64,000 bases of DNA, taken from positions 310,001-374,000 of the forward strand of contig JAGQWX010000001.1 in NCBI GenBank assembly GCA_020436935.1. Direction: 5' to 3'. A model generated the notes under the pieces. It was given only the letters and a program-made list of their open reading frames with translations, did no database searches and was not told the DNA's origin. Position 1 is the first letter of the stretch, and each line of letters starts with the position of its first letter. Both the position numbers and the translations under genes were made by a program. This document shows, in pieces, positions 1-64,000 of this stretch. The stretch comes from Saprospiraceae bacterium (GTDB taxonomy: Bacteria > Bacteroidota > Bacteroidia > Chitinophagales > Saprospiraceae).

Positions 1-41
1 CTATTCGTTTATTTAAATCAAAATTAGTGTAAAAACAAAAG

Positions 42-755
42 CTACGCCGTATCAAATCTTCCAAGCAGGAAAACCGCCGGTTGCTTGTGCAAAAAACCGA
101 GGTCAAGTTTTTTCCATTCTGAAAGACGTTTTGTTTTGACAAACTGGCCTTCTCCATCGAGGTCACAGGCAACACAGAGCCATCTTTCCTGGGGTAAACT
201 CTCTATGATGGTACTGATCATGAATCCATTGCGGTACGGAGTTTCAATAAAAATCTGTGTTGCGCCGGTCTTTTCTACCTGCTGATCGAGCATCCTGAGC
301 CTATTGGAAAGTTCCGCAGCTTTGTTGGGCAAATAGCCGTGAAAAGTGAATTGTTGTCCGTTGAATCCCGATGACATCAGCGCCATTATAATAGAGGAGG
401 GTCCCACCAATGGTCGCACCTCAATGTGCTGTTTGTGGCACCAGGCCACGGCCATATGACCGGGATCTGCCACTGCCGGACATCCTGCTTCAGAAAGCAA
501 TGCCACATCTTCACCGGATTTCAATATTTCCAGAAAAGAGTAAAGTCCTGAAACATCAAAGCCTTTGTCAATTTCAAAAAATGAAAGATCGTCGATGACT
601 ATTTCGGGGCAAATCCCCCTGAGAAACCTCCTGGCTGTTTTGGTCCGCTCCACCACATAATACTTGATTTTTGATACCACAGCAGGAATTTCAGGAACTG
701 TGTTACCGTATCGTCCTTCTGCAATGGGTGTTGGAATAAGGAAAAGTTGCGCCAT
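42..755 (-). CDS. RsmI-like SAM-dependent methyltransferase (tetrapyrrole methylase fold)
   Basis: A 237-residue protein of the tetrapyrrole-methylase/RsmI superfamily. The start at 755 is chosen because the fold begins at once (LFLIPTPIAEG, residues 4-14, matching the first strand of RsmI) and lies 2 nt after the stop of the upstream gene. The SAM-site segment SEAGCPAVADPG (88-99) and the VGPSS loop (117-121) are clear; IETPYR corresponds to RsmI's ESPHR. RsmI 2'-O-methylates C1402 of 16S rRNA, but this protein is about 40 residues shorter than typical RsmI and looks like the second, shorter paralog found in Bacteroidota. The substrate is therefore uncertain. It is probably co-transcribed with the pterin synthase upstream. 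Confidence 0.85.
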   Translation of the reverse strand: MAQLFLIPTPIAEGRYGNTVPEIPAVVSKIKYYVVERTKTARRFLRGICPEIVIDDLSFFEIDKGFDVSGLYSFLEILKSGEDVALLSEAGCPAVADPGHMAVAWCHKQHIEVRPLVGPSSIIMALMSSGFNGQQFTFHGYLPNKAAELSNRLRMLDQQVEKTGATQIFIETPYRNGFMISTIIESLPQERWLCVACDLDGEGQFVKTKRLSEWKKLDLGFLHKQPAVFLLGRFDTA

Positions 756-757
756 AA

Positions 758-1165
758 TTAAGCCGGATATTGCACATAATTTCTGGGGGTCTCCCACAGT
801 TTGATGCCCAAATCGTATCGTTCATCGATGTGCTTTCTGAGAATATTGTAGATGACTACTGCCATGTTTTCAGCGGATGGCAGGATATTTTTGAACTCTT
901 CCACCTGAAGATTGAGGTTTTTGTGGTCAAACTTCTTTTCAACATGGGTGCTGACCAGATCCGCCAGCTTTCCAAGATCGTAAACGTATCCGGTATCGGG
1001 ATCTATTTCACCGGTCAGGCGTACTTCGAGCTCATAATTGTGGCCATGGTAGTACTCATTGTTGCACAAGCCAAATACCTCTGCATTCTTTTCTGCAGAC
1101 CAGGCAGGATTGTGTAATCTGTGCGCAGCATTGAAATGAGCCATGCGAAAAACGGATACCTTCAT
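758..1165 (-). CDS. 6-pyruvoyl-tetrahydropterin synthase / QueD family protein
   Basis: A 135-residue one-domain T-fold enzyme. Zinc ligands His15 (FNAAHRL), His40 and His42 (HGHNYE) and the catalytic Cys34 (GLCNNEYYHGH) are present, as are the Asp80-His81 pair and Glu126 (WETPRN). PSAEN (97-101) is closer to classical pyruvoyl-tetrahydropterin synthases than to many QueD proteins. It acts on 7,8-dihydroneopterin triphosphate, either toward queuosine (6-carboxytetrahydropterin) or toward a pterin; the sequence does not decide which. folE and tgt in the same window are compatible with the queuosine role. The start at 1165 removes an upstream extension that does not look coding. A TACTTTTG -7 element lies at 1238-1245. 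Confidence 0.88.
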   Translation of the reverse strand: MKVSVFRMAHFNAAHRLHNPAWSAEKNAEVFGLCNNEYYHGHNYELEVRLTGEIDPDTGYVYDLGKLADLVSTHVEKKFDHKNLNLQVEEFKNILPSAENMAVVIYNILRKHIDERYDLGIKLWETPRNYVQYPA

Positions 1166-1237
1166 CGGTTTTAAAATTCTTCTTTTTAGTGAATACTTGT
1201 CGGAAAAAGGACAATCCATTTTCCGCCGAGTATAATA

Positions 1238-1245
1238 CAAAAGTA
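1238..1245 (-). promoter_or_regulatory. Bacteroidota-type -7 element for the pterin synthase/methylase pair
   Basis: Minus-strand TACTTTTG matches the consensus TAnnTTTG and lies 73 nt upstream of the ATG at 1165. I see no TTG at the expected -33 spacing, so the call rests on the -7 box alone. Confidence 0.4.
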
Positions 1246-1433
1246 ACCCATTAATGTCCAAATGGTTTCTATTGAACAGTGCTTTTATTGCATCTTGAGG
1301 TATTGACGGACTCGTAATCGGATAAAATGCATGAAGCTGCTTGGCATAACAATCATTAAAAGAGTAGAATTTCTTTCTAATTTACACCAAAGCCTTCGCT
1401 CCGTCGTTTTAATTTTATCAAATTCTCCTAACG

Positions 1434-2006
1434 ATGAAAAGACTACTACTGACCGGTATGTGCATGTTGTGGCTGTCCTACAACATTGGAGCTCAGGCAT
1501 TTGTAAGAGCCGGAATGGTTACATTTCAACCAAATGTGGATGAAGTCATACTCAATGTCACGACGCGTTCATTTCCGAGCTACTATATTGGGGGTGGGTT
1601 GGAAGCCAAAATTCTGAAAATTTTTTTATTGGAAATTGGTGCCAATTATTATGACATCAATGTGGATGTTGAATCCGGATCTGCTACTGAAAAGCTTGAT
1701 GGCGCTATGGTAGGATTACCTGTATTGTTAAAAATAAATCCCGTTAAATATTTTAATGCAGGAGTAGGTCTGATGCCTTCCACCTTTATAAACAGCAATA
1801 CACTGGAGAACTTATACTATAAAAAATACAATGTATCCGGCACTGCCAAAATCGAAGTCAAACCCATCAGGCAGATCAGTATTGAACTGGCCTATACGTT
1901 GGGTTTTATTCCATCTGAAGTGGTCTGGAGAGATTCTCAGGGTGCTGAAGAAATTCTCAAATCCAATCAAAGTTTTTATAATCTGGGGCTGAAGTACAAT
2001 TTTTAA
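1434..2006 (+). CDS. Outer-membrane beta-barrel protein, first of a tandem pair
   Basis: A 190-residue secreted protein with a Sec signal peptide ending near GAQA (about residue 22). Alternating amphipathic strands follow, ending in the aromatic-terminated strand NLGLKYNF, the usual C-terminal signature of outer-membrane barrels. It is clearly paralogous to the next gene: both share YIGGG, LEIGAN.Y, GLP..LK, LYY.K.N.SGT and SFY.LGLKY. With about 165 mature residues it would form a small barrel of roughly eight strands. I know no specific function. The start at 1434 is the only one giving a complete signal peptide. Confidence 0.75.
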   Translation: MKRLLLTGMCMLWLSYNIGAQAFVRAGMVTFQPNVDEVILNVTTRSFPSYYIGGGLEAKILKIFLLEIGANYYDINVDVESGSATEKLDGAMVGLPVLLKINPVKYFNAGVGLMPSTFINSNTLENLYYKKYNVSGTAKIEVKPIRQISIELAYTLGFIPSEVVWRDSQGAEEILKSNQSFYNLGLKYNF

Positions 2007-2016
2007 ACGGCAACAG

Positions 2017-2613
2017 ATGAAAACCTTTAATCCCAAAGCATTAAAACACCGACTTGTTCTTTTGCTGTCTATTTTATTTTGGACCACTCTTATTAATGCC
2101 CAGGCTTTCCTCAAAGCAGGAACTGTAGTTTTTGATATGAGCAATGATACGAGGTACAGGTCCGGAGGATCTTTTCAATCCATCCCGCAGTTTTATATTG
2201 GAGGAGGATTTGATGTAGGAATTCTGGAACATTTTGATCTGGAAATTGGAGCCAATTTTTATAAATCTCAAATCAATGATCAACAAGAAAAAAGTGGAAA
2301 AATACTCGATGAATGGATGCTTGGACTGCCCATCATTCTAAAAATGCCGGTTTTCAAAAATCTTAAGGCAGGACTCGGTGCAACACCTTCATTATTCCTT
2401 AATCCTGAATGGCGAGAGCGGTTGTACTTTCACAAATTCAACATCTCAGGGACGATCAATATTGATTACATGCTTGTAAAACATGTCCATCTGGAGTTGG
2501 GTTACAACAGAGGATTGATACCAATAAAGTTTGATAAAATCGAAAATGGCAAGGAAGTTATAGACCCGAACTTCCAAAGCTTTTATACCCTTGGTCTGAA
2601 GTATGGGTTTTAG
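2017..2613 (+). CDS. Outer-membrane beta-barrel protein, second of a tandem pair
   Basis: A 198-residue paralog of the preceding gene, starting 10 nt after its stop and so presumably co-transcribed. The N-terminus has a basic stretch (KALKHRLVLL) and a hydrophobic segment ending in INAQA, consistent with a signal peptide of about 30 residues. The barrel strands align along the whole length with the first copy, with divergent loops, and it ends in TLGLKYGF. The pair probably arose by an old duplication. Function is unknown; paired barrels of this kind may be structural or sit with cell-envelope complexes, which is conjecture. Confidence 0.75.
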   Translation: MKTFNPKALKHRLVLLLSILFWTTLINAQAFLKAGTVVFDMSNDTRYRSGGSFQSIPQFYIGGGFDVGILEHFDLEIGANFYKSQINDQQEKSGKILDEWMLGLPIILKMPVFKNLKAGLGATPSLFLNPEWRERLYFHKFNISGTINIDYMLVKHVHLELGYNRGLIPIKFDKIENGKEVIDPNFQSFYTLGLKYGF

Positions 2614-2619
2614 TCTGTC

Positions 2620-2754
2620 TTATTGTGGGAAGCTTGTCCCGTTATGGCTATGATTGTATACGTAGATCAACAAAACCAAAATGATGATGATTCCCAACAT
2701 AATTTTGCCGAATGTCACACCTTTTGGTCCATAATTATGGCTACTTCCACTCAT
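2620..2754 (-). CDS. Small single-pass membrane protein (44 residues)
   Basis: An ATG at 2752-2754 opens a 44-codon frame ending at TAA 2620-2622. The product starts with a short polar stretch (MSGSSHNYGPKG), then a convincing transmembrane segment (KIMLGIIIILVLLIYVYN), and ends with a short polar tail. It fills the space between the barrel genes and the divergent formimidoyltransferase gene. Such small membrane proteins are common and often missed. I do not recognise a family, and there is no independent evidence of translation. Confidence 0.5.
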   Translation of the reverse strand: MSGSSHNYGPKGVTFGKIMLGIIIILVLLIYVYNHSHNGTSFPQ

Positions 2755-2816
2755 TTTTATTCATTTTGTGGTGCAAAATAAATTGAATTTGCTGAAAAAG
2801 CCAAATGATTTTCATT

Positions 2817-3803
2817 ATGAATGATGTTATCATTGAGAGTGTGCCCAATTTTAGTGAAGGGAGAAGGCCGGAGGTAGTTCATTCCATCAGGGATGCAATG
2901 GCAATTACACCCGGTGTAAAGGTTTTGAATGTGGACATTGGCTATGATGCCAACCGTACTGTTTTTACGATAGCCGGACCACCAGACCAGGTTTGTGAAG
3001 CCTTGTTTAAAGGGGCAGAAGCTGCTGTACATCTTATTGACATGAGGCTCCACGAAGGAAACCATCCCAGAATGGGTGCCCTCGATGTATGTCCACTGAT
3101 TCCCATCAAAGGTATTTCTTATGAGGAGTTGATCCCTTACGCTGAACAATTGGGAAGGCGTCTTGGTGAAGACTTGTCCATTCCCGTTTTTTATTATGAA
3201 AAAAGTGCCCGGTATCCTCACAAGTCAAATCTTGCAGAAATCAGGCGCGGAGAATACGAAGGTATGGGTCGAAAAATGACCGATCCATTGTGGAATTCGG
3301 ACAATGGTTTGGTATTCAATGCTGTAACCGGAACAACAGCTTTGGGTGTTCGGCCTTTTTTGATTGCTTACAATGTCAATTTGGAATCAGAAGACGTTGC
3401 TGTTGCCAAAAAAATAGCACTACACATCAGGGCTTCAGGATATATTGACAGCGCAGGCACACGTGTACCTGGAAAACTGGAAGGGGTCAAAGCCATTGGT
3501 TGGTGGATGGAAGAATACCAATGCGCACAAGTTTCCACCAATATTGTGGACATTACACAAGCAAATCCGGGAAGTGTTTTTCTGGCTGTTAGAGAGGAAG
3601 CTGCACGTTTTGGTATTGAAGTCAAGAGTTCGGAGTTGATCGGCCTCTTGCCCCTCGCCACACTTTATCAGACAGCCAGGTCGCTAAGTTTGAATGATGC
3701 GGACGAAAAAAGTTTGGTCAGATCTGTCGAAAACGCCCTGGGTCTTGCCGACAAAGAAAGCTTTATCCTTGAAGACAGAATCATTGAGTATTTGATGTCA
3801 TAA
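2817..3803 (+). CDS. ftcD: Glutamate formimidoyltransferase
   Basis: A 328-residue enzyme transferring the formimino group of N-formimino-L-glutamate to tetrahydrofolate (EC 2.1.2.5), the last step of one histidine-degradation route, which feeds the one-carbon pool. VPNFSEGR (9-16) and GNHPRMGALDVCPLIP (81-96, with the catalytic His in NHPRMG) are diagnostic. Only the transferase domain is present; the cyclodeaminase domain of the mammalian bifunctional enzyme is absent. The ATG at 2817 is preferred to 2805 because the conserved N-terminus follows directly. It sits just ahead of metF and ahcY, which fits a folate/one-carbon neighbourhood. Confidence 0.95.
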   Translation: MNDVIIESVPNFSEGRRPEVVHSIRDAMAITPGVKVLNVDIGYDANRTVFTIAGPPDQVCEALFKGAEAAVHLIDMRLHEGNHPRMGALDVCPLIPIKGISYEELIPYAEQLGRRLGEDLSIPVFYYEKSARYPHKSNLAEIRRGEYEGMGRKMTDPLWNSDNGLVFNAVTGTTALGVRPFLIAYNVNLESEDVAVAKKIALHIRASGYIDSAGTRVPGKLEGVKAIGWWMEEYQCAQVSTNIVDITQANPGSVFLAVREEAARFGIEVKSSELIGLLPLATLYQTARSLSLNDADEKSLVRSVENALGLADKESFILEDRIIEYLMS

Positions 3804-3841
3804 TCAACTAATAATCACCAAACTATTAAAAAAACATATTG

Positions 3842-3849
3842 TATCTTTG
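3842..3849 (+). promoter_or_regulatory. Bacteroidota-type -7 element upstream of metF
   Basis: TATCTTTG matches TAnnTTTG and lies 32 nt before the metF ATG, predicting a leader of roughly 25 nt. No TTG occurs at the usual -33 spacing. Confidence 0.45.
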
Positions 3850-3881
3850 CGGCTCGAAATCAGACAGCTTCAAAAGCTTAT

Positions 3882-4832
3882 ATGAAAGTAACTGAATATT
3901 TTGAACGGTCCGCCGGCACTACCCTTACCTCTTTTGAAGTTCTTCCTCCATTGAAAGGTGGCAGTATGCAGGACATTTTTGACATCCTTGATCCCTTGAT
4001 GGAATTCAAACCTCCCTTCGTGGATGTAACCTACCACAGGGAAGAGTTTGTCTACAAAATGCAGACATCGGGGTATTATGAAAAAACTGCCATTCGCAAA
4101 AGACCAGGCACTGTAGGCATTTGCGCTTCTATCATGCACAGGTATGGTGTTGATGCTGTGCCCCATCTTATTTGTGGTGGTTTTTCCATTGAAGAAACAG
4201 AGAATGCGCTGATCGATCTCCATTTTTTGGGCATCAACAACGTATTGGCTTTGAGGGGAGACGCGCGTCAGTTCGAGGATAAGTTTACCCCCGAACCCAA
4301 TGGACACAAGTTTGCCGTAGACCTGGTTCGACAGATTCAGGACATGAACAATGGTGTTTACCTCGATGCCAACATAGATAAAGGATCCAAGACGGAGTTT
4401 TGCATAGGGGTGGCTGCGTATCCTGAAAAACATTTTGAAGCGCCAAATCTGGACCAGGACATCAAGTATTTGAAGGAAAAAGTCAATGCAGGAGCAAGTT
4501 ATATTGTAACTCAGATGTTTTTTGACAACAAAAAGTACTTCGAATTTGTAGATAAATGCAGAGCTGCCGGAATTGATGTGCCGATAGTCCCCGGACTCAA
4601 GCCATTGACACGAAAATACCAGCTCAACTCTATCCCGAGAAAGTTTTTCATCAACTTTCCTGAGGAATTGGTGAAGGAAGTAGCAAAGACTGATGAAAAG
4701 AACATCAATCAGGTGGGCATCGAGTGGTGCATAGCACAAAGCAAAGAACTTAAAGCAGCAGGTGTACCCTGTTTGCACTATTATACCATGGGCGATTCAA
4801 ATACTACCATAAAGATTGCTTCGTCCTTGTAA
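3882..4832 (+). CDS. metF: Methylenetetrahydrofolate reductase
   Basis: A 316-residue flavoprotein reducing 5,10-methylene-THF to 5-methyl-THF for methionine synthesis. Family landmarks are in order: SFEVLPP with the catalytic Glu19, LRGD (124-127) at the FAD site, GVAAYPEKH (177-185), QMFFD (211-215) and PGLKPLT (237-243). The length is that of the bacterial catalytic domain, without the eukaryotic regulatory domain. It precedes ahcY with a 73-nt gap, and metK lies about 2.7 kb further on. Folate reduction, homocysteine recovery and SAM synthesis are thus grouped here. Confidence 0.97.
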   Translation: MKVTEYFERSAGTTLTSFEVLPPLKGGSMQDIFDILDPLMEFKPPFVDVTYHREEFVYKMQTSGYYEKTAIRKRPGTVGICASIMHRYGVDAVPHLICGGFSIEETENALIDLHFLGINNVLALRGDARQFEDKFTPEPNGHKFAVDLVRQIQDMNNGVYLDANIDKGSKTEFCIGVAAYPEKHFEAPNLDQDIKYLKEKVNAGASYIVTQMFFDNKKYFEFVDKCRAAGIDVPIVPGLKPLTRKYQLNSIPRKFFINFPEELVKEVAKTDEKNINQVGIEWCIAQSKELKAAGVPCLHYYTMGDSNTTIKIASSL

Positions 4833-4905
4833 TTGAAATTGATTTACTAAACATAGGTTTGACAAAAAAACGGTTATAAAAGGTCAGCCAAATTAAAAAT
4901 TGACG

Positions 4906-6210
4906 ATGATAACACAAGCAAAGTACAAAGTTAAAGACATCAATCTTGCCGATTGGGGAAGAAAAGAAATCGAACTTGCTGAGGCTGAAATGCCCGGACT
5001 TATGTCCTTGAGAGCAGAATATGGTGATAGCAAACCTTTGAAAGGTGCAAGAATAGCCGGATGTCTGCACATGACGATCCAGACTGCGGTTTTGATCGAA
5101 ACGCTTGTAGAACTGGGAGCAGAAGTCAGCTGGTCTTCTTGCAATATCTTCTCAACGCAGGACCATGCAGCGGCAGCAATTGCTGCAGCAGGAATTCCGG
5201 TATATGCATGGAAAGGTATGAACGAAGAAGAATTCAACTGGTGCATCGAGCAAACAGTTTTCGCTTTTGAAGGTGATCAGCCTTTGAATATGATCCTTGA
5301 CGACGGTGGAGATTTGACCAACCTTGTTTTAGACCACTATCCCGAGCTGGTTGGTGGCATCAAAGGTTTGTCGGAAGAAACGACTACCGGAGTTCACCGT
5401 TTGTACGAAAGAATGAAAAAAGGCACATTACCAATGCCTGCCATCAACGTCAACGACTCTGTGACCAAGTCTAAGTTTGATAACAAATACGGTTGTAAAG
5501 AGTCTTGTGTAGATGCCATCAGAAGGGCTACAGACGTAATGATGGCCGGAAAAGTTGCTGTTGTTTGCGGATATGGTGACGTAGGAAAAGGTAGCGCAGC
5601 ATCCCTCAAAGGTGCAGGCTGCAGGGTTATTGTAACTGAAATCGATCCTATTTGTGCATTGCAGGCAGCCATGGATGGTTTTGAGGTCAAAAAATTGATC
5701 AATGCAGTCCCTGAAGCCAACATTATCGTTACTGCTACCGGAAATAAGGACATCGTAAGGCCTGAGCACTTCAAGGCAATGAAAGACAAAGCCATCGTTT
5801 GTAATATCGGTCACTTTGACAACGAAATCGATATGGCGTGGCTCAACAAAACCCATGGCAATACCAAAGTTGAAATCAAGCCTCAAGTGGACAAATACAC
5901 CATCGATGGCAAAGACATCCTGGTTTTGGCCGAAGGTAGATTGGTCAACCTAGGTTGTGCAACAGGTCACCCATCATTTGTGATGTCCAACAGCTTTACC
6001 AACCAGGTATTGGCACAGCTTGAATTGTGGCAAAACGCTGATAAATACAGCAATGAAGTATATACCCTTCCAAAACACCTCGATGAGAAAGTGGCCAAAC
6101 TCCACCTTTCAAAAATCGGTGTTGAATTGGAAGAGCTCAACGCTGACCAGGCAGACTACATCGGTGTGACTGTTGAAGGTCCGTATAAGCCGGAGTACTA
6201 CAGGTATTAA
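4906..6210 (+). CDS. ahcY: Adenosylhomocysteinase
   Basis: A 434-residue NAD-dependent enzyme hydrolysing S-adenosylhomocysteine to homocysteine and adenosine, relieving product inhibition of methyltransferases. Visible are [14 protein letters not shown] (78-91), KSKFDN (188-193), the NAD loop GYGDVGKG (222-229) and the conserved C-terminus ending [11 protein letters not shown] 4906 is chosen over an in-frame TTG six bases earlier. A strong terminator follows at 6230-6262. Encoding SAH hydrolase means the activated methyl cycle can run without the Pfs/LuxS route, though the rest of the genome is not visible. Confidence 0.98.
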
Positions 6211-6229
6211 TCATATACTTATGAATGAT

Positions 6230-6262
6230 AAAAAGCCTCCTGAAGTTCAGGGGGCTTTTTTG
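6230..6262 (+). terminator. Rho-independent terminator after ahcY
   Basis: An inverted repeat of about ten base pairs (AGCCTCCTGA pairing with TCAGGGGGCT around a short loop) is preceded by A's and followed by a T run, 20 nt after the ahcY stop. Confidence 0.8.
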
Positions 6263-6353
6263 TTTTGTGAATGGTTCATGTAATGGGTCAATTATCTTCA
6301 GAAAAGTGCTTTTTTTGTCTTTTCATTTTTCATCTTTCACCCGTAATATTGAT

Positions 6354-6863
6354 ATGCAAACACTCCACACCCCCCGACTGGTACTCAGAGCACTGCAAAC
6401 CGACGATAGTCAGGTCATTTATCTTTTGAGATCAAATCCTGACGTAAATAAATATCTGGACAGAAGTCCATGTCTTTCTGTGGAGGACGCACTTTCATTC
6501 ATTCATAAAATCAATGGAGCTGTGAGCAATGGCAATGCCTACTATTGGGGTATATGCACTAAGGGCTCTGGAGAACTCATCGGGACCATTTGTCTGTTTG
6601 ACTTATCTGCAGAAAAAAGCAGCTGCGAAATCGGCTTTGAATTGCTTCCTGAATTCCAGGGGCATGGCTACATGAAAGAAGCGACGGAATCAGTCATTGA
6701 CTTTGTTTTTAAATCGTTATCCCTCGAAAAAATCAGGGCTGATGTGCATGAAAATAATGCCAGGTCCCTGCATTTGCTCAACAAACTCCAATTTCTGGGC
6801 ACAATGTCGGAATATCCTGAACCTCATCTAAAGTCCTTTGTACTTGTGCATTCTGAGAGATAA
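6354..6863 (+). CDS. GNAT-family N-acetyltransferase (RimJ/RimL-like)
   Basis: A 169-residue acetyl-CoA-dependent acetyltransferase. It opens with TPRLVLRAL, typical of the RimJ/RimL branch that modifies protein N-termini or small amines, and carries the acetyl-CoA loop QGHGYM (102-107) after the strand CEIGFELLPE. The start at 6354 is chosen because residues upstream overlap the ahcY terminator and are not conserved-looking. The substrate cannot be inferred. It stands alone between the ahcY terminator and the convergent dcd gene. Confidence 0.85.
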   Translation: MQTLHTPRLVLRALQTDDSQVIYLLRSNPDVNKYLDRSPCLSVEDALSFIHKINGAVSNGNAYYWGICTKGSGELIGTICLFDLSAEKSSCEIGFELLPEFQGHGYMKEATESVIDFVFKSLSLEKIRADVHENNARSLHLLNKLQFLGTMSEYPEPHLKSFVLVHSER

Positions 6864-6959
6864 ATCAGCATTTCGAGTTAAAACAGGGCACCGAATTTTT
6901 ACAAATAAAAAAGCAGGACCGATTACCTCAGCCCTGCCGAATGTTCGTTAATTCTATTT

Positions 6960-7496
6960 CTAGAACTTATTCTTCCACATCATGCTTTCTACCGGGCGGT
7001 CAGTGCGCTCGTTATATTTGGCATTTTGCTTTTTATTGTAATAATTCTCGATGTCCCCCTCTACTGCGAAATATATCAGCTGTCCTATTGGCATGCCTGC
7101 ATAAACCCTGACCTTTTGGGAGACACTGATTTCCAGTGTCCAGTGGTTGCAAAATCCCACGTCTCCCTTGCCGGCTGTAGCATGGATGTCTATGCCAAGT
7201 CTGCCAACACTCGATTTGCCTTCCAGGAAGGGAACAGAATTGTGTGTTTCTGTATACTCTTGAGTTACACCAAGATACAAAGTATTAGGATTCAACACAT
7301 ATCCCTCCTCAGGAATCTCAAAGGTTTTGATCTGATTGTGCTTGCGCGCGTCCAGGACCTCGTCTTCGTAAGTGGCCAAATATTTTCCCAAATGAACATC
7401 ATAAGAATTGGTGCCAAGACGCGACCTGTCATAGGGTTCTATGACAATCTCTCCCTTATCAATGGCTTCCAGAATCTTCTTGTCGGATAATATCAT
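6960..7496 (-). CDS. dcd: dCTP deaminase
   Basis: A 178-residue trimeric enzyme of the dUTPase fold converting dCTP to dUTP, the main source of dUMP for thymidylate synthesis. SSVGRLG (95-101) binds phosphates, and TAGKGDVGF...TLE (107-122) contains the catalytic Glu122. Length is close to the family norm of about 180-195 residues. It begins 13 nt after the metK stop on the same strand and is probably expressed with metK. Whether it also hydrolyses dUTP, as bifunctional versions do, is not evident. Confidence 0.96.
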   Translation of the reverse strand: MILSDKKILEAIDKGEIVIEPYDRSRLGTNSYDVHLGKYLATYEDEVLDARKHNQIKTFEIPEEGYVLNPNTLYLGVTQEYTETHNSVPFLEGKSSVGRLGIDIHATAGKGDVGFCNHWTLEISVSQKVRVYAGMPIGQLIYFAVEGDIENYYNKKQNAKYNERTDRPVESMMWKNKF

Positions 7497-7509
7497 ATTC
7501 GGCTGAGCC

Positions 7510-8766
7510 TTATTTTATTTTGAATTCCTTTTTGATCTTCTCAACGTAATCCAACTCTTCCCAAGGGAATGTTTTGACTTTCACCTTTTTTGTATTTCCG
7601 GATCCATCTTTAAAGGTCAAAGTTTTTTCTTCAGGAGTTCTTCCCATATGACCGTAAGCAGCAGATTCGCTGTAGATTGGCGTTCTCAACTTGAGCCTGG
7701 TCTCAATGGCATAAGGTCTCATGTCAAAAATCTTCATCACCTTATCCGCAATCTCGCTATCCTTGAGCGTCACTTTGGATGATCCGTTGGTGTTGACATA
7801 AATATTGGTAGGCTCAGCCACGCCAATGGCATAAGACACCTGAACCAAAACTTCATCGCACACGCCTGCAGCTACCAGGTTCTTGGCGATGTGTCGTGTA
7901 GCATATGCTGCCGATCTGTCTACCTTACTTGGGTCTTTGCCGGAGAATGCACCACCACCATGGGCACCTTTACCACCGTAAGTATCAACGATGATTTTCC
8001 TTCCTGTCAATCCTGTATCTCCGTGTGGACCACCAATCACAAACTTGCCTGTAGGATTGATATGGTACTTGATTTTATTGGTAAACAAAGGCTTAAGCGA
8101 TGGCTTCAGTTTTTTGATTACCCTTGGTATAACAATTTCAATGACGTCTTCCTTGATCTTTGCAAGCATGGCTTTGTCCTTATCAAAATCATCGTGTTGT
8201 GTAGATACGACGATAGAATCAATTCTTACCGGCTTGTGATCATCAGAATATTCTATTGTAACCTGCGACTTTGCATCAGGCCTGAGGTATTTCATTTTTT
8301 TGCCTTCCTTTCTGATTTGTGAAAGCTCCTGCAAAATTTTATGAGACAAGTCAAGTGCCAAAGGCATGTAGTTGTCGGTCTCGCTGGTAGCATATCCAAA
8401 CATCATACCCTGATCTCCGGCGCCCTGATCTTCTTTCTTCTTGCGCTCTACACCCTGGTTGATGTCCGGGCTTTGCTCGTGAATTGAAGAAAATACACCA
8501 CAAGAATGAGCCTCAAACATATACTCAGATTTGGTGTAACCGATACGTTTGATGACGTCTCTTGCAATTTGCTGAACATCCAGGTAAGTTTTTGACTTCA
8601 CCTCGCCGGCAAGAACTACCTGACCTGTGGTTACCAAGGTTTCACAGGCTACTTTTGAGTCGGGGTCAAAAGCCAAAAAATGATCAACAAGAGCGTCAGA
8701 AATCTGATCTGCAACTTTATCAGGATGTCCTTCTGAAACAGATTCAGAGGTAAACAAATAAGGCAT
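7510..8766 (-). CDS. metK: S-adenosylmethionine synthase
   Basis: A 418-residue enzyme forming SAM from methionine and ATP. GHPDK (13-17), GAGDQGMM (116-123), [12 protein letters not shown] (246-257) and the P-loop-like [16 protein letters not shown] (270-285) are all intact. It is slightly longer than E. coli MetK (384 residues), with extra charged segments near 150-200, as is common in Bacteroidota. A consensus promoter lies at 8819-8848, giving a leader of about 45 nt, too short for a SAM-I-type riboswitch. That promoter is immediately next to the truncated FAH copy. Confidence 0.98.
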
Positions 8767-8818
8767 GTGTTTTTACTTTATTATGATTGAAGAAAGATCT
8801 TGGTTTTTCAAACCGGCA

Positions 8819-8848
8819 CAAAAGTAGGAAAAGTGTTTTAAATGCCAA
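8819..8848 (-). promoter_or_regulatory. Full-consensus promoter for metK-dcd
   Basis: On the minus strand TTG (8848-8846) is separated by exactly 19 nt from TACTTTTG (8826-8819), matching the Bacteroidota sigma-ABfr consensus. The -33 TTG lies 1 nt beyond the stop codon of the truncated FAH copy, so metK expression was probably preserved when the adjacent insert arrived. Confidence 0.75.
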
Positions 8849-8849
8849 G

Positions 8850-8967
8850 TTATTTTATCTCACAGTGCAAAAGCTTCCTCTCTCCAAGGAATCCTTCCAG
8901 AGCATCACCAATTTCTACCTTGCTTACACCTGGAGGCGTACCTGTATAAATGAGGTCGCCTTTTTGT
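8850..8967 (-). pseudogene. Truncated 3' end of an FAH-family hydrolase gene
   Basis: The last 39 codons and stop of an FAH-family gene, without a 5' part. It aligns without gaps to 13162-13279, the end of the intact gene 4.3 kb away, with 9 differences in 118 nt. Read in the same frame it encodes QKGDLIYTGTPPGVSK at the N-terminal end and ERKLLHCEIK then stop at the C-terminal end. The differences fall in seven codons, six synonymous and one Val/Ile. Upstream of 8967 the similarity stops. It is therefore a remnant of a diverged allele, not a fresh duplication. Confidence 0.85.
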
Positions 8968-9153
8968 CTGGTGAAACAGTGGAGACTACTCTCATTGTTG
9001 GTATCTTAGTTATCTTTATTCGTTTTAAGGATACCTAAGAAAAAACCTTAAATGAATAAATTAGGTATATATCCTGGATATTTTTGTTAAAGTCTTGAGA
9101 TATTAACAAAATGTATGTATTTTTAAAACCTTGTCCCAATTAAAATTTGAATA

Positions 9154-12141
9154 ATGAAGCCTCTGTCTTTCTGTCTTTCTGTCTTTCTGTCTTTCTATAT
9201 ATTAATTTTCCCAAAACAAATTTGTTCACAAGGGTGTGGTTTATGCATTCCGACAAGTAATTTTTCGAGTAACTATCAACTATGTAATGCAGTAAGTCCA
9301 TCATTCTCCTTTTTAGACAATCTACAGAATACTTTGGTTCCAGCAATCGATGTTGGTGGGCAAATAAATTTAAATGTAAATGTCATTATTGTTCAGAAAG
9401 CAAACGGTACAGGCAACTTTGACATTAATAATTCTACTCATCTTGCCTTTCTAAATTCCCTTTATTCTCATAATAATAACGTGCTGTCGAATTGGCTAAA
9501 CACATCTGGTAATTGTCCTGTTTTCCCTTCCGGGCCATTATTCAGACAAAACTTAAATATAACTCTTATTCCCAATTATGTTATTGTCAAAAATGACTAT
9601 TACGCAAATCATGGAAATGACCCGAATCCTACAATTTTAAATACATATAATAAATCTTTTCTAAATTCAATTGTATCTCTTGCCTCTTTACAACCAAATT
9701 ATAAGTCAAATGCTTCAGATGTAATTTTAACCGAGGGACCTAATATTTATAATGGCCAAATGTACGCCAGTATTACGAATGATGCTTATTCAAATACCCG
9801 AAGACTCATTACTCATAATCCTCGTTTATTTGAAAATTATAATTACAAATTATCCTTGGGTCAAGACCCATTTACCACTTTAAACGACATTTTTTATACT
9901 TTCTTGCATGAGCTTTTTCATCATTTCACATTGCAAGGTAATCAAAACTCTTGTGCCTCAAATATTATGTGCGGAACCAGTTGCGTGGGTGACGCACGCA
10001 ATCAAATAGCTGGATGTCAGGAAGCACGTATTTATAAATCTTTAATGGGATATTTTCATGTAAAAACAGTTGATAATTTTTCAAGTTTTTTAGATCATAA
10101 TGCAGAACTAACACAAAATACCACACTTAATCAGGAAGTTGCTGTCTTTTCTCAACTTGTAATAAAAACAGGAACAACACTTACTATAAATTCCAACGGT
10201 ATCATTAATATGGCAAAAGATCGGCGAATAGTTGTGGAGAGGGGTGCAAAATTGGTCATTAATGGTGGAAAGATTCGTGCATTAGGACCTCAATGGAAGG
10301 GTATAATTGTCGAAGGTAGTTCTTTGGGACAAAATACTCATTTGAGCAATCCTCTCATTCCAAATCAATCTGGTGTTGTTTATGTATATAATGGAGGTGT
10401 GATTGAAGGTGCGAAAGATGCTATTGCTATGGATGCTTATCACATAGCATGGCCTAACACACCAAACTATTATGGAGGATATGCATATTTAAATAATGCA
10501 GTCATCAATAATTGCAATAGAGGCCTTGCCTTTATGCAATATGCGAGAAACGGAAATAAAGATTTAAGTAAAATTACTAATTCAAGTTTTTATAATACCC
10601 CATACGGTATCACGATATGGGCCGATGATGGAGTCATAATAGAGAACACCCTTTTCAACTGTAACCAAGATGGCGTCTATTCACTGGATGCTCAAGTTTT
10701 TGTAAGAGACAATTGTAGATTTAATAATTGTGCAAATGGAATATTCCTGAATGGTACCATTAATTATAGTTATGGTTCTGAAATTGGAATTGGTGGTATG
10801 CCAAATGTTTTTACAACTTGCAATAAATCAATTAGAATTCAATCTCAAAACACAGCAGCAAGTCTTCTTGTATCAAACAACATTGTAAATGGTGGATATC
10901 AAGGCATTTATTTAGACGGTGCTTCAAATTATTATATTTCAGATAACACTATTTCTGTAAGTGAACAAGCTATTAGATGTATTGCAACAGGCAATACAAG
11001 TACCAACATTATTTCTGATAACTTAATCACCGGCGGTTTCAATGGTATTCATTATTCTGGAAACAATTCAGGTGTTCGATATTTGAGAAATTGTTTTCAG
11101 TCCATAATAACATCAGCTATTTATGGATCTTCTGGAGCTAGTGCTTATTCAATTCAAGGAAACGGATCTTGTTCTGCTGATAATTGCTTTAACAATGGAT
11201 CAACACCCGCTTATGTTAATTATGGTAGCCTCGTTACATATGTCCATAATCCAAACTATGTTTGTACCTATCCAAATAATAGCGTCAATATAAACTATAA
11301 TTCTAGTTCATCTTGCTCATATATTGACCCTTGTAGCAGTCAATATTTATTTATCCAAAAGGAAAATATTTATACTGAAAATGTGCTATTACAAAAATTA
11401 GAAGAGTTTAGGATTATTGAGAAAAAAGACGGACAAGCACAAGAAGAAAAGATCAAAATGAAGAATGAAAGGTATACTCTATATCAAGAGTATATCAAAT
11501 TAAAAACCAAAGATGCCGAACCAGAGCTTGACAGAATTGTCGAACTCTTGGATAATGAGGAAGATTTTCAGTTGCAAATTTTATCTTATGGGTTGCGTAT
11601 CCAGCAAGGAAATTTAAATGGTGCCTCAAATTATCTCAACCTTCTTAAGCCCGTGAATAAAGAGCAAATAGATTATATTTTTGCACAGAAACTATATCTT
11701 GAGTTTTTAAAGGGTCCAAACAAATATAAGTTGACAGAAAATGATTATACACGTCTATTAGATAATGCCAAAATTCAACAACCTCTGTACGGACATACCA
11801 GAGCAATCCTTTTTGTTTTAACAGGAACCTTGATAGAATTTGAAACAGAAAATCAATTGCCCGTCTTAGAAAGAAATAAAGACATACAAAATGCAATTCA
11901 ATTTGATATTTTCCCTAACCCACTCTCCAATATATTTAATATTGAAATTCAAAACACAAGAATCGCTTCATTTAACATTTATAGTATACATGGTGAATTA
12001 GTTTACAAACAAGTCATTGAAAATGGGAACTTCAATGGAAGAGTAGATTTGTCCGATAAACCGAAGGGGATTTACTATTTGAAAACATTTGATCTGAACA
12101 ATCAACAAATTATGGAGACTAAACCCTTAATAAAACTTTGA
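9154..12141 (+). CDS. Secreted T9SS cargo: metallopeptidase-like domain, parallel beta-helix, sorting domain
   Basis: A 995-residue exported protein. Residues 1-25 are a signal peptide whose codons contain a fourfold octanucleotide repeat. Residues about 60-300 include HELFHHFTLQG (252-262, an HExxH zinc site) followed by SNIMCG (269-274), resembling a metzincin Met-turn, so a divergent zinc peptidase is plausible though the third ligand is unclear. About 340-740 is rich in N/G with recurring short strands (IIDN.., VNGGYQGIYLDG) typical of right-handed parallel beta-helices. A charged helical segment (about 760-900) precedes a type A T9SS sorting domain (FDIFPNPLSN...GIYYLKTF). The gene is AT-richer than its flanks and lies within the FAH-flanked insert, 3 nt before a second cargo gene. 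Its substrate is unknown. Confidence 0.8.
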   Translation: MKPLSFCLSVFLSFYILIFPKQICSQGCGLCIPTSNFSSNYQLCNAVSPSFSFLDNLQNTLVPAIDVGGQINLNVNVIIVQKANGTGNFDINNSTHLAFLNSLYSHNNNVLSNWLNTSGNCPVFPSGPLFRQNLNITLIPNYVIVKNDYYANHGNDPNPTILNTYNKSFLNSIVSLASLQPNYKSNASDVILTEGPNIYNGQMYASITNDAYSNTRRLITHNPRLFENYNYKLSLGQDPFTTLNDIFYTFLHELFHHFTLQGNQNSCASNIMCGTSCVGDARNQIAGCQEARIYKSLMGYFHVKTVDNFSSFLDHNAELTQNTTLNQEVAVFSQLVIKTGTTLTINSNGIINMAKDRRIVVERGAKLVINGGKIRALGPQWKGIIVEGSSLGQNTHLSNPLIPNQSGVVYVYNGGVIEGAKDAIAMDAYHIAWPNTPNYYGGYAYLNNAVINNCNRGLAFMQYARNGNKDLSKITNSSFYNTPYGITIWADDGVIIENTLFNCNQDGVYSLDAQVFVRDNCRFNNCANGIFLNGTINYSYGSEIGIGGMPNVFTTCNKSIRIQSQNTAASLLVSNNIVNGGYQGIYLDGASNYYISDNTISVSEQAIRCIATGNTSTNIISDNLITGGFNGIHYSGNNSGVRYLRNCFQSIITSAIYGSSGASAYSIQGNGSCSADNCFNNGSTPAYVNYGSLVTYVHNPNYVCTYPNNSVNINYNSSSSCSYIDPCSSQYLFIQKENIYTENVLLQKLEEFRIIEKKDGQAQEEKIKMKNERYTLYQEYIKLKTKDAEPELDRIVELLDNEEDFQLQILSYGLRIQQGNLNGASNYLNLLKPVNKEQIDYIFAQKLYLEFLKGPNKYKLTENDYTRLLDNAKIQQPLYGHTRAILFVLTGTLIEFETENQLPVLERNKDIQNAIQFDIFPNPLSNIFNIEIQNTRIASFNIYSIHGELVYKQVIENGNFNGRVDLSDKPKGIYYLKTFDLNNQQIMETKPLIKL
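9163..9194 (+). repeat. Octanucleotide tandem repeat (CTGTCTTT x4) in signal-peptide codons
   Basis: Four perfect head-to-tail copies of the 8-mer CTGTCTTT begin at the fourth codon of the secreted-protein gene. Because 8 is not a multiple of 3, gain or loss of one unit would shift the reading frame directly after the start. Confidence 0.95.
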
Positions 12142-12144
12142 AGG

Positions 12145-13140
12145 ATGAAAATTATTAATATGAAGCATAAATATTTGCATGCCTTTATTCTCTACTTTTC
12201 AGCTATTGGTATAATATTCTCACAAGTTGGTTCAAGGGAAGACTTTCTATCTTTTGATATTGGTGATCAATACATTTATAAAGGAGAGGCTTGTTGTTAT
12301 AGCGATTGTTCAGTATTAAACTTTGAAAATGCAGTAGAAAAAGAGGGCCATTCATATTTGAGAATGCACACACGTTTAGAATACATGGCTTCAAAAGGAA
12401 TGCCATTAATTGTTGAAGAATATGACTATTACATTTCTCAGAATGGCTCAAAAGTTTATGGGTATTCAGAAGTTGGACCAATAGAAATGTACGACTATTC
12501 ATTGAATGTGGGCGACACTATGCATTTTGATTCTGTTATCATGGAGCACCAGGAGATGCATGAAGAGATGTTTTTTGTTGTGGACAGTACAACTACCATT
12601 GTATTAGAATCTCAACCAAGGAAAGCAAATTATGGACAACTGTTTTACAAGCAAATGAATTCTGAGCGAAGGGATTCTATGGCTTTCGCAACTCTTGAGG
12701 GCTTAGGTTTTCTGCATGTTCAAAATCAACCTTTATACGACTTAACACCATTGGAACAAACATTGTTGGGTAAATTCAAACTTTTAAATATCGAAGGATA
12801 TCCAAATGCAGTTCGTTTCAGGTTTCAAAATGAGCTGGTGGATTTTACACATTGGGATCAAGTTAGAGGATGCGAATTAATTTTGGATCATAACATGATT
12901 GATTCTGCGCCTGTGATTAACATCGCTCAAAACCCTGTCATTGGAGATCGATTGATTTTAACTGGCATTAACGAAACTTCGAAATATATTATTTATGATT
13001 CTAAGGGAGCGAACATCTCTTCAGGATTTGTTGGTAATGAAGGAATAGATGTTTCTGTGCTTTCTTCTGGCATATATATCTTAAAGATCATTGAAGGTAG
13101 TCAACTTGTAAGTTTGAAGTTCGTCAAATTACAGAATTAA
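12145..13140 (+). CDS. Secreted protein with T9SS C-terminal sorting domain
   Basis: A 331-residue protein starting 3 nt after the preceding cargo gene. A hydrophobic signal (KYLHAFILYFSAIGIIFSQ) follows the first residues; an internal ATG at 12160 is an equally possible start. The body (about 25-250) shows no family I recognise. A paired-cysteine segment, GEACCYSDCS, lies near residue 50. Residues about 255-331 form a T9SS sorting domain (INIAQNPVIGD...YIIYDSKG...SSGIYILKI). Base composition matches the upstream gene and is AT-richer than the flanks. Co-transcription and shared secretion suggest the two products act together outside the cell. Confidence 0.75.
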   Translation: MKIINMKHKYLHAFILYFSAIGIIFSQVGSREDFLSFDIGDQYIYKGEACCYSDCSVLNFENAVEKEGHSYLRMHTRLEYMASKGMPLIVEEYDYYISQNGSKVYGYSEVGPIEMYDYSLNVGDTMHFDSVIMEHQEMHEEMFFVVDSTTTIVLESQPRKANYGQLFYKQMNSERRDSMAFATLEGLGFLHVQNQPLYDLTPLEQTLLGKFKLLNIEGYPNAVRFRFQNELVDFTHWDQVRGCELILDHNMIDSAPVINIAQNPVIGDRLILTGINETSKYIIYDSKGANISSGFVGNEGIDVSVLSSGIYILKIIEGSQLVSLKFVKLQN

Positions 13141-13161
13141 ATCACATTCAAGATCAAATCG

Positions 13162-13279
13162 TTATTTAACTTCGCAGTGCAATAACTTCCTCTCTCCAAG
13201 GAATCCTTCGAGAGCATCACCAATTTCTACCTTGCTTACACCCGGAGGAGTACCTGTATAAATGAGGTCGCCTTTTTGT
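13162..13279 (-). repeat. Direct-repeat partner of the remnant at 8850-8967
   Basis: The 3'-terminal 118 nt of the intact FAH gene align without gaps to 8850-8967 with 9 mismatches. Similarity begins exactly at the stop codon and ends about 39 codons in. The repeats bracket the 4.2-kb insert with the two T9SS cargo genes. Confidence 0.9.
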
Positions 13280-13770
13280 AAAGTGAAAAACTTACTTATG
13301 TAAACTATGAGGGTATCAAAGTCAAAAATCATATCTCTGCTATTGCCTTGTTGCTGAACTTCGCCGTTTTTCAACAATTTTATTTCAATGCCTGAAAGGT
13401 CTGTCTCCGTTTTTGGAATGAAATCTCCTAAAATTGCCGATTGATCAAAGGCTTTGGCCAACTCCCATGGGTGTCCCTTGCCTTTTAGTTTTTCCTGAAG
13501 ATCGCGAGCGGTAAAATCTATACCCAGACCGACTTCTTCATAGTAGCCGGAAGCAAATTCGGGAGAAATGTGTTTTCCATTTTTGCTGATTTTCAAAACA
13601 ATTTCGAGTTCATGATGAATTTTTTCTGAAAATGCAGGATGATAAAAGGGTTTGCCATCGATGACTAGGGCCGTAGAAGGTTTCATGAAAATCATGGGTT
13701 CTTCTGGCAAGTCGTTTTTCAGTTCTTTGGCGTGATCGGCATAATTGCGGCCAATGCAGAATATTTTCAT
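13162..13770 (-). CDS. FAH-family hydrolase (acylpyruvase/fumarylacetoacetase-like)
   Basis: A 202-residue enzyme of the fumarylacetoacetate hydrolase family, which cleaves C-C bonds of acylpyruvates or isomerises hydroxy-dienoates using a metal ion. GRNYADHAKEL (7-17), the metal-binding IHHELEIVLKI (51-61), GIDFTARD (83-90) and the C-terminal IYTGTPPGVSK are canonical, and the length matches the small acylpyruvase branch. ATG 13770 is chosen because the conserved strand MKIFCIGRNY starts there. Its last 118 nt are repeated as the remnant at 8850-8967. Before the insert arrived this gene probably lay immediately upstream of metK. Confidence 0.93.
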   Translation of the reverse strand: MKIFCIGRNYADHAKELKNDLPEEPMIFMKPSTALVIDGKPFYHPAFSEKIHHELEIVLKISKNGKHISPEFASGYYEEVGLGIDFTARDLQEKLKGKGHPWELAKAFDQSAILGDFIPKTETDLSGIEIKLLKNGEVQQQGNSRDMIFDFDTLIVYISKFFTLQKGDLIYTGTPPGVSKVEIGDALEGFLGERKLLHCEVK

Positions 13771-13909
13771 CTTTTGTTTTTTGAAGGTCAAATGTAATGA
13801 AATGGGGAAAGTTTGGGGTTTGTATTTTAAACTTCGACCAAGATATGCAGAGTATAGAATAAAACTGTGCACAGCTTAAAATTACGATTACTTTGAAAAT
13901 AACAATGGG

Positions 13910-14440
13910 CTAGATTATAAAGGCCTGACTTACATCAATACTAATGGTACAATCCTCCAATTGAAATTGATTTGTCGTCGTCAACTCATACATACCATTC
14001 TTTAATTGGAAAATATCAACGCTTTCCTGTTCGGGATCAAGAATGAGGTAGTATGGTACACCTTCGTTTTGATAAATATCAAATTTTGTGTTTTTGTCCT
14101 TTATTGCGGTGGAAGGCGATAAAATCTCAACCACCAGCTCAGGCGGAAACTTCAGATATTGTCCTTCTATCGGTTTGCATACAATAAGTAAATCTGGATT
14201 AATTATGGTGTCATTGTTGATGTAATAATCTATTGGTTGATATACTCTGCAATGTGCGCAAGCGGACTGTTTGACAGCCTGCCTTAAAATTTCAGTCATA
14301 GCGCCAGAAATTTCCTGATGACGCGGACTCGGCATAGGAGACATGGCTATTGCAATACCATTGATCAGCTCCCAGCGACCTTCCCATCTTTCGTAATCTT
14401 TAATAGTATAATGTGGAATGAATTCTCTTATTGCAGACAT
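13910..14440 (-). CDS. Uma2-family (DUF820) putative restriction-endonuclease-fold protein
   Basis: A 176-residue protein with the Uma2/DUF820 PD-(D/E)xK-like core: INPDLLIV supplies the acidic residue, PELVVEILSPST the E-x-x motif, and KF.IYQNEGVPYYLILDP the downstream helix and strand. WELINGIAIAMSPMPSPRHQ near the N-terminus is typical. Such proteins are numerous in Cyanobacteria and Bacteroidota; their biological role is poorly defined. No adjacent methyltransferase or toxin-antitoxin partner is seen, so this is not evidently a restriction-modification system. It stands alone between the FAH gene and an HD hydrolase. Confidence 0.88.
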   Translation of the reverse strand: MSAIREFIPHYTIKDYERWEGRWELINGIAIAMSPMPSPRHQEISGAMTEILRQAVKQSACAHCRVYQPIDYYINNDTIINPDLLIVCKPIEGQYLKFPPELVVEILSPSTAIKDKNTKFDIYQNEGVPYYLILDPEQESVDIFQLKNGMYELTTTNQFQLEDCTISIDVSQAFII

Positions 14441-14584
14441 ATTTTGAATTCGTTTATTACAAAAATAAGCATTTTTATGGAGAGCAGGCAGTAATAACTT
14501 GTCACCTGGCCTTGCTGTTTGGGTATAGTTCCAACAGTTGAAAAACAGTTAAAGTCTTTAATGTTTCAAAATTCTAAACTTCAA

Positions 14585-15235
14585 TCAACGCTCTCCCTCC
14601 CACTCCCCATAAAATTGTTCCAGAAAGGTTTCCATAAATTGATGGCGATCTTTAGCCATACGCTTTCCGGTTTTTGTTTTCATTCCATCTTTCAAGAGCA
14701 GAAGTTTTTCATAAAAGTGGTTAATGGTAGGCGCTGTGCTGGTCCTGTACTCTTCCTTGGTCATGTCAAGTTTTGGCGGAATGGCCGCGTCATACATCTT
14801 CCGGTTTTTAAAACCTCCGTAGTTGAATGCTCTGGCAATGCCTATGGCGCCAATGGCGTCCAGGCGATCTGCATCCTGGACAACATCGAGTTCAGGAGAG
14901 GAAAAGGATGAGGATTTGTGTCCCCCCTTATAAGAAACATTCTCTATTATGGCGACCACGTGATTTGTTACATCGGCATCTACTTGCATACTTTGTAGAA
15001 AATTTTTGGACGTTGCCGGGCCAATACTTTCATCGTTGTTGTGGAATTTTGGGTCTGCAATATCGTGGAGCAATGCCGCCAATTCTGCCACATAACTGTC
15101 TGCCCCTTCTTCTGCTGCTATGCGTTTTGTCGTTTTCCACACCCTTTCTATGTGGAACCAGTCATGACCTCCTTCAGCTCCTGAAAGCTGGTTTTTTACA
15201 TATTCGATGGTTTGAGCGATTATTACCTGCTGCAT
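14585..15235 (-). CDS. HD-domain phosphohydrolase (YedJ-like)
   Basis: A 216-residue all-helical HD-superfamily protein. Metal ligands are visible at His28 (HDWFHIERV), His57-Asp58 (LLHDIAD) and Asp121 (QDADRLDAIGA). The last motif and the overall length match the YedJ/YpgQ group, some members of which hydrolyse nucleotides. The physiological substrate is unknown. It appears to be monocistronic. Confidence 0.88.
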   Translation of the reverse strand: MQQVIIAQTIEYVKNQLSGAEGGHDWFHIERVWKTTKRIAAEEGADSYVAELAALLHDIADPKFHNNDESIGPATSKNFLQSMQVDADVTNHVVAIIENVSYKGGHKSSSFSSPELDVVQDADRLDAIGAIGIARAFNYGGFKNRKMYDAAIPPKLDMTKEEYRTSTAPTINHFYEKLLLLKDGMKTKTGKRMAKDRHQFMETFLEQFYGEWEGER

Positions 15236-15286
15236 GCTTTTATTTTCTAAAGCTGCGAAGGTACTTATAAGTAATAAATCACTTGA

Positions 15287-16135
15287 CTATATAGTCTCTG
15301 TTATCTTGAGCATACTCGGAGCAAAGCCAAAATATTTACGAAATGCCGCGCTGAAATTTGAAACTTCCTCATAACCACAAGCGTCAGCAACTTCAGTCAC
15401 TGTATACTTTTGAGTCATCAACATTTGATGGGCTTTTTGCATTCTTTGCTCACCAAAATATTTTCCCGGGGCTACACCGTAAGTTTTTTGAAAAAATCTT
15501 TTGAAACTGGCTTCACTCATTGCACATAAATGAGCAAGTTCTGATATGCTTGTACGGCTGAATTTATGGTGCTCAATTATTTTTTTGCGGTCCAGGATTT
15601 CGGTCTTGTATAGTCTGCTCAATAAGGTAAAAATGGTGTTTTGCCGGTCTGTGCTGGCCAATAAAATCATCAATTCCTTGATTTTCAAAACCAATAATTC
15701 CTCTATCGCAAGGTCTGGATGTTCAATATAAAACAACAAACTCTCAATGTATTGCTCCAACTGCTTATTATAAGCTGTTTTGTACATGTTTATTTTTTGA
15801 ACATTGCGCTGTTGTTTCTCAAGAAAATTGTGGAGATCTTCAAAAATCTTTTCGAGCATGTCCTTTGGCAATTTGACGATGACCAGCTCCACCACTGCAT
15901 CTTTATAATCTTCCAGAAACTTCCCCAAATAGTTGCCACAGTGCAGTACAATACCTTCTCTCTGACCCACCAGCAGGCGATCACTTCCTGAAAGCACCTC
16001 TGTAGTGCCATTGATTACAAAATAAAAACAGGCCTCGTCTGCAAGTGATTCACGGATGGTCATTGGCGCCTTGCCACTCGCTTTAATGATCGTGTCGTGT
16101 CCGAATAGGTTTAACTTTTTATATTCCAATAACAT
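15287..16135 (-). CDS. AraC-family transcriptional regulator
   Basis: A 282-residue regulator. The N-terminal 170 residues form a cupin-like sensor segment with an acidic, helical linker. About residues 180-280 carry the two helix-turn-helix motifs of AraC (ISELAHLCAMSEASFKRFF and VTEVADACGYEEVSNFSAAF followed by RKYFGFAPS). Its start codon shares one base with the stop of the lipoprotein gene upstream (TAATG), implying translational coupling. The effector is unknown. It may regulate its partner gene or the divergent fucosidase operon; the sequence does not decide between these. Confidence 0.92.
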   Translation of the reverse strand: MLLEYKKLNLFGHDTIIKASGKAPMTIRESLADEACFYFVINGTTEVLSGSDRLLVGQREGIVLHCGNYLGKFLEDYKDAVVELVIVKLPKDMLEKIFEDLHNFLEKQQRNVQKINMYKTAYNKQLEQYIESLLFYIEHPDLAIEELLVLKIKELMILLASTDRQNTIFTLLSRLYKTEILDRKKIIEHHKFSRTSISELAHLCAMSEASFKRFFQKTYGVAPGKYFGEQRMQKAHQMLMTQKYTVTEVADACGYEEVSNFSAAFRKYFGFAPSMLKITETI

Positions 16136-17034
16136 TATCCTTTGCTTTTGCTGTTGCCTGTCGCTTTTACTTCCGGAAATGGCTTCAATACAGACGGCTC
16201 AAAACTATCAAATTTGAACTTGCTTATGATCATCTGATGTACAAAATCTGAAGGGTCTGATTTAGGTGCATTGAGGAAAACTGTCTGGCGATGAGGCACT
16301 AAAAAGCCCTCTACATCCTCATATTCATCAAATTTGATGGAACCGTAAAATAGCTGTCCTCCAGGCATTTTGAGATAACTTTCCCTTGTGGTATAAACCA
16401 CGTAAGATAACAGATACGACGACGGGTCGATGTACAGCTTGTATTGGTCATTTTGTCTGTGAGCCTGGAGCTTATGCCAGGTTACAAATACTGTTTCAAA
16501 CTTTTTACCATCCATATTTTCGCTACCAGCATATGTGATGATGGGTGCGGACCTCAATCTATCTGCCAATTCTATAAAATATTGATACGCAGAAAGACCA
16601 AAACGTATTTTTTCATTTGTTTTCAGCTTTCTGGGTTGTCCTTCATTATCCTTTTCATAATAGTTCCAGCTCTGCAAGCCAGCGGTATGACCTTTCTTCT
16701 TCCCACTTTGAAACGCAACGTTTCCATCAAAACTACCCACCTCAAATTTGAAGGACATATCCACTTTTGCATCCGGCCAGGGCTTTCCCATTTTGCCCAT
16801 CATACCTTGCCAGTTGTCGGTCGCTTCAAATTCATACACCTTGTGTTTTTTCAGGTGCTCAAAACCCTGCTTCTTCCACACTTCATCCAACAATAATTTT
16901 CCTTTCGAAATGTTGGCCTCAGATGGGTTTCCTTGTTTTAGCATTGGAGACCTGATATCTGAAAGACAAGAGCTGTAGGACACTATGAGTATCAACCAAA
17001 CCATTCCACCAAAACTTTTTACAATACTGTTCAT
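16135..17034 (-). CDS. Predicted lipoprotein of unknown function
   Basis: A 299-residue protein with a lipoprotein signal (hydrophobic MVWLILIVSYSSC, lipobox Cys23). The mature part is beta-rich, with repeated strand-turn patterns (KVDMSFKFEVGSFDGNVAF, YKLYIDPSSYLLSYVVYTT) reminiscent of the LolA/LolB-like fold seen in many Bacteroidota lipoproteins that follow substrate decay; that similarity is my inference. It ends in a short Lys/Ser-rich tail. It is translationally coupled to the AraC regulator and divergent from the fucosidase operon by 158 nt. Confidence 0.7.
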   Translation of the reverse strand: MNSIVKSFGGMVWLILIVSYSSCLSDIRSPMLKQGNPSEANISKGKLLLDEVWKKQGFEHLKKHKVYEFEATDNWQGMMGKMGKPWPDAKVDMSFKFEVGSFDGNVAFQSGKKKGHTAGLQSWNYYEKDNEGQPRKLKTNEKIRFGLSAYQYFIELADRLRSAPIITYAGSENMDGKKFETVFVTWHKLQAHRQNDQYKLYIDPSSYLLSYVVYTTRESYLKMPGGQLFYGSIKFDEYEDVEGFLVPHRQTVFLNAPKSDPSDFVHQMIISKFKFDSFEPSVLKPFPEVKATGNSKSKG

Positions 17035-17192
17035 TTTTTTTCTTACAAAAATGCCCTGACCAACAGCGTCTGTGTTTATGAAAAAAGCTAACGTAACCCT
17101 GAAAACAGCTCAATAAACGTTTCCTGTTAATTTATGCCTGCATTTTTACCCTTTGTGTCTCCAACATTTCTTTACTTTATAAAAAAGTTTCA

Positions 17193-18527
17193 ATGTTTGG
17201 CCACCTATTTAAGAAGACTTTTGCACTAGCATTCATCGCATTCCTAGGTCTGCATATTATGAGTGCGCAGCAGGCACCCGACTACAAGCCTGCTGATGAA
17301 AATCTCAAAAACAGAGAATGGTTCCAAGACGCCAAGTTTGGCCTATTCATTCACTGGGGCATTTATTCGACGCTTGGTGTACACGAATGGGTTATGGAAA
17401 CGCAGGGCATAGATATACCTACTTATGAAAAGCTGGCTGCCTATTTTGATCCTGAGGATTTTAATGCTGAAGAAGTGGTTTTGATGGCCAAAAATGCCGG
17501 GATGAAGTACATCACCATAACCTCAAAACATCATGATGGCTTTTGTATGTTCGACTCAAAGTTGACGGACTGGGACATCATGGACCGCACCCGGTATAAA
17601 AAAGATGTGATCGCCGAAATGGCAGAAGCTTGTGAAAAACACGGCATCAAACTCTTCCTTTACTATTCTCAACTCGATTGGCATCACACCGATTTTTATC
17701 CCCGGGGAGGTACCGGGCTCAAAGCAGGCAGACCCAATGAAGGAGACTGGTCGAAGTACCTGGAGTACATGAACGGACAGCTGACAGAATTGCTGACCAA
17801 TTACGGATCAATCGGGGGTATATGGTTTGATGGCTGGTGGGACCGGAAGGATGCTGACTGGAAAGAACGGGAAACCTATGACCTCATCCATCGTCTGCAG
17901 CCGGGTACATTGGTGGGCAGCAACCACCACCAGGCGCCCAACCCTGGTGAAGATTTCCAAATGTTTGAAAAAGACCTGCCGGGAGAAAATAAAGGCGGAT
18001 TCAGCAAAGACGCCAAAATCGGTCAATTGCCGCTCGAAACAGCCGAAACAATGGCGCAGCGCTGGGGATTTTCATTGCAGGACAAAGGATACAAGTCCGT
18101 TGCGGAACTCATCCATTACCTGGTCAAAGCCGCAGGTTACAACAGCAATTTCCTCCTCAATGTAGGCCCGATGCCCAACGGCAAAGTGCAACAGGAATTT
18201 GTCGATACACTTGCGAAAGTTGGACAATGGACCCAAAAATACGGGGAGACCATCTATGGCAGCCGTCAGGGTCCGGTGCTCCCACAACCATGGGGGGTCA
18301 GCACCGCAAAGGGCAATAAAGTGTACCTCCACATCATGGATTGGAAACAAAGAGAGATCATCGTCCCCAATACTGATCTCAACATCAAAAGCATCAAGGC
18401 TTTTAAATCTTCATCACGGATAGAACACGTCAATACTCCATATGGCGTTGTAATAAGGCTGCCCGAAGATTTCAGGAAAGAAATTGATTTTATCGTTGAG
18501 CTAGAAATAAATACCAAAAATGGCTAA
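17193..18527 (+). CDS. Alpha-L-fucosidase (GH29)
   Basis: A 444-residue exported glycoside hydrolase with a signal peptide ending near MSAQQ (about residue 27). GH29 landmarks are FGLFIHWGIYS (49-59), KHHDGF (112-117), and the nucleophile Asp213 in GGIWFDGWW. VGPMPNGKV near 328-336 and a C-terminal beta-sandwich are also present. It would release terminal L-fucose from glycans such as algal fucans or glycoproteins. It overlaps the next gene by 8 nt, so the three-gene set is probably an operon. No SusC/SusD pair lies nearby, which is unusual for polysaccharide loci in this phylum. Confidence 0.95.
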   Translation: MFGHLFKKTFALAFIAFLGLHIMSAQQAPDYKPADENLKNREWFQDAKFGLFIHWGIYSTLGVHEWVMETQGIDIPTYEKLAAYFDPEDFNAEEVVLMAKNAGMKYITITSKHHDGFCMFDSKLTDWDIMDRTRYKKDVIAEMAEACEKHGIKLFLYYSQLDWHHTDFYPRGGTGLKAGRPNEGDWSKYLEYMNGQLTELLTNYGSIGGIWFDGWWDRKDADWKERETYDLIHRLQPGTLVGSNHHQAPNPGEDFQMFEKDLPGENKGGFSKDAKIGQLPLETAETMAQRWGFSLQDKGYKSVAELIHYLVKAAGYNSNFLLNVGPMPNGKVQQEFVDTLAKVGQWTQKYGETIYGSRQGPVLPQPWGVSTAKGNKVYLHIMDWKQREIIVPNTDLNIKSIKAFKSSSRIEHVNTPYGVVIRLPEDFRKEIDFIVELEINTKNG

Positions 18528-20220
18528 TCTGAATATAGATGCAATGAAAGAAAATACTTATGACGCTATCGTCATTGGCTCAGGCATGAGTGGTGGCTGG
18601 GCGGCAAAGGAGTTGTGCGAAAAAGGATTAAAAACACTTGTGCTGGAAAGAGGCCGTGAAGTTAAACACGGGGATTATCCGACTGCCATGATGGACCCCT
18701 GGGACCATGAACTCCATGGAGCTATGACCCCCGAGGAAGCCGGAAAGTATGAAAAACAAAGAAGATCAGGATTTGTGGGTGTTTTCAATATGCACCACTA
18801 TGTCAACGATCTCGAACATCCCTATCACGAGGAATCCAGGTTTGACTGGATCCGCGGTTACCAGACTGGTGGAAGGTCTTTGCTCTGGGGCAAACACTGT
18901 TACCGTTGGAGTGATCTTGATTTTGAAGCCAACGCCAAAGAGGGCGTAGCCATAGACTGGCCGGTTAGATATAAAGACATAGCACCTTGGTATTCCTATG
19001 TTGAAAAATTTGTTGGGGTAAGCGGTGAAAAACTTGGCTTGTCTCACCTTCCCGATGGCGAATTTTTGAAGCCATTTGAACTCAACTGTCTGGAAGAACA
19101 AACCCGAGGCATTCTGAAGGCAAAATTTGGCCGGCATCTGACCATTGGTCGGGTTGCACACCTTACCGAGCCGCTCAATGGAAGAGGTGTTTGTCAAAAC
19201 CGCGACCGGTGCGACAGGGGCTGTCCCTTTGGCGCATATTTCAGCAGCAATGCCGTAACCCTTCCTGCAGCCGCAGCCACAGGAAATATGACACTACGCC
19301 CATTCTCCATCGTAAAAGAAATCATGTATGATGCCGAAAAAGGGAAAGCCACAGGTGTAAGGATCATTGATACCAATACAAAGGAAGAAATAGAATACCA
19401 TGCAAGGATCATTTTCTGCAATGCCTCATCTATGGGAACTGCTCATATTTTGCTCAACAGCACATCTGACCGGTTTCCCAATGGTTTGGGCAATGACAGT
19501 GGCGAACTAGGTCACAACATCATGGACCATCATTATTTTGCCGGAGCATATGGCGACTATGAAGGACTCGACGATAAAACCTACCACCTCAGAAGACCAA
19601 CAGGTTTTTACATTCCAAAATTCAGAAATATCGACAAGTCTTCTGCCAATCCGGACATTGTGCGGGGCTATGGTTATCAAGGTGATGCGTACCGCACAGG
19701 TTGGGACAGAGGCACATTTGATGCTGGTTTTGGTGGGGACTTCAAAGACAATTTGACAAAACCGGGTCCATGGAATATGATGATGAATGGCTTCGGTGAG
19801 ATCTTGCCTGACCACGACAATTATGTAAAACTCCACGATACGCTCAAAGACCAATGGGGCTTGCCGCAACTTTCATTCCACACAGATTTCAAAGAAAGAG
19901 ACCTCAAAACGAGGGAATACATGAAAAATGATGCCGCAGAAATGCTCGATGCTGCCGGAGTAAAAAATGTGAAAACATTTGACAAAATAGGGGGCATTGG
20001 CAAAGGTGTGCATGAAATGGGAACGGCCAGAATGGGTCACGACCCGAAGACTTCCGTACTCAACAAGTGGAATCAAATCCACGCGGTGCCCAATGTATTT
20101 GTTACCGACGGAGCATTTATGACCTCAGCAGCATGTGTCAATCCATCCATCACTTATATGGCATTTACTGCCCGCGCTGTGGATCATGCAGTGAGTGAAC
20201 TCAACAAACAAAATCTTTAA
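18520..20220 (+). CDS. GMC-family FAD-dependent oxidoreductase
   Basis: A 566-residue glucose-methanol-choline oxidoreductase. The FAD Rossmann motif GSGMSGGWAA is at 20-29. The C-terminal catalytic region contains HEMGTARMGHDP and the later CVNPSITYMAF that closes the FAD site. The next gene encodes a gluconate-2-dehydrogenase-subunit-3-type protein, the small partner of membrane-bound three-subunit dehydrogenases, so this is probably the large catalytic subunit of a periplasmic sugar or polyol dehydrogenase. No signal peptide is evident on this subunit; export by hitchhiking on the Tat-signal partner is the usual model. A cytochrome subunit is absent locally. Confidence 0.93.
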   Translation: MANLNIDAMKENTYDAIVIGSGMSGGWAAKELCEKGLKTLVLERGREVKHGDYPTAMMDPWDHELHGAMTPEEAGKYEKQRRSGFVGVFNMHHYVNDLEHPYHEESRFDWIRGYQTGGRSLLWGKHCYRWSDLDFEANAKEGVAIDWPVRYKDIAPWYSYVEKFVGVSGEKLGLSHLPDGEFLKPFELNCLEEQTRGILKAKFGRHLTIGRVAHLTEPLNGRGVCQNRDRCDRGCPFGAYFSSNAVTLPAAAATGNMTLRPFSIVKEIMYDAEKGKATGVRIIDTNTKEEIEYHARIIFCNASSMGTAHILLNSTSDRFPNGLGNDSGELGHNIMDHHYFAGAYGDYEGLDDKTYHLRRPTGFYIPKFRNIDKSSANPDIVRGYGYQGDAYRTGWDRGTFDAGFGGDFKDNLTKPGPWNMMMNGFGEILPDHDNYVKLHDTLKDQWGLPQLSFHTDFKERDLKTREYMKNDAAEMLDAAGVKNVKTFDKIGGIGKGVHEMGTARMGHDPKTSVLNKWNQIHAVPNVFVTDGAFMTSAACVNPSITYMAFTARAVDHAVSELNKQNL

Positions 20221-20222
20221 TC

Positions 20223-20816
20223 ATGAAAAGAAGAACCGCACTCAAATATTCAGGAATCGGACTCGGATTTTCACTCAGCGGGATGAGTCTCATCAGCCTG
20301 ATTTCTTCTTGCAAACAGGACGTGGCTGCAGGTAAAACTGCATCTGTACTGAGCCAGAATGAGCTCGAATTCATCTATTCTCTCAGTGATACTATTTTGC
20401 CAGAAACAAATACCCCGGGAGCGCTCGCAGTAGGAGCACCTGAATTTATACAACTCTTTATTTCAAAGATTTATACCCCGGAACAACTGAGTGAGTTTCG
20501 GGACAACATCATCCAGCTGGACAATTCCTGCAAAGAAAAATTCAACAATACACTGGCCAATTGCACGCCTGTGGAAAAACACGAATTTGTTGCTTCGCTG
20601 GAAACCAGCGATCTCACTCCACCAGTAAGCATTTGGGGAAATCCGGTTTCGGAAGGAAGTCCTTTGCCTTTTTACAAACAATTGAAATCAATGGTACTGT
20701 GGGCATATTTCTCTTCGGAAAAAGTAGGAAAAGAAGTGCTGTTGTATCAGCAGCTTGCCCCGGATTATAAGGGCTGTGTGGACGTCACTCCTGAAACAAG
20801 ACTGGCTTCCATCTAG
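20223..20816 (+). CDS. Gluconate 2-dehydrogenase subunit 3 family protein (Tat-exported lipoprotein)
   Basis: A 197-residue small subunit of a GMC-type dehydrogenase, 2 nt after the large subunit. The N-terminus combines a twin-arginine signal (MKRRTALKYSGIGLG) with a lipobox-like SLISSC (Cys30). It should therefore be folded before export and then anchored to a membrane. The helical body with LSDTILPETNTPGALAVGAPEFI is typical of the family. Together with the fucosidase upstream it suggests periplasmic oxidation of a released sugar, which is an inference from order alone. Confidence 0.88.
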   Translation: MKRRTALKYSGIGLGFSLSGMSLISLISSCKQDVAAGKTASVLSQNELEFIYSLSDTILPETNTPGALAVGAPEFIQLFISKIYTPEQLSEFRDNIIQLDNSCKEKFNNTLANCTPVEKHEFVASLETSDLTPPVSIWGNPVSEGSPLPFYKQLKSMVLWAYFSSEKVGKEVLLYQQLAPDYKGCVDVTPETRLASI

Positions 20817-20864
20817 GGCAGTGTTTTTAGCAAGAATCGGGTTTTCTATCCTCTTCTTCTTTGA

Positions 20865-20872
20865 TACCTTTG
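20865..20872 (+). promoter_or_regulatory. -7 element directly before the Ada-like gene
   Basis: TACCTTTG matches TAnnTTTG and ends 4 nt before the ATG at 20877. If used, transcription would begin at or within the start codon, giving a leaderless mRNA. No TTG is found at -33. Confidence 0.35.
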
Positions 20873-20876
20873 CCTC

Positions 20877-21728
20877 ATGAGCACAAATGAACAACACTAC
20901 AACTACGAGCGGATCGAGAAGGCCATCTGGTTCATGTACAACAATGCACAAAAACAGCCAACGCTTGAAGATGTGGCTGCGCACGTACACCTGAGCCCCT
21001 TCCACTTTCAAAGAATTTTTACGGAATGGGCAGGTACAAGTCCCAAAAAGTTTCTTCAATACCTCAATGTGTCTCACGCCAAACACTTGTTGAGAAGCTT
21101 TGACAAATCCTTGTTTGAAACGAGCGAAGCCATTGGCCTTTCCGGTACTTCAAGATTGCACGATTTATTCGTATCCATTGAAGCCATGACGCCCGGTGAG
21201 TACAAAAACGGTGGTGTCGGACTGACCATCAATTACCAATTTTATCCAAGTCGCTTTGGCGAAATAATGATTGCCAATACGCCAAAGGGCATCTGCAAGG
21301 TAAGTTTTTGTGAAGGCCGGGAAGAATCACTGAAGGATTTGAAAAAAGAATATTTCAATGCAGACTTGTATTTGAAAGCAGAAGAGAGTCATCAGGAAGT
21401 CCTTCGCTTTTTTGAAGACACTTCTTCTGGTGATGGCAATATAAAACTCCATTTAAAGGGAACAGATTTCCAGTTGCAGGTGTGGCAAATGCTTTTGAAA
21501 ATTCCCGGCGGCCAGGTCTGTTCTTACGGCGATGTATCGAATGCCCTGGGCAAACCCACGGCGCAGAGAGCAGTAGGAAGCGCTATCGGTCAAAATCCTG
21601 TAGCCTTCCTCATCCCATGCCACCGCGTGATACAATCTACCGGCAAGATGGGTGGGTACATGTGGGGTCTTCCCAAAAAAACAAGCATCCTGGCCTGGGA
21701 GTCAGGATTCAACCAAAAAGCTGTATAG
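20877..21728 (+). CDS. Ada-like fusion: AraC HTH plus methylated-DNA-protein cysteine methyltransferase
   Basis: A 283-residue two-domain protein. Residues about 7-105 are an AraC helix-turn-helix pair (LEDVAAHVHLSPFHFQRIF and the second helix set). Residues about 115-283 are an O6-alkylguanine-DNA alkyltransferase with the acceptor Cys248 in PCHRVI and FQLQVWQMLLKIPGGQVCSYG. The N-terminal Ada zinc domain that senses methylphosphotriesters is missing, so activation cannot follow the E. coli Ada mechanism exactly. It should repair O6-methylguanine by suicidal transfer and may regulate its own gene. A gene 34 nt downstream may be co-transcribed. Confidence 0.94.
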   Translation: MSTNEQHYNYERIEKAIWFMYNNAQKQPTLEDVAAHVHLSPFHFQRIFTEWAGTSPKKFLQYLNVSHAKHLLRSFDKSLFETSEAIGLSGTSRLHDLFVSIEAMTPGEYKNGGVGLTINYQFYPSRFGEIMIANTPKGICKVSFCEGREESLKDLKKEYFNADLYLKAEESHQEVLRFFEDTSSGDGNIKLHLKGTDFQLQVWQMLLKIPGGQVCSYGDVSNALGKPTAQRAVGSAIGQNPVAFLIPCHRVIQSTGKMGGYMWGLPKKTSILAWESGFNQKAV

Positions 21729-21762
21729 AAGTCCTATCTTCACGACATCATTTGGTGGTGTT

Positions 21763-22758
21763 ATGAAATACAAAAGACTGGTGGTATTTTCCGGAAAGAT
21801 TGGATACGATGTATCTGGAGGAAGCGACGCTACCATGTATATCACCGCACATCTTGAAGACTGGCTGAAAATAGAATTTGTTTGTTTTGAGTTGTTTGAC
21901 ATGCGCGGTCGAGCCAATGAAGTAACGATGGTTGTGTCTCTGGATGAGCTTAGGTCTTTACTTGAAGCAAAAAATGATGGCCAAACCCTGTTTTATGGCG
22001 ACTTCAGGGACGCTGTTGTTCTTTCTGAACTTCGTTTGCCGTACATTTTTTCTTACCACGACAATTGGCCAGGTGCAGGCATTGTACCCGGTACTGCCAC
22101 AGATGCAAAAGAGGAAGCCATTGCCACCTATGCTGAGATCTTCAGAAATGCTTTGTATGTGTTTGCTGTTTCTGAACACAGTCTTCAATTCATCGAAAAA
22201 TATACCGCAAACGTCAAAGTGGTGCGCAACGGCTTCACCAAACGTGATTATACTTTCCGAAAGACTGCAGGGCTAAATATGCTGATGATTGGAAATGTAG
22301 ACCAAAGAAAATATGGCCTTTTGCCGGCTCTGATGGCTGAATTAAAGAACAACAGGACCGAAGTACAAATTGATGTTTATGGCAATTTGACGGATGATTT
22401 TCTGGCCACTTCGCTGAAAACATTTGAACAGATTGACCTCATAGGTTTCCGAAGATCCATTGATTTGTCAGGCTACTCTGCACTTCTTTGCGTTTCCTAT
22501 ATGGAGAATCTACCCATATCCATAGTGGAGGCTGTTGACGCAGGACTTCCGGTAATTGCTTTTGATGTAGGAGGAATTTCTGAAATCATCGATGAAGAAG
22601 CGGGTTTTTTGATTTCTCCCTACGATGTGAAAACCATGGCCCATGCCATCGCATCGCTTGTAGATTTTGGGTTATCCGGCATTCCGAGGGATTTAAGTGG
22701 TGTTTATAATTGGAAACTAGCAGCAGAGGGTATATTTTTAACCATCAAACATTTATGA
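21763..22758 (+). CDS. GT4-like glycosyltransferase
   Basis: A 331-residue GT-B fold protein. The C-terminal half has the nucleotide-sugar motif ENLPISIVEAVDAGLPVIAFDVGGISEII in its expected place (EN.P...EA...G.PVIA.D.GG..E). The N-terminal half is degenerate but keeps VSGGSDATMYITAHL, resembling a GGxE loop. It is shorter than most GT4 enzymes (about 370-400). ATG 21763 is the first start clear of the upstream gene. It overlaps the nitrilase-family gene by 4 nt (ATGA). Donor and acceptor are unknown; no other polysaccharide genes are adjacent. Confidence 0.85.
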   Translation: MKYKRLVVFSGKIGYDVSGGSDATMYITAHLEDWLKIEFVCFELFDMRGRANEVTMVVSLDELRSLLEAKNDGQTLFYGDFRDAVVLSELRLPYIFSYHDNWPGAGIVPGTATDAKEEAIATYAEIFRNALYVFAVSEHSLQFIEKYTANVKVVRNGFTKRDYTFRKTAGLNMLMIGNVDQRKYGLLPALMAELKNNRTEVQIDVYGNLTDDFLATSLKTFEQIDLIGFRRSIDLSGYSALLCVSYMENLPISIVEAVDAGLPVIAFDVGGISEIIDEEAGFLISPYDVKTMAHAIASLVDFGLSGIPRDLSGVYNWKLAAEGIFLTIKHL

Positions 22759-23519
22759 TGGAAGTTGCAATCGTTCAATACAGCCCTGTCTGGGGGCAGG
22801 TCGATGAAAATCTTCAGCAAGTAGAAAAGATCATCGAAAGTCTGGTCCCTGGTACTGAGTTGGTCATATTCCCCGAAACATTCACCACTGGCTTCCACCC
22901 TGAACCTCAAAACATCGCCAACATCGATTTCCAATATGCCCTTGATTTCCTGAAACAATTGTCCCAAAAGACGGGCATAGCCATCATGGGAAGCATTGCC
23001 TGCAGAAGAGACGATCGGTATTACAACACTTTTTTGCTCATCAACGGAATTGGCCATCAGTTGTATGATAAAGTGCATCTTTTTTCATTCGGGAGAGAAA
23101 GGGAAGCATTCACTCAGGGTAACGGGCCCATGATCTTTGATTTTCAGGGAAAGCAGATACGCCCTTTGATTTGCTACGATCTAAGATTTCCATATATAAG
23201 TTTTGAACCCGAGCCATTTGACCTCATCGTCTATGTTGCCAGCTGGCCGGCACCAAGAATCCATCATTGGCAGCAGCTTTTGATTGCTCGAGCCATTGAA
23301 AATCAATGTTATACCATAGGTGTCAACAGAACAGGTACAGATGGTCTCGGTCTGTCTTATCCGGGCAGCAGTATGGCCATATCTTACGATGGAAACATCA
23401 TCAATGATGCCGAAGATACCGCAATTTCTTACATCCGGCTGGATTTCGAAGCGCAGAAGCATTACCGCTCAAAGCTTCCTTTTCATACTGACAGGATGAA
23501 CGGCCCTACATTGCAATGA
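22755..23519 (+). CDS. Nitrilase-superfamily omega-amidase (YafV-like)
   Basis: A 254-residue C-N hydrolase with the complete Glu41-Lys106-Cys140 triad (FPETFTTGF, YDKVHLF, ICYDLRFP). SWPAPRIHHWQQLLIARAIENQ and the G.DGLG...PG.S loop are characteristic of YafV/Nit2 omega-amidases, which hydrolyse 2-oxoglutaramate or 2-oxosuccinamate left by glutamine or asparagine transaminases, including those of methionine salvage. It starts within the previous stop codon (ATGA). Two consecutive ATGs make the exact start ambiguous by one residue. Confidence 0.93.
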   Translation: MMEVAIVQYSPVWGQVDENLQQVEKIIESLVPGTELVIFPETFTTGFHPEPQNIANIDFQYALDFLKQLSQKTGIAIMGSIACRRDDRYYNTFLLINGIGHQLYDKVHLFSFGREREAFTQGNGPMIFDFQGKQIRPLICYDLRFPYISFEPEPFDLIVYVASWPAPRIHHWQQLLIARAIENQCYTIGVNRTGTDGLGLSYPGSSMAISYDGNIINDAEDTAISYIRLDFEAQKHYRSKLPFHTDRMNGPTLQ

Positions 23520-23609
23520 GCACATGGTCAACAAAAAGACAAAGCTTAATTCTGGTTTTATTTTTCTACATTTGTCATCCGATTCATCAAGCACCTTTAA
23601 GGATAGCGC

Positions 23610-24596
23610 GTGTTAGAGTTTTTTAGGAGAAACCTGTTCATAAACAGTATTTTACTGTTGCCCTTTTGCCTTCTATTGAGAATTAAAGGCATCGTAAAGC
23701 CTGTACCTTATGTTCTGGACAAGGACCTGGAAAGCACCATTTTTATCAATTTTTCAGAATGGATCAGCGCACCGTGGCTTCAGGGTCTGGTCGCCAGTCT
23801 CTTCGTCTACATCCAGGCACTCATCATCAACAGGATAGCCATCAAACACAGGCTTTCAAAAGAATTGACGCTGATACCAGGCCTCATATTCATTACCATT
23901 TCTGCCGTGCTACCCGATCTGCTGACCTTAAGTCCGCAATTGATTGGTGCTTCCTTTATCATCATTGCGGTTTCACTCATTTTTGAAACCTACAACTCCA
24001 CAGACGCCTCAGGTCAGATTTTCTCCAGCGGCTTCCTGATTGGACTTGCCGGTCTGTTTTACTTTCCCTATTACTACTTTTTCATCTTTAGCTTCATTGG
24101 CCTGATCATCATGAAAAGTTTCACCTTTAAGGAAAGAATTCAACACGTCATTGCCTGGGTGTTACCCACATTTTTATTGCTGTCGTACGAATATTTTGTG
24201 GAAAGTAGTAAAATGGTGATCCCTGATTATTTTGGACCCAATCTCGGTCTCAACAATGACTTGTTTATTCAGGATGTCAAAAGTTTGTTCATCAGCATTC
24301 TCATAGGTCTGTTGATTCTTGTATTTGTATTCAATTATTCAAACTACAACAAACAAAAGCCCACTGCAACGCAAAAAAAGATATCTATTTTATATTGGGT
24401 ACTCGCATATATTGGGTTTGTACTATCCCTTGTAGAAAAATTGGAGTATCCTCATATTGCGCTATTCCTCTTCCCGTCAGCAATCTTTATTGCCCTGTCA
24501 TTTCTTAATTTTAAGAATAAAATCATTGCTGAAATCGCTTTCCTGATCATGCTCATTATTTCTGTCATTGTACAATTTGACCTTATCCAAATATGA
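23610..24596 (+). CDS. DUF6427-family multi-pass membrane protein
   Basis: A 328-residue integral membrane protein with about nine predicted hydrophobic segments (FINSILLLPFCLLLRI, SFIIIAVSLIFETY, LFISILIGLLILVFVF and others). It opens with EFFRRN, a hallmark of the Bacteroidota DUF6427 family; older entries mislabel these as carotene monooxygenases. Function is unknown. The start is GTG at 23610. It overlaps pdeM by 4 nt; DUF6427 genes are often found near housekeeping genes rather than in a defined pathway. Confidence 0.8.
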   Translation: MLEFFRRNLFINSILLLPFCLLLRIKGIVKPVPYVLDKDLESTIFINFSEWISAPWLQGLVASLFVYIQALIINRIAIKHRLSKELTLIPGLIFITISAVLPDLLTLSPQLIGASFIIIAVSLIFETYNSTDASGQIFSSGFLIGLAGLFYFPYYYFFIFSFIGLIIMKSFTFKERIQHVIAWVLPTFLLLSYEYFVESSKMVIPDYFGPNLGLNNDLFIQDVKSLFISILIGLLILVFVFNYSNYNKQKPTATQKKISILYWVLAYIGFVLSLVEKLEYPHIALFLFPSAIFIALSFLNFKNKIIAEIAFLIMLIISVIVQFDLIQI

Positions 24597-25267
24597 TGCA
24601 AATGGTGCGAGAAGGCTCCACAGAACTTGCCCTTGAAATTCGATCAGAAACCATCACTTGTCACGCAGGCAAGTTTTTGACGGTAGAAAAAGAAAACATC
24701 CTGGTGATTTCTGACCTCCACCTGGGCAAAATTGACCATTTCAGAAAGCACGGACTGGGACTTCCGGGAGGCCTTGACAAACACGATCTCCATCTCTTGG
24801 AAGATATTTTTTTACAGCAAAGACCAGACCTCTGCATCTTTCTTGGTGACTTATTCCACAGTGATTACAACAAGAGTTGGGACCAGTTTGCATCATTTAT
24901 CGGTCAGTTCAAAACCATCGACTTTTTGCTCGTTGAGGGCAATCACGACATTCTTCATCCGGAATTGTATGCCGCTTGTGGCATGAATACCACCGCAGAA
25001 TTTAAGGTGGGATCCCTGTCCTTTACCCATGAGCCCAGGCCGGGCGATGAAGACTGCTACAATATCCATGGCCATATTCACCCGGGATACCAGCTTACCG
25101 GAAAAGCCAGACAACGACTTACCTTGCCTTGTTTTCATTTTGGACAAAATGCGGCAACCATGCCTGCTTTTGGTCGATTTACCGGCTTACACCCCATCCA
25201 GCCAAGGGTTGATGATCAATTGGTCTTGATTTCAGGAAGTGCATTGTATCCCATTCAGATGGTCTGA
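24593..25267 (+). CDS. pdeM: Ligase-associated DNA damage response endonuclease PdeM
   Basis: A 224-residue calcineurin-like metallophosphoesterase. Metal-binding motifs appear in order: DLHLGK (41-46), GDLFHS (85-90), GNHD (116-119) and HGHIHPG (159-165). The compact size, SDLHLGK start and LISGSALYPI end match PdeM, which in many bacteria clusters with an ATP-dependent DNA ligase, a Lhr-type helicase and an exonuclease. None of those partners is adjacent here; instead it is coupled to DUF6427. A role in DNA repair is inferred from the family. Confidence 0.85.
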   Translation: MMQMVREGSTELALEIRSETITCHAGKFLTVEKENILVISDLHLGKIDHFRKHGLGLPGGLDKHDLHLLEDIFLQQRPDLCIFLGDLFHSDYNKSWDQFASFIGQFKTIDFLLVEGNHDILHPELYAACGMNTTAEFKVGSLSFTHEPRPGDEDCYNIHGHIHPGYQLTGKARQRLTLPCFHFGQNAATMPAFGRFTGLHPIQPRVDDQLVLISGSALYPIQMV

Positions 25268-25283
25268 GTGTTGCAGATTGATC

Positions 25284-25910
25284 TTATCCCTGCAGATATA
25301 AAATGCTCTTTTCCTCAAAGTAAGGTTCAGAAAAATATTTTGAAATGGGTGTCATTTCATAGTAGTTGCCTTTGGACAACAATTTCAATTCGTCTGCAAT
25401 ATTAGAACCTTTAAGTGCCAGCAATCCGTTGGGAATACTGTTGATATGCTTCAGCTGGTAGATGTTTTGAGTCCATGACTTGAGCTTATCTATGGTTGCT
25501 ACTGCTCTGGTAACAACAAAGTCAAACTTCTCTCTCTTGATGTCTTCTACCCTCGTATGGCGCACTTCAACATTTTGCAGGCCAATTGCATCGGCTATTT
25601 CCCTGACAACGTTGAGCTTCTTATTGATCGAATCCACAAAAAGAAATTGGGTTTCAGGAAACATAATGGCCAGTGGAATGCCGGGAAAACCTCCACCGGT
25701 TCCCAAATCCAGAACTTTTGACCCCTCTTTGAATTTGATGATCTTGCATATGGCCAGTGAGTGAAGCACATGATTGACATAGAGGTTTTCGATGTCTTTG
25801 CGGCTGATGACATTGATTTTTGCATTCCATTCTCCGTACAATGGACCGAGTGCTGCCAATTGTTCTTCCTGGGTGACATCCAATTCAAAATACTTCTTTA
25901 TTACTTCCAT
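25284..25910 (-). CDS. rsmG: 16S rRNA (guanine-527-N7)-methyltransferase
   Basis: A 208-residue SAM-dependent methyltransferase that modifies G527 of 16S rRNA. YGEWNAKINVISRKD (25-39) and the SAM loop DLGTGGGFPGIPLAI (68-82) are diagnostic, followed by SRKDIENLYVNHVLHSL-type helices common to RsmG. Start 25910 overlaps the glycosyltransferase gene upstream by 10 nt. It is the last gene of a minus-strand run that also includes thiL and the GH13 gene. Loss of RsmG is classically linked to low-level streptomycin resistance. Confidence 0.96.
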   Translation of the reverse strand: MEVIKKYFELDVTQEEQLAALGPLYGEWNAKINVISRKDIENLYVNHVLHSLAICKIIKFKEGSKVLDLGTGGGFPGIPLAIMFPETQFLFVDSINKKLNVVREIADAIGLQNVEVRHTRVEDIKREKFDFVVTRAVATIDKLKSWTQNIYQLKHINSIPNGLLALKGSNIADELKLLSKGNYYEMTPISKYFSEPYFEEKSILYLQG

Positions 25911-27037
25911 GTCATATCTTTCTTCAATCGTGAGAGCACAAAAATAATCGGATACAGGCAAAACAAAATGAAATCTGTCAGAGGATAAAAAATGGCCAAT
26001 GCTGTTTCATCAAACTTCCTGAACAATAGGGCCAGAATCAAGCACGAAAGCAACATGAAACTCACCCAAATCCAGAGCGCGGTAGAAAGATTCAAAAACA
26101 CAGCAACTAAAAAACTTGCATAAAATAATGTCCTCAACAGAGGATCAATTCCTGCCATCACTTTTGATTTTGCCGTATAGGCTGTGGATACCCGGATGTG
26201 TCGTGTTTTTTGTTTTATAAATTCAAAAATGGTAGGTTTTGGCGGTGAGTAAACCAGGGCTTCTTTTGATGCACAGACCGTCATTTGCTGATCTTTCGCC
26301 ATGTACTGGATCTGGAGATCATCATCACCGGCCATGAAGTGCTCGTGGCTTTTGAAACCACCAGCCTTCTCCCAGTCTGATTTTTGATACATCATATTCC
26401 TGCCAACTCCCATATAAGGCATACCCAGGACAGCAGCAGTAGTATATTGCCTGAGAATGTCAAGCGCATCGGTCCTCGAGACCAGTCCTGAGAGACCAGT
26501 CCTGCGCTCAAAAGGGCCGTGTCCGAGCACTACTGAAGACCGGTTTTCGGCCACCTTGACCATCGATCTTACCCAATTTCCGGAAACAGGAAAACAGTCT
26601 GCATCGGTGAACAACAAATATTTACCTATGGCTTGGCCAATGCCTTCCTTGAGTGCCTGTTTTTTGCCGGGTAGGTCTTTGGTACAACTGACTATTTTCA
26701 GGCGCGAATCGCGGATTGAAGATAGATACATCTGGCTATCGTCCTCAGAAAAGTCATCGATAATGATGACTTCAAAATTTGGATAATCCTGACTGAGCAA
26801 TGACGGCAACAGTTTTTGGAGCCCTCTAACCTCATTTTTTGCAGCGACAATGATGCTGACCTTGGGAAATACAGACAAGAGCTTTTGCAATACCTCTGAA
26901 GTGTCTCTCCAGGCTTTTTTGTTGGCCACCACGTTGAGGAGGAGCCACAAGACCCGTATTCCTGCAATCCATACAAATGCTAATAACACCAAATGTCCGG
27001 AAAAGACTTCAGATGCCCATAGCTTTGCAAATATCAT
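25901..27037 (-). CDS. GT2-family membrane glycosyltransferase
   Basis: A 378-residue protein with an N-terminal transmembrane helix, a GT-A domain and three C-terminal transmembrane segments. Catalytic features are VSIIVAAKNE, IIIDDFSEDD, the metal-binding LFTDADC, GDDDLQ and the substrate-site QKTRH (replacing QxxRW). The layout matches processive or polyprenyl-linked GT2 enzymes of Bacteroidota. Acceptor unknown. It overlaps thiL by 4 nt and rsmG by 10 nt, so all three are co-transcribed. Confidence 0.9.
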   Translation of the reverse strand: MIFAKLWASEVFSGHLVLLAFVWIAGIRVLWLLLNVVANKKAWRDTSEVLQKLLSVFPKVSIIVAAKNEVRGLQKLLPSLLSQDYPNFEVIIIDDFSEDDSQMYLSSIRDSRLKIVSCTKDLPGKKQALKEGIGQAIGKYLLFTDADCFPVSGNWVRSMVKVAENRSSVVLGHGPFERRTGLSGLVSRTDALDILRQYTTAAVLGMPYMGVGRNMMYQKSDWEKAGGFKSHEHFMAGDDDLQIQYMAKDQQMTVCASKEALVYSPPKPTIFEFIKQKTRHIRVSTAYTAKSKVMAGIDPLLRTLFYASFLVAVFLNLSTALWIWVSFMLLSCLILALLFRKFDETALAIFYPLTDFILFCLYPIIFVLSRLKKDMTWK

Positions 27038-28077
27038 TGACCAAAATGGGTCCAGCCCTGAGCCGTAAGTGCGTGAAGATTGCCGGAGCTGGTTTTGAGA
27101 TGCAGTCCACCCGTTCTATTGACCACCTCTCCAATGATGGCCACATCCGGCATCATCCTGATGGCTTCAAGGTCCTTTTCGGCAATGGTAAACAGGAGTT
27201 CATAGTCTTCTCCCCCATGCAGTGCACAGGTGATGGGATCTATGCCAAAATCTATGGCCAACTTCTTTGCATCGATGTGTATGGGAACCATATCTTCTTC
27301 GATGACAAAGCCAACTCCAGATTGTTTTGCAAGATGGAAAAGTTCGGAAGAAAGTCCATCAGAAACATCAATCATCGAGGTAGGGACGATGTTGTTGGAT
27401 TCAAAATACGCAATCGCATCTCTCCTCGCTTCAGGTTTCAGCAATCTGCCAATCATGTATTCATGGCCGGTAAGCTCCGGCTGCAACTCAGGATGCTCCC
27501 TGTAAATTTGTTTCTCTCTTTCCAGTACCTGAAGGCCCAGATACGATCCTCCAAGGCTTCCGGTTACACAGACAATGTCACCTTCTTTAGCCCCTCTCCT
27601 GTAACTGACGCTTGCCTTGTCAACCTGGCCGAGTGCGGTGACGCTGATGATGAGTCCTTTTTGAGAAGATGTTGTATCTCCGCCCACCAAATCCACATTG
27701 TACAGATCGCATGCCAGGTGTATGCCGGAGTACAGTTCTTCCAGTGCTTCCACAGAAAACCGGTTGCTCATGGCTATGGATACCGTGATCTGCGTGGGTA
27801 CGCCATTCATGGCGTATATGTCAGATAGATTGACAATGACTGCTTTGTAGCCCAGGTGTTTCAACGGGGTATACATCAGATCAAAATGGATGCCTTCTAC
27901 CAACATATCGGTCGATACCAATGTGAAAAAATCTCCCGTATCTATTACGGCGGCGTCATCACCTACCCCCATAATGGTAGAGGGTTGTTTGATGATGGCT
28001 TCAAAAGTAAGGTGGTCTATCAGACCAAACTCACCGAGATCATTGACATTGGTTCTTTTTTGTTCTTCGTTTTCCAA
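27034..28077 (-). CDS. thiL: Thiamine-monophosphate kinase
   Basis: A 347-residue enzyme phosphorylating thiamine phosphate to thiamine diphosphate, the active cofactor. GVGDDAAV (37-44), STDMLVEGIHFD (55-66) and NLSDIYAMNG (83-92, with Tyr where most have Ala) belong to the PurM/ThiL fold; DVSDGLSSEL and GGEDYELLF are also present. It is the first of a tight run with GT2 and rsmG, and 28 nt after the GH13 gene. No thi biosynthesis genes are in the window. Confidence 0.96.
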   Translation of the reverse strand: MENEEQKRTNVNDLGEFGLIDHLTFEAIIKQPSTIMGVGDDAAVIDTGDFFTLVSTDMLVEGIHFDLMYTPLKHLGYKAVIVNLSDIYAMNGVPTQITVSIAMSNRFSVEALEELYSGIHLACDLYNVDLVGGDTTSSQKGLIISVTALGQVDKASVSYRRGAKEGDIVCVTGSLGGSYLGLQVLEREKQIYREHPELQPELTGHEYMIGRLLKPEARRDAIAYFESNNIVPTSMIDVSDGLSSELFHLAKQSGVGFVIEEDMVPIHIDAKKLAIDFGIDPITCALHGGEDYELLFTIAEKDLEAIRMMPDVAIIGEVVNRTGGLHLKTSSGNLHALTAQGWTHFGQ

Positions 28078-28105
28078 ATCTTATTATTTCTGGGGCAAAA
28101 TTAGA

Positions 28106-29755
28106 TCATTTAGACAAAAGGACCAGATCAAATGGGGTATCGATTTCTATTTTCCCGTTTTTAACTTTTGCTGTGGTCTGCGAATAATGGTCTTTGAGCA
28201 CGGTGCCATCTGCTATAGTAGCATCCACCGGTAGCGTTTTGGCCCCTTTGGCGAGTCCCAGTCCGACAACAACTATGTCTTCTGAAGCTGCATAAGTTCT
28301 GGAAAAGACATAGGGTTCAGCACTTAAGGTTTGGTGTTTACCCGCTCCTACAGCAGGATGCAGGTGCCTGAATTTTCCGATTTTCTGCCAGTGCTCCAAA
28401 AGCATTTTTGTCGAATCCCTGCTGGTTATGTCTTCCCAGTTCATTGGACTCCTCAAAACAGCATCACCTTCTGCCGCTACAGTCAGGCTTCTTCCGGTCT
28501 CATCGCCATAGTAAATTTGGGCTCCACCCTGACTCAACAACAGTCTGTTGGCCGCTTCATAGGTCTTGCTTCTGTCTTTATCCCAGGGACTTCCATCGTC
28601 ATGTGAACTCAAATAGTTGAGTATGTATTTGCCATTCAAATCACCCGACAAAATGCTGTCATACTTTTCGTGGAAGGCCTGCATCGTTTCATTGGCGTCG
28701 TACTTATATCCAAAATTTATCAAACTATTGAAGCCGTTGTCAAAAAAGTTGACTTTACTGTCCCCATAGTCATACATCTGGCCTCCTCCGGCACCGTATC
28801 CGTATACTTCTCCGACCATATAAAATTCTGAACCATCGTACCTGGTTTCAGGATGCTGCTTTTTATAACGTTCAAATGCCAATTTGGCCTGCTCCCAAAG
28901 TTTTTTCCATACTGAAGCTTCCACGTGTTTGGCTGTGTCTACCCTAAAGCCATCAACGCCAAACTCAGTAACAAAATCTGTCAACCATTTGATGATGTAG
29001 TTGGTGGGGGTTCGGGGATATCCTGTAGATGCAAAAAAGGCATCCAGTTCTGCCATTTCCTGATCATATCTCCCTTCTTCCTTCCACTTTGCAACAAGGC
29101 CTTCTGGCAGAGTCACTTCAGTGCTGTCATCCTCTGTGCGAATGTCGGGAAGGTTTTTTACAAGTGTACAAGACACTGTAGTTTCTTCATCTTTATAAAC
29201 ACATTGAGGTTCGGTGCGTACCCATTCTTTTGGCCATACAGGATCAAGCTCAGTGACCGGACCTGTGTGATTGAGGACCACATCAACAATGACTTTGATG
29301 CCTTTGCTGTGTGCTGCATCCACAAACTTCCGAAAAGCTTCCTCGCCACCCAGTTTTGGCTCTATCACAGTCCAGTCTTTGGTCCAATAGCCATGAAAAC
29401 CATAGGATTTACCTGTTCCTTCATCCACAAAACCATCAATATTTTGCACAACTGGTGTGGTCCAGATGGCATCTACACCAAGATCAGTAAAATAGCCTTC
29501 TTCTATCTTTTGAGTCACTCCTTGAAGGTCTCCTCCCATAAAACCACGAAATGGCGCGGCTTCCTGCCCTTCTACAACTTGAAAGTCATTGCCCTGATCC
29601 CCATTTTGGAATCTGTCGGTCAGCAAAAAATAGACTGTGGCATTGTTCCAGTCAAAGACAGGTTCGGTCGATGCAGGCATTTCTGCATTTTGATCAGACT
29701 TACATGCAGCTATCAGCATTAGTGCTGCAAAAATGAATTTAAACGTGTGTTTCAT
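28106..29755 (-). CDS. GH13 alpha-amylase-family lipoprotein
   Basis: A 549-residue lipoprotein (lipobox LIAAC, Cys18) with a full GH13 barrel. The catalytic triad is Asp273 (GFRVDTAKH), Glu316 (MVGEVYG) and Asp386 (LSSHDDGSP); the first conserved region is DVVLNHT. A C-terminal beta domain (about 460-549) follows. It would hydrolyse starch- or glycogen-type alpha-1,4-glucans at the cell surface or in the periplasm. Without susC/susD neighbours its exact target stays open. Confidence 0.94.
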   Translation of the reverse strand: MKHTFKFIFAALMLIAACKSDQNAEMPASTEPVFDWNNATVYFLLTDRFQNGDQGNDFQVVEGQEAAPFRGFMGGDLQGVTQKIEEGYFTDLGVDAIWTTPVVQNIDGFVDEGTGKSYGFHGYWTKDWTVIEPKLGGEEAFRKFVDAAHSKGIKVIVDVVLNHTGPVTELDPVWPKEWVRTEPQCVYKDEETTVSCTLVKNLPDIRTEDDSTEVTLPEGLVAKWKEEGRYDQEMAELDAFFASTGYPRTPTNYIIKWLTDFVTEFGVDGFRVDTAKHVEASVWKKLWEQAKLAFERYKKQHPETRYDGSEFYMVGEVYGYGAGGGQMYDYGDSKVNFFDNGFNSLINFGYKYDANETMQAFHEKYDSILSGDLNGKYILNYLSSHDDGSPWDKDRSKTYEAANRLLLSQGGAQIYYGDETGRSLTVAAEGDAVLRSPMNWEDITSRDSTKMLLEHWQKIGKFRHLHPAVGAGKHQTLSAEPYVFSRTYAASEDIVVVGLGLAKGAKTLPVDATIADGTVLKDHYSQTTAKVKNGKIEIDTPFDLVLLSK

Positions 29756-29783
29756 GATGGCTTGGTTTGAATTTCTAATGCGC

Positions 29784-30284
29784 TTAAAGTGCTTTTTTAA
29801 ACAACAATCTGAGTATTACAAATACGGCTACGAGGAGTAAAATAAACTGCCAGAAAGGCATGTAGGTAAACACGAACAAATTGGTTTTTTCCATGATCCA
29901 CATGACGAGCAAGACAATGCTTACCAGAAGCATCAGACTGCTCAGCCTTCCGAATCCGGGTATCTGATCCAGATCCACACTCCTTCTGATGATCGACAAT
30001 GTGATGAACATAGAGATAATGGGCAGGATTTGCGTATAAATATTGGCATCCATAATGCTGCCTCTTTCAAAGAAAAAACGATAAATGCTGAGGCTCACTG
30101 CGAATATGCCCGGAATCGTTACAGCGTAGATAAGGAAAGAATACAGATACTTCCAGGGACTCAGGTGTCCCTCGCCACGGCCAAATATGCTCGCCAGAAA
30201 AGCTGTAAGGGGCGTGGCTATGAAGTAAAACAATGTGACGGATGCATTCTGTGAACACACTTCAAAAAACTGGGCCAGTGTCAT
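29784..30284 (-). CDS. Multi-pass membrane protein, unknown function
   Basis: A 166-residue protein with about four hydrophobic segments (SVTLFYFIATPLTAFLASIF, YSFLIYAVTIPGIFAVSLSIY, IISMFITLSII, LMLLVSIVLLVMWIM and a fifth near the C-terminus). I recognise no family. It lies 43 nt downstream of the DUF4105 gene and 28 nt upstream of the GH13 gene on the same strand, so it may share their transcript. Confidence 0.65.
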   Translation of the reverse strand: MTLAQFFEVCSQNASVTLFYFIATPLTAFLASIFGRGEGHLSPWKYLYSFLIYAVTIPGIFAVSLSIYRFFFERGSIMDANIYTQILPIISMFITLSIIRRSVDLDQIPGFGRLSSLMLLVSIVLLVMWIMEKTNLFVFTYMPFWQFILLLVAVFVILRLLFKKAL

Positions 30285-30327
30285 GCTTTTGCTTTGATTT
30301 TACAGCCCACAAGATAATCTTTTTCGC

Positions 30328-31461
30328 TTATTCTTCTTCGTCAGAAGGGTATCCTATAATATAGGCAGCAGCTGCACAAACAATGAGCGGCAACAAGGTA
30401 AGTACTGGCATATCCTGAGGGACTATTCCGGAAAGGCAAATGAGGCCAGCTGCAACAATGATGATGAGCAAAATTCTCGATATCCTGATGCCGGCAAAGG
30501 GCACAATCATAAAGAGCGGGCTCAGCCATATGACATTATAGTTGTCTTTTGTGGCCTTATGATCCGTACCAAACCACATGAACAGCACAACAATACTGGC
30601 TATGCCCAACAAAGCAAATACGATATTGGCCGAGATAAAGCCATATGGTTTTTTTGTCAAAAATGTGAGCAGCAGGATGACAAATCCCAATATGGTAAAA
30701 ACCATCATCGGGCTGGTCATTATGGAATTCTGCGTTGCCTCAACCTCTTCAAAAAACAATAATTCTTTGCTTGGTTCAAATAAATAAGCGCTGTCGACCA
30801 CTACTTCCCCGAGATATTGTTGCATATAATCCGGCAAAAACATCTGGTCCATGATGCCTATTTCTTTATCTGCTCTACTCCCGATAATGAGGTTGATGCC
30901 AAATTCTGACCAGGGAAAGTTGGGCAGGTATTCATGCAGCATCTGGCGTCTGGTGACTGGTGTTGCCTCAGGTAATTTTGCTCCTTCTCCTGCAACATTG
31001 AGAAACATGTCTCTGATTCTTGTTGCACAATTGTCCAGGAAAAAGTCATACATGTAAGCCCTATTTTCCGGCTTCGCATTTTCATTCAGGGCGTTGATCA
31101 GTTTTATTTTCTCATCGTCACTGAGGTTGATTTCCTGTTCAGAAACGTTGCGTTTGGTATAGACATATTCCTGAAGGAAAGCTGAGGTTGGAGCTACACT
31201 AAGTACATAAGGCAGTTTGCCGCGCAAAAACTTGGGGTAAAAGTTGGGCGTATTAAAGTCGAATGTGCCGTAATTATAACTCAAATCGGTTTGATCCACA
31301 GGGTTGAATATGCGGATGGCACTGTGACCAAATATGGAATATAGCTCTTCCCTCCCCGGACCAATGGTTAAGAGCGAAACTTTGAGGTCCTTGCGGAGTG
31401 TGTCCTGACCAAAAGACAACAGGTGAAGACAAATAAAAAAAACAAGTGTTATTATTCGCAT
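30328..31461 (-). CDS. DUF4105 / Lnb-type lipoprotein N-acyltransferase candidate
   Basis: A 377-residue protein with a signal peptide (to about residue 19), a periplasmic domain and about five C-terminal transmembrane segments (250-370). The periplasmic domain carries FGHSAIRI (His46) and DNCATR (Cys145), the conserved residues of the DUF4105 family. I recall that members of this family were identified as Lnb, the lipoprotein N-acyltransferase of Bacteroides that replaces Lnt; the two-domain arrangement here fits that report. ATG 31461 is chosen over 31485 because the signal peptide starts there. Acylation of the several lipoproteins in this window would be its expected task. Confidence 0.78.
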   Translation of the reverse strand: MRIITLVFFICLHLLSFGQDTLRKDLKVSLLTIGPGREELYSIFGHSAIRIFNPVDQTDLSYNYGTFDFNTPNFYPKFLRGKLPYVLSVAPTSAFLQEYVYTKRNVSEQEINLSDDEKIKLINALNENAKPENRAYMYDFFLDNCATRIRDMFLNVAGEGAKLPEATPVTRRQMLHEYLPNFPWSEFGINLIIGSRADKEIGIMDQMFLPDYMQQYLGEVVVDSAYLFEPSKELLFFEEVEATQNSIMTSPMMVFTILGFVILLLTFLTKKPYGFISANIVFALLGIASIVVLFMWFGTDHKATKDNYNVIWLSPLFMIVPFAGIRISRILLIIIVAAGLICLSGIVPQDMPVLTLLPLIVCAAAAYIIGYPSDEEE

Positions 31462-31650
31462 ACCGACATTTCTACAATTCTTCAATCACATTTCCGGGAC
31501 CAGTTCTGCTGGTTCTTTGGGTAAATGTATGTACAGACCCGTACCTTCAAAAAGAAAATCAGAAAATAAAAAGCACAAATTCTGAAGGTCTCATGTTTAG
31601 ATCCCGAAAAACATGCAAATTTGTAAGAATTTTGGAAAAGCTATAATTTT

Positions 31651-32109
31651 ATGTCTAAATTATTTGTATTTCAACACTTAATATATGCTTTTTTACTTTT
31701 AACTGTTGCGGAATCTACAGCTCAGTCGACACAGGTCACGTGGAAACAGTTGTCTGAAGTCACTTTTAAGGAAGAGTACAACAAGGAATATGATTTCAAT
31801 GTGCTCATCCCTTATTTCAGTGACAAGATCAAAGCCCTGGATGGAAAGGTCATAGAAGTGGAAGGATATTATATCCCAATTGACGAAGAAGGGTATGAAA
31901 GAAGCATCATTCTTTCTGCTTTTCCCAATTCACAATGTTTTTTTTGTGGGCTTTCAGGACCTGAATCCGTATTGGAAGCCAGGGTAAAAAAGGTGCCCGA
32001 AAACATCAAACTGGATGCAAAAATAAAGGTGAGGGGCAAGCTCAGACTCAATGCCAGAGATTTATCCCGCCTGAATTATATTCTGGAAGATGCTGTGATG
32101 TTAAAATAA
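31651..32109 (+). CDS. Secreted protein with CFFCG motif, unknown function
   Basis: A 152-residue exported protein (signal peptide to about STAQS, residue 26). The mature part starts VTWKQLSEVTFKEEYN and later shows the OB-like strand set KALDGKVIEVEGYYIPID, then SAFPNSQCFFCGLSGPESV with a C-x2-C pair (96 and 99). This pattern recurs in Bacteroidota proteins of unknown function related to DUF3299. The two cysteines could bind a metal or form a redox pair. It converges on the thioredoxin-like gene with a 9-nt gap. Confidence 0.7.
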   Translation: MSKLFVFQHLIYAFLLLTVAESTAQSTQVTWKQLSEVTFKEEYNKEYDFNVLIPYFSDKIKALDGKVIEVEGYYIPIDEEGYERSIILSAFPNSQCFFCGLSGPESVLEARVKKVPENIKLDAKIKVRGKLRLNARDLSRLNYILEDAVMLK

Positions 32110-32118
32110 GAAGAGCTG

Positions 32119-32640
32119 TTATTTGCCCTGATTTTTGGCAACATTTGCTTTTTCGTTGTCAATCATTTGTTTGACCGCTCCTGTGAATTTCTCTACGCTG
32201 TCTGCATATCCTGTTTTGCCCAAAGGTATGATGCTGTATTGATTTTTAGCTTCGTCTTTTTGCAATCTGAATACCCATATGGTTGGAAATCCTGAAACCT
32301 GAAATGCCTGCTGAAGACTTGCATTCTGTCCTCTTACCTCTTCTGGTATTTGTTTGGCTCTTGGATAATCCAATTCCAGTAAAATGACATTTTGAGCAGC
32401 CCAATCCTTGAATTCCTTGTGGGTAAAAACATTTGCTGTCAATCGCTTGCACCAACCACACCAGTCGCTGCCGGTAAAGTTGGCCAGAATAGGCTTATTG
32501 GTTTTCTTGGACAATTGATAAGCTTCTTCCATACTGGTGATCCATCCTTCGTTCTCAGCCTTGTAAGCTTCCTGAGCTGAAAGATTAAATGAAAACAGAA
32601 CAAGCAAAAGGAAAGGTGCAATGATCCTCGAAAATTTCAT
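32119..32640 (-). CDS. Exported thioredoxin-fold protein
   Basis: A 173-residue protein with a signal peptide ending near SAQEA and a thioredoxin domain whose active site is CGWC (61-64) in FTGSDWCGWCKRL; the cis-proline loop is GFPTIWVF. The sequence is closest to the thioredoxin_7/DUF255-like group of periplasmic Trx-fold proteins. It should reduce or exchange disulfides in the periplasm, possibly of secreted proteins rich in cysteines. The partner is unknown. Confidence 0.9.
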   Translation of the reverse strand: MKFSRIIAPFLLLVLFSFNLSAQEAYKAENEGWITSMEEAYQLSKKTNKPILANFTGSDWCGWCKRLTANVFTHKEFKDWAAQNVILLELDYPRAKQIPEEVRGQNASLQQAFQVSGFPTIWVFRLQKDEAKNQYSIIPLGKTGYADSVEKFTGAVKQMIDNEKANVAKNQGK

Positions 32641-32758
32641 GTTAAAGCGATTTTACTGTGATAACGCAATATGATACAACAAAGTTAATGCCTATTTTAA
32701 AAAATCCTGATTTTCAGGCGATTTAACAAAAATATAGTATTTACACAAAGTAAAGTAG

Positions 32759-32790
32759 GGCATCAGAAAAGAGCCCTCCTTTCTGATGCC
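32759..32790 (-). terminator. Terminator after the Gfo/Idh oxidoreductase
   Basis: A long inverted repeat (GGCATCAGAAA pairing with its complement around about 10 nt) lies just past the oxidoreductase stop on the minus strand, followed by a pyrimidine-rich stretch. Because T's are interrupted, strength is uncertain. Confidence 0.55.
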
Positions 32791-32801
32791 GTCTTTGGTG
32801 T

Positions 32802-33950
32802 TTATACTTCAACCCATTTTTGTTCTGCGAGTCCGCTTTCTATGACTTTGTTGACAAAGTTCATGCCTCTGACTCCATCCTCAACGCTCGGGAAGTCATA
32901 CAATGCATCTGCTTTTTTACCTTCCATATGGGCTGCGATCGCGAATGCTGCGTTCCTGTAGATATTGGCAAAAGCTTCGAGATAGCCCTCAGGATGACCT
33001 GCAGGAATACGTGTATGTGCTGAGGCAGCCTCGCACAAATCTCCTTTGCCGGTTCTGTAAATCTGGCTGGGTGCATCCTGCCATTTTACAATGAGGGTGT
33101 TGGGCTCCATTTGGTGCCATTCGAGTCCGCCTTTCTCTCCATAAACCCTGATGTTGAGGCTGTTTTCTTCTCCGGCACTGATCTGGCTGGCATGAAGTAC
33201 TCCCTTCGCACCATTTTCAAATTCAAGCAATACATTGCCATCATCATCGAGTTGTCTTCCTTCGACCATGATGCTGATCTGTGCGCACATTTTGGTAATC
33301 TTCAAACCGGTCATGTACTCAGCCAGATTCTCGGCATGGGTACCTATATCTCCCATGGCTCCTGCAATACCGGACCTTTTGGGATCTGTTCTCCACGCAG
33401 CCTGCTTCTGATTGGTAGCTTCTACGAGTTGGTGCAACCAGCCCTGTGGATACTCCACCACTATTTTGCGGATTTTACCCAGCTCTCCCGATGCGATCAT
33501 ATGCTTGGCCTGTTTTACCATGGGATACCCTGTGTAGTTGTGGGTCAAGGCAAAAACAAGTCCTGTCTTTTTTACCAGAGCTTCCAGTTCGAGCGCCTCT
33601 TCCATGCTGAAACAAAGCGGCTTATCGCACACTACATGGAAGCCATGTTGCAACGCCATTTTCGCGGGTGGAAAGTGCATGTGGTTGGGTGTGACAATAG
33701 ACACAAAATCCATTCTTTCACCTTCAGGCAATTCCTTCTCTTTCAATATCATTTCCTCAAAGGAATTGTAAACTCTGTTTTCCGGTAAAAACAACTGTTT
33801 TCCGGATTCCTGAGATTTTTGCGGGTCAGAGCTGAATGCTCCACAAACCAATTCTATCTTTCCGTCTATTGCGGCGGCCATTCTGTGCACGTTGCCAATA
33901 AAAGCACCGATGCCACCACCGACCATGCCCATTCTTATTTTTCTATTCAT
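32802..33950 (-). CDS. Gfo/Idh/MocA-family NAD(P)-dependent oxidoreductase
   Basis: A 382-residue dehydrogenase of sugars or inositols. The Rossmann loop is MGMVGGGIGAFIG near residue 5-17, followed by the EKP-like VVCDKPLCFSMEEALEL and the substrate motif GDIGTHAENLAEYM, which supplies the catalytic His/Asp pair. The start at 33950 coincides with the conserved first strand. A full-consensus promoter lies at 33980-34009. It appears monocistronic; its substrate is not evident. Confidence 0.93.
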   Translation of the reverse strand: MNRKIRMGMVGGGIGAFIGNVHRMAAAIDGKIELVCGAFSSDPQKSQESGKQLFLPENRVYNSFEEMILKEKELPEGERMDFVSIVTPNHMHFPPAKMALQHGFHVVCDKPLCFSMEEALELEALVKKTGLVFALTHNYTGYPMVKQAKHMIASGELGKIRKIVVEYPQGWLHQLVEATNQKQAAWRTDPKRSGIAGAMGDIGTHAENLAEYMTGLKITKMCAQISIMVEGRQLDDDGNVLLEFENGAKGVLHASQISAGEENSLNIRVYGEKGGLEWHQMEPNTLIVKWQDAPSQIYRTGKGDLCEAASAHTRIPAGHPEGYLEAFANIYRNAAFAIAAHMEGKKADALYDFPSVEDGVRGMNFVNKVIESGLAEQKWVEV

Positions 33951-33979
33951 AATTGCTTTTTTGATCAAAATTTCTGAAT

Positions 33980-34009
33980 CAAAACTACTTGGTGCAATGC
34001 TTTTATCAA
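33980..34009 (-). promoter_or_regulatory. Full-consensus promoter for the Gfo/Idh gene
   Basis: Minus-strand TTG (34009-34007), 19-nt spacer, then TAGTTTTG (33987-33980): an exact Bacteroidota sigma-ABfr arrangement, 29 nt from the ATG at 33950. Confidence 0.7.
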
Positions 34010-34070
34010 AATAAATAAGCTCTTTTTGCTCCCTTTTACCTAAAACAAGGGTACTAAAATGAACAATACC

Positions 34071-34102
34071 TTGCTTTTATTCATTGGAGATTAGTACATT
34101 TA
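34071..34102 (+). promoter_or_regulatory. Near-consensus promoter for the 1085-residue protein gene
   Basis: TTG (34071-34073), 21-nt spacer, then TACATTTA (34095-34102, one base off TAnnTTTG). The ATG at 34107 is only 4 nt further, so a very short or absent leader is predicted. Confidence 0.45.
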
Positions 34103-34106
34103 TCTC

Positions 34107-37100
34107 ATGCAAAAAACGCATTACCGGATTCTATTTGCTTGCCTTTTATTCTCTGCATCCTGGCTTCATGCCCAGAGTGTCAATACCACTTTTGGTAAAA
34201 ACAGGGTGCAATACCACAAGGATTTTGAGTTTTGGGACAAGTACGAGTCCGATAATTTTATCGTTTACTGGTACGGTCGCAACAGGTATCTGGCACAATC
34301 AGCCATTCAAATTGCCGAGTTGGACCACAATGAGATCCGCAAAATCATTGAGCACCGCATCAATGACAAAATTGAGATCATTGTTTACACCGATTTGAGC
34401 GACCTCAAACAAAGCAATATCGGTATAGAAGATGCCTTCAGCAATATGGCCGGACAGACCAAGATTGCGGGAAATAAGATGTTCATCTATTTCGACGGCA
34501 ATCACCAAAACCTCAGAAAACAGATCCGGGAAGGGATTGCATCAGTATATCTGGGCGCTATGATGCTCGGTGCCAATTTCCAGGAAATGTTGCAGAACTC
34601 TGTGCTTTTGGATTTACCGGAATGGTTTGTCCTGGGTGTAGTGGCCTTTGCAGGTGATCCCTGGAACATCTATGTTGAAGATGAACTGAGGGATGTGCTG
34701 GCACGCGACAGGAAGATGTGGAAGTTCAATAAAATGGCTGATAAGTATCCGGAGCTGGCAGGGCATTCTCTCTGGAATTATGTCAGTCAGTTTTACGGCA
34801 AGTCTACCATTTCAAATATCATTTATCTGACCAAAATATCGAGGGATCTCAAGGGCTCCTTTCAGTTTGTTTTGAATAAATCGCTGGATCGTATTATTGA
34901 AGAATGGGAACAATACTACCGGCAGCTGTATAAAAATGAAGAAGGGCTTTTTGATTCCTTTGATGAGTTTGCTCAATTCAAGGTTTCAAACAAAAAATAC
35001 ATTCCTGTTAGTATAGTAGCTCCTTCTCCCGACGGTCGTTTATTGGCATATGTGACCAATCAGCAAGGCAAGCTCAACCTTCAACTCAAAGATGTGGCCA
35101 CGGGCAAACAGGAAAAGCTCTTCAAAAAAGGATTTAAAAATAGCTTTCAGGAAACAGATTATAACTATCCTCTGCTCGCATGGAAAAGTGATGGTTCTGA
35201 GTTCACCTTCTCTTACATGAATAAAGACGACATCATCCTTCAAAAATATGATGTAAGGTCAGGAGAAATGATCAGGCAAGCCTTGCCAAAACCAGTACAG
35301 CGCATTTATTCCATTTCATATTTGGATGATAGATATTATGTGTTCTCTGGTTCCATAGAGGGAGTTTCTGACTTGTTTTTATACGACAGCAAAGAGCAGG
35401 TTTTGCTGAACATTACTTCAGATTATTTTGATGATCGTGATGCGGGTGTTGCCACATTAAATGGTCAAAAAGGCATTGTTTTTGCCTCCAACAGACCGGT
35501 GGAACATATCCTGCCCAATAGGCTGGATACCCTTGTACCGCTCAAAAATTTTGATTTGTTCTTTTACCCATTTGAAGGAGCTAAGGATGAATTCGCAATG
35601 AAGGCCCTGCCCAAGTTTCTTACAAAACTTACCTTCACACCTAATGAAAATGAGCGTTATCCTTTGGCAGTCAACGACCATACCATCGCATTTCTCAGCG
35701 ATAAATCAGGTTTTGTCAACACTTATGCATACAATTTCAACAATGACGTCATCACGCCATTGTCCAATGTATCTAGAAACATCATAAGGCACGGGGCATC
35801 GATCAATGCCAAGGATTATTATTACGTAGTGTACGACGATGGGAAATACAAGGTTTTCCAACGAAAGATGGATTATACAACCCCGGTAAACCCTACCTAC
35901 ACCGAACAAAAGAAAAGTTATAGCCAACTTACCGAAGCAGACCTTGTCCGGAAAGAAGAAACGGAAGTCTTAAAAAATGGATATAAGTTTCAGAGCAGGT
36001 TCTCTGACCCTCCCAATATAAAGGCCATTGATGAGGAAGACATTCAACCCATTGTTTCTACAAATTTGAATATTAAAGAACAATTGACGGACATTTCTGA
36101 AAAGAAAACCATCGAGTTCAACAGCACTCAGATTACAGCTTCAGGGTTCCAATTCAAGTTTCATGATGTGGTCACTACCCTCGACAACAATGTGCTCTTT
36201 GAAGGTCTAGAACTGTTTGGTGGGCAAAATCCACAGATCAATCAGATTCCTATGGGTATTCTTTTGAAAGCTTCTGCATCAGACCTTTTTGAAGATTACC
36301 GTTTAGAAGGTGGGGTTAGAGTCCCTACTTCCTTCGATGGTTCAGAATTTTTCCTGACCTTTGACAACGACAAGCACCTCATTGATAAAAGGATTTCACT
36401 TTACCGAAGATCCCTAACGGAAGAAAACTCTGGCGAGATCAATCCATTTACCAAGGGCAAAAAGGACATCATTCTGGGTATGTATCAACTCAAGTACCCT
36501 TTCAACATCTACAGCAGTGTACGTGCCATTGGCTCTCTGAGGTTTGACAGAATATATCAGAAGTCTATCAACCAGGAAACTTTCAATACACCCATTGAAA
36601 GAGAAAAAAGATTGGGTTTGAGGCTGGAATATGTCTTCGACAATACGTTTGACTACAATCTCAACATCCTTCATGGATCCAGGGCTAAATTTTATCTTGA
36701 AGCCCAAAACCAATTTGAGCTGGACGCTATAGATGGTTTTGATTTTGATCTGTCCAAAGGTTTTACCACCATTATCGGACTGGATGCACGTCATTACATC
36801 CCTGTGCTCAAACATTCTGTTTTGGCAATGCGGGGAGCTGCAGCATTTTCAATGGGATCAAAACCCAATTTGTACTACCTCGGAGGAGTCAACAACAGCG
36901 TTGTCAATACATTCAATCAAAACACAGCCGTTGCAAATAAGGATTTTGGCCTCGTCGGCTTGGCCAACAACTTGAGAGGCTTTAACCCCAACATCAGGAA
37001 CGGGACGAATTTTGCATTGGTGAATACGGAATTGAGGATTCCTTTTTTCCAATACATTCTCGGAAAAAATAAGGGCGCAAGCTTTTTCAGAAATATGCAG

Positions 37101-37364
37101 TTGGTCGGATTTGCTGATGCCGGACTGGCCTGGTACGGATTCAGCCCTTACTCTGATGAAAATCCCATCAATATAGAATATGTTGACGGCGGTTTGGTGC
37201 AACTCAGAATAAAGTACTTCAGAGATCCCCTTGTAGCTTCATACGGCTTAGGGTTGAGAACGCAAATATTCGGATATTTTGTAAGGCTGGATTATGCCTA
37301 TGGTGTTGAAACCAGAATCATACAAAAACCAAAGTTCCACTTTAGTGTAGGACTCGACTTCTAG
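34107..37364 (+). CDS. Large exported protein: degenerate peptidase-MA-like domain, TolB propeller, C-terminal barrel
   Basis: A 1085-residue protein with a clear signal peptide (to about residue 22). Residues 25-290 resemble the peptidase-MA fold common before TolB domains (LPEWFVLGVVAFAG corresponds to the LPxWFxEGxAxY helix), but no HExxH is present, so it is probably not a protease. Residues 290-620 contain WD-like TolB blades (SIVAPSPDGRLLAYVTNQQGK and AWKSDGSEFTFSY). About 640-1085 are beta-rich with an omp85-like look, including a C-terminal strand ending FHFSVGLDF. The architecture suggests an outer-membrane component with a periplasmic propeller. Function unknown. Confidence 0.75.
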   Translation: MQKTHYRILFACLLFSASWLHAQSVNTTFGKNRVQYHKDFEFWDKYESDNFIVYWYGRNRYLAQSAIQIAELDHNEIRKIIEHRINDKIEIIVYTDLSDLKQSNIGIEDAFSNMAGQTKIAGNKMFIYFDGNHQNLRKQIREGIASVYLGAMMLGANFQEMLQNSVLLDLPEWFVLGVVAFAGDPWNIYVEDELRDVLARDRKMWKFNKMADKYPELAGHSLWNYVSQFYGKSTISNIIYLTKISRDLKGSFQFVLNKSLDRIIEEWEQYYRQLYKNEEGLFDSFDEFAQFKVSNKKYIPVSIVAPSPDGRLLAYVTNQQGKLNLQLKDVATGKQEKLFKKGFKNSFQETDYNYPLLAWKSDGSEFTFSYMNKDDIILQKYDVRSGEMIRQALPKPVQRIYSISYLDDRYYVFSGSIEGVSDLFLYDSKEQVLLNITSDYFDDRDAGVATLNGQKGIVFASNRPVEHILPNRLDTLVPLKNFDLFFYPFEGAKDEFAMKALPKFLTKLTFTPNENERYPLAVNDHTIAFLSDKSGFVNTYAYNFNNDVITPLSNVSRNIIRHGASINAKDYYYVVYDDGKYKVFQRKMDYTTPVNPTYTEQKKSYSQLTEADLVRKEETEVLKNGYKFQSRFSDPPNIKAIDEEDIQPIVSTNLNIKEQLTDISEKKTIEFNSTQITASGFQFKFHDVVTTLDNNVLFEGLELFGGQNPQINQIPMGILLKASASDLFEDYRLEGGVRVPTSFDGSEFFLTFDNDKHLIDKRISLYRRSLTEENSGEINPFTKGKKDIILGMYQLKYPFNIYSSVRAIGSLRFDRIYQKSINQETFNTPIEREKRLGLRLEYVFDNTFDYNLNILHGSRAKFYLEAQNQFELDAIDGFDFDLSKGFTTIIGLDARHYIPVLKHSVLAMRGAAAFSMGSKPNLYYLGGVNNSVVNTFNQNTAVANKDFGLVGLANNLRGFNPNIRNGTNFALVNTELRIPFFQYILGKNKGASFFRNMQLVGFADAGLAWYGFSPYSDENPINIEYVDGGLVQLRIKYFRDPLVASYGLGLRTQIFGYFVRLDYAYGVETRIIQKPKFHFSVGLDF

Positions 37365-37367
37365 GGC

Positions 37368-37769
37368 TTAATTGTGTATAAAGTTTGCGACAAGCAGCAT
37401 GTCAGGTACGAGCACTTCTATGATTGACCCGTCAATTTCTCTTTGCATAAGAAATGAACCTCGCATCAGTCCTATGGGCGTAGATAGAGGACACCAGGAA
37501 GAGTAAGAAAATGTATCTCCATTGCCAAATTCCGGCTGCTGGCCTACAACTCCTTCACCACTCACAGATCTTTTGCTGCCAAAGGAATCAATGATTTCCC
37601 ATTTTCTTGAAATGAGTTTAAGGCTGAAAGCTGAGTTGTTGGTGATGTGAATGTCGTATTCGAAAATAAACTTGTTGAGTGACGCATTGGAATACTCTTC
37701 CGAAAAACGGGGAGAAGCCATAACCTCTACACCCTCTGTCGAACAAATATTTTTTTTCTTGACACTCAT
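37368..37769 (-). CDS. apaG: ApaG-domain protein
   Basis: A 133-residue fibronectin-III-like ApaG protein. YDIHITNNSAFSLKLISRKW, GEGVVGQQPEF, FSYSSWCPLSTPIGLMRGSF match the family along its length. In Enterobacteria apaG sits with apaH and affects cobalt resistance and dinucleotide polyphosphate handling; the molecular function is unsettled. Here it follows gmk with a single shared base, suggesting translational coupling. Confidence 0.95.
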   Translation of the reverse strand: MSVKKKNICSTEGVEVMASPRFSEEYSNASLNKFIFEYDIHITNNSAFSLKLISRKWEIIDSFGSKRSVSGEGVVGQQPEFGNGDTFSYSSWCPLSTPIGLMRGSFLMQREIDGSIIEVLVPDMLLVANFIHN

Positions 37770-38359
37770 TAATCAATAAACGGTTTTCCAAGAATAAAGT
37801 TTTCCACCAGGTACTCAGATTCTTTTTTAGCTACTTCGAGTAAATCATTGACCACCACAGTATCGAAATCGGTTTCGTACGAAAGTTCTCTTTTTACTCT
37901 GGTAATCCTCTTTTTGAGGCTTGCTTCTGTTTCTGTATTTCTATTCCTTAATCTCTCGACCAGGACCTCAAAGGAAGGAGGTTTTACAAATACCGTGAGG
38001 CAGTTGTCTTTGTATCTTTTTTTAATATTTACGGCACCTTTTACATCGATGTCAAATACAATGGCTTTCCCTGAGTTCCATATTCTATCGACTTCAGACC
38101 TGAGGGTTCCATAAAACTGGTTTTCATATACCTCTTCAAATTCTATGAATTCGTCAGCCTCAATTTTTGCCTTAAACTCTTCGGGAGAAATGAAGTAGTA
38201 ATCTTTACCATTTATTTCGTGGGCTCTTTTTTCTCGTGTGCATGCAGAAATAGAAAAATCCAGGAAATCATATTTCTCCAGCAAATGTCTTACAAGCGTA
38301 GTTTTTCCTGCTCCTGAAGGTGCTGTGAAAACTACCATTTTTTTGTAATCCGGTTGCAT
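37769..38359 (-). CDS. gmk: Guanylate kinase
   Basis: A 196-residue kinase converting GMP to GDP. The P-loop is PSGAGKTT (14-21); the GMP-binding region has TREKRAHEINGKDYYFIS and the lid YETDFDTVVVND. Length is standard. It lies 8 nt after yicC and shares a base with apaG; the yicC-gmk order is widespread in bacteria, here extended by apaG. Confidence 0.97.
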   Translation of the reverse strand: MQPDYKKMVVFTAPSGAGKTTLVRHLLEKYDFLDFSISACTREKRAHEINGKDYYFISPEEFKAKIEADEFIEFEEVYENQFYGTLRSEVDRIWNSGKAIVFDIDVKGAVNIKKRYKDNCLTVFVKPPSFEVLVERLRNRNTETEASLKKRITRVKRELSYETDFDTVVVNDLLEVAKKESEYLVENFILGKPFID

Positions 38360-38367
38360 AATTGATT

Positions 38368-39243
38368 TTAAAGAATGTTTGCCAGTTGTTCCTTTATCTT
38401 TTCGAGCTCGTCTTTCATAGATACGACAATCTGTTGCATGTCTGAATCCTGAGCCTTAGATCCTAGGGTGTTGACCTCCCTGCCAATCTCCTGAGCAATA
38501 AAATTGAGAATTTTTCCTACCTGAGTATCCCCGCTGTGGAGCTGATTGATAAAGTATTCGCAGTGCTGGGCCAATCTGATTTTCTCTTCGGTCACGTCTA
38601 TTCTTTCCAGATACATGATGATCTCCTGCTCGAAACGATTCTGGTCTACCTTATCAGAACCAAGGAAATCATCCAGGTTCTTTTTCATTCGGTCTTTCAG
38701 TCTTTCTATCCTCGCAGATTCAAAAGCTTCAATTTTTGGAATAGAAGTTCTGATGGACTCAATGCGCTGGATAAGATCCTGAGCGAGCACAGCCCCTTCG
38801 TCCTTGCGAAAGTTCTCCAAGCCTTTTAGAGCCTTCTCAATCATCTTTTGGACGGCATTCCATTCTTCCTCAGAAACACTAGCTACCCCCGATTGAGTCA
38901 CTGCCTGTACCCGCATGATGGCAGAAAAAATATCAGGGTTTTCTATTCCAAGTTCACCGGCAAGTTTTGATAATTCTGCATAATATGCTTTAAACAAAGG
39001 CGCATTGAAAGTAAAATCACCGTTTGCGTTTTCACCTTCGATGTTGATGATTACCTCCAGTCGACCCCTTATGGCTTCGTCCTGGACCAGTTTTCTAATA
39101 GAAAATTCTTTATCAGAAAGTATGGATGGCATCTTTACTCTGATGTCTGAAGTCTTGGAATTCAATGACTTAACTTCAACAACATACGATTTGTTGTTGT
39201 AAGACTCAACGCATTTGCCATAACCGGTCATGGATAAAATCAT
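38368..39243 (-). CDS. yicC: YicC/YloC-family endoribonuclease
   Basis: A 291-residue protein of the YicC family. The N-terminal MTGYGK and the C-terminal DMQQIVVSMKDELEKIKEQLANI are the two conserved ends; RFEQEIIMYLERIDVTEE and GREVNTLGSKA are also typical. E. coli YicC is reported to take part in degrading the small RNA RyhB and to have endoribonuclease activity. A TATATTTG -7 box is at 39278-39285. Confidence 0.95.
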   Translation of the reverse strand: MILSMTGYGKCVESYNNKSYVVEVKSLNSKTSDIRVKMPSILSDKEFSIRKLVQDEAIRGRLEVIINIEGENANGDFTFNAPLFKAYYAELSKLAGELGIENPDIFSAIMRVQAVTQSGVASVSEEEWNAVQKMIEKALKGLENFRKDEGAVLAQDLIQRIESIRTSIPKIEAFESARIERLKDRMKKNLDDFLGSDKVDQNRFEQEIIMYLERIDVTEEKIRLAQHCEYFINQLHSGDTQVGKILNFIAQEIGREVNTLGSKAQDSDMQQIVVSMKDELEKIKEQLANIL

Positions 39244-39703
39244 AAAATTCTTTTTATTCTGGAGATGAATGAAGATGCAAATATAATCTTTCTAAAGACT
39301 CTGAAGGATGTGGATAATGAGTTGTGCCCTATAGGCTTGTTTAGAATTATATTCTGTCAAATTTCAATTAACACGAAATAAATGATATAATATTGGCGTT
39401 ATTTGGGCCTTTTGGCAACAATAAATAGTGTGTAAAAAATACAATAACATTAATATTAACAATATTATAAGCTAAATAATCACTTTGGGGTAAAATAACA
39501 CACATAGTGGTAAAAATTGATGTAGCAAGTTCGTTTCCACTGCCCTTATCTTTGCATTGTAATCAAACACAAACGAAATTTACTCAGGCCTGGTAAACAA
39601 AATTTGTGTGAGTCTTGAATCTGGAAATATTAAAAACTATGGTGGTTGCTTGTGAAATACCTCTAGTATAAAACGACCAACTGCTTTTTAAAAAACTATT
39701 ATT
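39244..39703. other. 460-nt gene-less region with divergent promoters and a long leader
   Basis: It contains the yicC -7 box (39278-39285) and, for the plus strand, TATCTTTG at 39547-39554, about 150 nt before the next gene. This predicts an unusually long leader of about 140 nt. Within it, 39579-39597 is an imperfect palindrome centred on GGCC. I see no tRNA, small ORF or known riboswitch pattern. Confidence 0.45.
39278..39285 (-). promoter_or_regulatory. -7 element for yicC-gmk-apaG
   Basis: Minus-strand TATATTTG matches TAnnTTTG, 34 nt before the yicC ATG. No -33 TTG at usual spacing. Confidence 0.4.
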
Positions 39704-40285
39704 ATGAAAAGAATATTTTTAACTATCGCATTTTTTGCTGCTGCTATTTTGGGAGTATTTGCTAATGAAATCACCCCTTCTTTTGCTGCTCCTGTTTCTG
39801 ACAAATCATTTGCAATCAACTTATCTGCATTCAAATCAGACGAAGTTGAGGTAAGTATCGTAGACCAGTTTGGTGTAGTTGTAATCAGTGAAACTGTTGC
39901 AACACAATCCAACAAGGCTAGAGTTTACAATATGAAGCATATGGAAGATGGTAATTACACTGTAGTGCTACAGGATATTACCAAAACTTCAAAGCAGGAG
40001 GTCATTCTTAACGACGGTGAAATTGTAGTTGGTGAACAATCAAATACAGTTTACAAGCCAAGGTTCAACACTTCTGGTGATGTCGTTAAAATCAACTACC
40101 TGGCACTTGGAAAAGATGTAACGGTTAGATTGACTGATGCAGACGGCAATGTACTATACACTGAAGACATCAATAATCTGGCAGTTGTCAGTAAGGCTTT
40201 GAATGTAGCCGCTCTTGACAGAGGTTTTTACTATGCTTCTGTTGTAACACCTGAGGCAACTTACACATACGATGTAATAAAATAA
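39704..40285 (+). CDS. Small exported beta-rich protein, unknown function
   Basis: A 193-residue protein with a signal peptide (to about residue 20, VFANE). It consists of two beta-sandwich-like halves, each with the pattern seen in T9SS sorting domains (VSIVDQFGVVVISETV..., VRLTDADGNVLYTEDI...LDRGFYYASVV). It may be a free-standing version of that fold, though it lacks the usual preceding cargo domain. It has a long leader and ends in a bidirectional terminator at 40311-40340. Confidence 0.7.
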   Translation: MKRIFLTIAFFAAAILGVFANEITPSFAAPVSDKSFAINLSAFKSDEVEVSIVDQFGVVVISETVATQSNKARVYNMKHMEDGNYTVVLQDITKTSKQEVILNDGEIVVGEQSNTVYKPRFNTSGDVVKINYLALGKDVTVRLTDADGNVLYTEDINNLAVVSKALNVAALDRGFYYASVVTPEATYTYDVIK

Positions 40286-40310
40286 ATGTGGCTTTAACGA
40301 TTTGAATTTC

Positions 40311-40340
40311 AAAAGGCCTCCGAAAAGTCGGGGGCCTTTT
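40311..40340. terminator. Bidirectional terminator
   Basis: AAAAGGCC...GGCCTTTT inverted repeat with a GC-rich stem separates the convergent genes ending at 40285 and 40346. A runs and T runs flank it on both sides. Confidence 0.8.
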
Positions 40341-40345
40341 GTGTT

Positions 40346-41017
40346 TTATTCCTTACCTACATTGTTGAGTTTGTCCACTACTTTTTCAACCTTTTTTCTT
40401 TGTTGAGCAATGGCTACTTTTTTATCGTCCTGGTCTCTAAGATTTTGTTCTATATCTGCTTCTGCTTGCCTTATTTTCTCTTGAAGCTTTTCTATTTCAT
40501 TATGTAAATCCTGATTTTTACCTTCCAGTTTGCTCAAATCTTTTTCCAGGTCTTTTTGCACCTTTTCTTCACTGGCCAATTCATTGCTCACAGCAATTTT
40601 TCTACCGTAGATCCAGAAATCATTCATAAAGGTTCTGCTGCCCTCTGCAGCCTGGGCATGATCCTGAGGATTGGCAAAAGCCCCACCCAAATCAACCCAC
40701 GTATACACCGTCGCCTGGCCCTTCCCTTCATCAACCCTTGTATATAGGTCGACTGTCTTGGTACCATTGATCATCGGGACTTTGGCTCCATTCAAATAAT
40801 ATTCTTTGGCCTTTTTATTGTATTTGAGTTTGCCGAAACTCTGTACATATTCTTTCCATGCCTTTTCAGCGTCTTTTTTTGATAATCCATCAATTTCGAC
40901 ATAATAGCTGTACTTGTTGCCAAGACTCATGGTTGTTTCCTGTTCCTTAACAAATTGCCCATAAACGGTACCGAATGTGAAAAGGGAAATCATTGCGATT
41001 GAGAAAAAATTTTTCAT
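40346..41017 (-). CDS. Exported protein with C-terminal coiled coil
   Basis: A 223-residue protein with a signal peptide (MKNFFSIAMISLFTFGTVYGQ). About 25-145 form a compact domain with YVEIDGLSKKDAEKAWKEY, which recalls a fold seen in other Bacteroidota secreted proteins but which I do not recognise. Residues 150-223 are strongly heptad-patterned and charged (LEKDLSKLEGKNQDLHNEI). ATG 41017 is chosen because the signal peptide begins there. Confidence 0.7.
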   Translation of the reverse strand: MKNFFSIAMISLFTFGTVYGQFVKEQETTMSLGNKYSYYVEIDGLSKKDAEKAWKEYVQSFGKLKYNKKAKEYYLNGAKVPMINGTKTVDLYTRVDEGKGQATVYTWVDLGGAFANPQDHAQAAEGSRTFMNDFWIYGRKIAVSNELASEEKVQKDLEKDLSKLEGKNQDLHNEIEKLQEKIRQAEADIEQNLRDQDDKKVAIAQQRKKVEKVVDKLNNVGKE

Positions 41018-41091
41018 TTTTTTGTTTTGATTTATAAACTGACTCAAAATTATAACACCAGCTGTAAAGGAATAATTCTTTTAATAAATAA

Positions 41092-41125
41092 AAAATGACC
41101 AATCTGGTCTAGATTGGTCATTTTA
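41092..41125 (-). terminator. Terminator for dodecin
   Basis: A perfect inverted repeat (AATGACCAATCT with AGATTGGTCATT around GGTCT), 20 nt past the dodecin stop. A T run follows on the minus strand. Confidence 0.8.
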
Positions 41126-41143
41126 TCTGGAAGCATCTGGTTA

Positions 41144-41347
41144 TTATTCCACTTCAAAGGAAATCTTGAGATTCACTCTGAATTCTTTGATTTTGCCATT
41201 ATCCGTGGTGGTCACACTTTGATTTTGTACGTACGCTGACTTGATATGTTTGACCGACTTAGATGCTTTTGATAATCCCTGCTGCGCAGCATCTTCCCAG
41301 CTTTTGTCAGAGCTGGATAATACTTCAATAACTTTTAATATGGCCAT
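41144..41347 (-). CDS. Dodecin
   Basis: A 67-residue protein matching dodecin throughout: AILKVIEVLSSSDKSWEDAA, then KSVKHIKSAYVQNQS and a C-terminal strand FRVNLKISFEVE. Dodecins assemble into hollow 12-mers that bind flavins (or coenzyme A) and buffer their levels. ATG 41347 gives the exact canonical N-terminus. It stands alone, with its own terminator. Confidence 0.95.
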   Translation of the reverse strand: MAILKVIEVLSSSDKSWEDAAQQGLSKASKSVKHIKSAYVQNQSVTTTDNGKIKEFRVNLKISFEVE

Positions 41348-41449
41348 AAGCTTTGATTTTATTGATTGAATAATCATTCAATTTAATAAAAATTATGAAG
41401 AAAAAGTCAACATACTGTGCAAAATGTAGAGGGCGTCTAACTTTGTCTC

Positions 41450-42007
41450 ATGAGCCTGACAGAATTACTTGGTTTTTTATTCGCCCTTGGTGGCATTCTC
41501 CTTGCCATCAAACAAATCAAATGGAATTGGATATCCAATATCATCAGCAGCTTGTTCTATCTCTTCGCTTTCTATGAAATTCAACTCTACGCAGATGCTG
41601 GATTACAGATCCTCTTTATTGTCATGAGCATCCTCGGCTTTATCAATTGGAACAATCCAAAATATGCCTCATTAGAAGCAGTTTCCAGACTGAACAGAAA
41701 GGAAATATTAAATTATTCGGTCGGTTTTATAATTACTGCTGTTGTCATCATCACCATTAATTACACATATACCAATTCCGATGTACCCTTTTGGGACGGA
41801 GGCCTCACTGCAGCTTCCGTCATAACTACCTTTATGGCGATCAAAAAGAAAATAGAAAGCTGGCTGGTGTGGATGCTCATTGATGCCTTGTACATACCAC
41901 TTTACTTGTACAAGTCCTATATATTGTCATCTATATTGTATGCATTATACATCATCCTGGCTTATCTGGCATATAGAGAATGGAAAAAACACCTGTTACA
42001 CGCATAG
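41450..42007 (+). CDS. pnuC: Nicotinamide riboside/mononucleotide transporter PnuC
   Basis: A 185-residue seven-transmembrane transporter. ELLGFLFALGGILLAIKQ, the WNW segment, GFINWNNP and WLVWMLIDALYIPLYLYKS are family signatures. It imports nicotinamide riboside by facilitated diffusion, trapped by phosphorylation. The next gene, a NadR-type kinase, overlaps it by 28 nt, which is the expected functional partner. Confidence 0.94.
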   Translation: MSLTELLGFLFALGGILLAIKQIKWNWISNIISSLFYLFAFYEIQLYADAGLQILFIVMSILGFINWNNPKYASLEAVSRLNRKEILNYSVGFIITAVVIITINYTYTNSDVPFWDGGLTAASVITTFMAIKKKIESWLVWMLIDALYIPLYLYKSYILSSILYALYIILAYLAYREWKKHLLHA

Positions 42008-42507
42008 CAATACTTGGCGCCGAAAGTAGCGGTAAGAGTACCTTGGCTTCAATGTTGGCCATCACCCTTGATGGTGGACTTGTGAAAGAGTATGCCCGTG
42101 AATATTGCGAAAATCTGGGCCATAAGCCAACTGCAGAAGATGTCATCCATATTGCAGAAGTGCAGATAGCTGAATATTTTGACCCTGGATTTTCCTCCGA
42201 CTTTATAGTGTACGACACTGCCATTCACACCAGCCTTATTTGGTTGGAAGATAAGTTTTCTCATGTGCCGCAATATTTGATGAAAGCCGCAAAAACCATG
42301 GAATTTGACGCCATCTTTGTCTGTGACAGCGATATTCCATGGGAGTATGACCCTTTGAGAGAAGACCCCTACAGAAGGAATGAGCTGGAGGAAAAAACCA
42401 AAAAATTACTTATTACTCTGGGTAAAGATTTTCATTTCATCACAGGTGACGTTGCTACCAGACTCAAAAACGCGCTTTACGCGCTCAAAAAACTTTCCCT
42501 CATTTGA
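41980..42507 (+). CDS. NadR-type nicotinamide riboside kinase domain protein
   Basis: A 175-residue P-loop kinase with Walker A GAESSGKST (13-21), KEYAREYCENLG in place of the lid, and DPLREDPYRRNELEEK near the C-terminus. It corresponds to the C-terminal kinase domain of NadR, lacking the N-terminal adenylyltransferase and repressor domains. Coupled to pnuC, it should phosphorylate imported nicotinamide riboside to NMN. It converges on the acyltransferase gene with an 8-nt overlap. Confidence 0.88.
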   Translation: MEKTPVTRIAILGAESSGKSTLASMLAITLDGGLVKEYAREYCENLGHKPTAEDVIHIAEVQIAEYFDPGFSSDFIVYDTAIHTSLIWLEDKFSHVPQYLMKAAKTMEFDAIFVCDSDIPWEYDPLREDPYRRNELEEKTKKLLITLGKDFHFITGDVATRLKNALYALKKLSLI

Positions 42508-43363
42508 TCAGTTTCCAGCGTTTGTGGGACCATAGCCAGTATGCCGGATGTTTTCTTATGTCTTCTTCCAGCATTCCTGCATACTCATTGGTCACCTCCC
42601 GGCTTTCAACGGGCAAATAATTGATGGAATACCTGCCTTTCCCCAGAGGTTTGATCTGTTGGTAGACTACCGCCATGTCATATTTTTTGCTCAGTTTTTC
42701 AGGTCCGCCAAAAAATGGTGTTTCAATTCCAAAAAAAGAGGCTTCAATGCTACCGTCAATACTTGCCGGACTCTGATCTGAGATCAGCATAAAGGCTCCC
42801 GGTGAAGGGCTTAGCCGGATTTTTTTTATCACTTCAGCCATGGGTGCCAGCTGTACATCAAATCTATTCCTGGCCTCGTACATCACTTTATCCAGGGCTT
42901 TATTGCTCAGTGGTTTATAGACCGCTGTTACAGGATATTTCACCTTTCGTGCCAGCAGAAGCCCTGCCCATTCCCAGTTTCCAAGGTGACTGGCGAGAAT
43001 AATGACGTGTTTGCCGCCGGCAATGGCCTTATCTATATGGTCCAAACCACTGTAGATTACTTTTTTGTCAATACTGTGATAAGGGGCCACCATGCCAAAA
43101 ACAATTTCTGTAAAATATATCGAAAGTTGTTTGTAAAAATTCCGGGTGAGCGCATTGATATCCTGTGCGGCTGTTATACCGGTGATTTCAAAATTGCGGT
43201 GGATTACTTTTTTTCTGTATTTGATGACGTATTGCAATATAAACCGGACAATTGCCGTAAGAACTGGTCCAAATATAACGACCAATAAATAGCCCTTAAA
43301 AATGATGGCCTTCCAAAAGTAATAAGTTAGTTTTTCCTTCACGTCAGCTAACTTAGGACTCAT
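42500..43363 (-). CDS. LpxL/HtrB-type acyltransferase
   Basis: A 287-residue membrane-associated acyltransferase. ILASHLGNWEWAG gives the HxxxxE catalytic motif; later ISDQSPAS and FFGIETPFFGGPEKLSKKY match lipid A late acyltransferases. It normally moves acyl chains to lipid A. The start 43363 overlaps the pterin-synthase homolog by 11 nt, so the two are translated from one message. Its presence at the end of a ribA-dehydrogenase-PTPS unit suggests either incidental placement or an acylated product. Confidence 0.88.
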   Translation of the reverse strand: MSPKLADVKEKLTYYFWKAIIFKGYLLVVIFGPVLTAIVRFILQYVIKYRKKVIHRNFEITGITAAQDINALTRNFYKQLSIYFTEIVFGMVAPYHSIDKKVIYSGLDHIDKAIAGGKHVIILASHLGNWEWAGLLLARKVKYPVTAVYKPLSNKALDKVMYEARNRFDVQLAPMAEVIKKIRLSPSPGAFMLISDQSPASIDGSIEASFFGIETPFFGGPEKLSKKYDMAVVYQQIKPLGKGRYSINYLPVESREVTNEYAGMLEEDIRKHPAYWLWSHKRWKLIK

Positions 43364-43724
43364 AAGATGCCCAGGCAATATGAGATTCTCCCAGAATGAC
43401 CTCAATCTTCCCTTCAAAAAATCCTGAAACCTCCTGCCTTACCTCATCGTGTATATATTTTGCAAGGAACTCTGTGGTGGTCAACAAACCTTTGAATTCT
43501 TCCTTTTCATCCAGGTTTTTGTAGTTGAGTTGAGCACACACTTTTTCAGCTATCTGATGTGCTTGTCCGATATCTATGACCACATTGTGTTCATCGAGAC
43601 TTTCAGATTTAAAAATCACATCTACCACGTAGGTTGCCCCATGCATGTGTTGTGCCGGCCCAAAAAAATCATGAGGCAAAGAATGGGCGATCATGATGTG
43701 TGTTCTTATTCCTACTTTAAACAT
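43353..43724 (-). CDS. PTPS/QueD-family homolog lacking the catalytic Cys
   Basis: A 123-residue T-fold protein. His14 (MIAHSL) and His28/His30 (QHMHGATYVVDV) keep the zinc ligands, but the position occupied by the catalytic Cys in classic QueD/PTPS (C-x3-HGH) is not Cys (FFGPAQHMH). It therefore cannot use the standard mechanism. It differs from the complete paralog at 758-1165. It lies 8 nt after the zinc-type dehydrogenase and overlaps the acyltransferase by 11 nt. Confidence 0.85.
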   Translation of the reverse strand: MFKVGIRTHIMIAHSLPHDFFGPAQHMHGATYVVDVIFKSESLDEHNVVIDIGQAHQIAEKVCAQLNYKNLDEKEEFKGLLTTTEFLAKYIHDEVRQEVSGFFEGKIEVILGESHIAWASYES

Positions 43725-43732
43725 TTATCCTT

Positions 43733-44674
43733 TCATTTTGCGTAATCAAAAACAAATATCGGCTTTCTGACCAAAAGGCCTTGTCTCAGCCGCTCAAAAA
43801 AACCTACAGCATCAGAAAATGGTACCAAATGGATGAGTTCGTCCAGAGCGTCAATTTGCTCAATCAATGAAGCGCAGTACACCTTTCTGCTGTTGAAATC
43901 ATATTCATCCCTTTGGTGCGGGGGAATATGGCTCACCTGACTGGCACGAATGGTGACGCGGTTATAGTGAAAATTTTCTCCAAGACTCAGCTGTACTTCA
44001 GAGGTGCCGTACCACGACAACTCTATCACCCGTCCATCCAAATCTGCGATGTCTATGGCTCTCTGAAGACCAGAAGCCGAGCATGAGGTGTGAAAAACTT
44101 TCTGATACAGACCATTCAATTCAACATTGAATCCCAATTCCTTAAGCAGTTCTTTCCTTTCGGAAACTTGCTCCAAAACATCTGCGTCTATACCATATAT
44201 TTCCCGCACAACCAGAGCCAGCATACAGCCGAGATTGCCTCCACCAATGATGGCCACACGATCTCCTTTGGAGAGTTCGGCATCCCAAATGGCGTTGACC
44301 ACCGTTTCCATATTGCTGATCAAAGCATATCTGGACAATGGAGCATTATTACCAAGTGGAAATAGTGCATCTGAAGGGGCAATAATTTTGCTGGAGTGGG
44401 GATGCATCATGTGGTAGGACTTACCGTCTTTGTCTGAAGCAACACAACTATATCCATAGGCCAAAGGAAAATCAAAGCTTCCCTTCATAAACGGAACCTT
44501 CATCTTTTCCCGAAGTGATGCCGGAACTCTTCCACCTGCTACCAGACGTTCTGTGCCTGTACTGATCATGGAAAATTGTGTCTCTAACAAGCTACCCTTA
44601 TCTGTTGCAAATTTTTCACTGATCAGCTGTGAGCTGAATGGGTCGATGTGCCACAGTGTTTGAGCAGTGAGCAT
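43733..44674 (-). CDS. Zinc-type medium-chain dehydrogenase homolog
   Basis: A 313-residue MDR-superfamily protein. It has an N-terminal GroES-like fold (ISTGTERLVAGGRVPASLREKM, FPLAYGYSCVA) and a Rossmann loop GGGNLGCML near 145. It matches the alcohol-dehydrogenase-like proteins that I recall occurring next to PTPS homologs in alphaproteobacteria. The typical catalytic-zinc Cys/His/Cys set is incomplete (no GHE motif), so hydride transfer may be zinc-independent. It starts 39 nt after ribA. Confidence 0.85.
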   Translation of the reverse strand: MLTAQTLWHIDPFSSQLISEKFATDKGSLLETQFSMISTGTERLVAGGRVPASLREKMKVPFMKGSFDFPLAYGYSCVASDKDGKSYHMMHPHSSKIIAPSDALFPLGNNAPLSRYALISNMETVVNAIWDAELSKGDRVAIIGGGNLGCMLALVVREIYGIDADVLEQVSERKELLKELGFNVELNGLYQKVFHTSCSASGLQRAIDIADLDGRVIELSWYGTSEVQLSLGENFHYNRVTIRASQVSHIPPHQRDEYDFNSRKVYCASLIEQIDALDELIHLVPFSDAVGFFERLRQGLLVRKPIFVFDYAK

Positions 44675-44713
44675 AGGTGATTTTTGATCTTCCTAAAATA
44701 CAATAAAAGGAGG

Positions 44714-45313
44714 TCAGATGTCCAGAAAGTGACCAAAAACGTCCTTTTTGGTTTTGAGATAGCCTTCATTTTCCTTTTTGGCTTTCACCACGACGGGAAT
44801 ACGTTGATCGACAACGATTCCACTTCCTTCAAAAGCAGATATTTTGTCCGGGTTATTGGTCAACAAATTGATCCTGGTGACACCGAGGTCTTTCAAAATA
44901 GTGATGGCATCGCTATAACTGCGTTCGTCGATTTTAAAACCCAAGGCAATATTGGCTTCGGCAGTATCCATACCCAGGTCTTGTTTTTCGTAAGCATGCA
45001 GTTTGTTGATGATGCCAATGCCTCTTCCTTCTTGCCTGAGATAGATCACCACACCTCCGTTTTTGGCTATATAATCCATACTAATGGACAGCTGCTCTCC
45101 ACACTCACATCTGTTGGATTTGAAAATATCTCCCGTAATACACTCTGAGTGCACCCTTACATTTATTGTCTTTTCAAAATCAAGTGGATCCCTGAGAAGT
45201 GCAAAATGAGGCATTCTGTCTTCAGCCTCCGAAGAATATGCTTTCATAATAAAAGGACCCCAGTCAGTTGGAATTACTGCTTCGCCCTGAATTTTTAATG
45301 CCGGTTCGGTCAT
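44714..45313 (-). CDS. ribA: GTP cyclohydrolase II (stand-alone RibA)
   Basis: A 199-residue enzyme opening GTP to 2,5-diamino-6-ribosylamino-4(3H)-pyrimidinone 5'-phosphate. Zinc ligands Cys58, Cys69 and Cys71 (SECITGDIFKSNRCECG) and the catalytic RQEGRGIG (93-100) are intact, as is LLTNNPDK. Many Bacteroidota carry RibA fused to RibB; here it stands alone, without other rib genes but with a PTPS homolog and a dehydrogenase downstream. It may thus feed riboflavin synthesis, or the neighbouring genes' product. Confidence 0.95.
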   Translation of the reverse strand: MTEPALKIQGEAVIPTDWGPFIMKAYSSEAEDRMPHFALLRDPLDFEKTINVRVHSECITGDIFKSNRCECGEQLSISMDYIAKNGGVVIYLRQEGRGIGIINKLHAYEKQDLGMDTAEANIALGFKIDERSYSDAITILKDLGVTRINLLTNNPDKISAFEGSGIVVDQRIPVVVKAKKENEGYLKTKKDVFGHFLDI

Positions 45314-45362
45314 AACCTTTTACTTTAGGTGTTTCCTTTTAGGGGAAACATTTCACATTAAA

Positions 45363-46244
45363 CTACCCAATGGCCTTTAATGTTTCTTCTAGTTTTTTAA
45401 AATTACCTTCTGACAAAGGCGACAAAGGAAGTCTTACATCTTTTGTGCTGATGATGCCTAGCGCATTCATCGCTGCTTTTATACCAACGGGATTACCTTC
45501 TATGTACAACCACTTGTGCAAATCATAGGTGTCATAGTTGAGTTGTCTGGCAGTTCCAAAGTCTCCGCTCATGGCGGCTTTCACCATGGATGAAAACTGT
45601 TTTGGCAGTGCATTGGCTATTACAGAGATGACACCTTCTCCCCCACACGCAATCATAGGTAAAGCTACCTCGTCATCACCCGATGTAACAAAAAAGCCCG
45701 TGGGTCTGTTTTTGAGAATTCTTGTAGTCTGAATAAGGTCTCCGCTCGCTTCCTTGATGCCTATGATGTTTGGTGCATCGTTTGCAAGTTTTACGGTAGT
45801 CTCCCATTCCATATTGGATCTGGTTCTTCCAGGCACATTGTACAGAATGATTGGTACCGGCGAAACTTCCGATATCGCCATATAGTGTTTGTAGATGCCT
45901 TCCTGGCTTGGCTTTACGTAAGCAGGAGATGATGAAAGTATGGCATCTATGCCTGTAAAATCATAAGCTTTGATTCTCGCCACCAGTTCCCTGGTATTGT
46001 TGCCTGTGAAGTTACCAGCGACGATGGGCACCCTCTTGTTGACCTTTTCAATAATAAAGTCTAGTACTTTTTTGCTTTCTTCAGCATCCAGTGTTGCTGT
46101 CTCACCAGTACTTCCGAGCCCTACCACATAATCTACACCCCCTTCTATCACGTGCTCGATGACTCTTTCCAAAGAATCAAAATCTATTTCATCACCTACA
46201 AAGGGCGTTATCAATGCAACTCCGGTGCCCAAAAATTTACTCAT
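45363..46244 (-). CDS. dapA: 4-hydroxy-tetrahydrodipicolinate synthase
   Basis: A 293-residue class I aldolase condensing pyruvate with aspartate semialdehyde in lysine/diaminopimelate synthesis. The Schiff-base Lys164 is in GIKEASGD, Tyr135 in LYNVPGRT, and GSTGE is at 44-48. A -7 box TATTTTTG lies at 46306-46313. dapD is 0.9 kb away on the opposite strand. Confidence 0.97.
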   Translation of the reverse strand: MSKFLGTGVALITPFVGDEIDFDSLERVIEHVIEGGVDYVVGLGSTGETATLDAEESKKVLDFIIEKVNKRVPIVAGNFTGNNTRELVARIKAYDFTGIDAILSSSPAYVKPSQEGIYKHYMAISEVSPVPIILYNVPGRTRSNMEWETTVKLANDAPNIIGIKEASGDLIQTTRILKNRPTGFFVTSGDDEVALPMIACGGEGVISVIANALPKQFSSMVKAAMSGDFGTARQLNYDTYDLHKWLYIEGNPVGIKAAMNALGIISTKDVRLPLSPLSEGNFKKLEETLKAIG

Positions 46245-46305
46245 TAAAAATTACTTTCGGTTAATAGATGTTTTGTAAAAAATGAATGCTTGCCTAAAAA
46301 GACTG

Positions 46306-46313
46306 CAAAAATA
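46306..46313 (-). promoter_or_regulatory. -7 element for dapA
   Basis: Minus-strand TATTTTTG matches TAnnTTTG, 61 nt upstream of the dapA ATG; no clear -33 TTG. Confidence 0.35.
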
Positions 46314-46406
46314 GGAAACTTCATATTAAGTTGATGCTTGCACACTTTTTGAAAAACAATAATTGAGCCTTTGTTGCGACAAATGTTGTTTTTTCACAAA
46401 AAAGTG

Positions 46407-46928
46407 TCAGGCGTGTTTGCGTGTACCAAACAATAGCTTTGATGCGCTTTCCAGTAAATAGCTGAACTGTCCGTTGATATCTTCTTTAGAATCGATGCAA
46501 AAATCAAGATACGGAACGAATTCTTTGTGGGCAAATCCCAGTTTAACCCCAGACTTCACCGTTCTTAAAATATACTCTGCAGGTAGGCTCACATCTTTGA
46601 ACAAGAAATAACAAATGTCATAATTGTCCTCCAGGAAGTAGTTGCAGGACTCTGATTTTGGCACGCCATACCAGTTTACATTCTTCGAGCCGATGGTATA
46701 TGACTTTTCTTCATCCGTCAAATGAGCATTTTTTAATTTGAGCTGAAGTAAGTTGATCTTATTGTTGTTGGACTTTTCTTTAAGTATAAAATCATTGAGC
46801 TTTCTGAAATCTTCACAAACATCAGTTACTATGCCAATGTGCTTATTGGTTCTGCCTTGAAAATAATGTGACTGTTGTACCTGGGGTACAAGAGACCTTT
46901 CAAACCACCACCTTTTGATTCCCGCCAT
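46407..46928 (-). CDS. DUF6913-like conserved protein
   Basis: A 173-residue soluble protein. HIGIVTDVCEDFRKLNDFI, NVNWYGVPKS, DNYDICYFLFKD, LPAEYILRTVKSGVKLGFA and KEDINGQFSYLLESA recur in Bacteroidota proteins of this unnamed family (I think DUF6913). No catalytic motif is evident. It has a TATCTTTG -7 box at 46962-46969 and stands between dapA and dapD without overlaps. Confidence 0.65.
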   Translation of the reverse strand: MAGIKRWWFERSLVPQVQQSHYFQGRTNKHIGIVTDVCEDFRKLNDFILKEKSNNNKINLLQLKLKNAHLTDEEKSYTIGSKNVNWYGVPKSESCNYFLEDNYDICYFLFKDVSLPAEYILRTVKSGVKLGFAHKEFVPYLDFCIDSKEDINGQFSYLLESASKLLFGTRKHA

Positions 46929-46961
46929 GTGCGCTACATCGGTTTTTGATTATACCGGCCG

Positions 46962-46969
46962 CAAAGATA
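46962..46969 (-). promoter_or_regulatory. -7 element for the DUF6913-like gene
   Basis: Minus-strand TATCTTTG matches TAnnTTTG, 33 nt before the ATG; no -33 TTG. Confidence 0.4.
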
Positions 46970-47079
46970 TACAAGTAGAAGCATATTTTATGCGTTTAAA
47001 ATCCCTTACGGCTGTGTAAGTATAAACAAGATGGTCCAAAATTTCACAGCATTTATCTCAATTTCTTAACCGAATGGCC

Positions 47080-47087
47080 TACTTTTG
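47080..47087 (+). promoter_or_regulatory. -7 element that excludes the upstream dapD ATG
   Basis: TACTTTTG matches TAnnTTTG and lies after the ATG at 47074 but 22 nt before the GTG at 47110. If real, transcription begins near 47094, so translation must start at 47110. Confidence 0.5.
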
Positions 47088-47109
47088 CGCATTCAAAAAA
47101 ATTATCAAC

Positions 47110-47928
47110 GTGGAAGATTTAAAGATTCAAATAGAAAGTATCTGGGACGACAGAACCAAACTTCATGAAGCTGCATCTCAGGAGGCCATCAGAGAAGTGG
47201 TAGAAATGGTCGACAAAGGAAAACTCAGAGTTGCACAGCCAACAGAGGATGGCAACTGGCAAGTGAATGACTGGGTAAAAAAGGCGATCGTATTGTTTTT
47301 TCCCATTCAGAAAATGGAAACGATTGAGGTTGGACCTTTTGAATTCCACGATAAGATTCCACTCAAAAAAGAGTATGCCTCTCAGGGCGTAAGGGTTGTC
47401 CCTCATGCAATTGCCAGATATGGCTGTTTCATCGAAAGTGGGGCTATATTGATGCCAAGCTATGTCAATATTGGAGCTTATGTAGGTTCGGGTACCATGG
47501 TGGATACCTGGGCTACAGTGGGTTCATGCGCGCAAATAGGACAGCACGTACACCTTTCGGGTGGTGTAGGAATCGGTGGTGTACTTGAACCACCTCAAGC
47601 AAGCCCGACCATCATCGAAGACAATTGTTTCATTGGCTCGAGATGTATCGTGGTAGAAGGTGTGAGGGTAAGGAAAGAAGCGGTACTAGGCGCTAATGTG
47701 GTCCTGACCCAAAGTACACACATCATCGATGTCACCGGACCAGAACCGGTAAAATACATCGGCGAAGTACCTGAAAGGTCTGTTGTCATCCCAGGTAGCT
47801 ATATGAAAAAATTTCCTGCAGGAGAATATGGTGTAAACTGTGCACTCATCATCGGTACAAGAAAAGAAAGTACAGATAAAAAAGTTTCACTCAATGATGC
47901 GCTGAGAGACCATAGCGTAGCAGTGTAA
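47110..47928 (+). CDS. dapD: Tetrahydrodipicolinate N-succinyltransferase
   Basis: A 272-residue left-handed beta-helix (hexapeptide) acyltransferase of the succinylase branch of lysine synthesis. GVRVVPHAIARYGCFIESG, SYVNIGAYVGSGTMVDTWA, GGVGIGGVLEPPQA and VIPGSYMKKF are diagnostic. The GTG at 47110 gives the family length and N-terminus (VEDLKIQIESIWDDR) and follows a -7 box; an ATG at 47074 would add 12 residues unlike the family. A strong terminator follows at 47947-47990. Confidence 0.95.
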   Translation: MEDLKIQIESIWDDRTKLHEAASQEAIREVVEMVDKGKLRVAQPTEDGNWQVNDWVKKAIVLFFPIQKMETIEVGPFEFHDKIPLKKEYASQGVRVVPHAIARYGCFIESGAILMPSYVNIGAYVGSGTMVDTWATVGSCAQIGQHVHLSGGVGIGGVLEPPQASPTIIEDNCFIGSRCIVVEGVRVRKEAVLGANVVLTQSTHIIDVTGPEPVKYIGEVPERSVVIPGSYMKKFPAGEYGVNCALIIGTRKESTDKKVSLNDALRDHSVAV

Positions 47929-47946
47929 TAAAATTTTTAATCTTAT

Positions 47947-47990
47947 AAAATGGCCCCTGATTCAGCTGGTTTGAGTCAGGGGCCATTTAT
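47947..47990 (+). terminator. Strong terminator after dapD
   Basis: AAAATGGCCCCTGA pairs with TCAGGGGCCATTT around about 14 nt, followed by T's, 18 nt past the dapD stop. Confidence 0.85.
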
Positions 47991-48145
47991 TTAATGTTAG
48001 ATTCCTGTTTTTATTTAGCCTGTAAAATTCAAAAAGTACCTGCTTTTTGCATTCAATAATGAGATGACCTTATCTTAGCACCGATAATATGCCCAGCTGT
48101 AGTAGCCTGGTATAAAAAGATGTAGACCTATTAATTGTAATATCC

Positions 48146-49363
48146 ATGTATCCGGATCTTTCCTATCTTTTCCATGACCTGTTTGGCTCACAGCCCGACA
48201 ATTGGACCTCCGTTTTCAAGAGCTTTGGTCTGATGCTTGCACTGGCTTTTGTGGCATGTGCCTGGCTGCTGAAAAGTGAATTGAGACGACTTGAAACAGA
48301 AGGAAAACTAAGCCCGCAACCCGGAAAAATCAAATCCGAATATGCGTTATCTGATCTGATCCTCAATGCCATAGTCACAACGGTTATTGGTGCAAAGATT
48401 CCCTATATCATTGGTCATTTCACAGAGTTTAAGTCCAATCCGGCATCAGTAATATTCTCTAAGCTTGGCAATTGGCCTATCGGTATCGTCATTGGTGCTG
48501 CAATGGCTGCATATCTCTATTTTACCAAATACTCGCGTCAGAAACCGGCAGTGGAAACAAAGGTTTTGGTACATCCCCACGAGAAAACGATGGATATCAT
48601 TTTCCTTGCAGCCATCTCGGGAGTCGTAGGTTCCAGGCTTTTTTCCATCCTAGAGAATCTTGATGACTTTATTAGAGATCCGATAGGCAATCTGTTCAGC
48701 GGCAGTGGACTTACCGTTTATGGTGGATTGATCCTTGCCTTCATTACTGTGTATTATTATGTGAAAAAAGCAGGAATAAAACCCATTTATATGATGGATA
48801 TCGCCGGCATGGGCATCCTGCTGGGCTATGCCATCGGAAGAATAGGATGTCAGATTGCGGGAGATGGAGATTGGGGCATTGTCGCTGCACCACAACCAGA
48901 ATGGTGGTTCCTTCCTGACTGGCTTTGGTCGTACACCTATCCCAACAACGTCGCTACTGAAGGTATACCTATGGCCGGATGCGATGGGGAAGCTTTTGCT
49001 GCTGCCCGTGGATATGCAGAAGATCGGTGTCTGCAAACTTGTGGCATGAGGTATTGTCTGGAACTTGCACAGCCGGTCTATCCAACTCCCGTCTATGAAA
49101 CTATACTTTCTCTGATCGGTTTTGGTATGCTGTGGCTGATGCGAAAGAAGATCAAGATCGCCGGCATTCTTTTTTTCATATACATGATTTATAATGGAAT
49201 AGAGCGCTTTTTCATTGAAACCATCCGCGTCAATGAAAAATACAATTACTTCGGTGTAGAATGGTCTCAGGCGCAATACATATCCATCGGATTTGTCCTG
49301 GTTGGGTTGGCAGGCGTTTTGTATTTATCGAGGAAGAAACCCGGATGGGAAAATGCTGCGTGA
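48146..49363 (+). CDS. Divergent prolipoprotein diacylglyceryl transferase (Lgt) family protein
   Basis: A 405-residue multi-pass membrane protein of the Lgt family, longer than the usual 270-290 because of an inserted periplasmic loop around 245-320 rich in Cys and Trp. GYAIGRIGCQIAGDGDWG matches the Arg/Glu region, but the segment corresponding to the essential His103 of E. coli (SFHGG) reads TVYGG. It may be a second Lgt paralog with altered chemistry. It overlaps a GT25 gene by 11 nt. Confidence 0.85.
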   Translation: MYPDLSYLFHDLFGSQPDNWTSVFKSFGLMLALAFVACAWLLKSELRRLETEGKLSPQPGKIKSEYALSDLILNAIVTTVIGAKIPYIIGHFTEFKSNPASVIFSKLGNWPIGIVIGAAMAAYLYFTKYSRQKPAVETKVLVHPHEKTMDIIFLAAISGVVGSRLFSILENLDDFIRDPIGNLFSGSGLTVYGGLILAFITVYYYVKKAGIKPIYMMDIAGMGILLGYAIGRIGCQIAGDGDWGIVAAPQPEWWFLPDWLWSYTYPNNVATEGIPMAGCDGEAFAAARGYAEDRCLQTCGMRYCLELAQPVYPTPVYETILSLIGFGMLWLMRKKIKIAGILFFIYMIYNGIERFFIETIRVNEKYNYFGVEWSQAQYISIGFVLVGLAGVLYLSRKKPGWENAA

Positions 49364-50108
49364 GCCTGAACTTTCCAAAGAGGGCGTCTATGTCATCCAC
49401 GTATTAAAAGGCTATGAGCTCCATGAACAGCGCATCAGACGCACATTCAAGACCTTTGATCTCAGTCACGCTTTTATCACGGAAGGTGATCCGTCCTTGT
49501 TTACAAACGATGTGCTGAATGCTTATTTTATTCCCGGAATAAAGGAAAAGCTACAAACCGGCATTCTTTCCTGTACGCTCAATCACTTTTTTGCATACGA
49601 GGCTCTGATCAAAGACCAACTATCATATGCCATCGTTTTTGAAAACGACCCCTTTTTTATGCTTCATTTCACCGAAAACCTGCACAAATTTCTTGAGGAA
49701 AGAAAACAACTTCCACCGGGACACATCATTTCCCTGGAAAACTCAACCTTGCGTTTCCCTTCATTCTTTCAAAAAAAGAAAGGAAAGTGTTTATACAAAG
49801 CCCGATCCGGAAGAATGGCCGGAGCTTACATCATAGATCATCTCGGAGCTCAAAAAATCCTGGAATACACCAAAAAAATGAAGTGCAACAATGTGATTGA
49901 CTGGTGGCACAACCATTTGATAGATGAGGGCATTGTGGACATGTATTGGGCTCACCCGCCCATCGTAGAGCAGGGATCTCACAATGGCAGAATGCAGGGA
50001 GCTATCTCCACAAAATCAAAGTCTGTTTTCCGTCTTTTAGCCTGGGAAATACAAAAATTCTACAAGTCGAACATTGGTCGACTAAGAGATCAAAAAGATA
50101 TATACTGA
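49353..50108 (+). CDS. GT25-family glycosyltransferase
   Basis: A 251-residue LPS/glycoprotein glycosyltransferase of the GT25 family. GVYVIHVLKGYELHEQRIRRTF, a glycine-containing turn then TGILSCTLNHFFAYEAL, the acidic AIVFENDPFF (replacing ED-D) and AGAYIIDHLGAQKIL are the expected blocks. ATG 49353 overlaps the Lgt-like gene by 11 nt. It is probably involved in envelope glycan assembly. Confidence 0.85.
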   Translation: MLREPELSKEGVYVIHVLKGYELHEQRIRRTFKTFDLSHAFITEGDPSLFTNDVLNAYFIPGIKEKLQTGILSCTLNHFFAYEALIKDQLSYAIVFENDPFFMLHFTENLHKFLEERKQLPPGHIISLENSTLRFPSFFQKKKGKCLYKARSGRMAGAYIIDHLGAQKILEYTKKMKCNNVIDWWHNHLIDEGIVDMYWAHPPIVEQGSHNGRMQGAISTKSKSVFRLLAWEIQKFYKSNIGRLRDQKDIY

Positions 50109-50266
50109 TCGAAATATGGAATGTCCATTTTGCATGTGATGATAAAATGAGTCAGATCGAGGCACAAAACGCAGCTGCAGTGGTGCCTCCATCGAGTATT
50201 TGTAACGAATAGATGGATCATTCTGCCAGCACGAATGTGGACAATTCTATTTTCGTGCAGTATTTA

Positions 50267-51454
50267 CTATATACTGATGACTTTCAGCTCTACCCGTTGA
50301 TTCTTGCGCCTACCTTCAGCCGTAGCATCATTGGCAATGCGTTTTCGCTTTCCATAGCCTTTGTAGGTGATGGCAGAGCCCTTTACTCCTTTTTGAATGA
50401 GAAAGTCATAAACGGCTTTCGCGCGCTCGGTAGAAAGTTTGTCACAATACGAAGCCGGAGGAATGCCGTTGGTATGTCCACCAATTTCTAAGGTCACATT
50501 TTTATTTTCCACCAAAAAGTCAGCGATCTCGTCCAAAACTTCATAGGACTCTTTTGTTATCCCGGAAGAGTCTGCCTTGAAATAGAGGTTTTTGATCTCT
50601 ATTGTTGTTCCTGCTTTTATTTTTTTGATGTCGAGCTCTTCAAGAATTTTCTTCTTGGACTTGTCATCATTGTTTTCCGTAACGACTGCGGGCTTGGTTT
50701 CTGATTTGGTAATGGCTTCTTCAACCCTTGTCCTCTTGTGTGGTGGTAAGTTGCTGACCTTGTCATTCTTTGGCGAATTGTTGGCCACAACTTCTTCATC
50801 AGGACATGGAATCACTTTGATATTGGTCAACTTATCCATGAGGATGTGACCGTTGTAGGGCAAGATGACAGGAACCTTATAATATGCTTCTACTAGCAAA
50901 TATCTATAATCTGACCTTGGTTTGAAGGTAAAGTCATATACCTTCCACTGATTGTTGTCTACAGGCGGTGATTCTGCAAGTAATTCTCTGTCATTACAAA
51001 ATCCTGTGCCTCCCCATATACGGAGCACCGCCGGACGGGTATAATTCTGTTCCTGTTCTGTAAGTCTGGACCTTGAAAGGTATTGTGGAGATTTGGCAAG
51101 TGCTACAGTCATAGAATAACACTTTCCTGCTTGCAATGGGCTGGTAAGTCTTTGTGCTACTCCTTCGTAAGTGTCATTGTCTCTTACCACCATACCGATG
51201 TACGTTTTACCGTCGTATGCAGCTATCTCATTGTTCCAAAACCCTCCCGGATGTATATCGGGTGGAGTCTCCTGGCTAAACCTCAGCAAGCCGCAATCAT
51301 ACCAGCCTTTGATGTCGATGTTGATATTGCCCCCACTTCTGGGAATGTCCTCAAACGATCCATTGATGATTGGAATCTCCAGCACATCCTGTGCACGGCT
51401 TAGCATTCCAAACCACATCAAAACGGATAATATTAATAATCTTTTCTGCAACAT
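50267..51454 (-). CDS. OmpA-family outer-membrane protein
   Basis: A 395-residue exported protein (signal peptide to about SRAQD). Residues 25-215 form a carbohydrate-binding-like beta-sandwich (INGSFEDIP, KGWYDCG, then a jelly-roll pattern). A Lys/Glu-rich linker (225-280) follows, then an OmpA peptidoglycan-binding domain (about 290-395; LEIGGHTNG, LSTERAKAVYDFL, GYGKRKRIAND, RRKNQRVELKV). It should tether the outer membrane to the cell wall while exposing the N-terminal domain. Confidence 0.9.
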   Translation of the reverse strand: MLQKRLLILSVLMWFGMLSRAQDVLEIPIINGSFEDIPRSGGNINIDIKGWYDCGLLRFSQETPPDIHPGGFWNNEIAAYDGKTYIGMVVRDNDTYEGVAQRLTSPLQAGKCYSMTVALAKSPQYLSRSRLTEQEQNYTRPAVLRIWGGTGFCNDRELLAESPPVDNNQWKVYDFTFKPRSDYRYLLVEAYYKVPVILPYNGHILMDKLTNIKVIPCPDEEVVANNSPKNDKVSNLPPHKRTRVEEAITKSETKPAVVTENNDDKSKKKILEELDIKKIKAGTTIEIKNLYFKADSSGITKESYEVLDEIADFLVENKNVTLEIGGHTNGIPPASYCDKLSTERAKAVYDFLIQKGVKGSAITYKGYGKRKRIANDATAEGRRKNQRVELKVISI

Positions 51455-51571
51455 TCAGATAATAAACCTTAGTTACTTCTTTAATCGTAATTACTGGTCA
51501 AAAACTCCTTTCCAACTCTAACTTTAAAATATCATTAACTATTGCCCAACATGTTCTTTAGCCTTTCAAAG

Positions 51572-52213
51572 TTAAAAGTTTCCTTTATTTTCATCATAAA
51601 ATTTCCACAAAGGAAGCAAATATTCAGACGGATGTACCTTTAAAGACATAGGAAGACCGGTTTGATCGGCAGGAAAGGTAATAGATGTGCAACACAAATA
51701 TATGCCTCCTTCCTTATTGCTCCGTTTGGCCCCATACTTCAGGTCACCTTTAATTGGAAAGCCTGCAGCAGCGAGCTGACTCCTTATTTGATGAAATCTT
51801 CCGGATTGTATGCTGATGTCCACCAACGTGTAGCGGTCAAGAACAGTATTGACCTGAAATTCCAGTACGGCATTTTTTTCTTCTGCCTCTTCTTCCACAT
51901 AGGACTTTTGGCCTCGTTTCAGTACCTGGTCTTTTAGTATTCCTGCCTGTGGCATGCCTATTCCCTCTACAAGTGCCACATATTGTTTTTGTATCCTGCC
52001 CTTTTTAAAATGTGAACTGAACATATTGGCAGCCTTTGGAGACTTGGCAAGCATCAGTAGCCCGGCGGCGGGTTGATCCAGGCGTGATATAAAGTGAGAA
52101 GATTTATATGCCTGGGCTATATCGTCCTGGTCTTTGCTTTGGCAGGGTACACCGTGCTCCTTAGATATGATGTAAACATATTCATTCTCAAAAACGACTT
52201 TGGTGTTTTCCAT
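51572..52213 (-). CDS. RluA-family pseudouridine synthase
   Basis: A 213-residue pseudouridine synthase. The catalytic Asp is in SRLDQPAAGLLML; later motifs are KQYVALVEG and SGRFHQIRSQLAAAGFPIKGD. There is no N-terminal S4 domain, and the protein is short, as in the RluA/TruC group. Its start codon shares one base with the preceding small gene's stop (TGATG), so it is translationally coupled. RNA target unknown. Confidence 0.94.
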   Translation of the reverse strand: MENTKVVFENEYVYIISKEHGVPCQSKDQDDIAQAYKSSHFISRLDQPAAGLLMLAKSPKAANMFSSHFKKGRIQKQYVALVEGIGMPQAGILKDQVLKRGQKSYVEEEAEEKNAVLEFQVNTVLDRYTLVDISIQSGRFHQIRSQLAAAGFPIKGDLKYGAKRSNKEGGIYLCCTSITFPADQTGLPMSLKVHPSEYLLPLWKFYDENKGNF

Positions 52214-52356
52214 CAATCCAATTCTTCATAATCTATATAATCAGGAGACTTGCTCCTTGGCGGCTTTGGTTTTGGCTTTGGCCCAATCTGAATCGTAATC
52301 CGGTTTCTAAACAGATATAAAATGAGGAGGGCAAAGAATAAAAATTTGAAAAGCAT
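52213..52356 (-). CDS. Small DUF4834-like membrane protein (47 residues)
   Basis: A 47-codon frame from ATG 52356 to TGA 52213. It has an N-terminal membrane helix (MLFKFLFFALLILYLF), a Pro/Lys-rich linker and an acidic tail YIDYEELD. That arrangement matches DUF4834 proteins of Bacteroidota. Its stop overlaps the rluA start (TGATG), which strongly supports translation. It would be missed by length cut-offs. Confidence 0.75.
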   Translation of the reverse strand: MLFKFLFFALLILYLFRNRITIQIGPKPKPKPPRSKSPDYIDYEELD

Positions 52357-52404
52357 TGCTGTCTTTTAGAAGTATTTATTGCAAAAGTACAATTTTCAAA
52401 GGAA

Positions 52405-52722
52405 TCATGGCAGATAGAATACTTCCTTGAGTGGAAGACTGACCGGGGAATTGTCTTCATTTGACTCCATAATGTCTTTCATATATGCCCACCACTTCTT
52501 CATAACATCCGCTGAGGGCAATTCTTCCATAGCTGCGACATCATCAATACTCAGCACTCCAAAAAGCGTATGGCTATCTTCGTCCAAAAAGATTGAATAT
52601 TCAGAAATTCCATTTTCCTTGAGCAACCCTACAAGCTCTGGCCATATCTCATCGTGGCGTTTTTTGTATTCTTCCTCCATTCCTTTGAAGAGCTTCATCC
52701 TGAATGCCAGTCTTTGTTTCAT
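52405..52722 (-). CDS. rhaM: L-rhamnose mutarotase
   Basis: A 105-residue ferredoxin-like protein interconverting L-rhamnose anomers. QRLAFRMKLFKGMEEEYKKRHDEIWPEL with the catalytic His and the end of the domain, WWAYMKDIME, are diagnostic. It is 1 nt downstream of mfd, an unusual place for a sugar-catabolism gene, and no other rhamnose genes are nearby. Confidence 0.9.
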   Translation of the reverse strand: MKQRLAFRMKLFKGMEEEYKKRHDEIWPELVGLLKENGISEYSIFLDEDSHTLFGVLSIDDVAAMEELPSADVMKKWWAYMKDIMESNEDNSPVSLPLKEVFYLP

Positions 52723-52723
52723 A

Positions 52724-55700
52724 TTATTCTTGAGTTGATTCGTAAATGGTCTCCAGCTCTTTATAAACTTTCTCGAGGGTTTTGATGCCTTCCTTGATCA
52801 TGATGAGATAGGATGAAGTTTGTTTAAGCGAGTATCCTTTTTTGACTCCCGGGCCAGCAACATATGCCAGCGTCGCCTGGAAAGTATTGGACTCAAAATA
52901 ACTCGATTGCGCATTGGATATAAAAAAGCACCTCAGCTTATTGTTCTTAAGCGATACGCGCTCAAAACCGAGCTTTTTGCACATCCATCTGATCCTCAAT
53001 CCTGAAAACAATTCTTCAATCACCTTTGGCACCGGACCAAACCTGTCTTTGAGCCTGTTTCTGAAGGCCTCGATTTCTTCTTCATTCGTGATCCCATCCA
53101 ACTCAGTATACAGCGAAAGTCTTTCGGGGATATTGGTGACATATTCGTCCGGGATGAGCATTTCTATATCTGTGTCGATTTCCACATCTCTGACGTACTC
53201 TTTCTTTTTGTCAAACTCCTCCTGGAACAGTTCTTTAAAATCTGTTTCCTTGAGTTCTGAGACCGCCTCTTCAAGTATCTTTTGGAATGTTTCATAGCCA
53301 ATATCGGCAATAAATCCACTTTGCTCTGAGCCTAACAGGTTGCCTGCACCGCGGATGTCCATGTCTTTCATTGCAATGTTGAAGCCGCTGCCCAGGTCAG
53401 AAAATTCCTCGATGGTTTTGATCCTTTTTCTGGCATCATCGGTAAGTACGGACAATGGCGGGGCGAACAAATAACAAAATGCTTTGGTATTGCTTCTGCC
53501 AACACGACCTCTCAGCTGGTGAAGATCCGCGAGCCCAAATTGATGGGCGTTGTTGATGATGATGGTGTTGGCATTGGGAATGTCGAGTCCTGTTTCGATG
53601 ATGTTGGTAGAAATCAGTACGTCAAATTCTCCTTCGATAAAATCAACGAGTGTTTTTTCCAGATGATCCGACTCCATCTGGCCGTGTGCAGACCTGATTT
53701 TGACATCGGGGCACATCCGCTGTACCATTTCAGTAACCTCAGGAAGTGTTTTCACTCTGTTGTGGACGAAAAAGACCTGGCCTCCCCTGTTGACTTCATA
53801 GTATATGGCTTCCTTGATGAGGGCTTCACTGAATATCCTTCGTTCTGTGTGTATCGGTTGTCTGTTGGGCGGAGGCGTACGGATGATAGACAAGTCTCTG
53901 GCCGCCATCAGTGAAAACTGCAAGGTCCGAGGTATAGGGGTTGCTGTCAGGGTCAGGGTATCTACATTGACCTTAAACTGTCTGAGTTTTTCTTTAGAAG
54001 AGACGCCAAATTTTTGCTCTTCATCTATGACCAAAAGGCCCAGATCTTTAAACTTCAGTTCCTTGGTGAGGATGGCGTGTGTTCCAATGAGGATGTCAAC
54101 TTTTCCCTCATTGGCGGCTTTGAGTATTTCCTTTTTTTCTTTTGCGGATCTGAATCTGTTGAGATAGTCTACGGTGACGCCAAAGTCTTTCAACCTTTTG
54201 GAGAAGGTCTGCTGATGCTGCAGCGCAAGGATGGTGGTAGGTACCAGAATGGCTACCTGTTTTCCACTGATCACCGCTTTGAAAGCAGCACGTATGGCTA
54301 CTTCGGTTTTTCCGAAACCCACATCACCGCAGATGAGCCTGTCCATGGGGTGGGGTTTCATCATGTCCTCTTTGACATCTTGTGTGGCCTGGGCCTGATC
54401 CGGCGTGTCTTCATAGAGGAAACTGGCTTCGAGCTCGTCCTGCAAATATGAATCGGGCGCAAAGGCAAAACCTTCACTGGCCTTTCTTTTTGCATAGAGT
54501 TTGATGAGCTCTTTGGCGATGTCCTTGACCTTTGACTTCGTCTTTCTTTTGAGGTTTTTCCATGCTTCCCCGCCGATTTTGCTCAATGCCGGTGCTGTGC
54601 CGTCTTTACCTACATATTTGGAAATCTTGTGCAGGGAGTTGATGCTCACATACAGGATGTCGTTGTTGGAATATATCAGACGCACGCTTTCCTGTACATG
54701 TCCATTGATGTCAATTTTCTCCAAACCCGAATACTTGCCAATGCCATGATCCATGTGTACCACAAAATCTCCGGGCTCCAGTTCCCTGAGCATTTTGAGA
54801 TTGATGGCCATGTCTTTGGTGAATCCATTGCGCAGCTTATACCTGTGGAAGCGCTCGAATATCTGATGATCTGTATAACAGGCCACTTTCAGGACGTCGT
54901 CGACAAATCCCCCATGCATCGCAGTATTGACGGGATGCCAGCTCACCTCTGCTCCAAGGTCTTCAAAAATGCTATAAAAGCGCTCTATTTGTTTGGTGCT
55001 GTCTGTGAAAATGAAGTTTTCATAACCTGATGCGGCATTTTTCTTCAGGTCATCAATCAGCAAGGAAAAGTTCTTATTGAAAACTGGTTGTGGGCGGCCG
55101 CCAAACTCCACGCCTGGTCCGGCAAACTCCCCAGTTGGAGGATTGAAGAATATTTTGTTCATCCTGGCAATGTCCTCCATGATCTCATGGGGATACACAA
55201 AAGCAATCTCTTCAAAAACCTCTCTGATCTCCTCATTGGTCTTGCTCTCCAGGCTTTCTGAAAAATCTTTGGCCTTATCAAAGCTCAACTGCAGTTTTTC
55301 CAGTACGTCGTCGAGACCCGAGAGCCAAACTGTCGTGTTTTCAGCAGAGAACAGTTTGAACAAGGCAACCTTTTGCTCTCTTTTGAATTTTGAATTAATG
55401 TTGGGAATAATGGAGAGTTTATTGGTACTATCCACCGACAGCTGTGTAGAAGGATTGAACTTTCTGATACTTTCGATTTCAGTATCAAACAATTCTATTC
55501 TGAAAGGCCATTCGTGCCCAAAATTGAATATGTCGATGATGCCTCCACGTATGGAAAAGTTTCCCGGCTCATATACAAAATCGGTTCTTGTAAATCCATA
55601 GCTGATGAGAACTTCTATCAAAAAGTCAAGATCCAGATCGTTGCCAACACTGATTTCCATCTTATTGGCGTTGAGGAACTCCGGATCGACAATTTTCTCG

Positions 55701-56092
55701 AACAGCGCTTCAGGGTAGGTAACTATAACAGAACTGGATGCAAAGTCTTTGATATAATGGGAGCATTCTGTGCGCTCTACAGAATTGTTGCCATCTATTT
55801 CTTCAAAAAACAATGGTCGTTTGAAGGAGTCGGGGAAAAAGTGAGGCTTGCAAATTTCTATATTGACCAGACTGTTGTAAACATACGCCGCTTCTTCTTT
55901 GGTATTGGCAATATAAATGTGATTGCTCTTCTGTTTTTGGAAAAGGGCCGATAGTATGAAACACTCCTGCGCTCCTGCAATTTGCCTAAGCTGTATGCTT
56001 TGATGCTCTTTGGTAAGCAAATCTGCCAGGTTGTCAACCCTCCTGTCTCTGGCATATCGGTCAATGATTTTGTTTAGATTGGCAGTGGGCAA
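52724..56092 (-). CDS. mfd: Transcription-repair coupling factor
   Basis: A 1122-residue Mfd. It has the UvrB-homology region at the N-terminus, an RNA-polymerase-interacting domain (EPGDFVVHMDHGIGKYSGL), a RecG-like translocase (P-loop GDVGFGKTEVAIRAAF near residue 590, DEEQKFG Walker B, GRVGRS) and the C-terminal TRCF domain. It displaces stalled RNA polymerase and recruits UvrA to transcribed-strand lesions. It is the first gene of a minus-strand run with rhaM, the small gene and rluA. Confidence 0.97.
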   Translation of the reverse strand: MPTANLNKIIDRYARDRRVDNLADLLTKEHQSIQLRQIAGAQECFILSALFQKQKSNHIYIANTKEEAAYVYNSLVNIEICKPHFFPDSFKRPLFFEEIDGNNSVERTECSHYIKDFASSSVIVTYPEALFEKIVDPEFLNANKMEISVGNDLDLDFLIEVLISYGFTRTDFVYEPGNFSIRGGIIDIFNFGHEWPFRIELFDTEIESIRKFNPSTQLSVDSTNKLSIIPNINSKFKREQKVALFKLFSAENTTVWLSGLDDVLEKLQLSFDKAKDFSESLESKTNEEIREVFEEIAFVYPHEIMEDIARMNKIFFNPPTGEFAGPGVEFGGRPQPVFNKNFSLLIDDLKKNAASGYENFIFTDSTKQIERFYSIFEDLGAEVSWHPVNTAMHGGFVDDVLKVACYTDHQIFERFHRYKLRNGFTKDMAINLKMLRELEPGDFVVHMDHGIGKYSGLEKIDINGHVQESVRLIYSNNDILYVSINSLHKISKYVGKDGTAPALSKIGGEAWKNLKRKTKSKVKDIAKELIKLYAKRKASEGFAFAPDSYLQDELEASFLYEDTPDQAQATQDVKEDMMKPHPMDRLICGDVGFGKTEVAIRAAFKAVISGKQVAILVPTTILALQHQQTFSKRLKDFGVTVDYLNRFRSAKEKKEILKAANEGKVDILIGTHAILTKELKFKDLGLLVIDEEQKFGVSSKEKLRQFKVNVDTLTLTATPIPRTLQFSLMAARDLSIIRTPPPNRQPIHTERRIFSEALIKEAIYYEVNRGGQVFFVHNRVKTLPEVTEMVQRMCPDVKIRSAHGQMESDHLEKTLVDFIEGEFDVLISTNIIETGLDIPNANTIIINNAHQFGLADLHQLRGRVGRSNTKAFCYLFAPPLSVLTDDARKRIKTIEEFSDLGSGFNIAMKDMDIRGAGNLLGSEQSGFIADIGYETFQKILEEAVSELKETDFKELFQEEFDKKKEYVRDVEIDTDIEMLIPDEYVTNIPERLSLYTELDGITNEEEIEAFRNRLKDRFGPVPKVIEELFSGLRIRWMCKKLGFERVSLKNNKLRCFFISNAQSSYFESNTFQATLAYVAGPGVKKGYSLKQTSSYLIMIKEGIKTLEKVYKELETIYESTQE

Positions 56093-56332
56093 AACATTAA
56101 TAATTTATAGATGAACTCGGCTGATACAGGCTTTTGCTGGAGCCTTTTGCATAAACACGGCCAAATTTATAAAGTTTGAATATTTATCCTTGTCAATGTA
56201 AAGTACTTTGTTTGCATAAGCACAAGATTGATTTATAGACCAGAAAAGACACCATTTAAAAAGATATTCATTTAAAAATCTTCAACCTTTTCTGACAGGT
56301 CATGTTATGTTCTTTGTCTCAAATAAAACAAG

Positions 56333-56995
56333 ATGCACAACAACATTATTTTGGAAGAAGAAATTGACAACATAGGTGATTTTCATCTGGCAACGAGTAT
56401 TGATACTCCCCTTCGCGATGATGCTTTTGACTTGTCTGATAATGAAAAAATAAAAATTATCAGCAAACATTTCAGAGTGATTATGGAAACTCTGGGATTG
56501 GATCTGACCGATGATAGTTTGAATGGTACGCCATTAAGAGTGGCTAAGATGTTTGTCAAAGAGAAATTTATGGGTCTCAATAAAATGAATAAACCCGGCA
56601 TATCCCTTTTTGAAAACTCCTATCAGTACAACAAAATGCTCATTGAGCGCAATATCAGGGTAGAGTCCACTTGTGAACACCACTTTTTACCTATCGTGGG
56701 CATAGCCAATGTGGCATATGTGTCCTCAGGCAAAGTCATTGGTTTGTCCAAAATCAACCGTTTGGTGGATTATTACAGCCGCAGACCGCAGGTCCAGGAA
56801 AGGTTGACGAAACAAATTCTTGAAGCTTTGAAAGATGCACTTCAAACCGAGGATGTGATAGTGACCATTGATGCAAAACACCATTGTGTATCTTCCAGAG
56901 GCATTGAAGACCCTCATTCATCCACTGTAACCATGGAGTATGGTGGTGTTTTTGAAAATATCGAATACAGAAAAGAATTTTTATCTCTGTTATAA
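56333..56995 (+). CDS. folE: GTP cyclohydrolase I
   Basis: A 220-residue zinc enzyme making 7,8-dihydroneopterin triphosphate for folate and, via QueD, queuosine. STCEHHFLP (112-120: Cys114, His117) and HHCVSSRGI with Cys185 are the zinc ligands; GLSKINRLVDYYSRRPQVQERLT is canonical. It produces the substrate for the complete PTPS/QueD homolog at the start of the window. Confidence 0.97.
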   Translation: MHNNIILEEEIDNIGDFHLATSIDTPLRDDAFDLSDNEKIKIISKHFRVIMETLGLDLTDDSLNGTPLRVAKMFVKEKFMGLNKMNKPGISLFENSYQYNKMLIERNIRVESTCEHHFLPIVGIANVAYVSSGKVIGLSKINRLVDYYSRRPQVQERLTKQILEALKDALQTEDVIVTIDAKHHCVSSRGIEDPHSSTVTMEYGGVFENIEYRKEFLSLL

Positions 56996-57024
56996 ATTCT
57001 CACTAAATCTCAACTAAATAAAAT

Positions 57025-57060
57025 AGAAAAGCCGAAGAATGTATGTTCTTCGGCTTTTCT
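57025..57060. terminator. Bidirectional terminator between folE and the metalloprotease gene
   Basis: AGAAAAGCCGAAGAA pairs with TTCTTCGGCTTTTCT around TGTATG; it serves both convergent genes. Confidence 0.85.
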
Positions 57061-57082
57061 ATTTGTGTGCAGGTGATCTCTT

Positions 57083-60000
57083 TTATTCTATCACCTGGAA
57101 CTTAGCATTATACAATATCTCTTTAGATCCGCTCAACCTGAGCATATACGTGCCTTGTAACAATTCGCTGGTTTGAAGTGACATGACCTGGCTAATGGCC
57201 ATTTTGCCCCATTTGACTTTTCTACCCATTAAATCGAAGACTTCATAATTGATCTCTTCTGTATCATTACCCAGATCCTTGACGGCAATGTAGAGCATGT
57301 CCTGGACCGGGTTTGGATATATGTTGAATGTTTTAGCTTCTTCAATGCCGGCACTCTCAAATCCGGCTGCCGGCATACAGAATTGTTTGGTCTCTGTACC
57401 TCCGAACTGGCCTCCACTTATTAAGGTATTGCCGTTGTATACGATCTTATAACTTCCGTTGCCGTAGCTACAGCACATACCATCGCCATAAGCATCTGTA
57501 ATCACAAACGAATAACATTGTGATGGGAAAAGGCACACATTGACATTGTTGTTTTGTGACGAAACAGAATAAGGGCCACCACTGTAAAGGGTTTGACCGG
57601 CACTATTCAACAGTTTCCATGTGGTTTCCTGCGGGAAATTATCTGTACGTACCGTCAATACAGCCTGAACACATGCTCCGGAAGTATTACATGGTGCACA
57701 AGTAGGACCACCACAGTCGATGCCTGTCTCAGATCCGTTTTTGATACCATCATTGCATGTAGGACATGCCGGACAACTTGGGCCACCGCAATCCACACCT
57801 GTCTCCTGGCCATTTTTCACGCCATCTGTGCATGTAGGGCATGCCGGACAATTCGGGCCACCGCAATCCACACCTGTCTCCTGGCCATTTTTCACGCCAT
57901 CTGTACAGGTAGGTGTTGGAGTTCCACTTCCGCTCACACAAAAATCTTTGGTGATTGCATTTGTAAATTGCGAGCCGGATGCAACAATAGAGTCATTAAA
58001 CACCAGTTTAAATGATCCATTACCATAAGTACAACACATACCATCTCCGAATGAGTCTGAAACTTTCAGCTTATAACATGCTCCTGCCGGTAGACAGACA
58101 CTGATATTTTTGGTTGAACCCTGACCTGTGTATGAGTTGCCACTCAATAAAACCTGGCCAGTTAGATTGGTAATCTGCCAACTCGTCTCCTGTGGATAAT
58201 TGTCAAATACCAGAGTTAGAGCACCCGTTACACAAGTAGTATTACAAGGAGCACAGGTAGGTCCACCACAGTCAATGCCTGTTTCCTGACCATTTTTAAT
58301 GCCGTCACTACATGTAGGACACGCAGGGCAGGTAGGTCCACCACAGTCAATGCCTGTTTCCTGACCATTTTTGATGCCGTCTGTACAAGAAGCTGGGACA
58401 TTACACGGGCTACAATTTGGACCACCGCAATCTACGCCGGTTTCCTGGCCGTTTTTGATTCCATCATTACACGTTGCACATGGTGCACAAGAGCCACCGC
58501 AGTCGATGCCTGTTTCTGTACCATTTTTGATGCCGTCATTGCAAGTCGGACAGGCCGGGCAATTCGGGCCACCGCAATCCACTCCTGTTTCTGATCCGTT
58601 TTTGATGCCGTCTGTGCATGTTGGACAAGCCGGACAATTGGGGCCACCACAATCGATGCCCGTTTCCTGGCCATTTTTTATGCCGTCTGTACAGCTCGAT
58701 GTTGGTGTTCCTGCGTTCACACAGAAATCCTTTATTTCAGAAGCACCATATTGAGCGCCCGAAGCCACAGTTGTGCCATTGAACACAAGTTTATAAGATC
58801 CATTTCCATAGGTACAGCACATTCCGTCGCCAAAACTATCCAGCATTTTCAGTTTGTAACAACCTCCATCAGGAAGACAGACTGGAATATTTCTGGTTGA
58901 TCCTGCGGTTGTATAGTTGTTGCCACTCAACAGTACCTGGCCATTAAGGTTGGTAATCTGCCAACTGGTTTCTTGTGGATAGTTGTCAAATATCAAGGTC
59001 AGTGTACCTGTTGTACAATTGGTATTACAAGGGCTACAATTTGGACCTCCACAGTCAACGCCTGTTTCCTGGCCGTTTTGTATACCGTCGTTACAGGTTG
59101 CACAAGGTGTACATGATCCACCACAATCTACTCCCGTCTCAGTTCCATTTTTGATGCCGTCGTTACAGGTAGGGCACGCCGGGCAATTGGGGCCTCCGCA
59201 ATCTACTCCTGTTTCGGAACCGTTTTTAACACCGTCTGTACATGATGGTGGAGTACTACATGGTGAGCATGAGCCACCGCAATCTATTCCTGTTTCATTT
59301 CCATTTTTTATGCCATCGTTACAAGTAGGGCACGCCGGGCAATTGGGGCCACCACAGTCAACGCCTGTTTCCTGACCATTTTTTATGCCATCTGTACACG
59401 ATGGTGGAGCACTGCACGGTGAGCATGAGCCACCGCAATCTATTCCTGTTTCATTTCCATTTTTTATGCCATCGTTACAAGTAGGGCACGCCGGGCAATT
59501 GGGGCCGCCACAGTCAACACCTGTTTCCTGACCATTTTTTATGCCGTCTGTACAACTCGAGGTAGATTGCGCATTTACACAAAACTGTTTAGTTTCAGAA
59601 CTGCCAAACTGACCTCCTGATACCAATGTATTTCCGTTATAAAGGATGGCATAGCTACCATTTCCATAAGTACAACACATTCCATCTCCAAAAGCATCAA
59701 ACACCTCCAAAGTATAGCAAGCGCTTGGTACACACATCGACAAAAGATAAGTTGTCAATGGCAGATTGTATCCTGAACCAGAGTAAATGATTTGATTGGA
59801 TGCGTTTCTAATTCTCCAGGAAAATTCCTGAGGGTATAAATCACTATTGAATCTCAAAGTGATCTGATTGTCGTTGCATTGTATCTGACAAGGCTGGCAT
59901 GTCGGGCCTCCACAATCCACACCAGTCTCCTGGCCATTTTTTATACCGTCGTTACAAGTCGCACACGGAGCACATGATCCCCCGCAATCCACACCAGTTT

Positions 60001-61417
60001 CTGTACCATTTTTGATGCCGTCCGTACAAGTTGGACATGCCGGACAAGTAGGTCCACCACAGTCCACACCAGTCTCCTGGCCATTTTTGACACCATCAGT
60101 ACAAGAAGGTCCTCCACCGCCGCCCGGAGGGTTTGTACCTCCACCGCAGGATGACAAACAATTGGCTGCCGATACTCTGGATCTCATCAACGAACTTGGC
60201 TGATCGCCAAACCCATTGTTGAAGTTCGCGGGCTGAGCAAGCAAGTGACAGTAAGACATTATGGTAAAGGTAGTATTGCCTGGTTTTGGACAACCACCCT
60301 CTGTATTCGCACAACCATCTAAGGCAGTATTATTACCATTCCAAACACAAGCATGGGTGTGATTTGACCCAAACAAATGGCCAAATTCATGGGCAAGACC
60401 ATTGATGGTCCAGCTATATGCGGGTACATTATTAAATGTACTGTTGATTCTGCAAAATCCACTGCTGTAATCCTTGTTAGATCGGCACAAACCATCGACC
60501 CAGGCAATTCCACCACTTGTTTTATAAGAAACCAACATCCCGAGATCGCCATCAAAACCATTTCTCTGATTGTTGAACAGAGTCAACATGTCGCTGGCTG
60601 ATGCCCCATTATAAGGACTTGCACTTGTCCATAAAACGATGGATCCCGGGCTGATATTAATACCGGCTTTATCTCCATACAATGCAGCAAGTTGATTGAT
60701 GATGCCTGAAATATAGTTGGTAGCTCCGCTTTGTCCCATCTGAGAAACAATATCGTTGTCTACTTCAAAATATAATCTAACACAATCGTTGAGGCCTCTG
60801 TCTCCACTGTTGGGATTGCCAAACAATTCCTCACGAGAATATTCTCTATTGATGACATCTTTGACCTGGCAATCAAATTTATCTTTAAACTCTATTTGAG
60901 CCTCTTCATAAATGATGTGGATGTCCTCAGCATCATTGACTCGTCCGATAGAGATAATGCTCTCACTTCTTTCTTCCGAGACAAATCCCATGATCTCTCT
61001 GTCAAAAACAGATAAAGCCACCATCGACTCAGGCTGGCCTTCAACGATACCGCGATAATGCTTTCCCTTTCTATATTTAATTTTTTCTCCATTGGGTGCT
61101 CCGGTTACTGAAAATTCGGGAAACTCAACTTCAACCAACTTGAGCTTGAGAGGACTTCTCTTATTGCTGGGTAGTTCCAATTCAATAGCCTGATTGGGAT
61201 TTTGTAATAACTCTGCTGATTTTGCCTTATCAAAGCTGACCAGCTTGTAGGATTTGATTTCCGAAGGAATGTTTGCGCTGGCTCTGGCATTTTGATCAAA
61301 AAGGTTGACCTTTTTAAAATCATTTCGACCACTTACAAGCTCCTTTATTTTGATTTGACCAAATGCACTAGATACAGCAACAAAAAAAACAAGTAAAGCA
61401 ATAAAGATTCGATTCAT
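57083..61417 (-). CDS. T9SS-secreted metzincin protease with 19 Cys-rich repeats
   Basis: A 1444-residue secreted protein. Residues 1-20 are a signal peptide, 25-200 a propeptide, and 205-420 a metzincin catalytic domain with HEFGHLFGSNH (343-353) and the Met-turn IMSYC (386-390), resembling reprolysin-type proteases. From Cys439, 19 copies of a 24-28-residue repeat (C-DGxxNGxETGxDCGG-x-CxxC) occur in four blocks of 3, 7, 6 and 3. Each block is followed by a roughly 100-residue beta-domain containing DGMCC.YGNGS. Residues about 1365-1444 are a T9SS sorting domain (FNIYPNPVQD...GTYMLRLSG). It is a likely extracellular or surface protease with a long cysteine-stabilised stalk. It appears monocistronic. 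Confidence 0.9.
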   Translation of the reverse strand: MNRIFIALLVFFVAVSSAFGQIKIKELVSGRNDFKKVNLFDQNARASANIPSEIKSYKLVSFDKAKSAELLQNPNQAIELELPSNKRSPLKLKLVEVEFPEFSVTGAPNGEKIKYRKGKHYRGIVEGQPESMVALSVFDREIMGFVSEERSESIISIGRVNDAEDIHIIYEEAQIEFKDKFDCQVKDVINREYSREELFGNPNSGDRGLNDCVRLYFEVDNDIVSQMGQSGATNYISGIINQLAALYGDKAGINISPGSIVLWTSASPYNGASASDMLTLFNNQRNGFDGDLGMLVSYKTSGGIAWVDGLCRSNKDYSSGFCRINSTFNNVPAYSWTINGLAHEFGHLFGSNHTHACVWNGNNTALDGCANTEGGCPKPGNTTFTIMSYCHLLAQPANFNNGFGDQPSSLMRSRVSAANCLSSCGGGTNPPGGGGGPSCTDGVKNGQETGVDCGGPTCPACPTCTDGIKNGTETGVDCGGSCAPCATCNDGIKNGQETGVDCGGPTCQPCQIQCNDNQITLRFNSDLYPQEFSWRIRNASNQIIYSGSGYNLPLTTYLLSMCVPSACYTLEVFDAFGDGMCCTYGNGSYAILYNGNTLVSGGQFGSSETKQFCVNAQSTSSCTDGIKNGQETGVDCGGPNCPACPTCNDGIKNGNETGIDCGGSCSPCSAPPSCTDGIKNGQETGVDCGGPNCPACPTCNDGIKNGNETGIDCGGSCSPCSTPPSCTDGVKNGSETGVDCGGPNCPACPTCNDGIKNGTETGVDCGGSCTPCATCNDGIQNGQETGVDCGGPNCSPCNTNCTTGTLTLIFDNYPQETSWQITNLNGQVLLSGNNYTTAGSTRNIPVCLPDGGCYKLKMLDSFGDGMCCTYGNGSYKLVFNGTTVASGAQYGASEIKDFCVNAGTPTSSCTDGIKNGQETGIDCGGPNCPACPTCTDGIKNGSETGVDCGGPNCPACPTCNDGIKNGTETGIDCGGSCAPCATCNDGIKNGQETGVDCGGPNCSPCNVPASCTDGIKNGQETGIDCGGPTCPACPTCSDGIKNGQETGIDCGGPTCAPCNTTCVTGALTLVFDNYPQETSWQITNLTGQVLLSGNSYTGQGSTKNISVCLPAGACYKLKVSDSFGDGMCCTYGNGSFKLVFNDSIVASGSQFTNAITKDFCVSGSGTPTPTCTDGVKNGQETGVDCGGPNCPACPTCTDGVKNGQETGVDCGGPSCPACPTCNDGIKNGSETGIDCGGPTCAPCNTSGACVQAVLTVRTDNFPQETTWKLLNSAGQTLYSGGPYSVSSQNNNVNVCLFPSQCYSFVITDAYGDGMCCSYGNGSYKIVYNGNTLISGGQFGGTETKQFCMPAAGFESAGIEEAKTFNIYPNPVQDMLYIAVKDLGNDTEEINYEVFDLMGRKVKWGKMAISQVMSLQTSELLQGTYMLRLSGSKEILYNAKFQVIE
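57690..60103 (-). repeat. Coding array of 19 Cys-rich repeats and four interleaved domains
   Basis: Minus-strand region encoding the repeats of the metalloprotease. Repeats differ mainly at third codon positions, but some are almost identical: the 156-nt two-repeat unit beginning at 59262 recurs at 59418 with only a few changes over about 140 nt. This indicates recent tandem duplication by unequal exchange. Confidence 0.9.
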
Positions 61418-61817
61418 TCAATTTCTTATTTTGATATCCGTTTGTAAAAAATGGACTGCAATATTATACGAATAATTCAACACCAGAACCCATCATCAAA
61501 AATTCGGTGTAAAAATCAACAAAAACCCTGTTTTCAAAAATAGGGGTTTCCCCTTTATCTTTCAGTATTTACTATTATTAAATATTATAAATACTTAAAA
61601 TATATGCCTTTGGCGGGGGGAGAGGAGGCATTTTAAGTTGTCTAAAATAAGACAATAAAAATTTTATAAAAAAGAACTTAACCTATTTATAACCGTTTAA
61701 ATTCAAAAAGTGTGCTAAATTATTTATTTCAAGAAAAAATGTTACTGAAATGGAACGTTAAACTTCCATTTTTACATTTGTATGAATAAATAAGAAAATA
61801 ATTAAAAAGCAGTAGAT
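61418..61817. other. 400-nt gene-less region between divergent genes
   Basis: AT-rich spacer between the metalloprotease gene (minus) and nadA (plus). It contains a G-rich purine run at 61612-61628 (GGCGGGGGGAGAGGAGG), otherwise unusual in this AT-rich spacer, and a TACATTTG -7 box for nadA at 61773-61780. I see no RNA gene or further open frame. Confidence 0.45.
61773..61780 (+). promoter_or_regulatory. -7 element for nadA
   Basis: TACATTTG matches TAnnTTTG, 37 nt before the nadA ATG; no TTG at the usual -33 spacing. Confidence 0.4.
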
Positions 61818-62834
61818 ATGATGGTAATGGATGAAGTGACGGCGATTAAGTCATTGAATAAAAAAGGTTTTCTTGATCTCGACGTTGACCCAACCCTGGA
61901 TCTTGTTGCTGAAATCAACAAGTTAAAAAAGGAAAAGAATGCAATAGTCCTGGCTCATTACTATCAGGAGTCAGAGATTCAGGATGTAGCTGATTATATA
62001 GGAGACAGCCTCGGACTCGCACAGAAAGCTGCTTCCACAGAGGCAGAAATCATCGTTTTTGCAGGCGTGCATTTCATGGCTGAAACTGCCAAAATGCTCA
62101 ATCCAAATAAAAAGGTCTTGCTTCCGGATCTTAAGGCAGGATGTTCTCTGGCAGATTCGTGTCCGGCACCTTTATTCAAAAAATTCAAAGAGAAATATCC
62201 TGATCACGTTGTCGTGAGTTACATCAATTGCACAGCCGATCTTAAAACCCTCACTGACATTTGTTGTACTTCTTCCAATGCTGAAGTCATCATCAATAGT
62301 GTGCCAAAAGACAAAGGAATCATTTTTGCACCAGACAAAAATCTTGGAGCATATCTCAAGAAAAAAACAGGCCGTGATATGATTCTTTGGAATGGGGCGT
62401 GCATGGTGCATGAAATTTTTTCTCATGAAAAAATCACCAAACTCAGAGTTCACCACCCCAACGCAAGATTTATAGCGCATCCCGAATGTGAGGCTCATAT
62501 TTTGGAGAATGCAGACTTTATTGGTTCGACGAGCCAATTGCTCAAATACACCAAGGAAAATCCAGCTCAGGAATTCATTGTTGCTACGGAATCGGGCATC
62601 ATCCATCAGATGCAGCTGGCTTCACCGGAAAAAGTATTCATCCCTGCGCCACCCAACAATACGTGTGCATGTAATGATTGTCCGCATATGAAGCGCAATA
62701 CCATGGAAAAATTATACCTGTGTATGAAACACGAATTGCCTGAAATCATCCTTGACCCGGTCACCATAGAAAAAGGGAAAGTTTGTATTGACAGGATGTT
62801 GGAAATCAGCGCAGCAGCAGGATTTAAGGCCTAG
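61818..62834 (+). CDS. nadA: Quinolinate synthase
   Basis: A 338-residue [4Fe-4S] enzyme condensing iminoaspartate with DHAP in de novo NAD synthesis. Cluster ligands are visible at Cys109 ([10 protein letters not shown]), Cys195 (WNGACMVHE) and the CACNDC motif (283-288). [24 protein letters not shown] is the conserved N-terminal block. Three close ATGs leave the exact start uncertain by up to three residues. With pnuC and a NadR-type kinase, both de novo and salvage routes to NAD are represented in the window. Confidence 0.97.
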
Positions 62835-62837
62835 GAT

Positions 62838-63968
62838 TTATAGCCTTTCTGCAACTTTTACCACCATTGTTTTCTTCCACTCGTAAAAACTGCCGTCGAT
62901 GATTTTCTCGCGTGCGGTATTGACCAGCCATAAGAAAAAAGCAAGGTTAAACATGGAGGCTATTTGTGGGCCTAAGGCTTCTCCTGTCTGAAAGAGATGT
63001 CTCATATAGGCCATGGTATGAGGCTGCGGATAATTGAGGATACCCCATCGGTCCAGAGGGGTAAAGTCTTCTTTCCACTTTGCATTTTTGATATTGATGA
63101 TGCCTTCCGGAGTGTAAATAATGCCGTGTCTCGCATTTCTTGTGGGAAGCACGCAGTCAAACATGTCTATACCCAGGGCTATGGATTCCAATATATTCTG
63201 AGGAAGCCCCACGCCCATTAAATACCGAGGCTTGCTTTCTGGAAGAATGCCGCAGACTACTTCCGTCATTGCGTACATATCTTCATGAGGTTCTCCAACC
63301 GAAAGGCCGCCAATTGCATTGAGTTTTTGATCTCTTGAAGCAATGTACTCTGCCGATTGTTTTCTTAATTCCGGATAAGTGGATCCTTGCACAATAGGGG
63401 CAAAAATCTGATCATATCCGTAATGGGGCTCTGTTGATTCCATGGCAGCAATGCAACGATCCAACCAACGATGCGTCATGTGCATGGATTTCCTGGCATA
63501 GTTGTATTCGCAGGGGTAAGGGGTACACTCATCAAAGGCCATGATGATATCTGCACCGATTTTTCGCTGAGTATCAATGACATTTTCCGGAGAAAAAAAA
63601 TGGTAACTTCCGTCGATATGACTTTGAAACTTGACACCTTCTTCCTTTATTTTACGCATTCCGCTTAGCGAGTATACCTGATATCCACCGCTATCCGTTA
63701 GGATGGGTTTGTCCCAGTTGATAAAAGCATGGATTCCTCCGGCTTTCTGGAGGACATCCATACCTGGCCTCAGATATAGGTGATATGTATTTCCAAGTAT
63801 GATTTGTGCCTTTACATGATTTGTCAGTTCGTGATGATGTAGCCCTTTAACAGCCCCCTGGGTACCTACAGGCATGAATATGGGTGTTTGTATTTCACCA
63901 TGTGCCGTTGTAAGAATTCCTGCACGGGCCTTGCTGGCTTTGTCTTCTGCCTGTAATATAAATGACAT
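62838..63968 (-). CDS. tgt: tRNA-guanine transglycosylase
   Basis: A 376-residue enzyme exchanging G34 for preQ1 in tRNAs with GUN anticodons. DSGGYQVYSL (92-101, Asp92) and FDCVLPTRNARHG (270-282, nucleophile Asp271) are intact. The C-terminal zinc site (C-x-C-x2-C...H) has no cysteines here: the segment between PLDRWGIL and AYMRHLF (306-324) lacks all three. I believe several Bacteroidota Tgt proteins share this loss. It converges on nadA with a 3-nt gap and, with the PTPS/QueD homolog and folE, points to queuosine synthesis. Confidence 0.95.
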   Translation of the reverse strand: MSFILQAEDKASKARAGILTTAHGEIQTPIFMPVGTQGAVKGLHHHELTNHVKAQIILGNTYHLYLRPGMDVLQKAGGIHAFINWDKPILTDSGGYQVYSLSGMRKIKEEGVKFQSHIDGSYHFFSPENVIDTQRKIGADIIMAFDECTPYPCEYNYARKSMHMTHRWLDRCIAAMESTEPHYGYDQIFAPIVQGSTYPELRKQSAEYIASRDQKLNAIGGLSVGEPHEDMYAMTEVVCGILPESKPRYLMGVGLPQNILESIALGIDMFDCVLPTRNARHGIIYTPEGIINIKNAKWKEDFTPLDRWGILNYPQPHTMAYMRHLFQTGEALGPQIASMFNLAFFLWLVNTAREKIIDGSFYEWKKTMVVKVAERL

Positions 63969-64000
63969 GGAGATAATGATTAATTTCTGTTTTTGGAAGC

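Follow-up and report, generated by a model that had tools for sequence, protein, structure and literature searches.

The PTPS-like gene unit in the 64,000-nt stretch of DNA analysed here (the window) belongs to a subfamily that is published but uncharacterised (PTPS-IV), and is not an unfamiliar association. The locus is real, conserved and functionally coherent. The reading we lean towards is that it represents a reduced Bacteroidota version of a pathway leading from GTP through 2,5-diamino-6-ribosylamino-4(3H)-pyrimidinone 5'-phosphate (DARP) to a (ribityl) 2-amino-pyrimidinone or a pterin, with PTPS-IV and a dehydrogenase (DH) as its core pair. The protein families, their residues, linkage and co-occurrence are established; the substrate, the order of reactions and the product we infer. 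As far as we have found, three elements are new: DH as an obligate partner, its zinc-less nature, and a link within the module between Met-type RibA and creatininase.

Gene layout of the window locus

The features of the locus, with positions counted in the window, are:
44714-45313, minus strand: ribA, stand-alone GTP cyclohydrolase II, module copy (199 aa; PF00925, 3.6e-56), predicted to convert GTP to DARP
43733-44674, minus strand: MDR-fold dehydrogenase (DH) without zinc ligands, apparent partner of PTPS-IV (313 aa)
43353-43724, minus strand: PTPS-IV (FGPAQ..HGAT type), T-fold pterin-binding protein (123 aa; PF01242, 1.1e-23)
42500-43363 (longest frame to 43417), minus strand: LpxL-type (HxxxxE) acyltransferase (PF03279, 4.6e-28)
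45363-46244, minus strand: dapA, neighbour outside the module (PF00701, 4e-74)

The tight minus-strand arrangement described in the first-pass annotation is found in the open reading frames: 39 nt separate ribA from DH and 8 nt separate DH from PTPS-IV, and the acyltransferase gene overlaps PTPS-IV by 11 nt if it starts at the internal ATG at 43363. The dapA gene, which shares the strand of ribA and precedes it by 49 nt, is a possible source of read-through into the module; a promoter and terminator scan gave sites no more numerous than in shuffled sequence. The order RibA-DH-PTPS-IV is also that of three other loci (L026, L027, and L057).

Unlike most of its relatives, the window unit has no adjoining GT4 glycosyltransferase, methyltransferase (MT), or RibD_C gene. 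The sole GT4-like frame of the window is a weak match 20 kb off (21631-22755), and RibD_C (PF01872) has no profile match anywhere in the 64 kb; of the RibD_C matches in the source genome, none is on contig C93. A dedicated module-type RibD_C elsewhere in the genome was considered and rejected, the best candidate being a frame of 355 aa (the size of RibD) on contig C158, with 29% identity.

The PTPS homologue is a PTPS-IV protein

PTPS-IV has been defined as a COG0720 subfamily (cluster-node 62) with an FGPAQ signature, and its association with PF00925 (RibA) and PF01872 (RibD_C) genes, as common though not universal neighbours, was published in 2017 (PMC5445326); a crystal structure (3d7j) also exists, so that the association cannot be called undescribed, as it first was. 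The full published signature, FGPAQ..HGAT, is present in the window protein, with FGPAQ falling in residues 20-31 (FFGPAQHMHGAT), and we assign the protein to the family on this basis despite its lack of a RibD_C neighbour. Among solved structures it is closest to 3d7j, the SCO6650 protein from Streptomyces coelicolor (50% identity at E 5e-34), with a TM of 0.94 between the two. The SCO6650 structure paper reportedly describes a protein with no zinc, no triad, and no PTPS activity, in which a pterin-like binding site is retained.

The absence of a catalytic Cys, noticed at the outset, is borne out, and the losses go further. Aligned with E. coli QueD, the window protein has A24 in place of the Cys, lacks the third zinc-ligand His (HGA for HGH), and lacks the triad His of the Asp-His pair (LDE for LDH); it retains two zinc His, the Asp, the pterin-anchoring Glu (E113), and the TTE motif. 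It thus has neither the PTPS-I/QueD motif (CxxxHGH, with catalytic Cys and zinc His triad), nor that of PTPS-II (CxxxxxHGH), nor that of PTPS-III (ExxHGH, the corresponding site reading AQHMHGA), and it scores 45.2 bits against TIGR03367, for which the cut-off is 89.25. The PTPS-II motif is present in both of the other PTPS genes in the source genome, one of them directly before folE, for a total of three. The second complete PTPS gene reported for the window is real (758-1261, minus strand).

There are 18 invariant positions across 42 PTPS-IV sequences drawn from Bacteroidota, Alphaproteobacteria, and Actinomycetota. F21, G22, and A24 of the signature are among the invariant residues, P23 and Q25 are conserved in at least 90% of the homologues, and the invariant polar residues are H14, S15, H28, T31, D51, N70, D72, T84, E85, and E113. 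This conservation rules out a relic: the window protein is a member of a constrained subfamily. It also bears on a reading that we consider improbable, in which PTPS-IV is not an enzyme but a pterin-binding subunit or a regulator, with DH alone carrying out the chemistry. Loss of the Cys, of one zinc ligand, and of the triad His would fit such a role, as would the lack of zinc and PTPS activity said to characterise SCO6650, but invariant polar residues from H14 to E113 across three phyla look like a selected active site.

A zinc-less dehydrogenase is the apparent partner of PTPS-IV

The claim that the DH/PTPS pair is widespread and often near RibA proved right, the pair being seen in Bacteroidota, Alpha- and Gammaproteobacteria, and Actinomycetota, with no published function found; its conservation thus extends well beyond close relatives. 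Among the annotated module loci are those of Streptomyces fungicidicus, Microbacterium, Methylosinus trichosporium OB3b (where the module is on pOB3b1), Rhizobium, Agrobacterium, Palleronia, and Thiodictyon. Of the genomes sampled, those with PTPS-IV number 45/385 in Alphaproteobacteria, 10/396 in actinomycetes, and 2/395 in Bacteroidota, counts that include the sampling centre in each of the three sets. In the 385 alphaproteobacterial genomes, 45 encode both DH and PTPS-IV, 340 encode neither, and none encodes just one (Fisher p 8e-60, ignoring kinship). The two genes are non-adjacent in three of the genomes with both: on different contigs in G465 and G502, and divergent in G700.

Neighbourhoods were compared for 97 PTPS-IV loci, many of them cut by contig ends and two of them (L029 and L055) one and the same locus; two "Solibacter" matches (L051 and L052) were excluded as ordinary CxxxHGH-type proteins. 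DH is directly upstream of PTPS-IV in 86 of the 97, at a median gap of 13.5 nt, and a GT4 glycosyltransferase is directly downstream, also in 86. A methyltransferase-like gene occurs in 73/97, a CDP-alcohol phosphotransferase in 32/97, and a creatininase in 15/97; RibA or RibD_C is nearby in 73/97, with RibD_C in the fetched stretch of 59 loci and RibA in that of 43. The DH and PTPS-IV gene trees both group the window copy with L024, L026, and L030, and the correlation between DH and PTPS-IV distances exceeded all 2000 permutations. Adjacency in 86 of 97 loci, together with co-occurrence in 45 of 45 genomes, places the association beyond chance, and on these genomic grounds DH appears to be an obligate partner of PTPS-IV.

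DH itself matched no Pfam model at E<=1e-3. Its AlphaFold model (pLDDT 96.6), for which the alignment rows were the window and genome loci only, has the fold of the MDR alcohol/polyol dehydrogenases, with Z scores of 26-29 in a comparison whose chains did not include BchC. The GxGxxG nucleotide-binding motif is kept, with G144, G146, and G149 invariant. The original description as a zinc-type dehydrogenase therefore stands for the MDR fold and fails for the zinc ligands, which are absent: the ligand motifs of zinc MDRs (CGxD and GHE) are replaced by S-x-GTE/GSE and YGY in all 16 aligned homologues. Because of this replacement the "zinc-binding" label that DH carries in public annotation is unsupported. 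The window copy has a long branch in the tree and has lost the Q of a PHQ motif, and may be diverging.

RibA and its neighbours point to an early GTP-derived branch

The window RibA scores 212.7 bits against TIGR00505 (cut-off 205.85) and keeps the zinc ligands Cys54/65/67, Tyr105, and Arg128 (E. coli numbering). A sole RibA together with a relic PTPS would have counted against the original proposal, but the genome has a second GTP cyclohydrolase II domain, in a frame of 381 aa that would suit a RibBA fusion in length. At least two RibA domains are found in 34 of 37 PTPS-IV-positive alphaproteobacterial genomes and in 14 of 21 others (p 0.03), an excess that is modest once genomes below 2.8 Mb are omitted, as they are here.

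Module RibAs retain the GTP cyclohydrolase II residues except for seven actinomycete copies, one from an organism named Streptomyces, in which Tyr105 is replaced by Met. All seven Met-type copies have a creatininase-family neighbour, vs 5 of 35 Tyr copies, although this link may rest on one lineage. A Streptomyces enzyme with the same Met-for-Tyr replacement, SCO6655, is said to release the formylated intermediate. The gene order PTPS-GT4-MT-flippase-creatininase-ribA is found in L068 and L196-L202, and we take the locus numbers SCO6650 and SCO6655 to fit this same order. The creatininase-family neighbour in L068 is a weak match, below cut-off, to the model for the ArfB deformylase. For another member of the creatininase family, BrbF, formamidase activity on the same formylated intermediate has been demonstrated (PMC9478397). 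Placement of Met-type RibA beside a creatininase/formamidase-type gene suggests that DARP, from which the formyl group has been removed, is what the pathway requires. No deaminase domain was found in the module RibD_C proteins scanned, and one of these matches the archaeal DARP reductase model TIGR01508, below cut-off.

These observations can be set against the view, which we consider unlikely, that ribA is an auxiliary gene for riboflavin supply and that PTPS-IV and DH are co-located with it but act on another substrate. The RibA is a canonical GTP cyclohydrolase II and is nearby in under half of the loci (43/97), and Sinorhizobium is known to devote separate branches to the flavin that it secretes (PMC9478397). 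However, an Rfam scan of the window and 16 module loci gave no match to any family; there being no FMN riboswitch in these sequences, a riboflavin operon carrying such a mark was rejected. In addition, ribE and ribH are listed in none of the annotated module loci. The deaminase-less RibD_C and the creatininase beside Met-type RibA point instead to a shared early branch, and the presence of PF00925 and PF01872 beside PTPS-IV has been independently reported (PMC5445326).

A role in a deazaflavin (F420-like) pathway seems very improbable. It is asserted in the literature, where PTPS-IV is stated to be involved in F420 synthesis on the strength of unpublished data cited there (PMC5041015), and F420 is also fed by ribityl-pyrimidine intermediates. 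No F420 biosynthesis gene is among the module genes listed for the Bacteroidota and alphaproteobacterial loci, however, and the module seems to leave the 2-amino group in place. FO synthesis, by contrast, takes deaminated diaminouracil.

The acyltransferase is probably incidental

The acyltransferase (PF03279, 98.7 bits) has the HX4D/E motif, as SHLGNWE in its translation. It is the sole LpxL homologue in the source genome. Of 19 relatives, 18 have homologues, and most of these relatives lack PTPS-IV; in the flanks that were fetched, no such homologue adjoins ribA, DH, or PTPS. As the only copy, with relatives' copies apart from the module genes, it is probably a housekeeping gene, and the earlier suspicion that it is incidental to the module remains the most likely reading; it was accordingly rejected as a pathway step.

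Proposed pathway

In the pathway that we favour, RibA would open GTP to give DARP. In most other loci, a RibD_C-type reductase would then convert the ribose to a ribityl group, and the 2-amino group would be retained, since this reductase has no deaminase domain; in the source genome this step would be encoded elsewhere or be absent. PTPS-IV, with its Glu for anchoring a 2-amino-4-oxo-pyrimidine or pterin, and the zinc-less NAD(P)-type DH would act as an obligate pair on a DARP-derived substrate. The Met-type RibA/creatininase pairing, BrbF, the ArfB match, the deaminase-less RibD_C, and the TIGR01508 match suggest that this substrate is either DARP or a ribityl-DARP that retains the 2-amino group. 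The DH step would be oxidation or reduction of a carbon in the side chain. Instead of the PTPS/QueD reaction, PTPS-IV would carry out an acid/base isomerisation, cyclisation, or cleavage. In other loci the product would then be glycosylated (by GT4) and probably methylated. The acyltransferase would stand outside the pathway. A GTP-derived metabolite as the shared substrate of the three proteins, which was proposed at the outset and which we likewise infer, is better supported than before.

More tentatively, and with some doubt, the pathway might be an undescribed one, present in at least three phyla, that makes from GTP a pterin or 2-amino-pyrimidinone which is new, glycosylated, redox-active, and possibly membrane-associated, through a PTPS-IV/DH reaction new to the PTPS superfamily. 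If the product were new, it would be a GTP-derived metabolite of many soil, marine, and plant-associated bacteria. PTPS-IV proteins are common, and the labels that they routinely receive, as queuosine or tetrahydropterin enzymes, are wrong; no demonstrated function was found for them, even though a structure has been available since 2008. One DH, by matching PTPS-IV exactly across whole genomes, supplies the partner that was missing, and a likely substrate is indicated by the RibA/formamidase/RibD_C context, so that a two- or three-enzyme assay is now feasible.

Comparison with known systems

The literature gave no described pathway with the module gene set and no assigned function for PTPS-IV, only the two papers that mention the subfamily (PMC5445326; PMC5041015). 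Several known systems share parts of it. The nearest NCBIfam relative of DH is BchC (bacteriochlorophyllide hydroxyethyl dehydrogenase), yet its score is far under the cut-off (TIGR01202, 26.2 vs 291.25 bits), and photosynthesis genes are not near the window DH. The acyltransferase resembles LpxL/HtrB in its PF03279 domain, HxxxxE motif, and single copy, but is under every NCBIfam equivalog cut-off and has no PTPS-IV linkage elsewhere. QueD (PTPS-I) and PTPS-II share with the window PTPS-IV the T-fold, the pterin-anchoring Glu, and two of three zinc His; they differ in having the Cys, HGH rather than HGA, and LDH rather than LDE, and the window gene, unlike theirs, is not beside queC/E/F or folE.

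The published PTPS-IV proteins, including SCO6650, share with the window both FGPAQ and a PF00925 neighbour, and have no demonstrated function that we could find; the text of the 2017 study does not mention a dehydrogenase partner (PMC5445326), and the window differs in having no RibD_C or glycosyltransferase alongside. Finally, the archaeal ArfA/ArfB/reductase route, the early fungal riboflavin route, and BrbF resemble the order implied here by RibA, creatininase, and RibD_C, in which GTP is converted to formylated or free DARP and then to a ribityl compound without prior deamination; the module differs from the archaeal and fungal routes in showing, in place of later riboflavin genes, DH, PTPS-IV, and GT4.

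Possible Divergence of the Dehydrogenase, and Neighbors of the Dehydrogenase/PTPS-IV Pair

The window dehydrogenase (43733-44674) has the second longest branch of the dehydrogenase gene tree, and has PHS in place of the PHQ of nearly all others; in this genome, without an adjacent glycosyltransferase, it may be diverging. Convergent with the acyltransferase gene is a small gene pair:

41450-42507, + strand: PnuC-type NMN/riboside transporter and NadR-like kinase (window)

An MdoH-type membrane glucosyltransferase gene adjoins the dehydrogenase/PTPS-IV (Cys-less PTPS) pair in 21 of 63 alphaproteobacterial loci, mostly divergently, and a cytochrome b561 gene is found in 18 of the 63. An example of the former:

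L069:6079-7881: MdoH-type membrane glucosyltransferase (alphaproteobacterial locus)

Placements in Trees and on Plasmids

In gene trees, both PTPS-IV and dehydrogenase of L031, a locus whose record bears the title uncultured Thalassobius, fall within the Bacteroidota clade; this is probably a misbinned contig, or else a transfer. PTPS-IV stands alone on two plasmids of Streptomyces (L074:9001-9399; L075:9001-9426), with dehydrogenase, GT4, and RibA all absent within about 9 kb.

A Possible RibA Variant, and Nomenclature

The module RibA of two loci (L168 and L172) has QEGCGIG, vs. QEGRGIG in others, and is possibly a further GTP cyclohydrolase variant. Both loci have a creatininase gene nearby. 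A published neighborhood study (PMC5445326, section 19) names PF00925 “GTP cyclohydrolase I / FolE2”; contrary to this label, PF00925 is GTP cyclohydrolase II (RibA), and the riboflavin-type link may thereby have been hidden.
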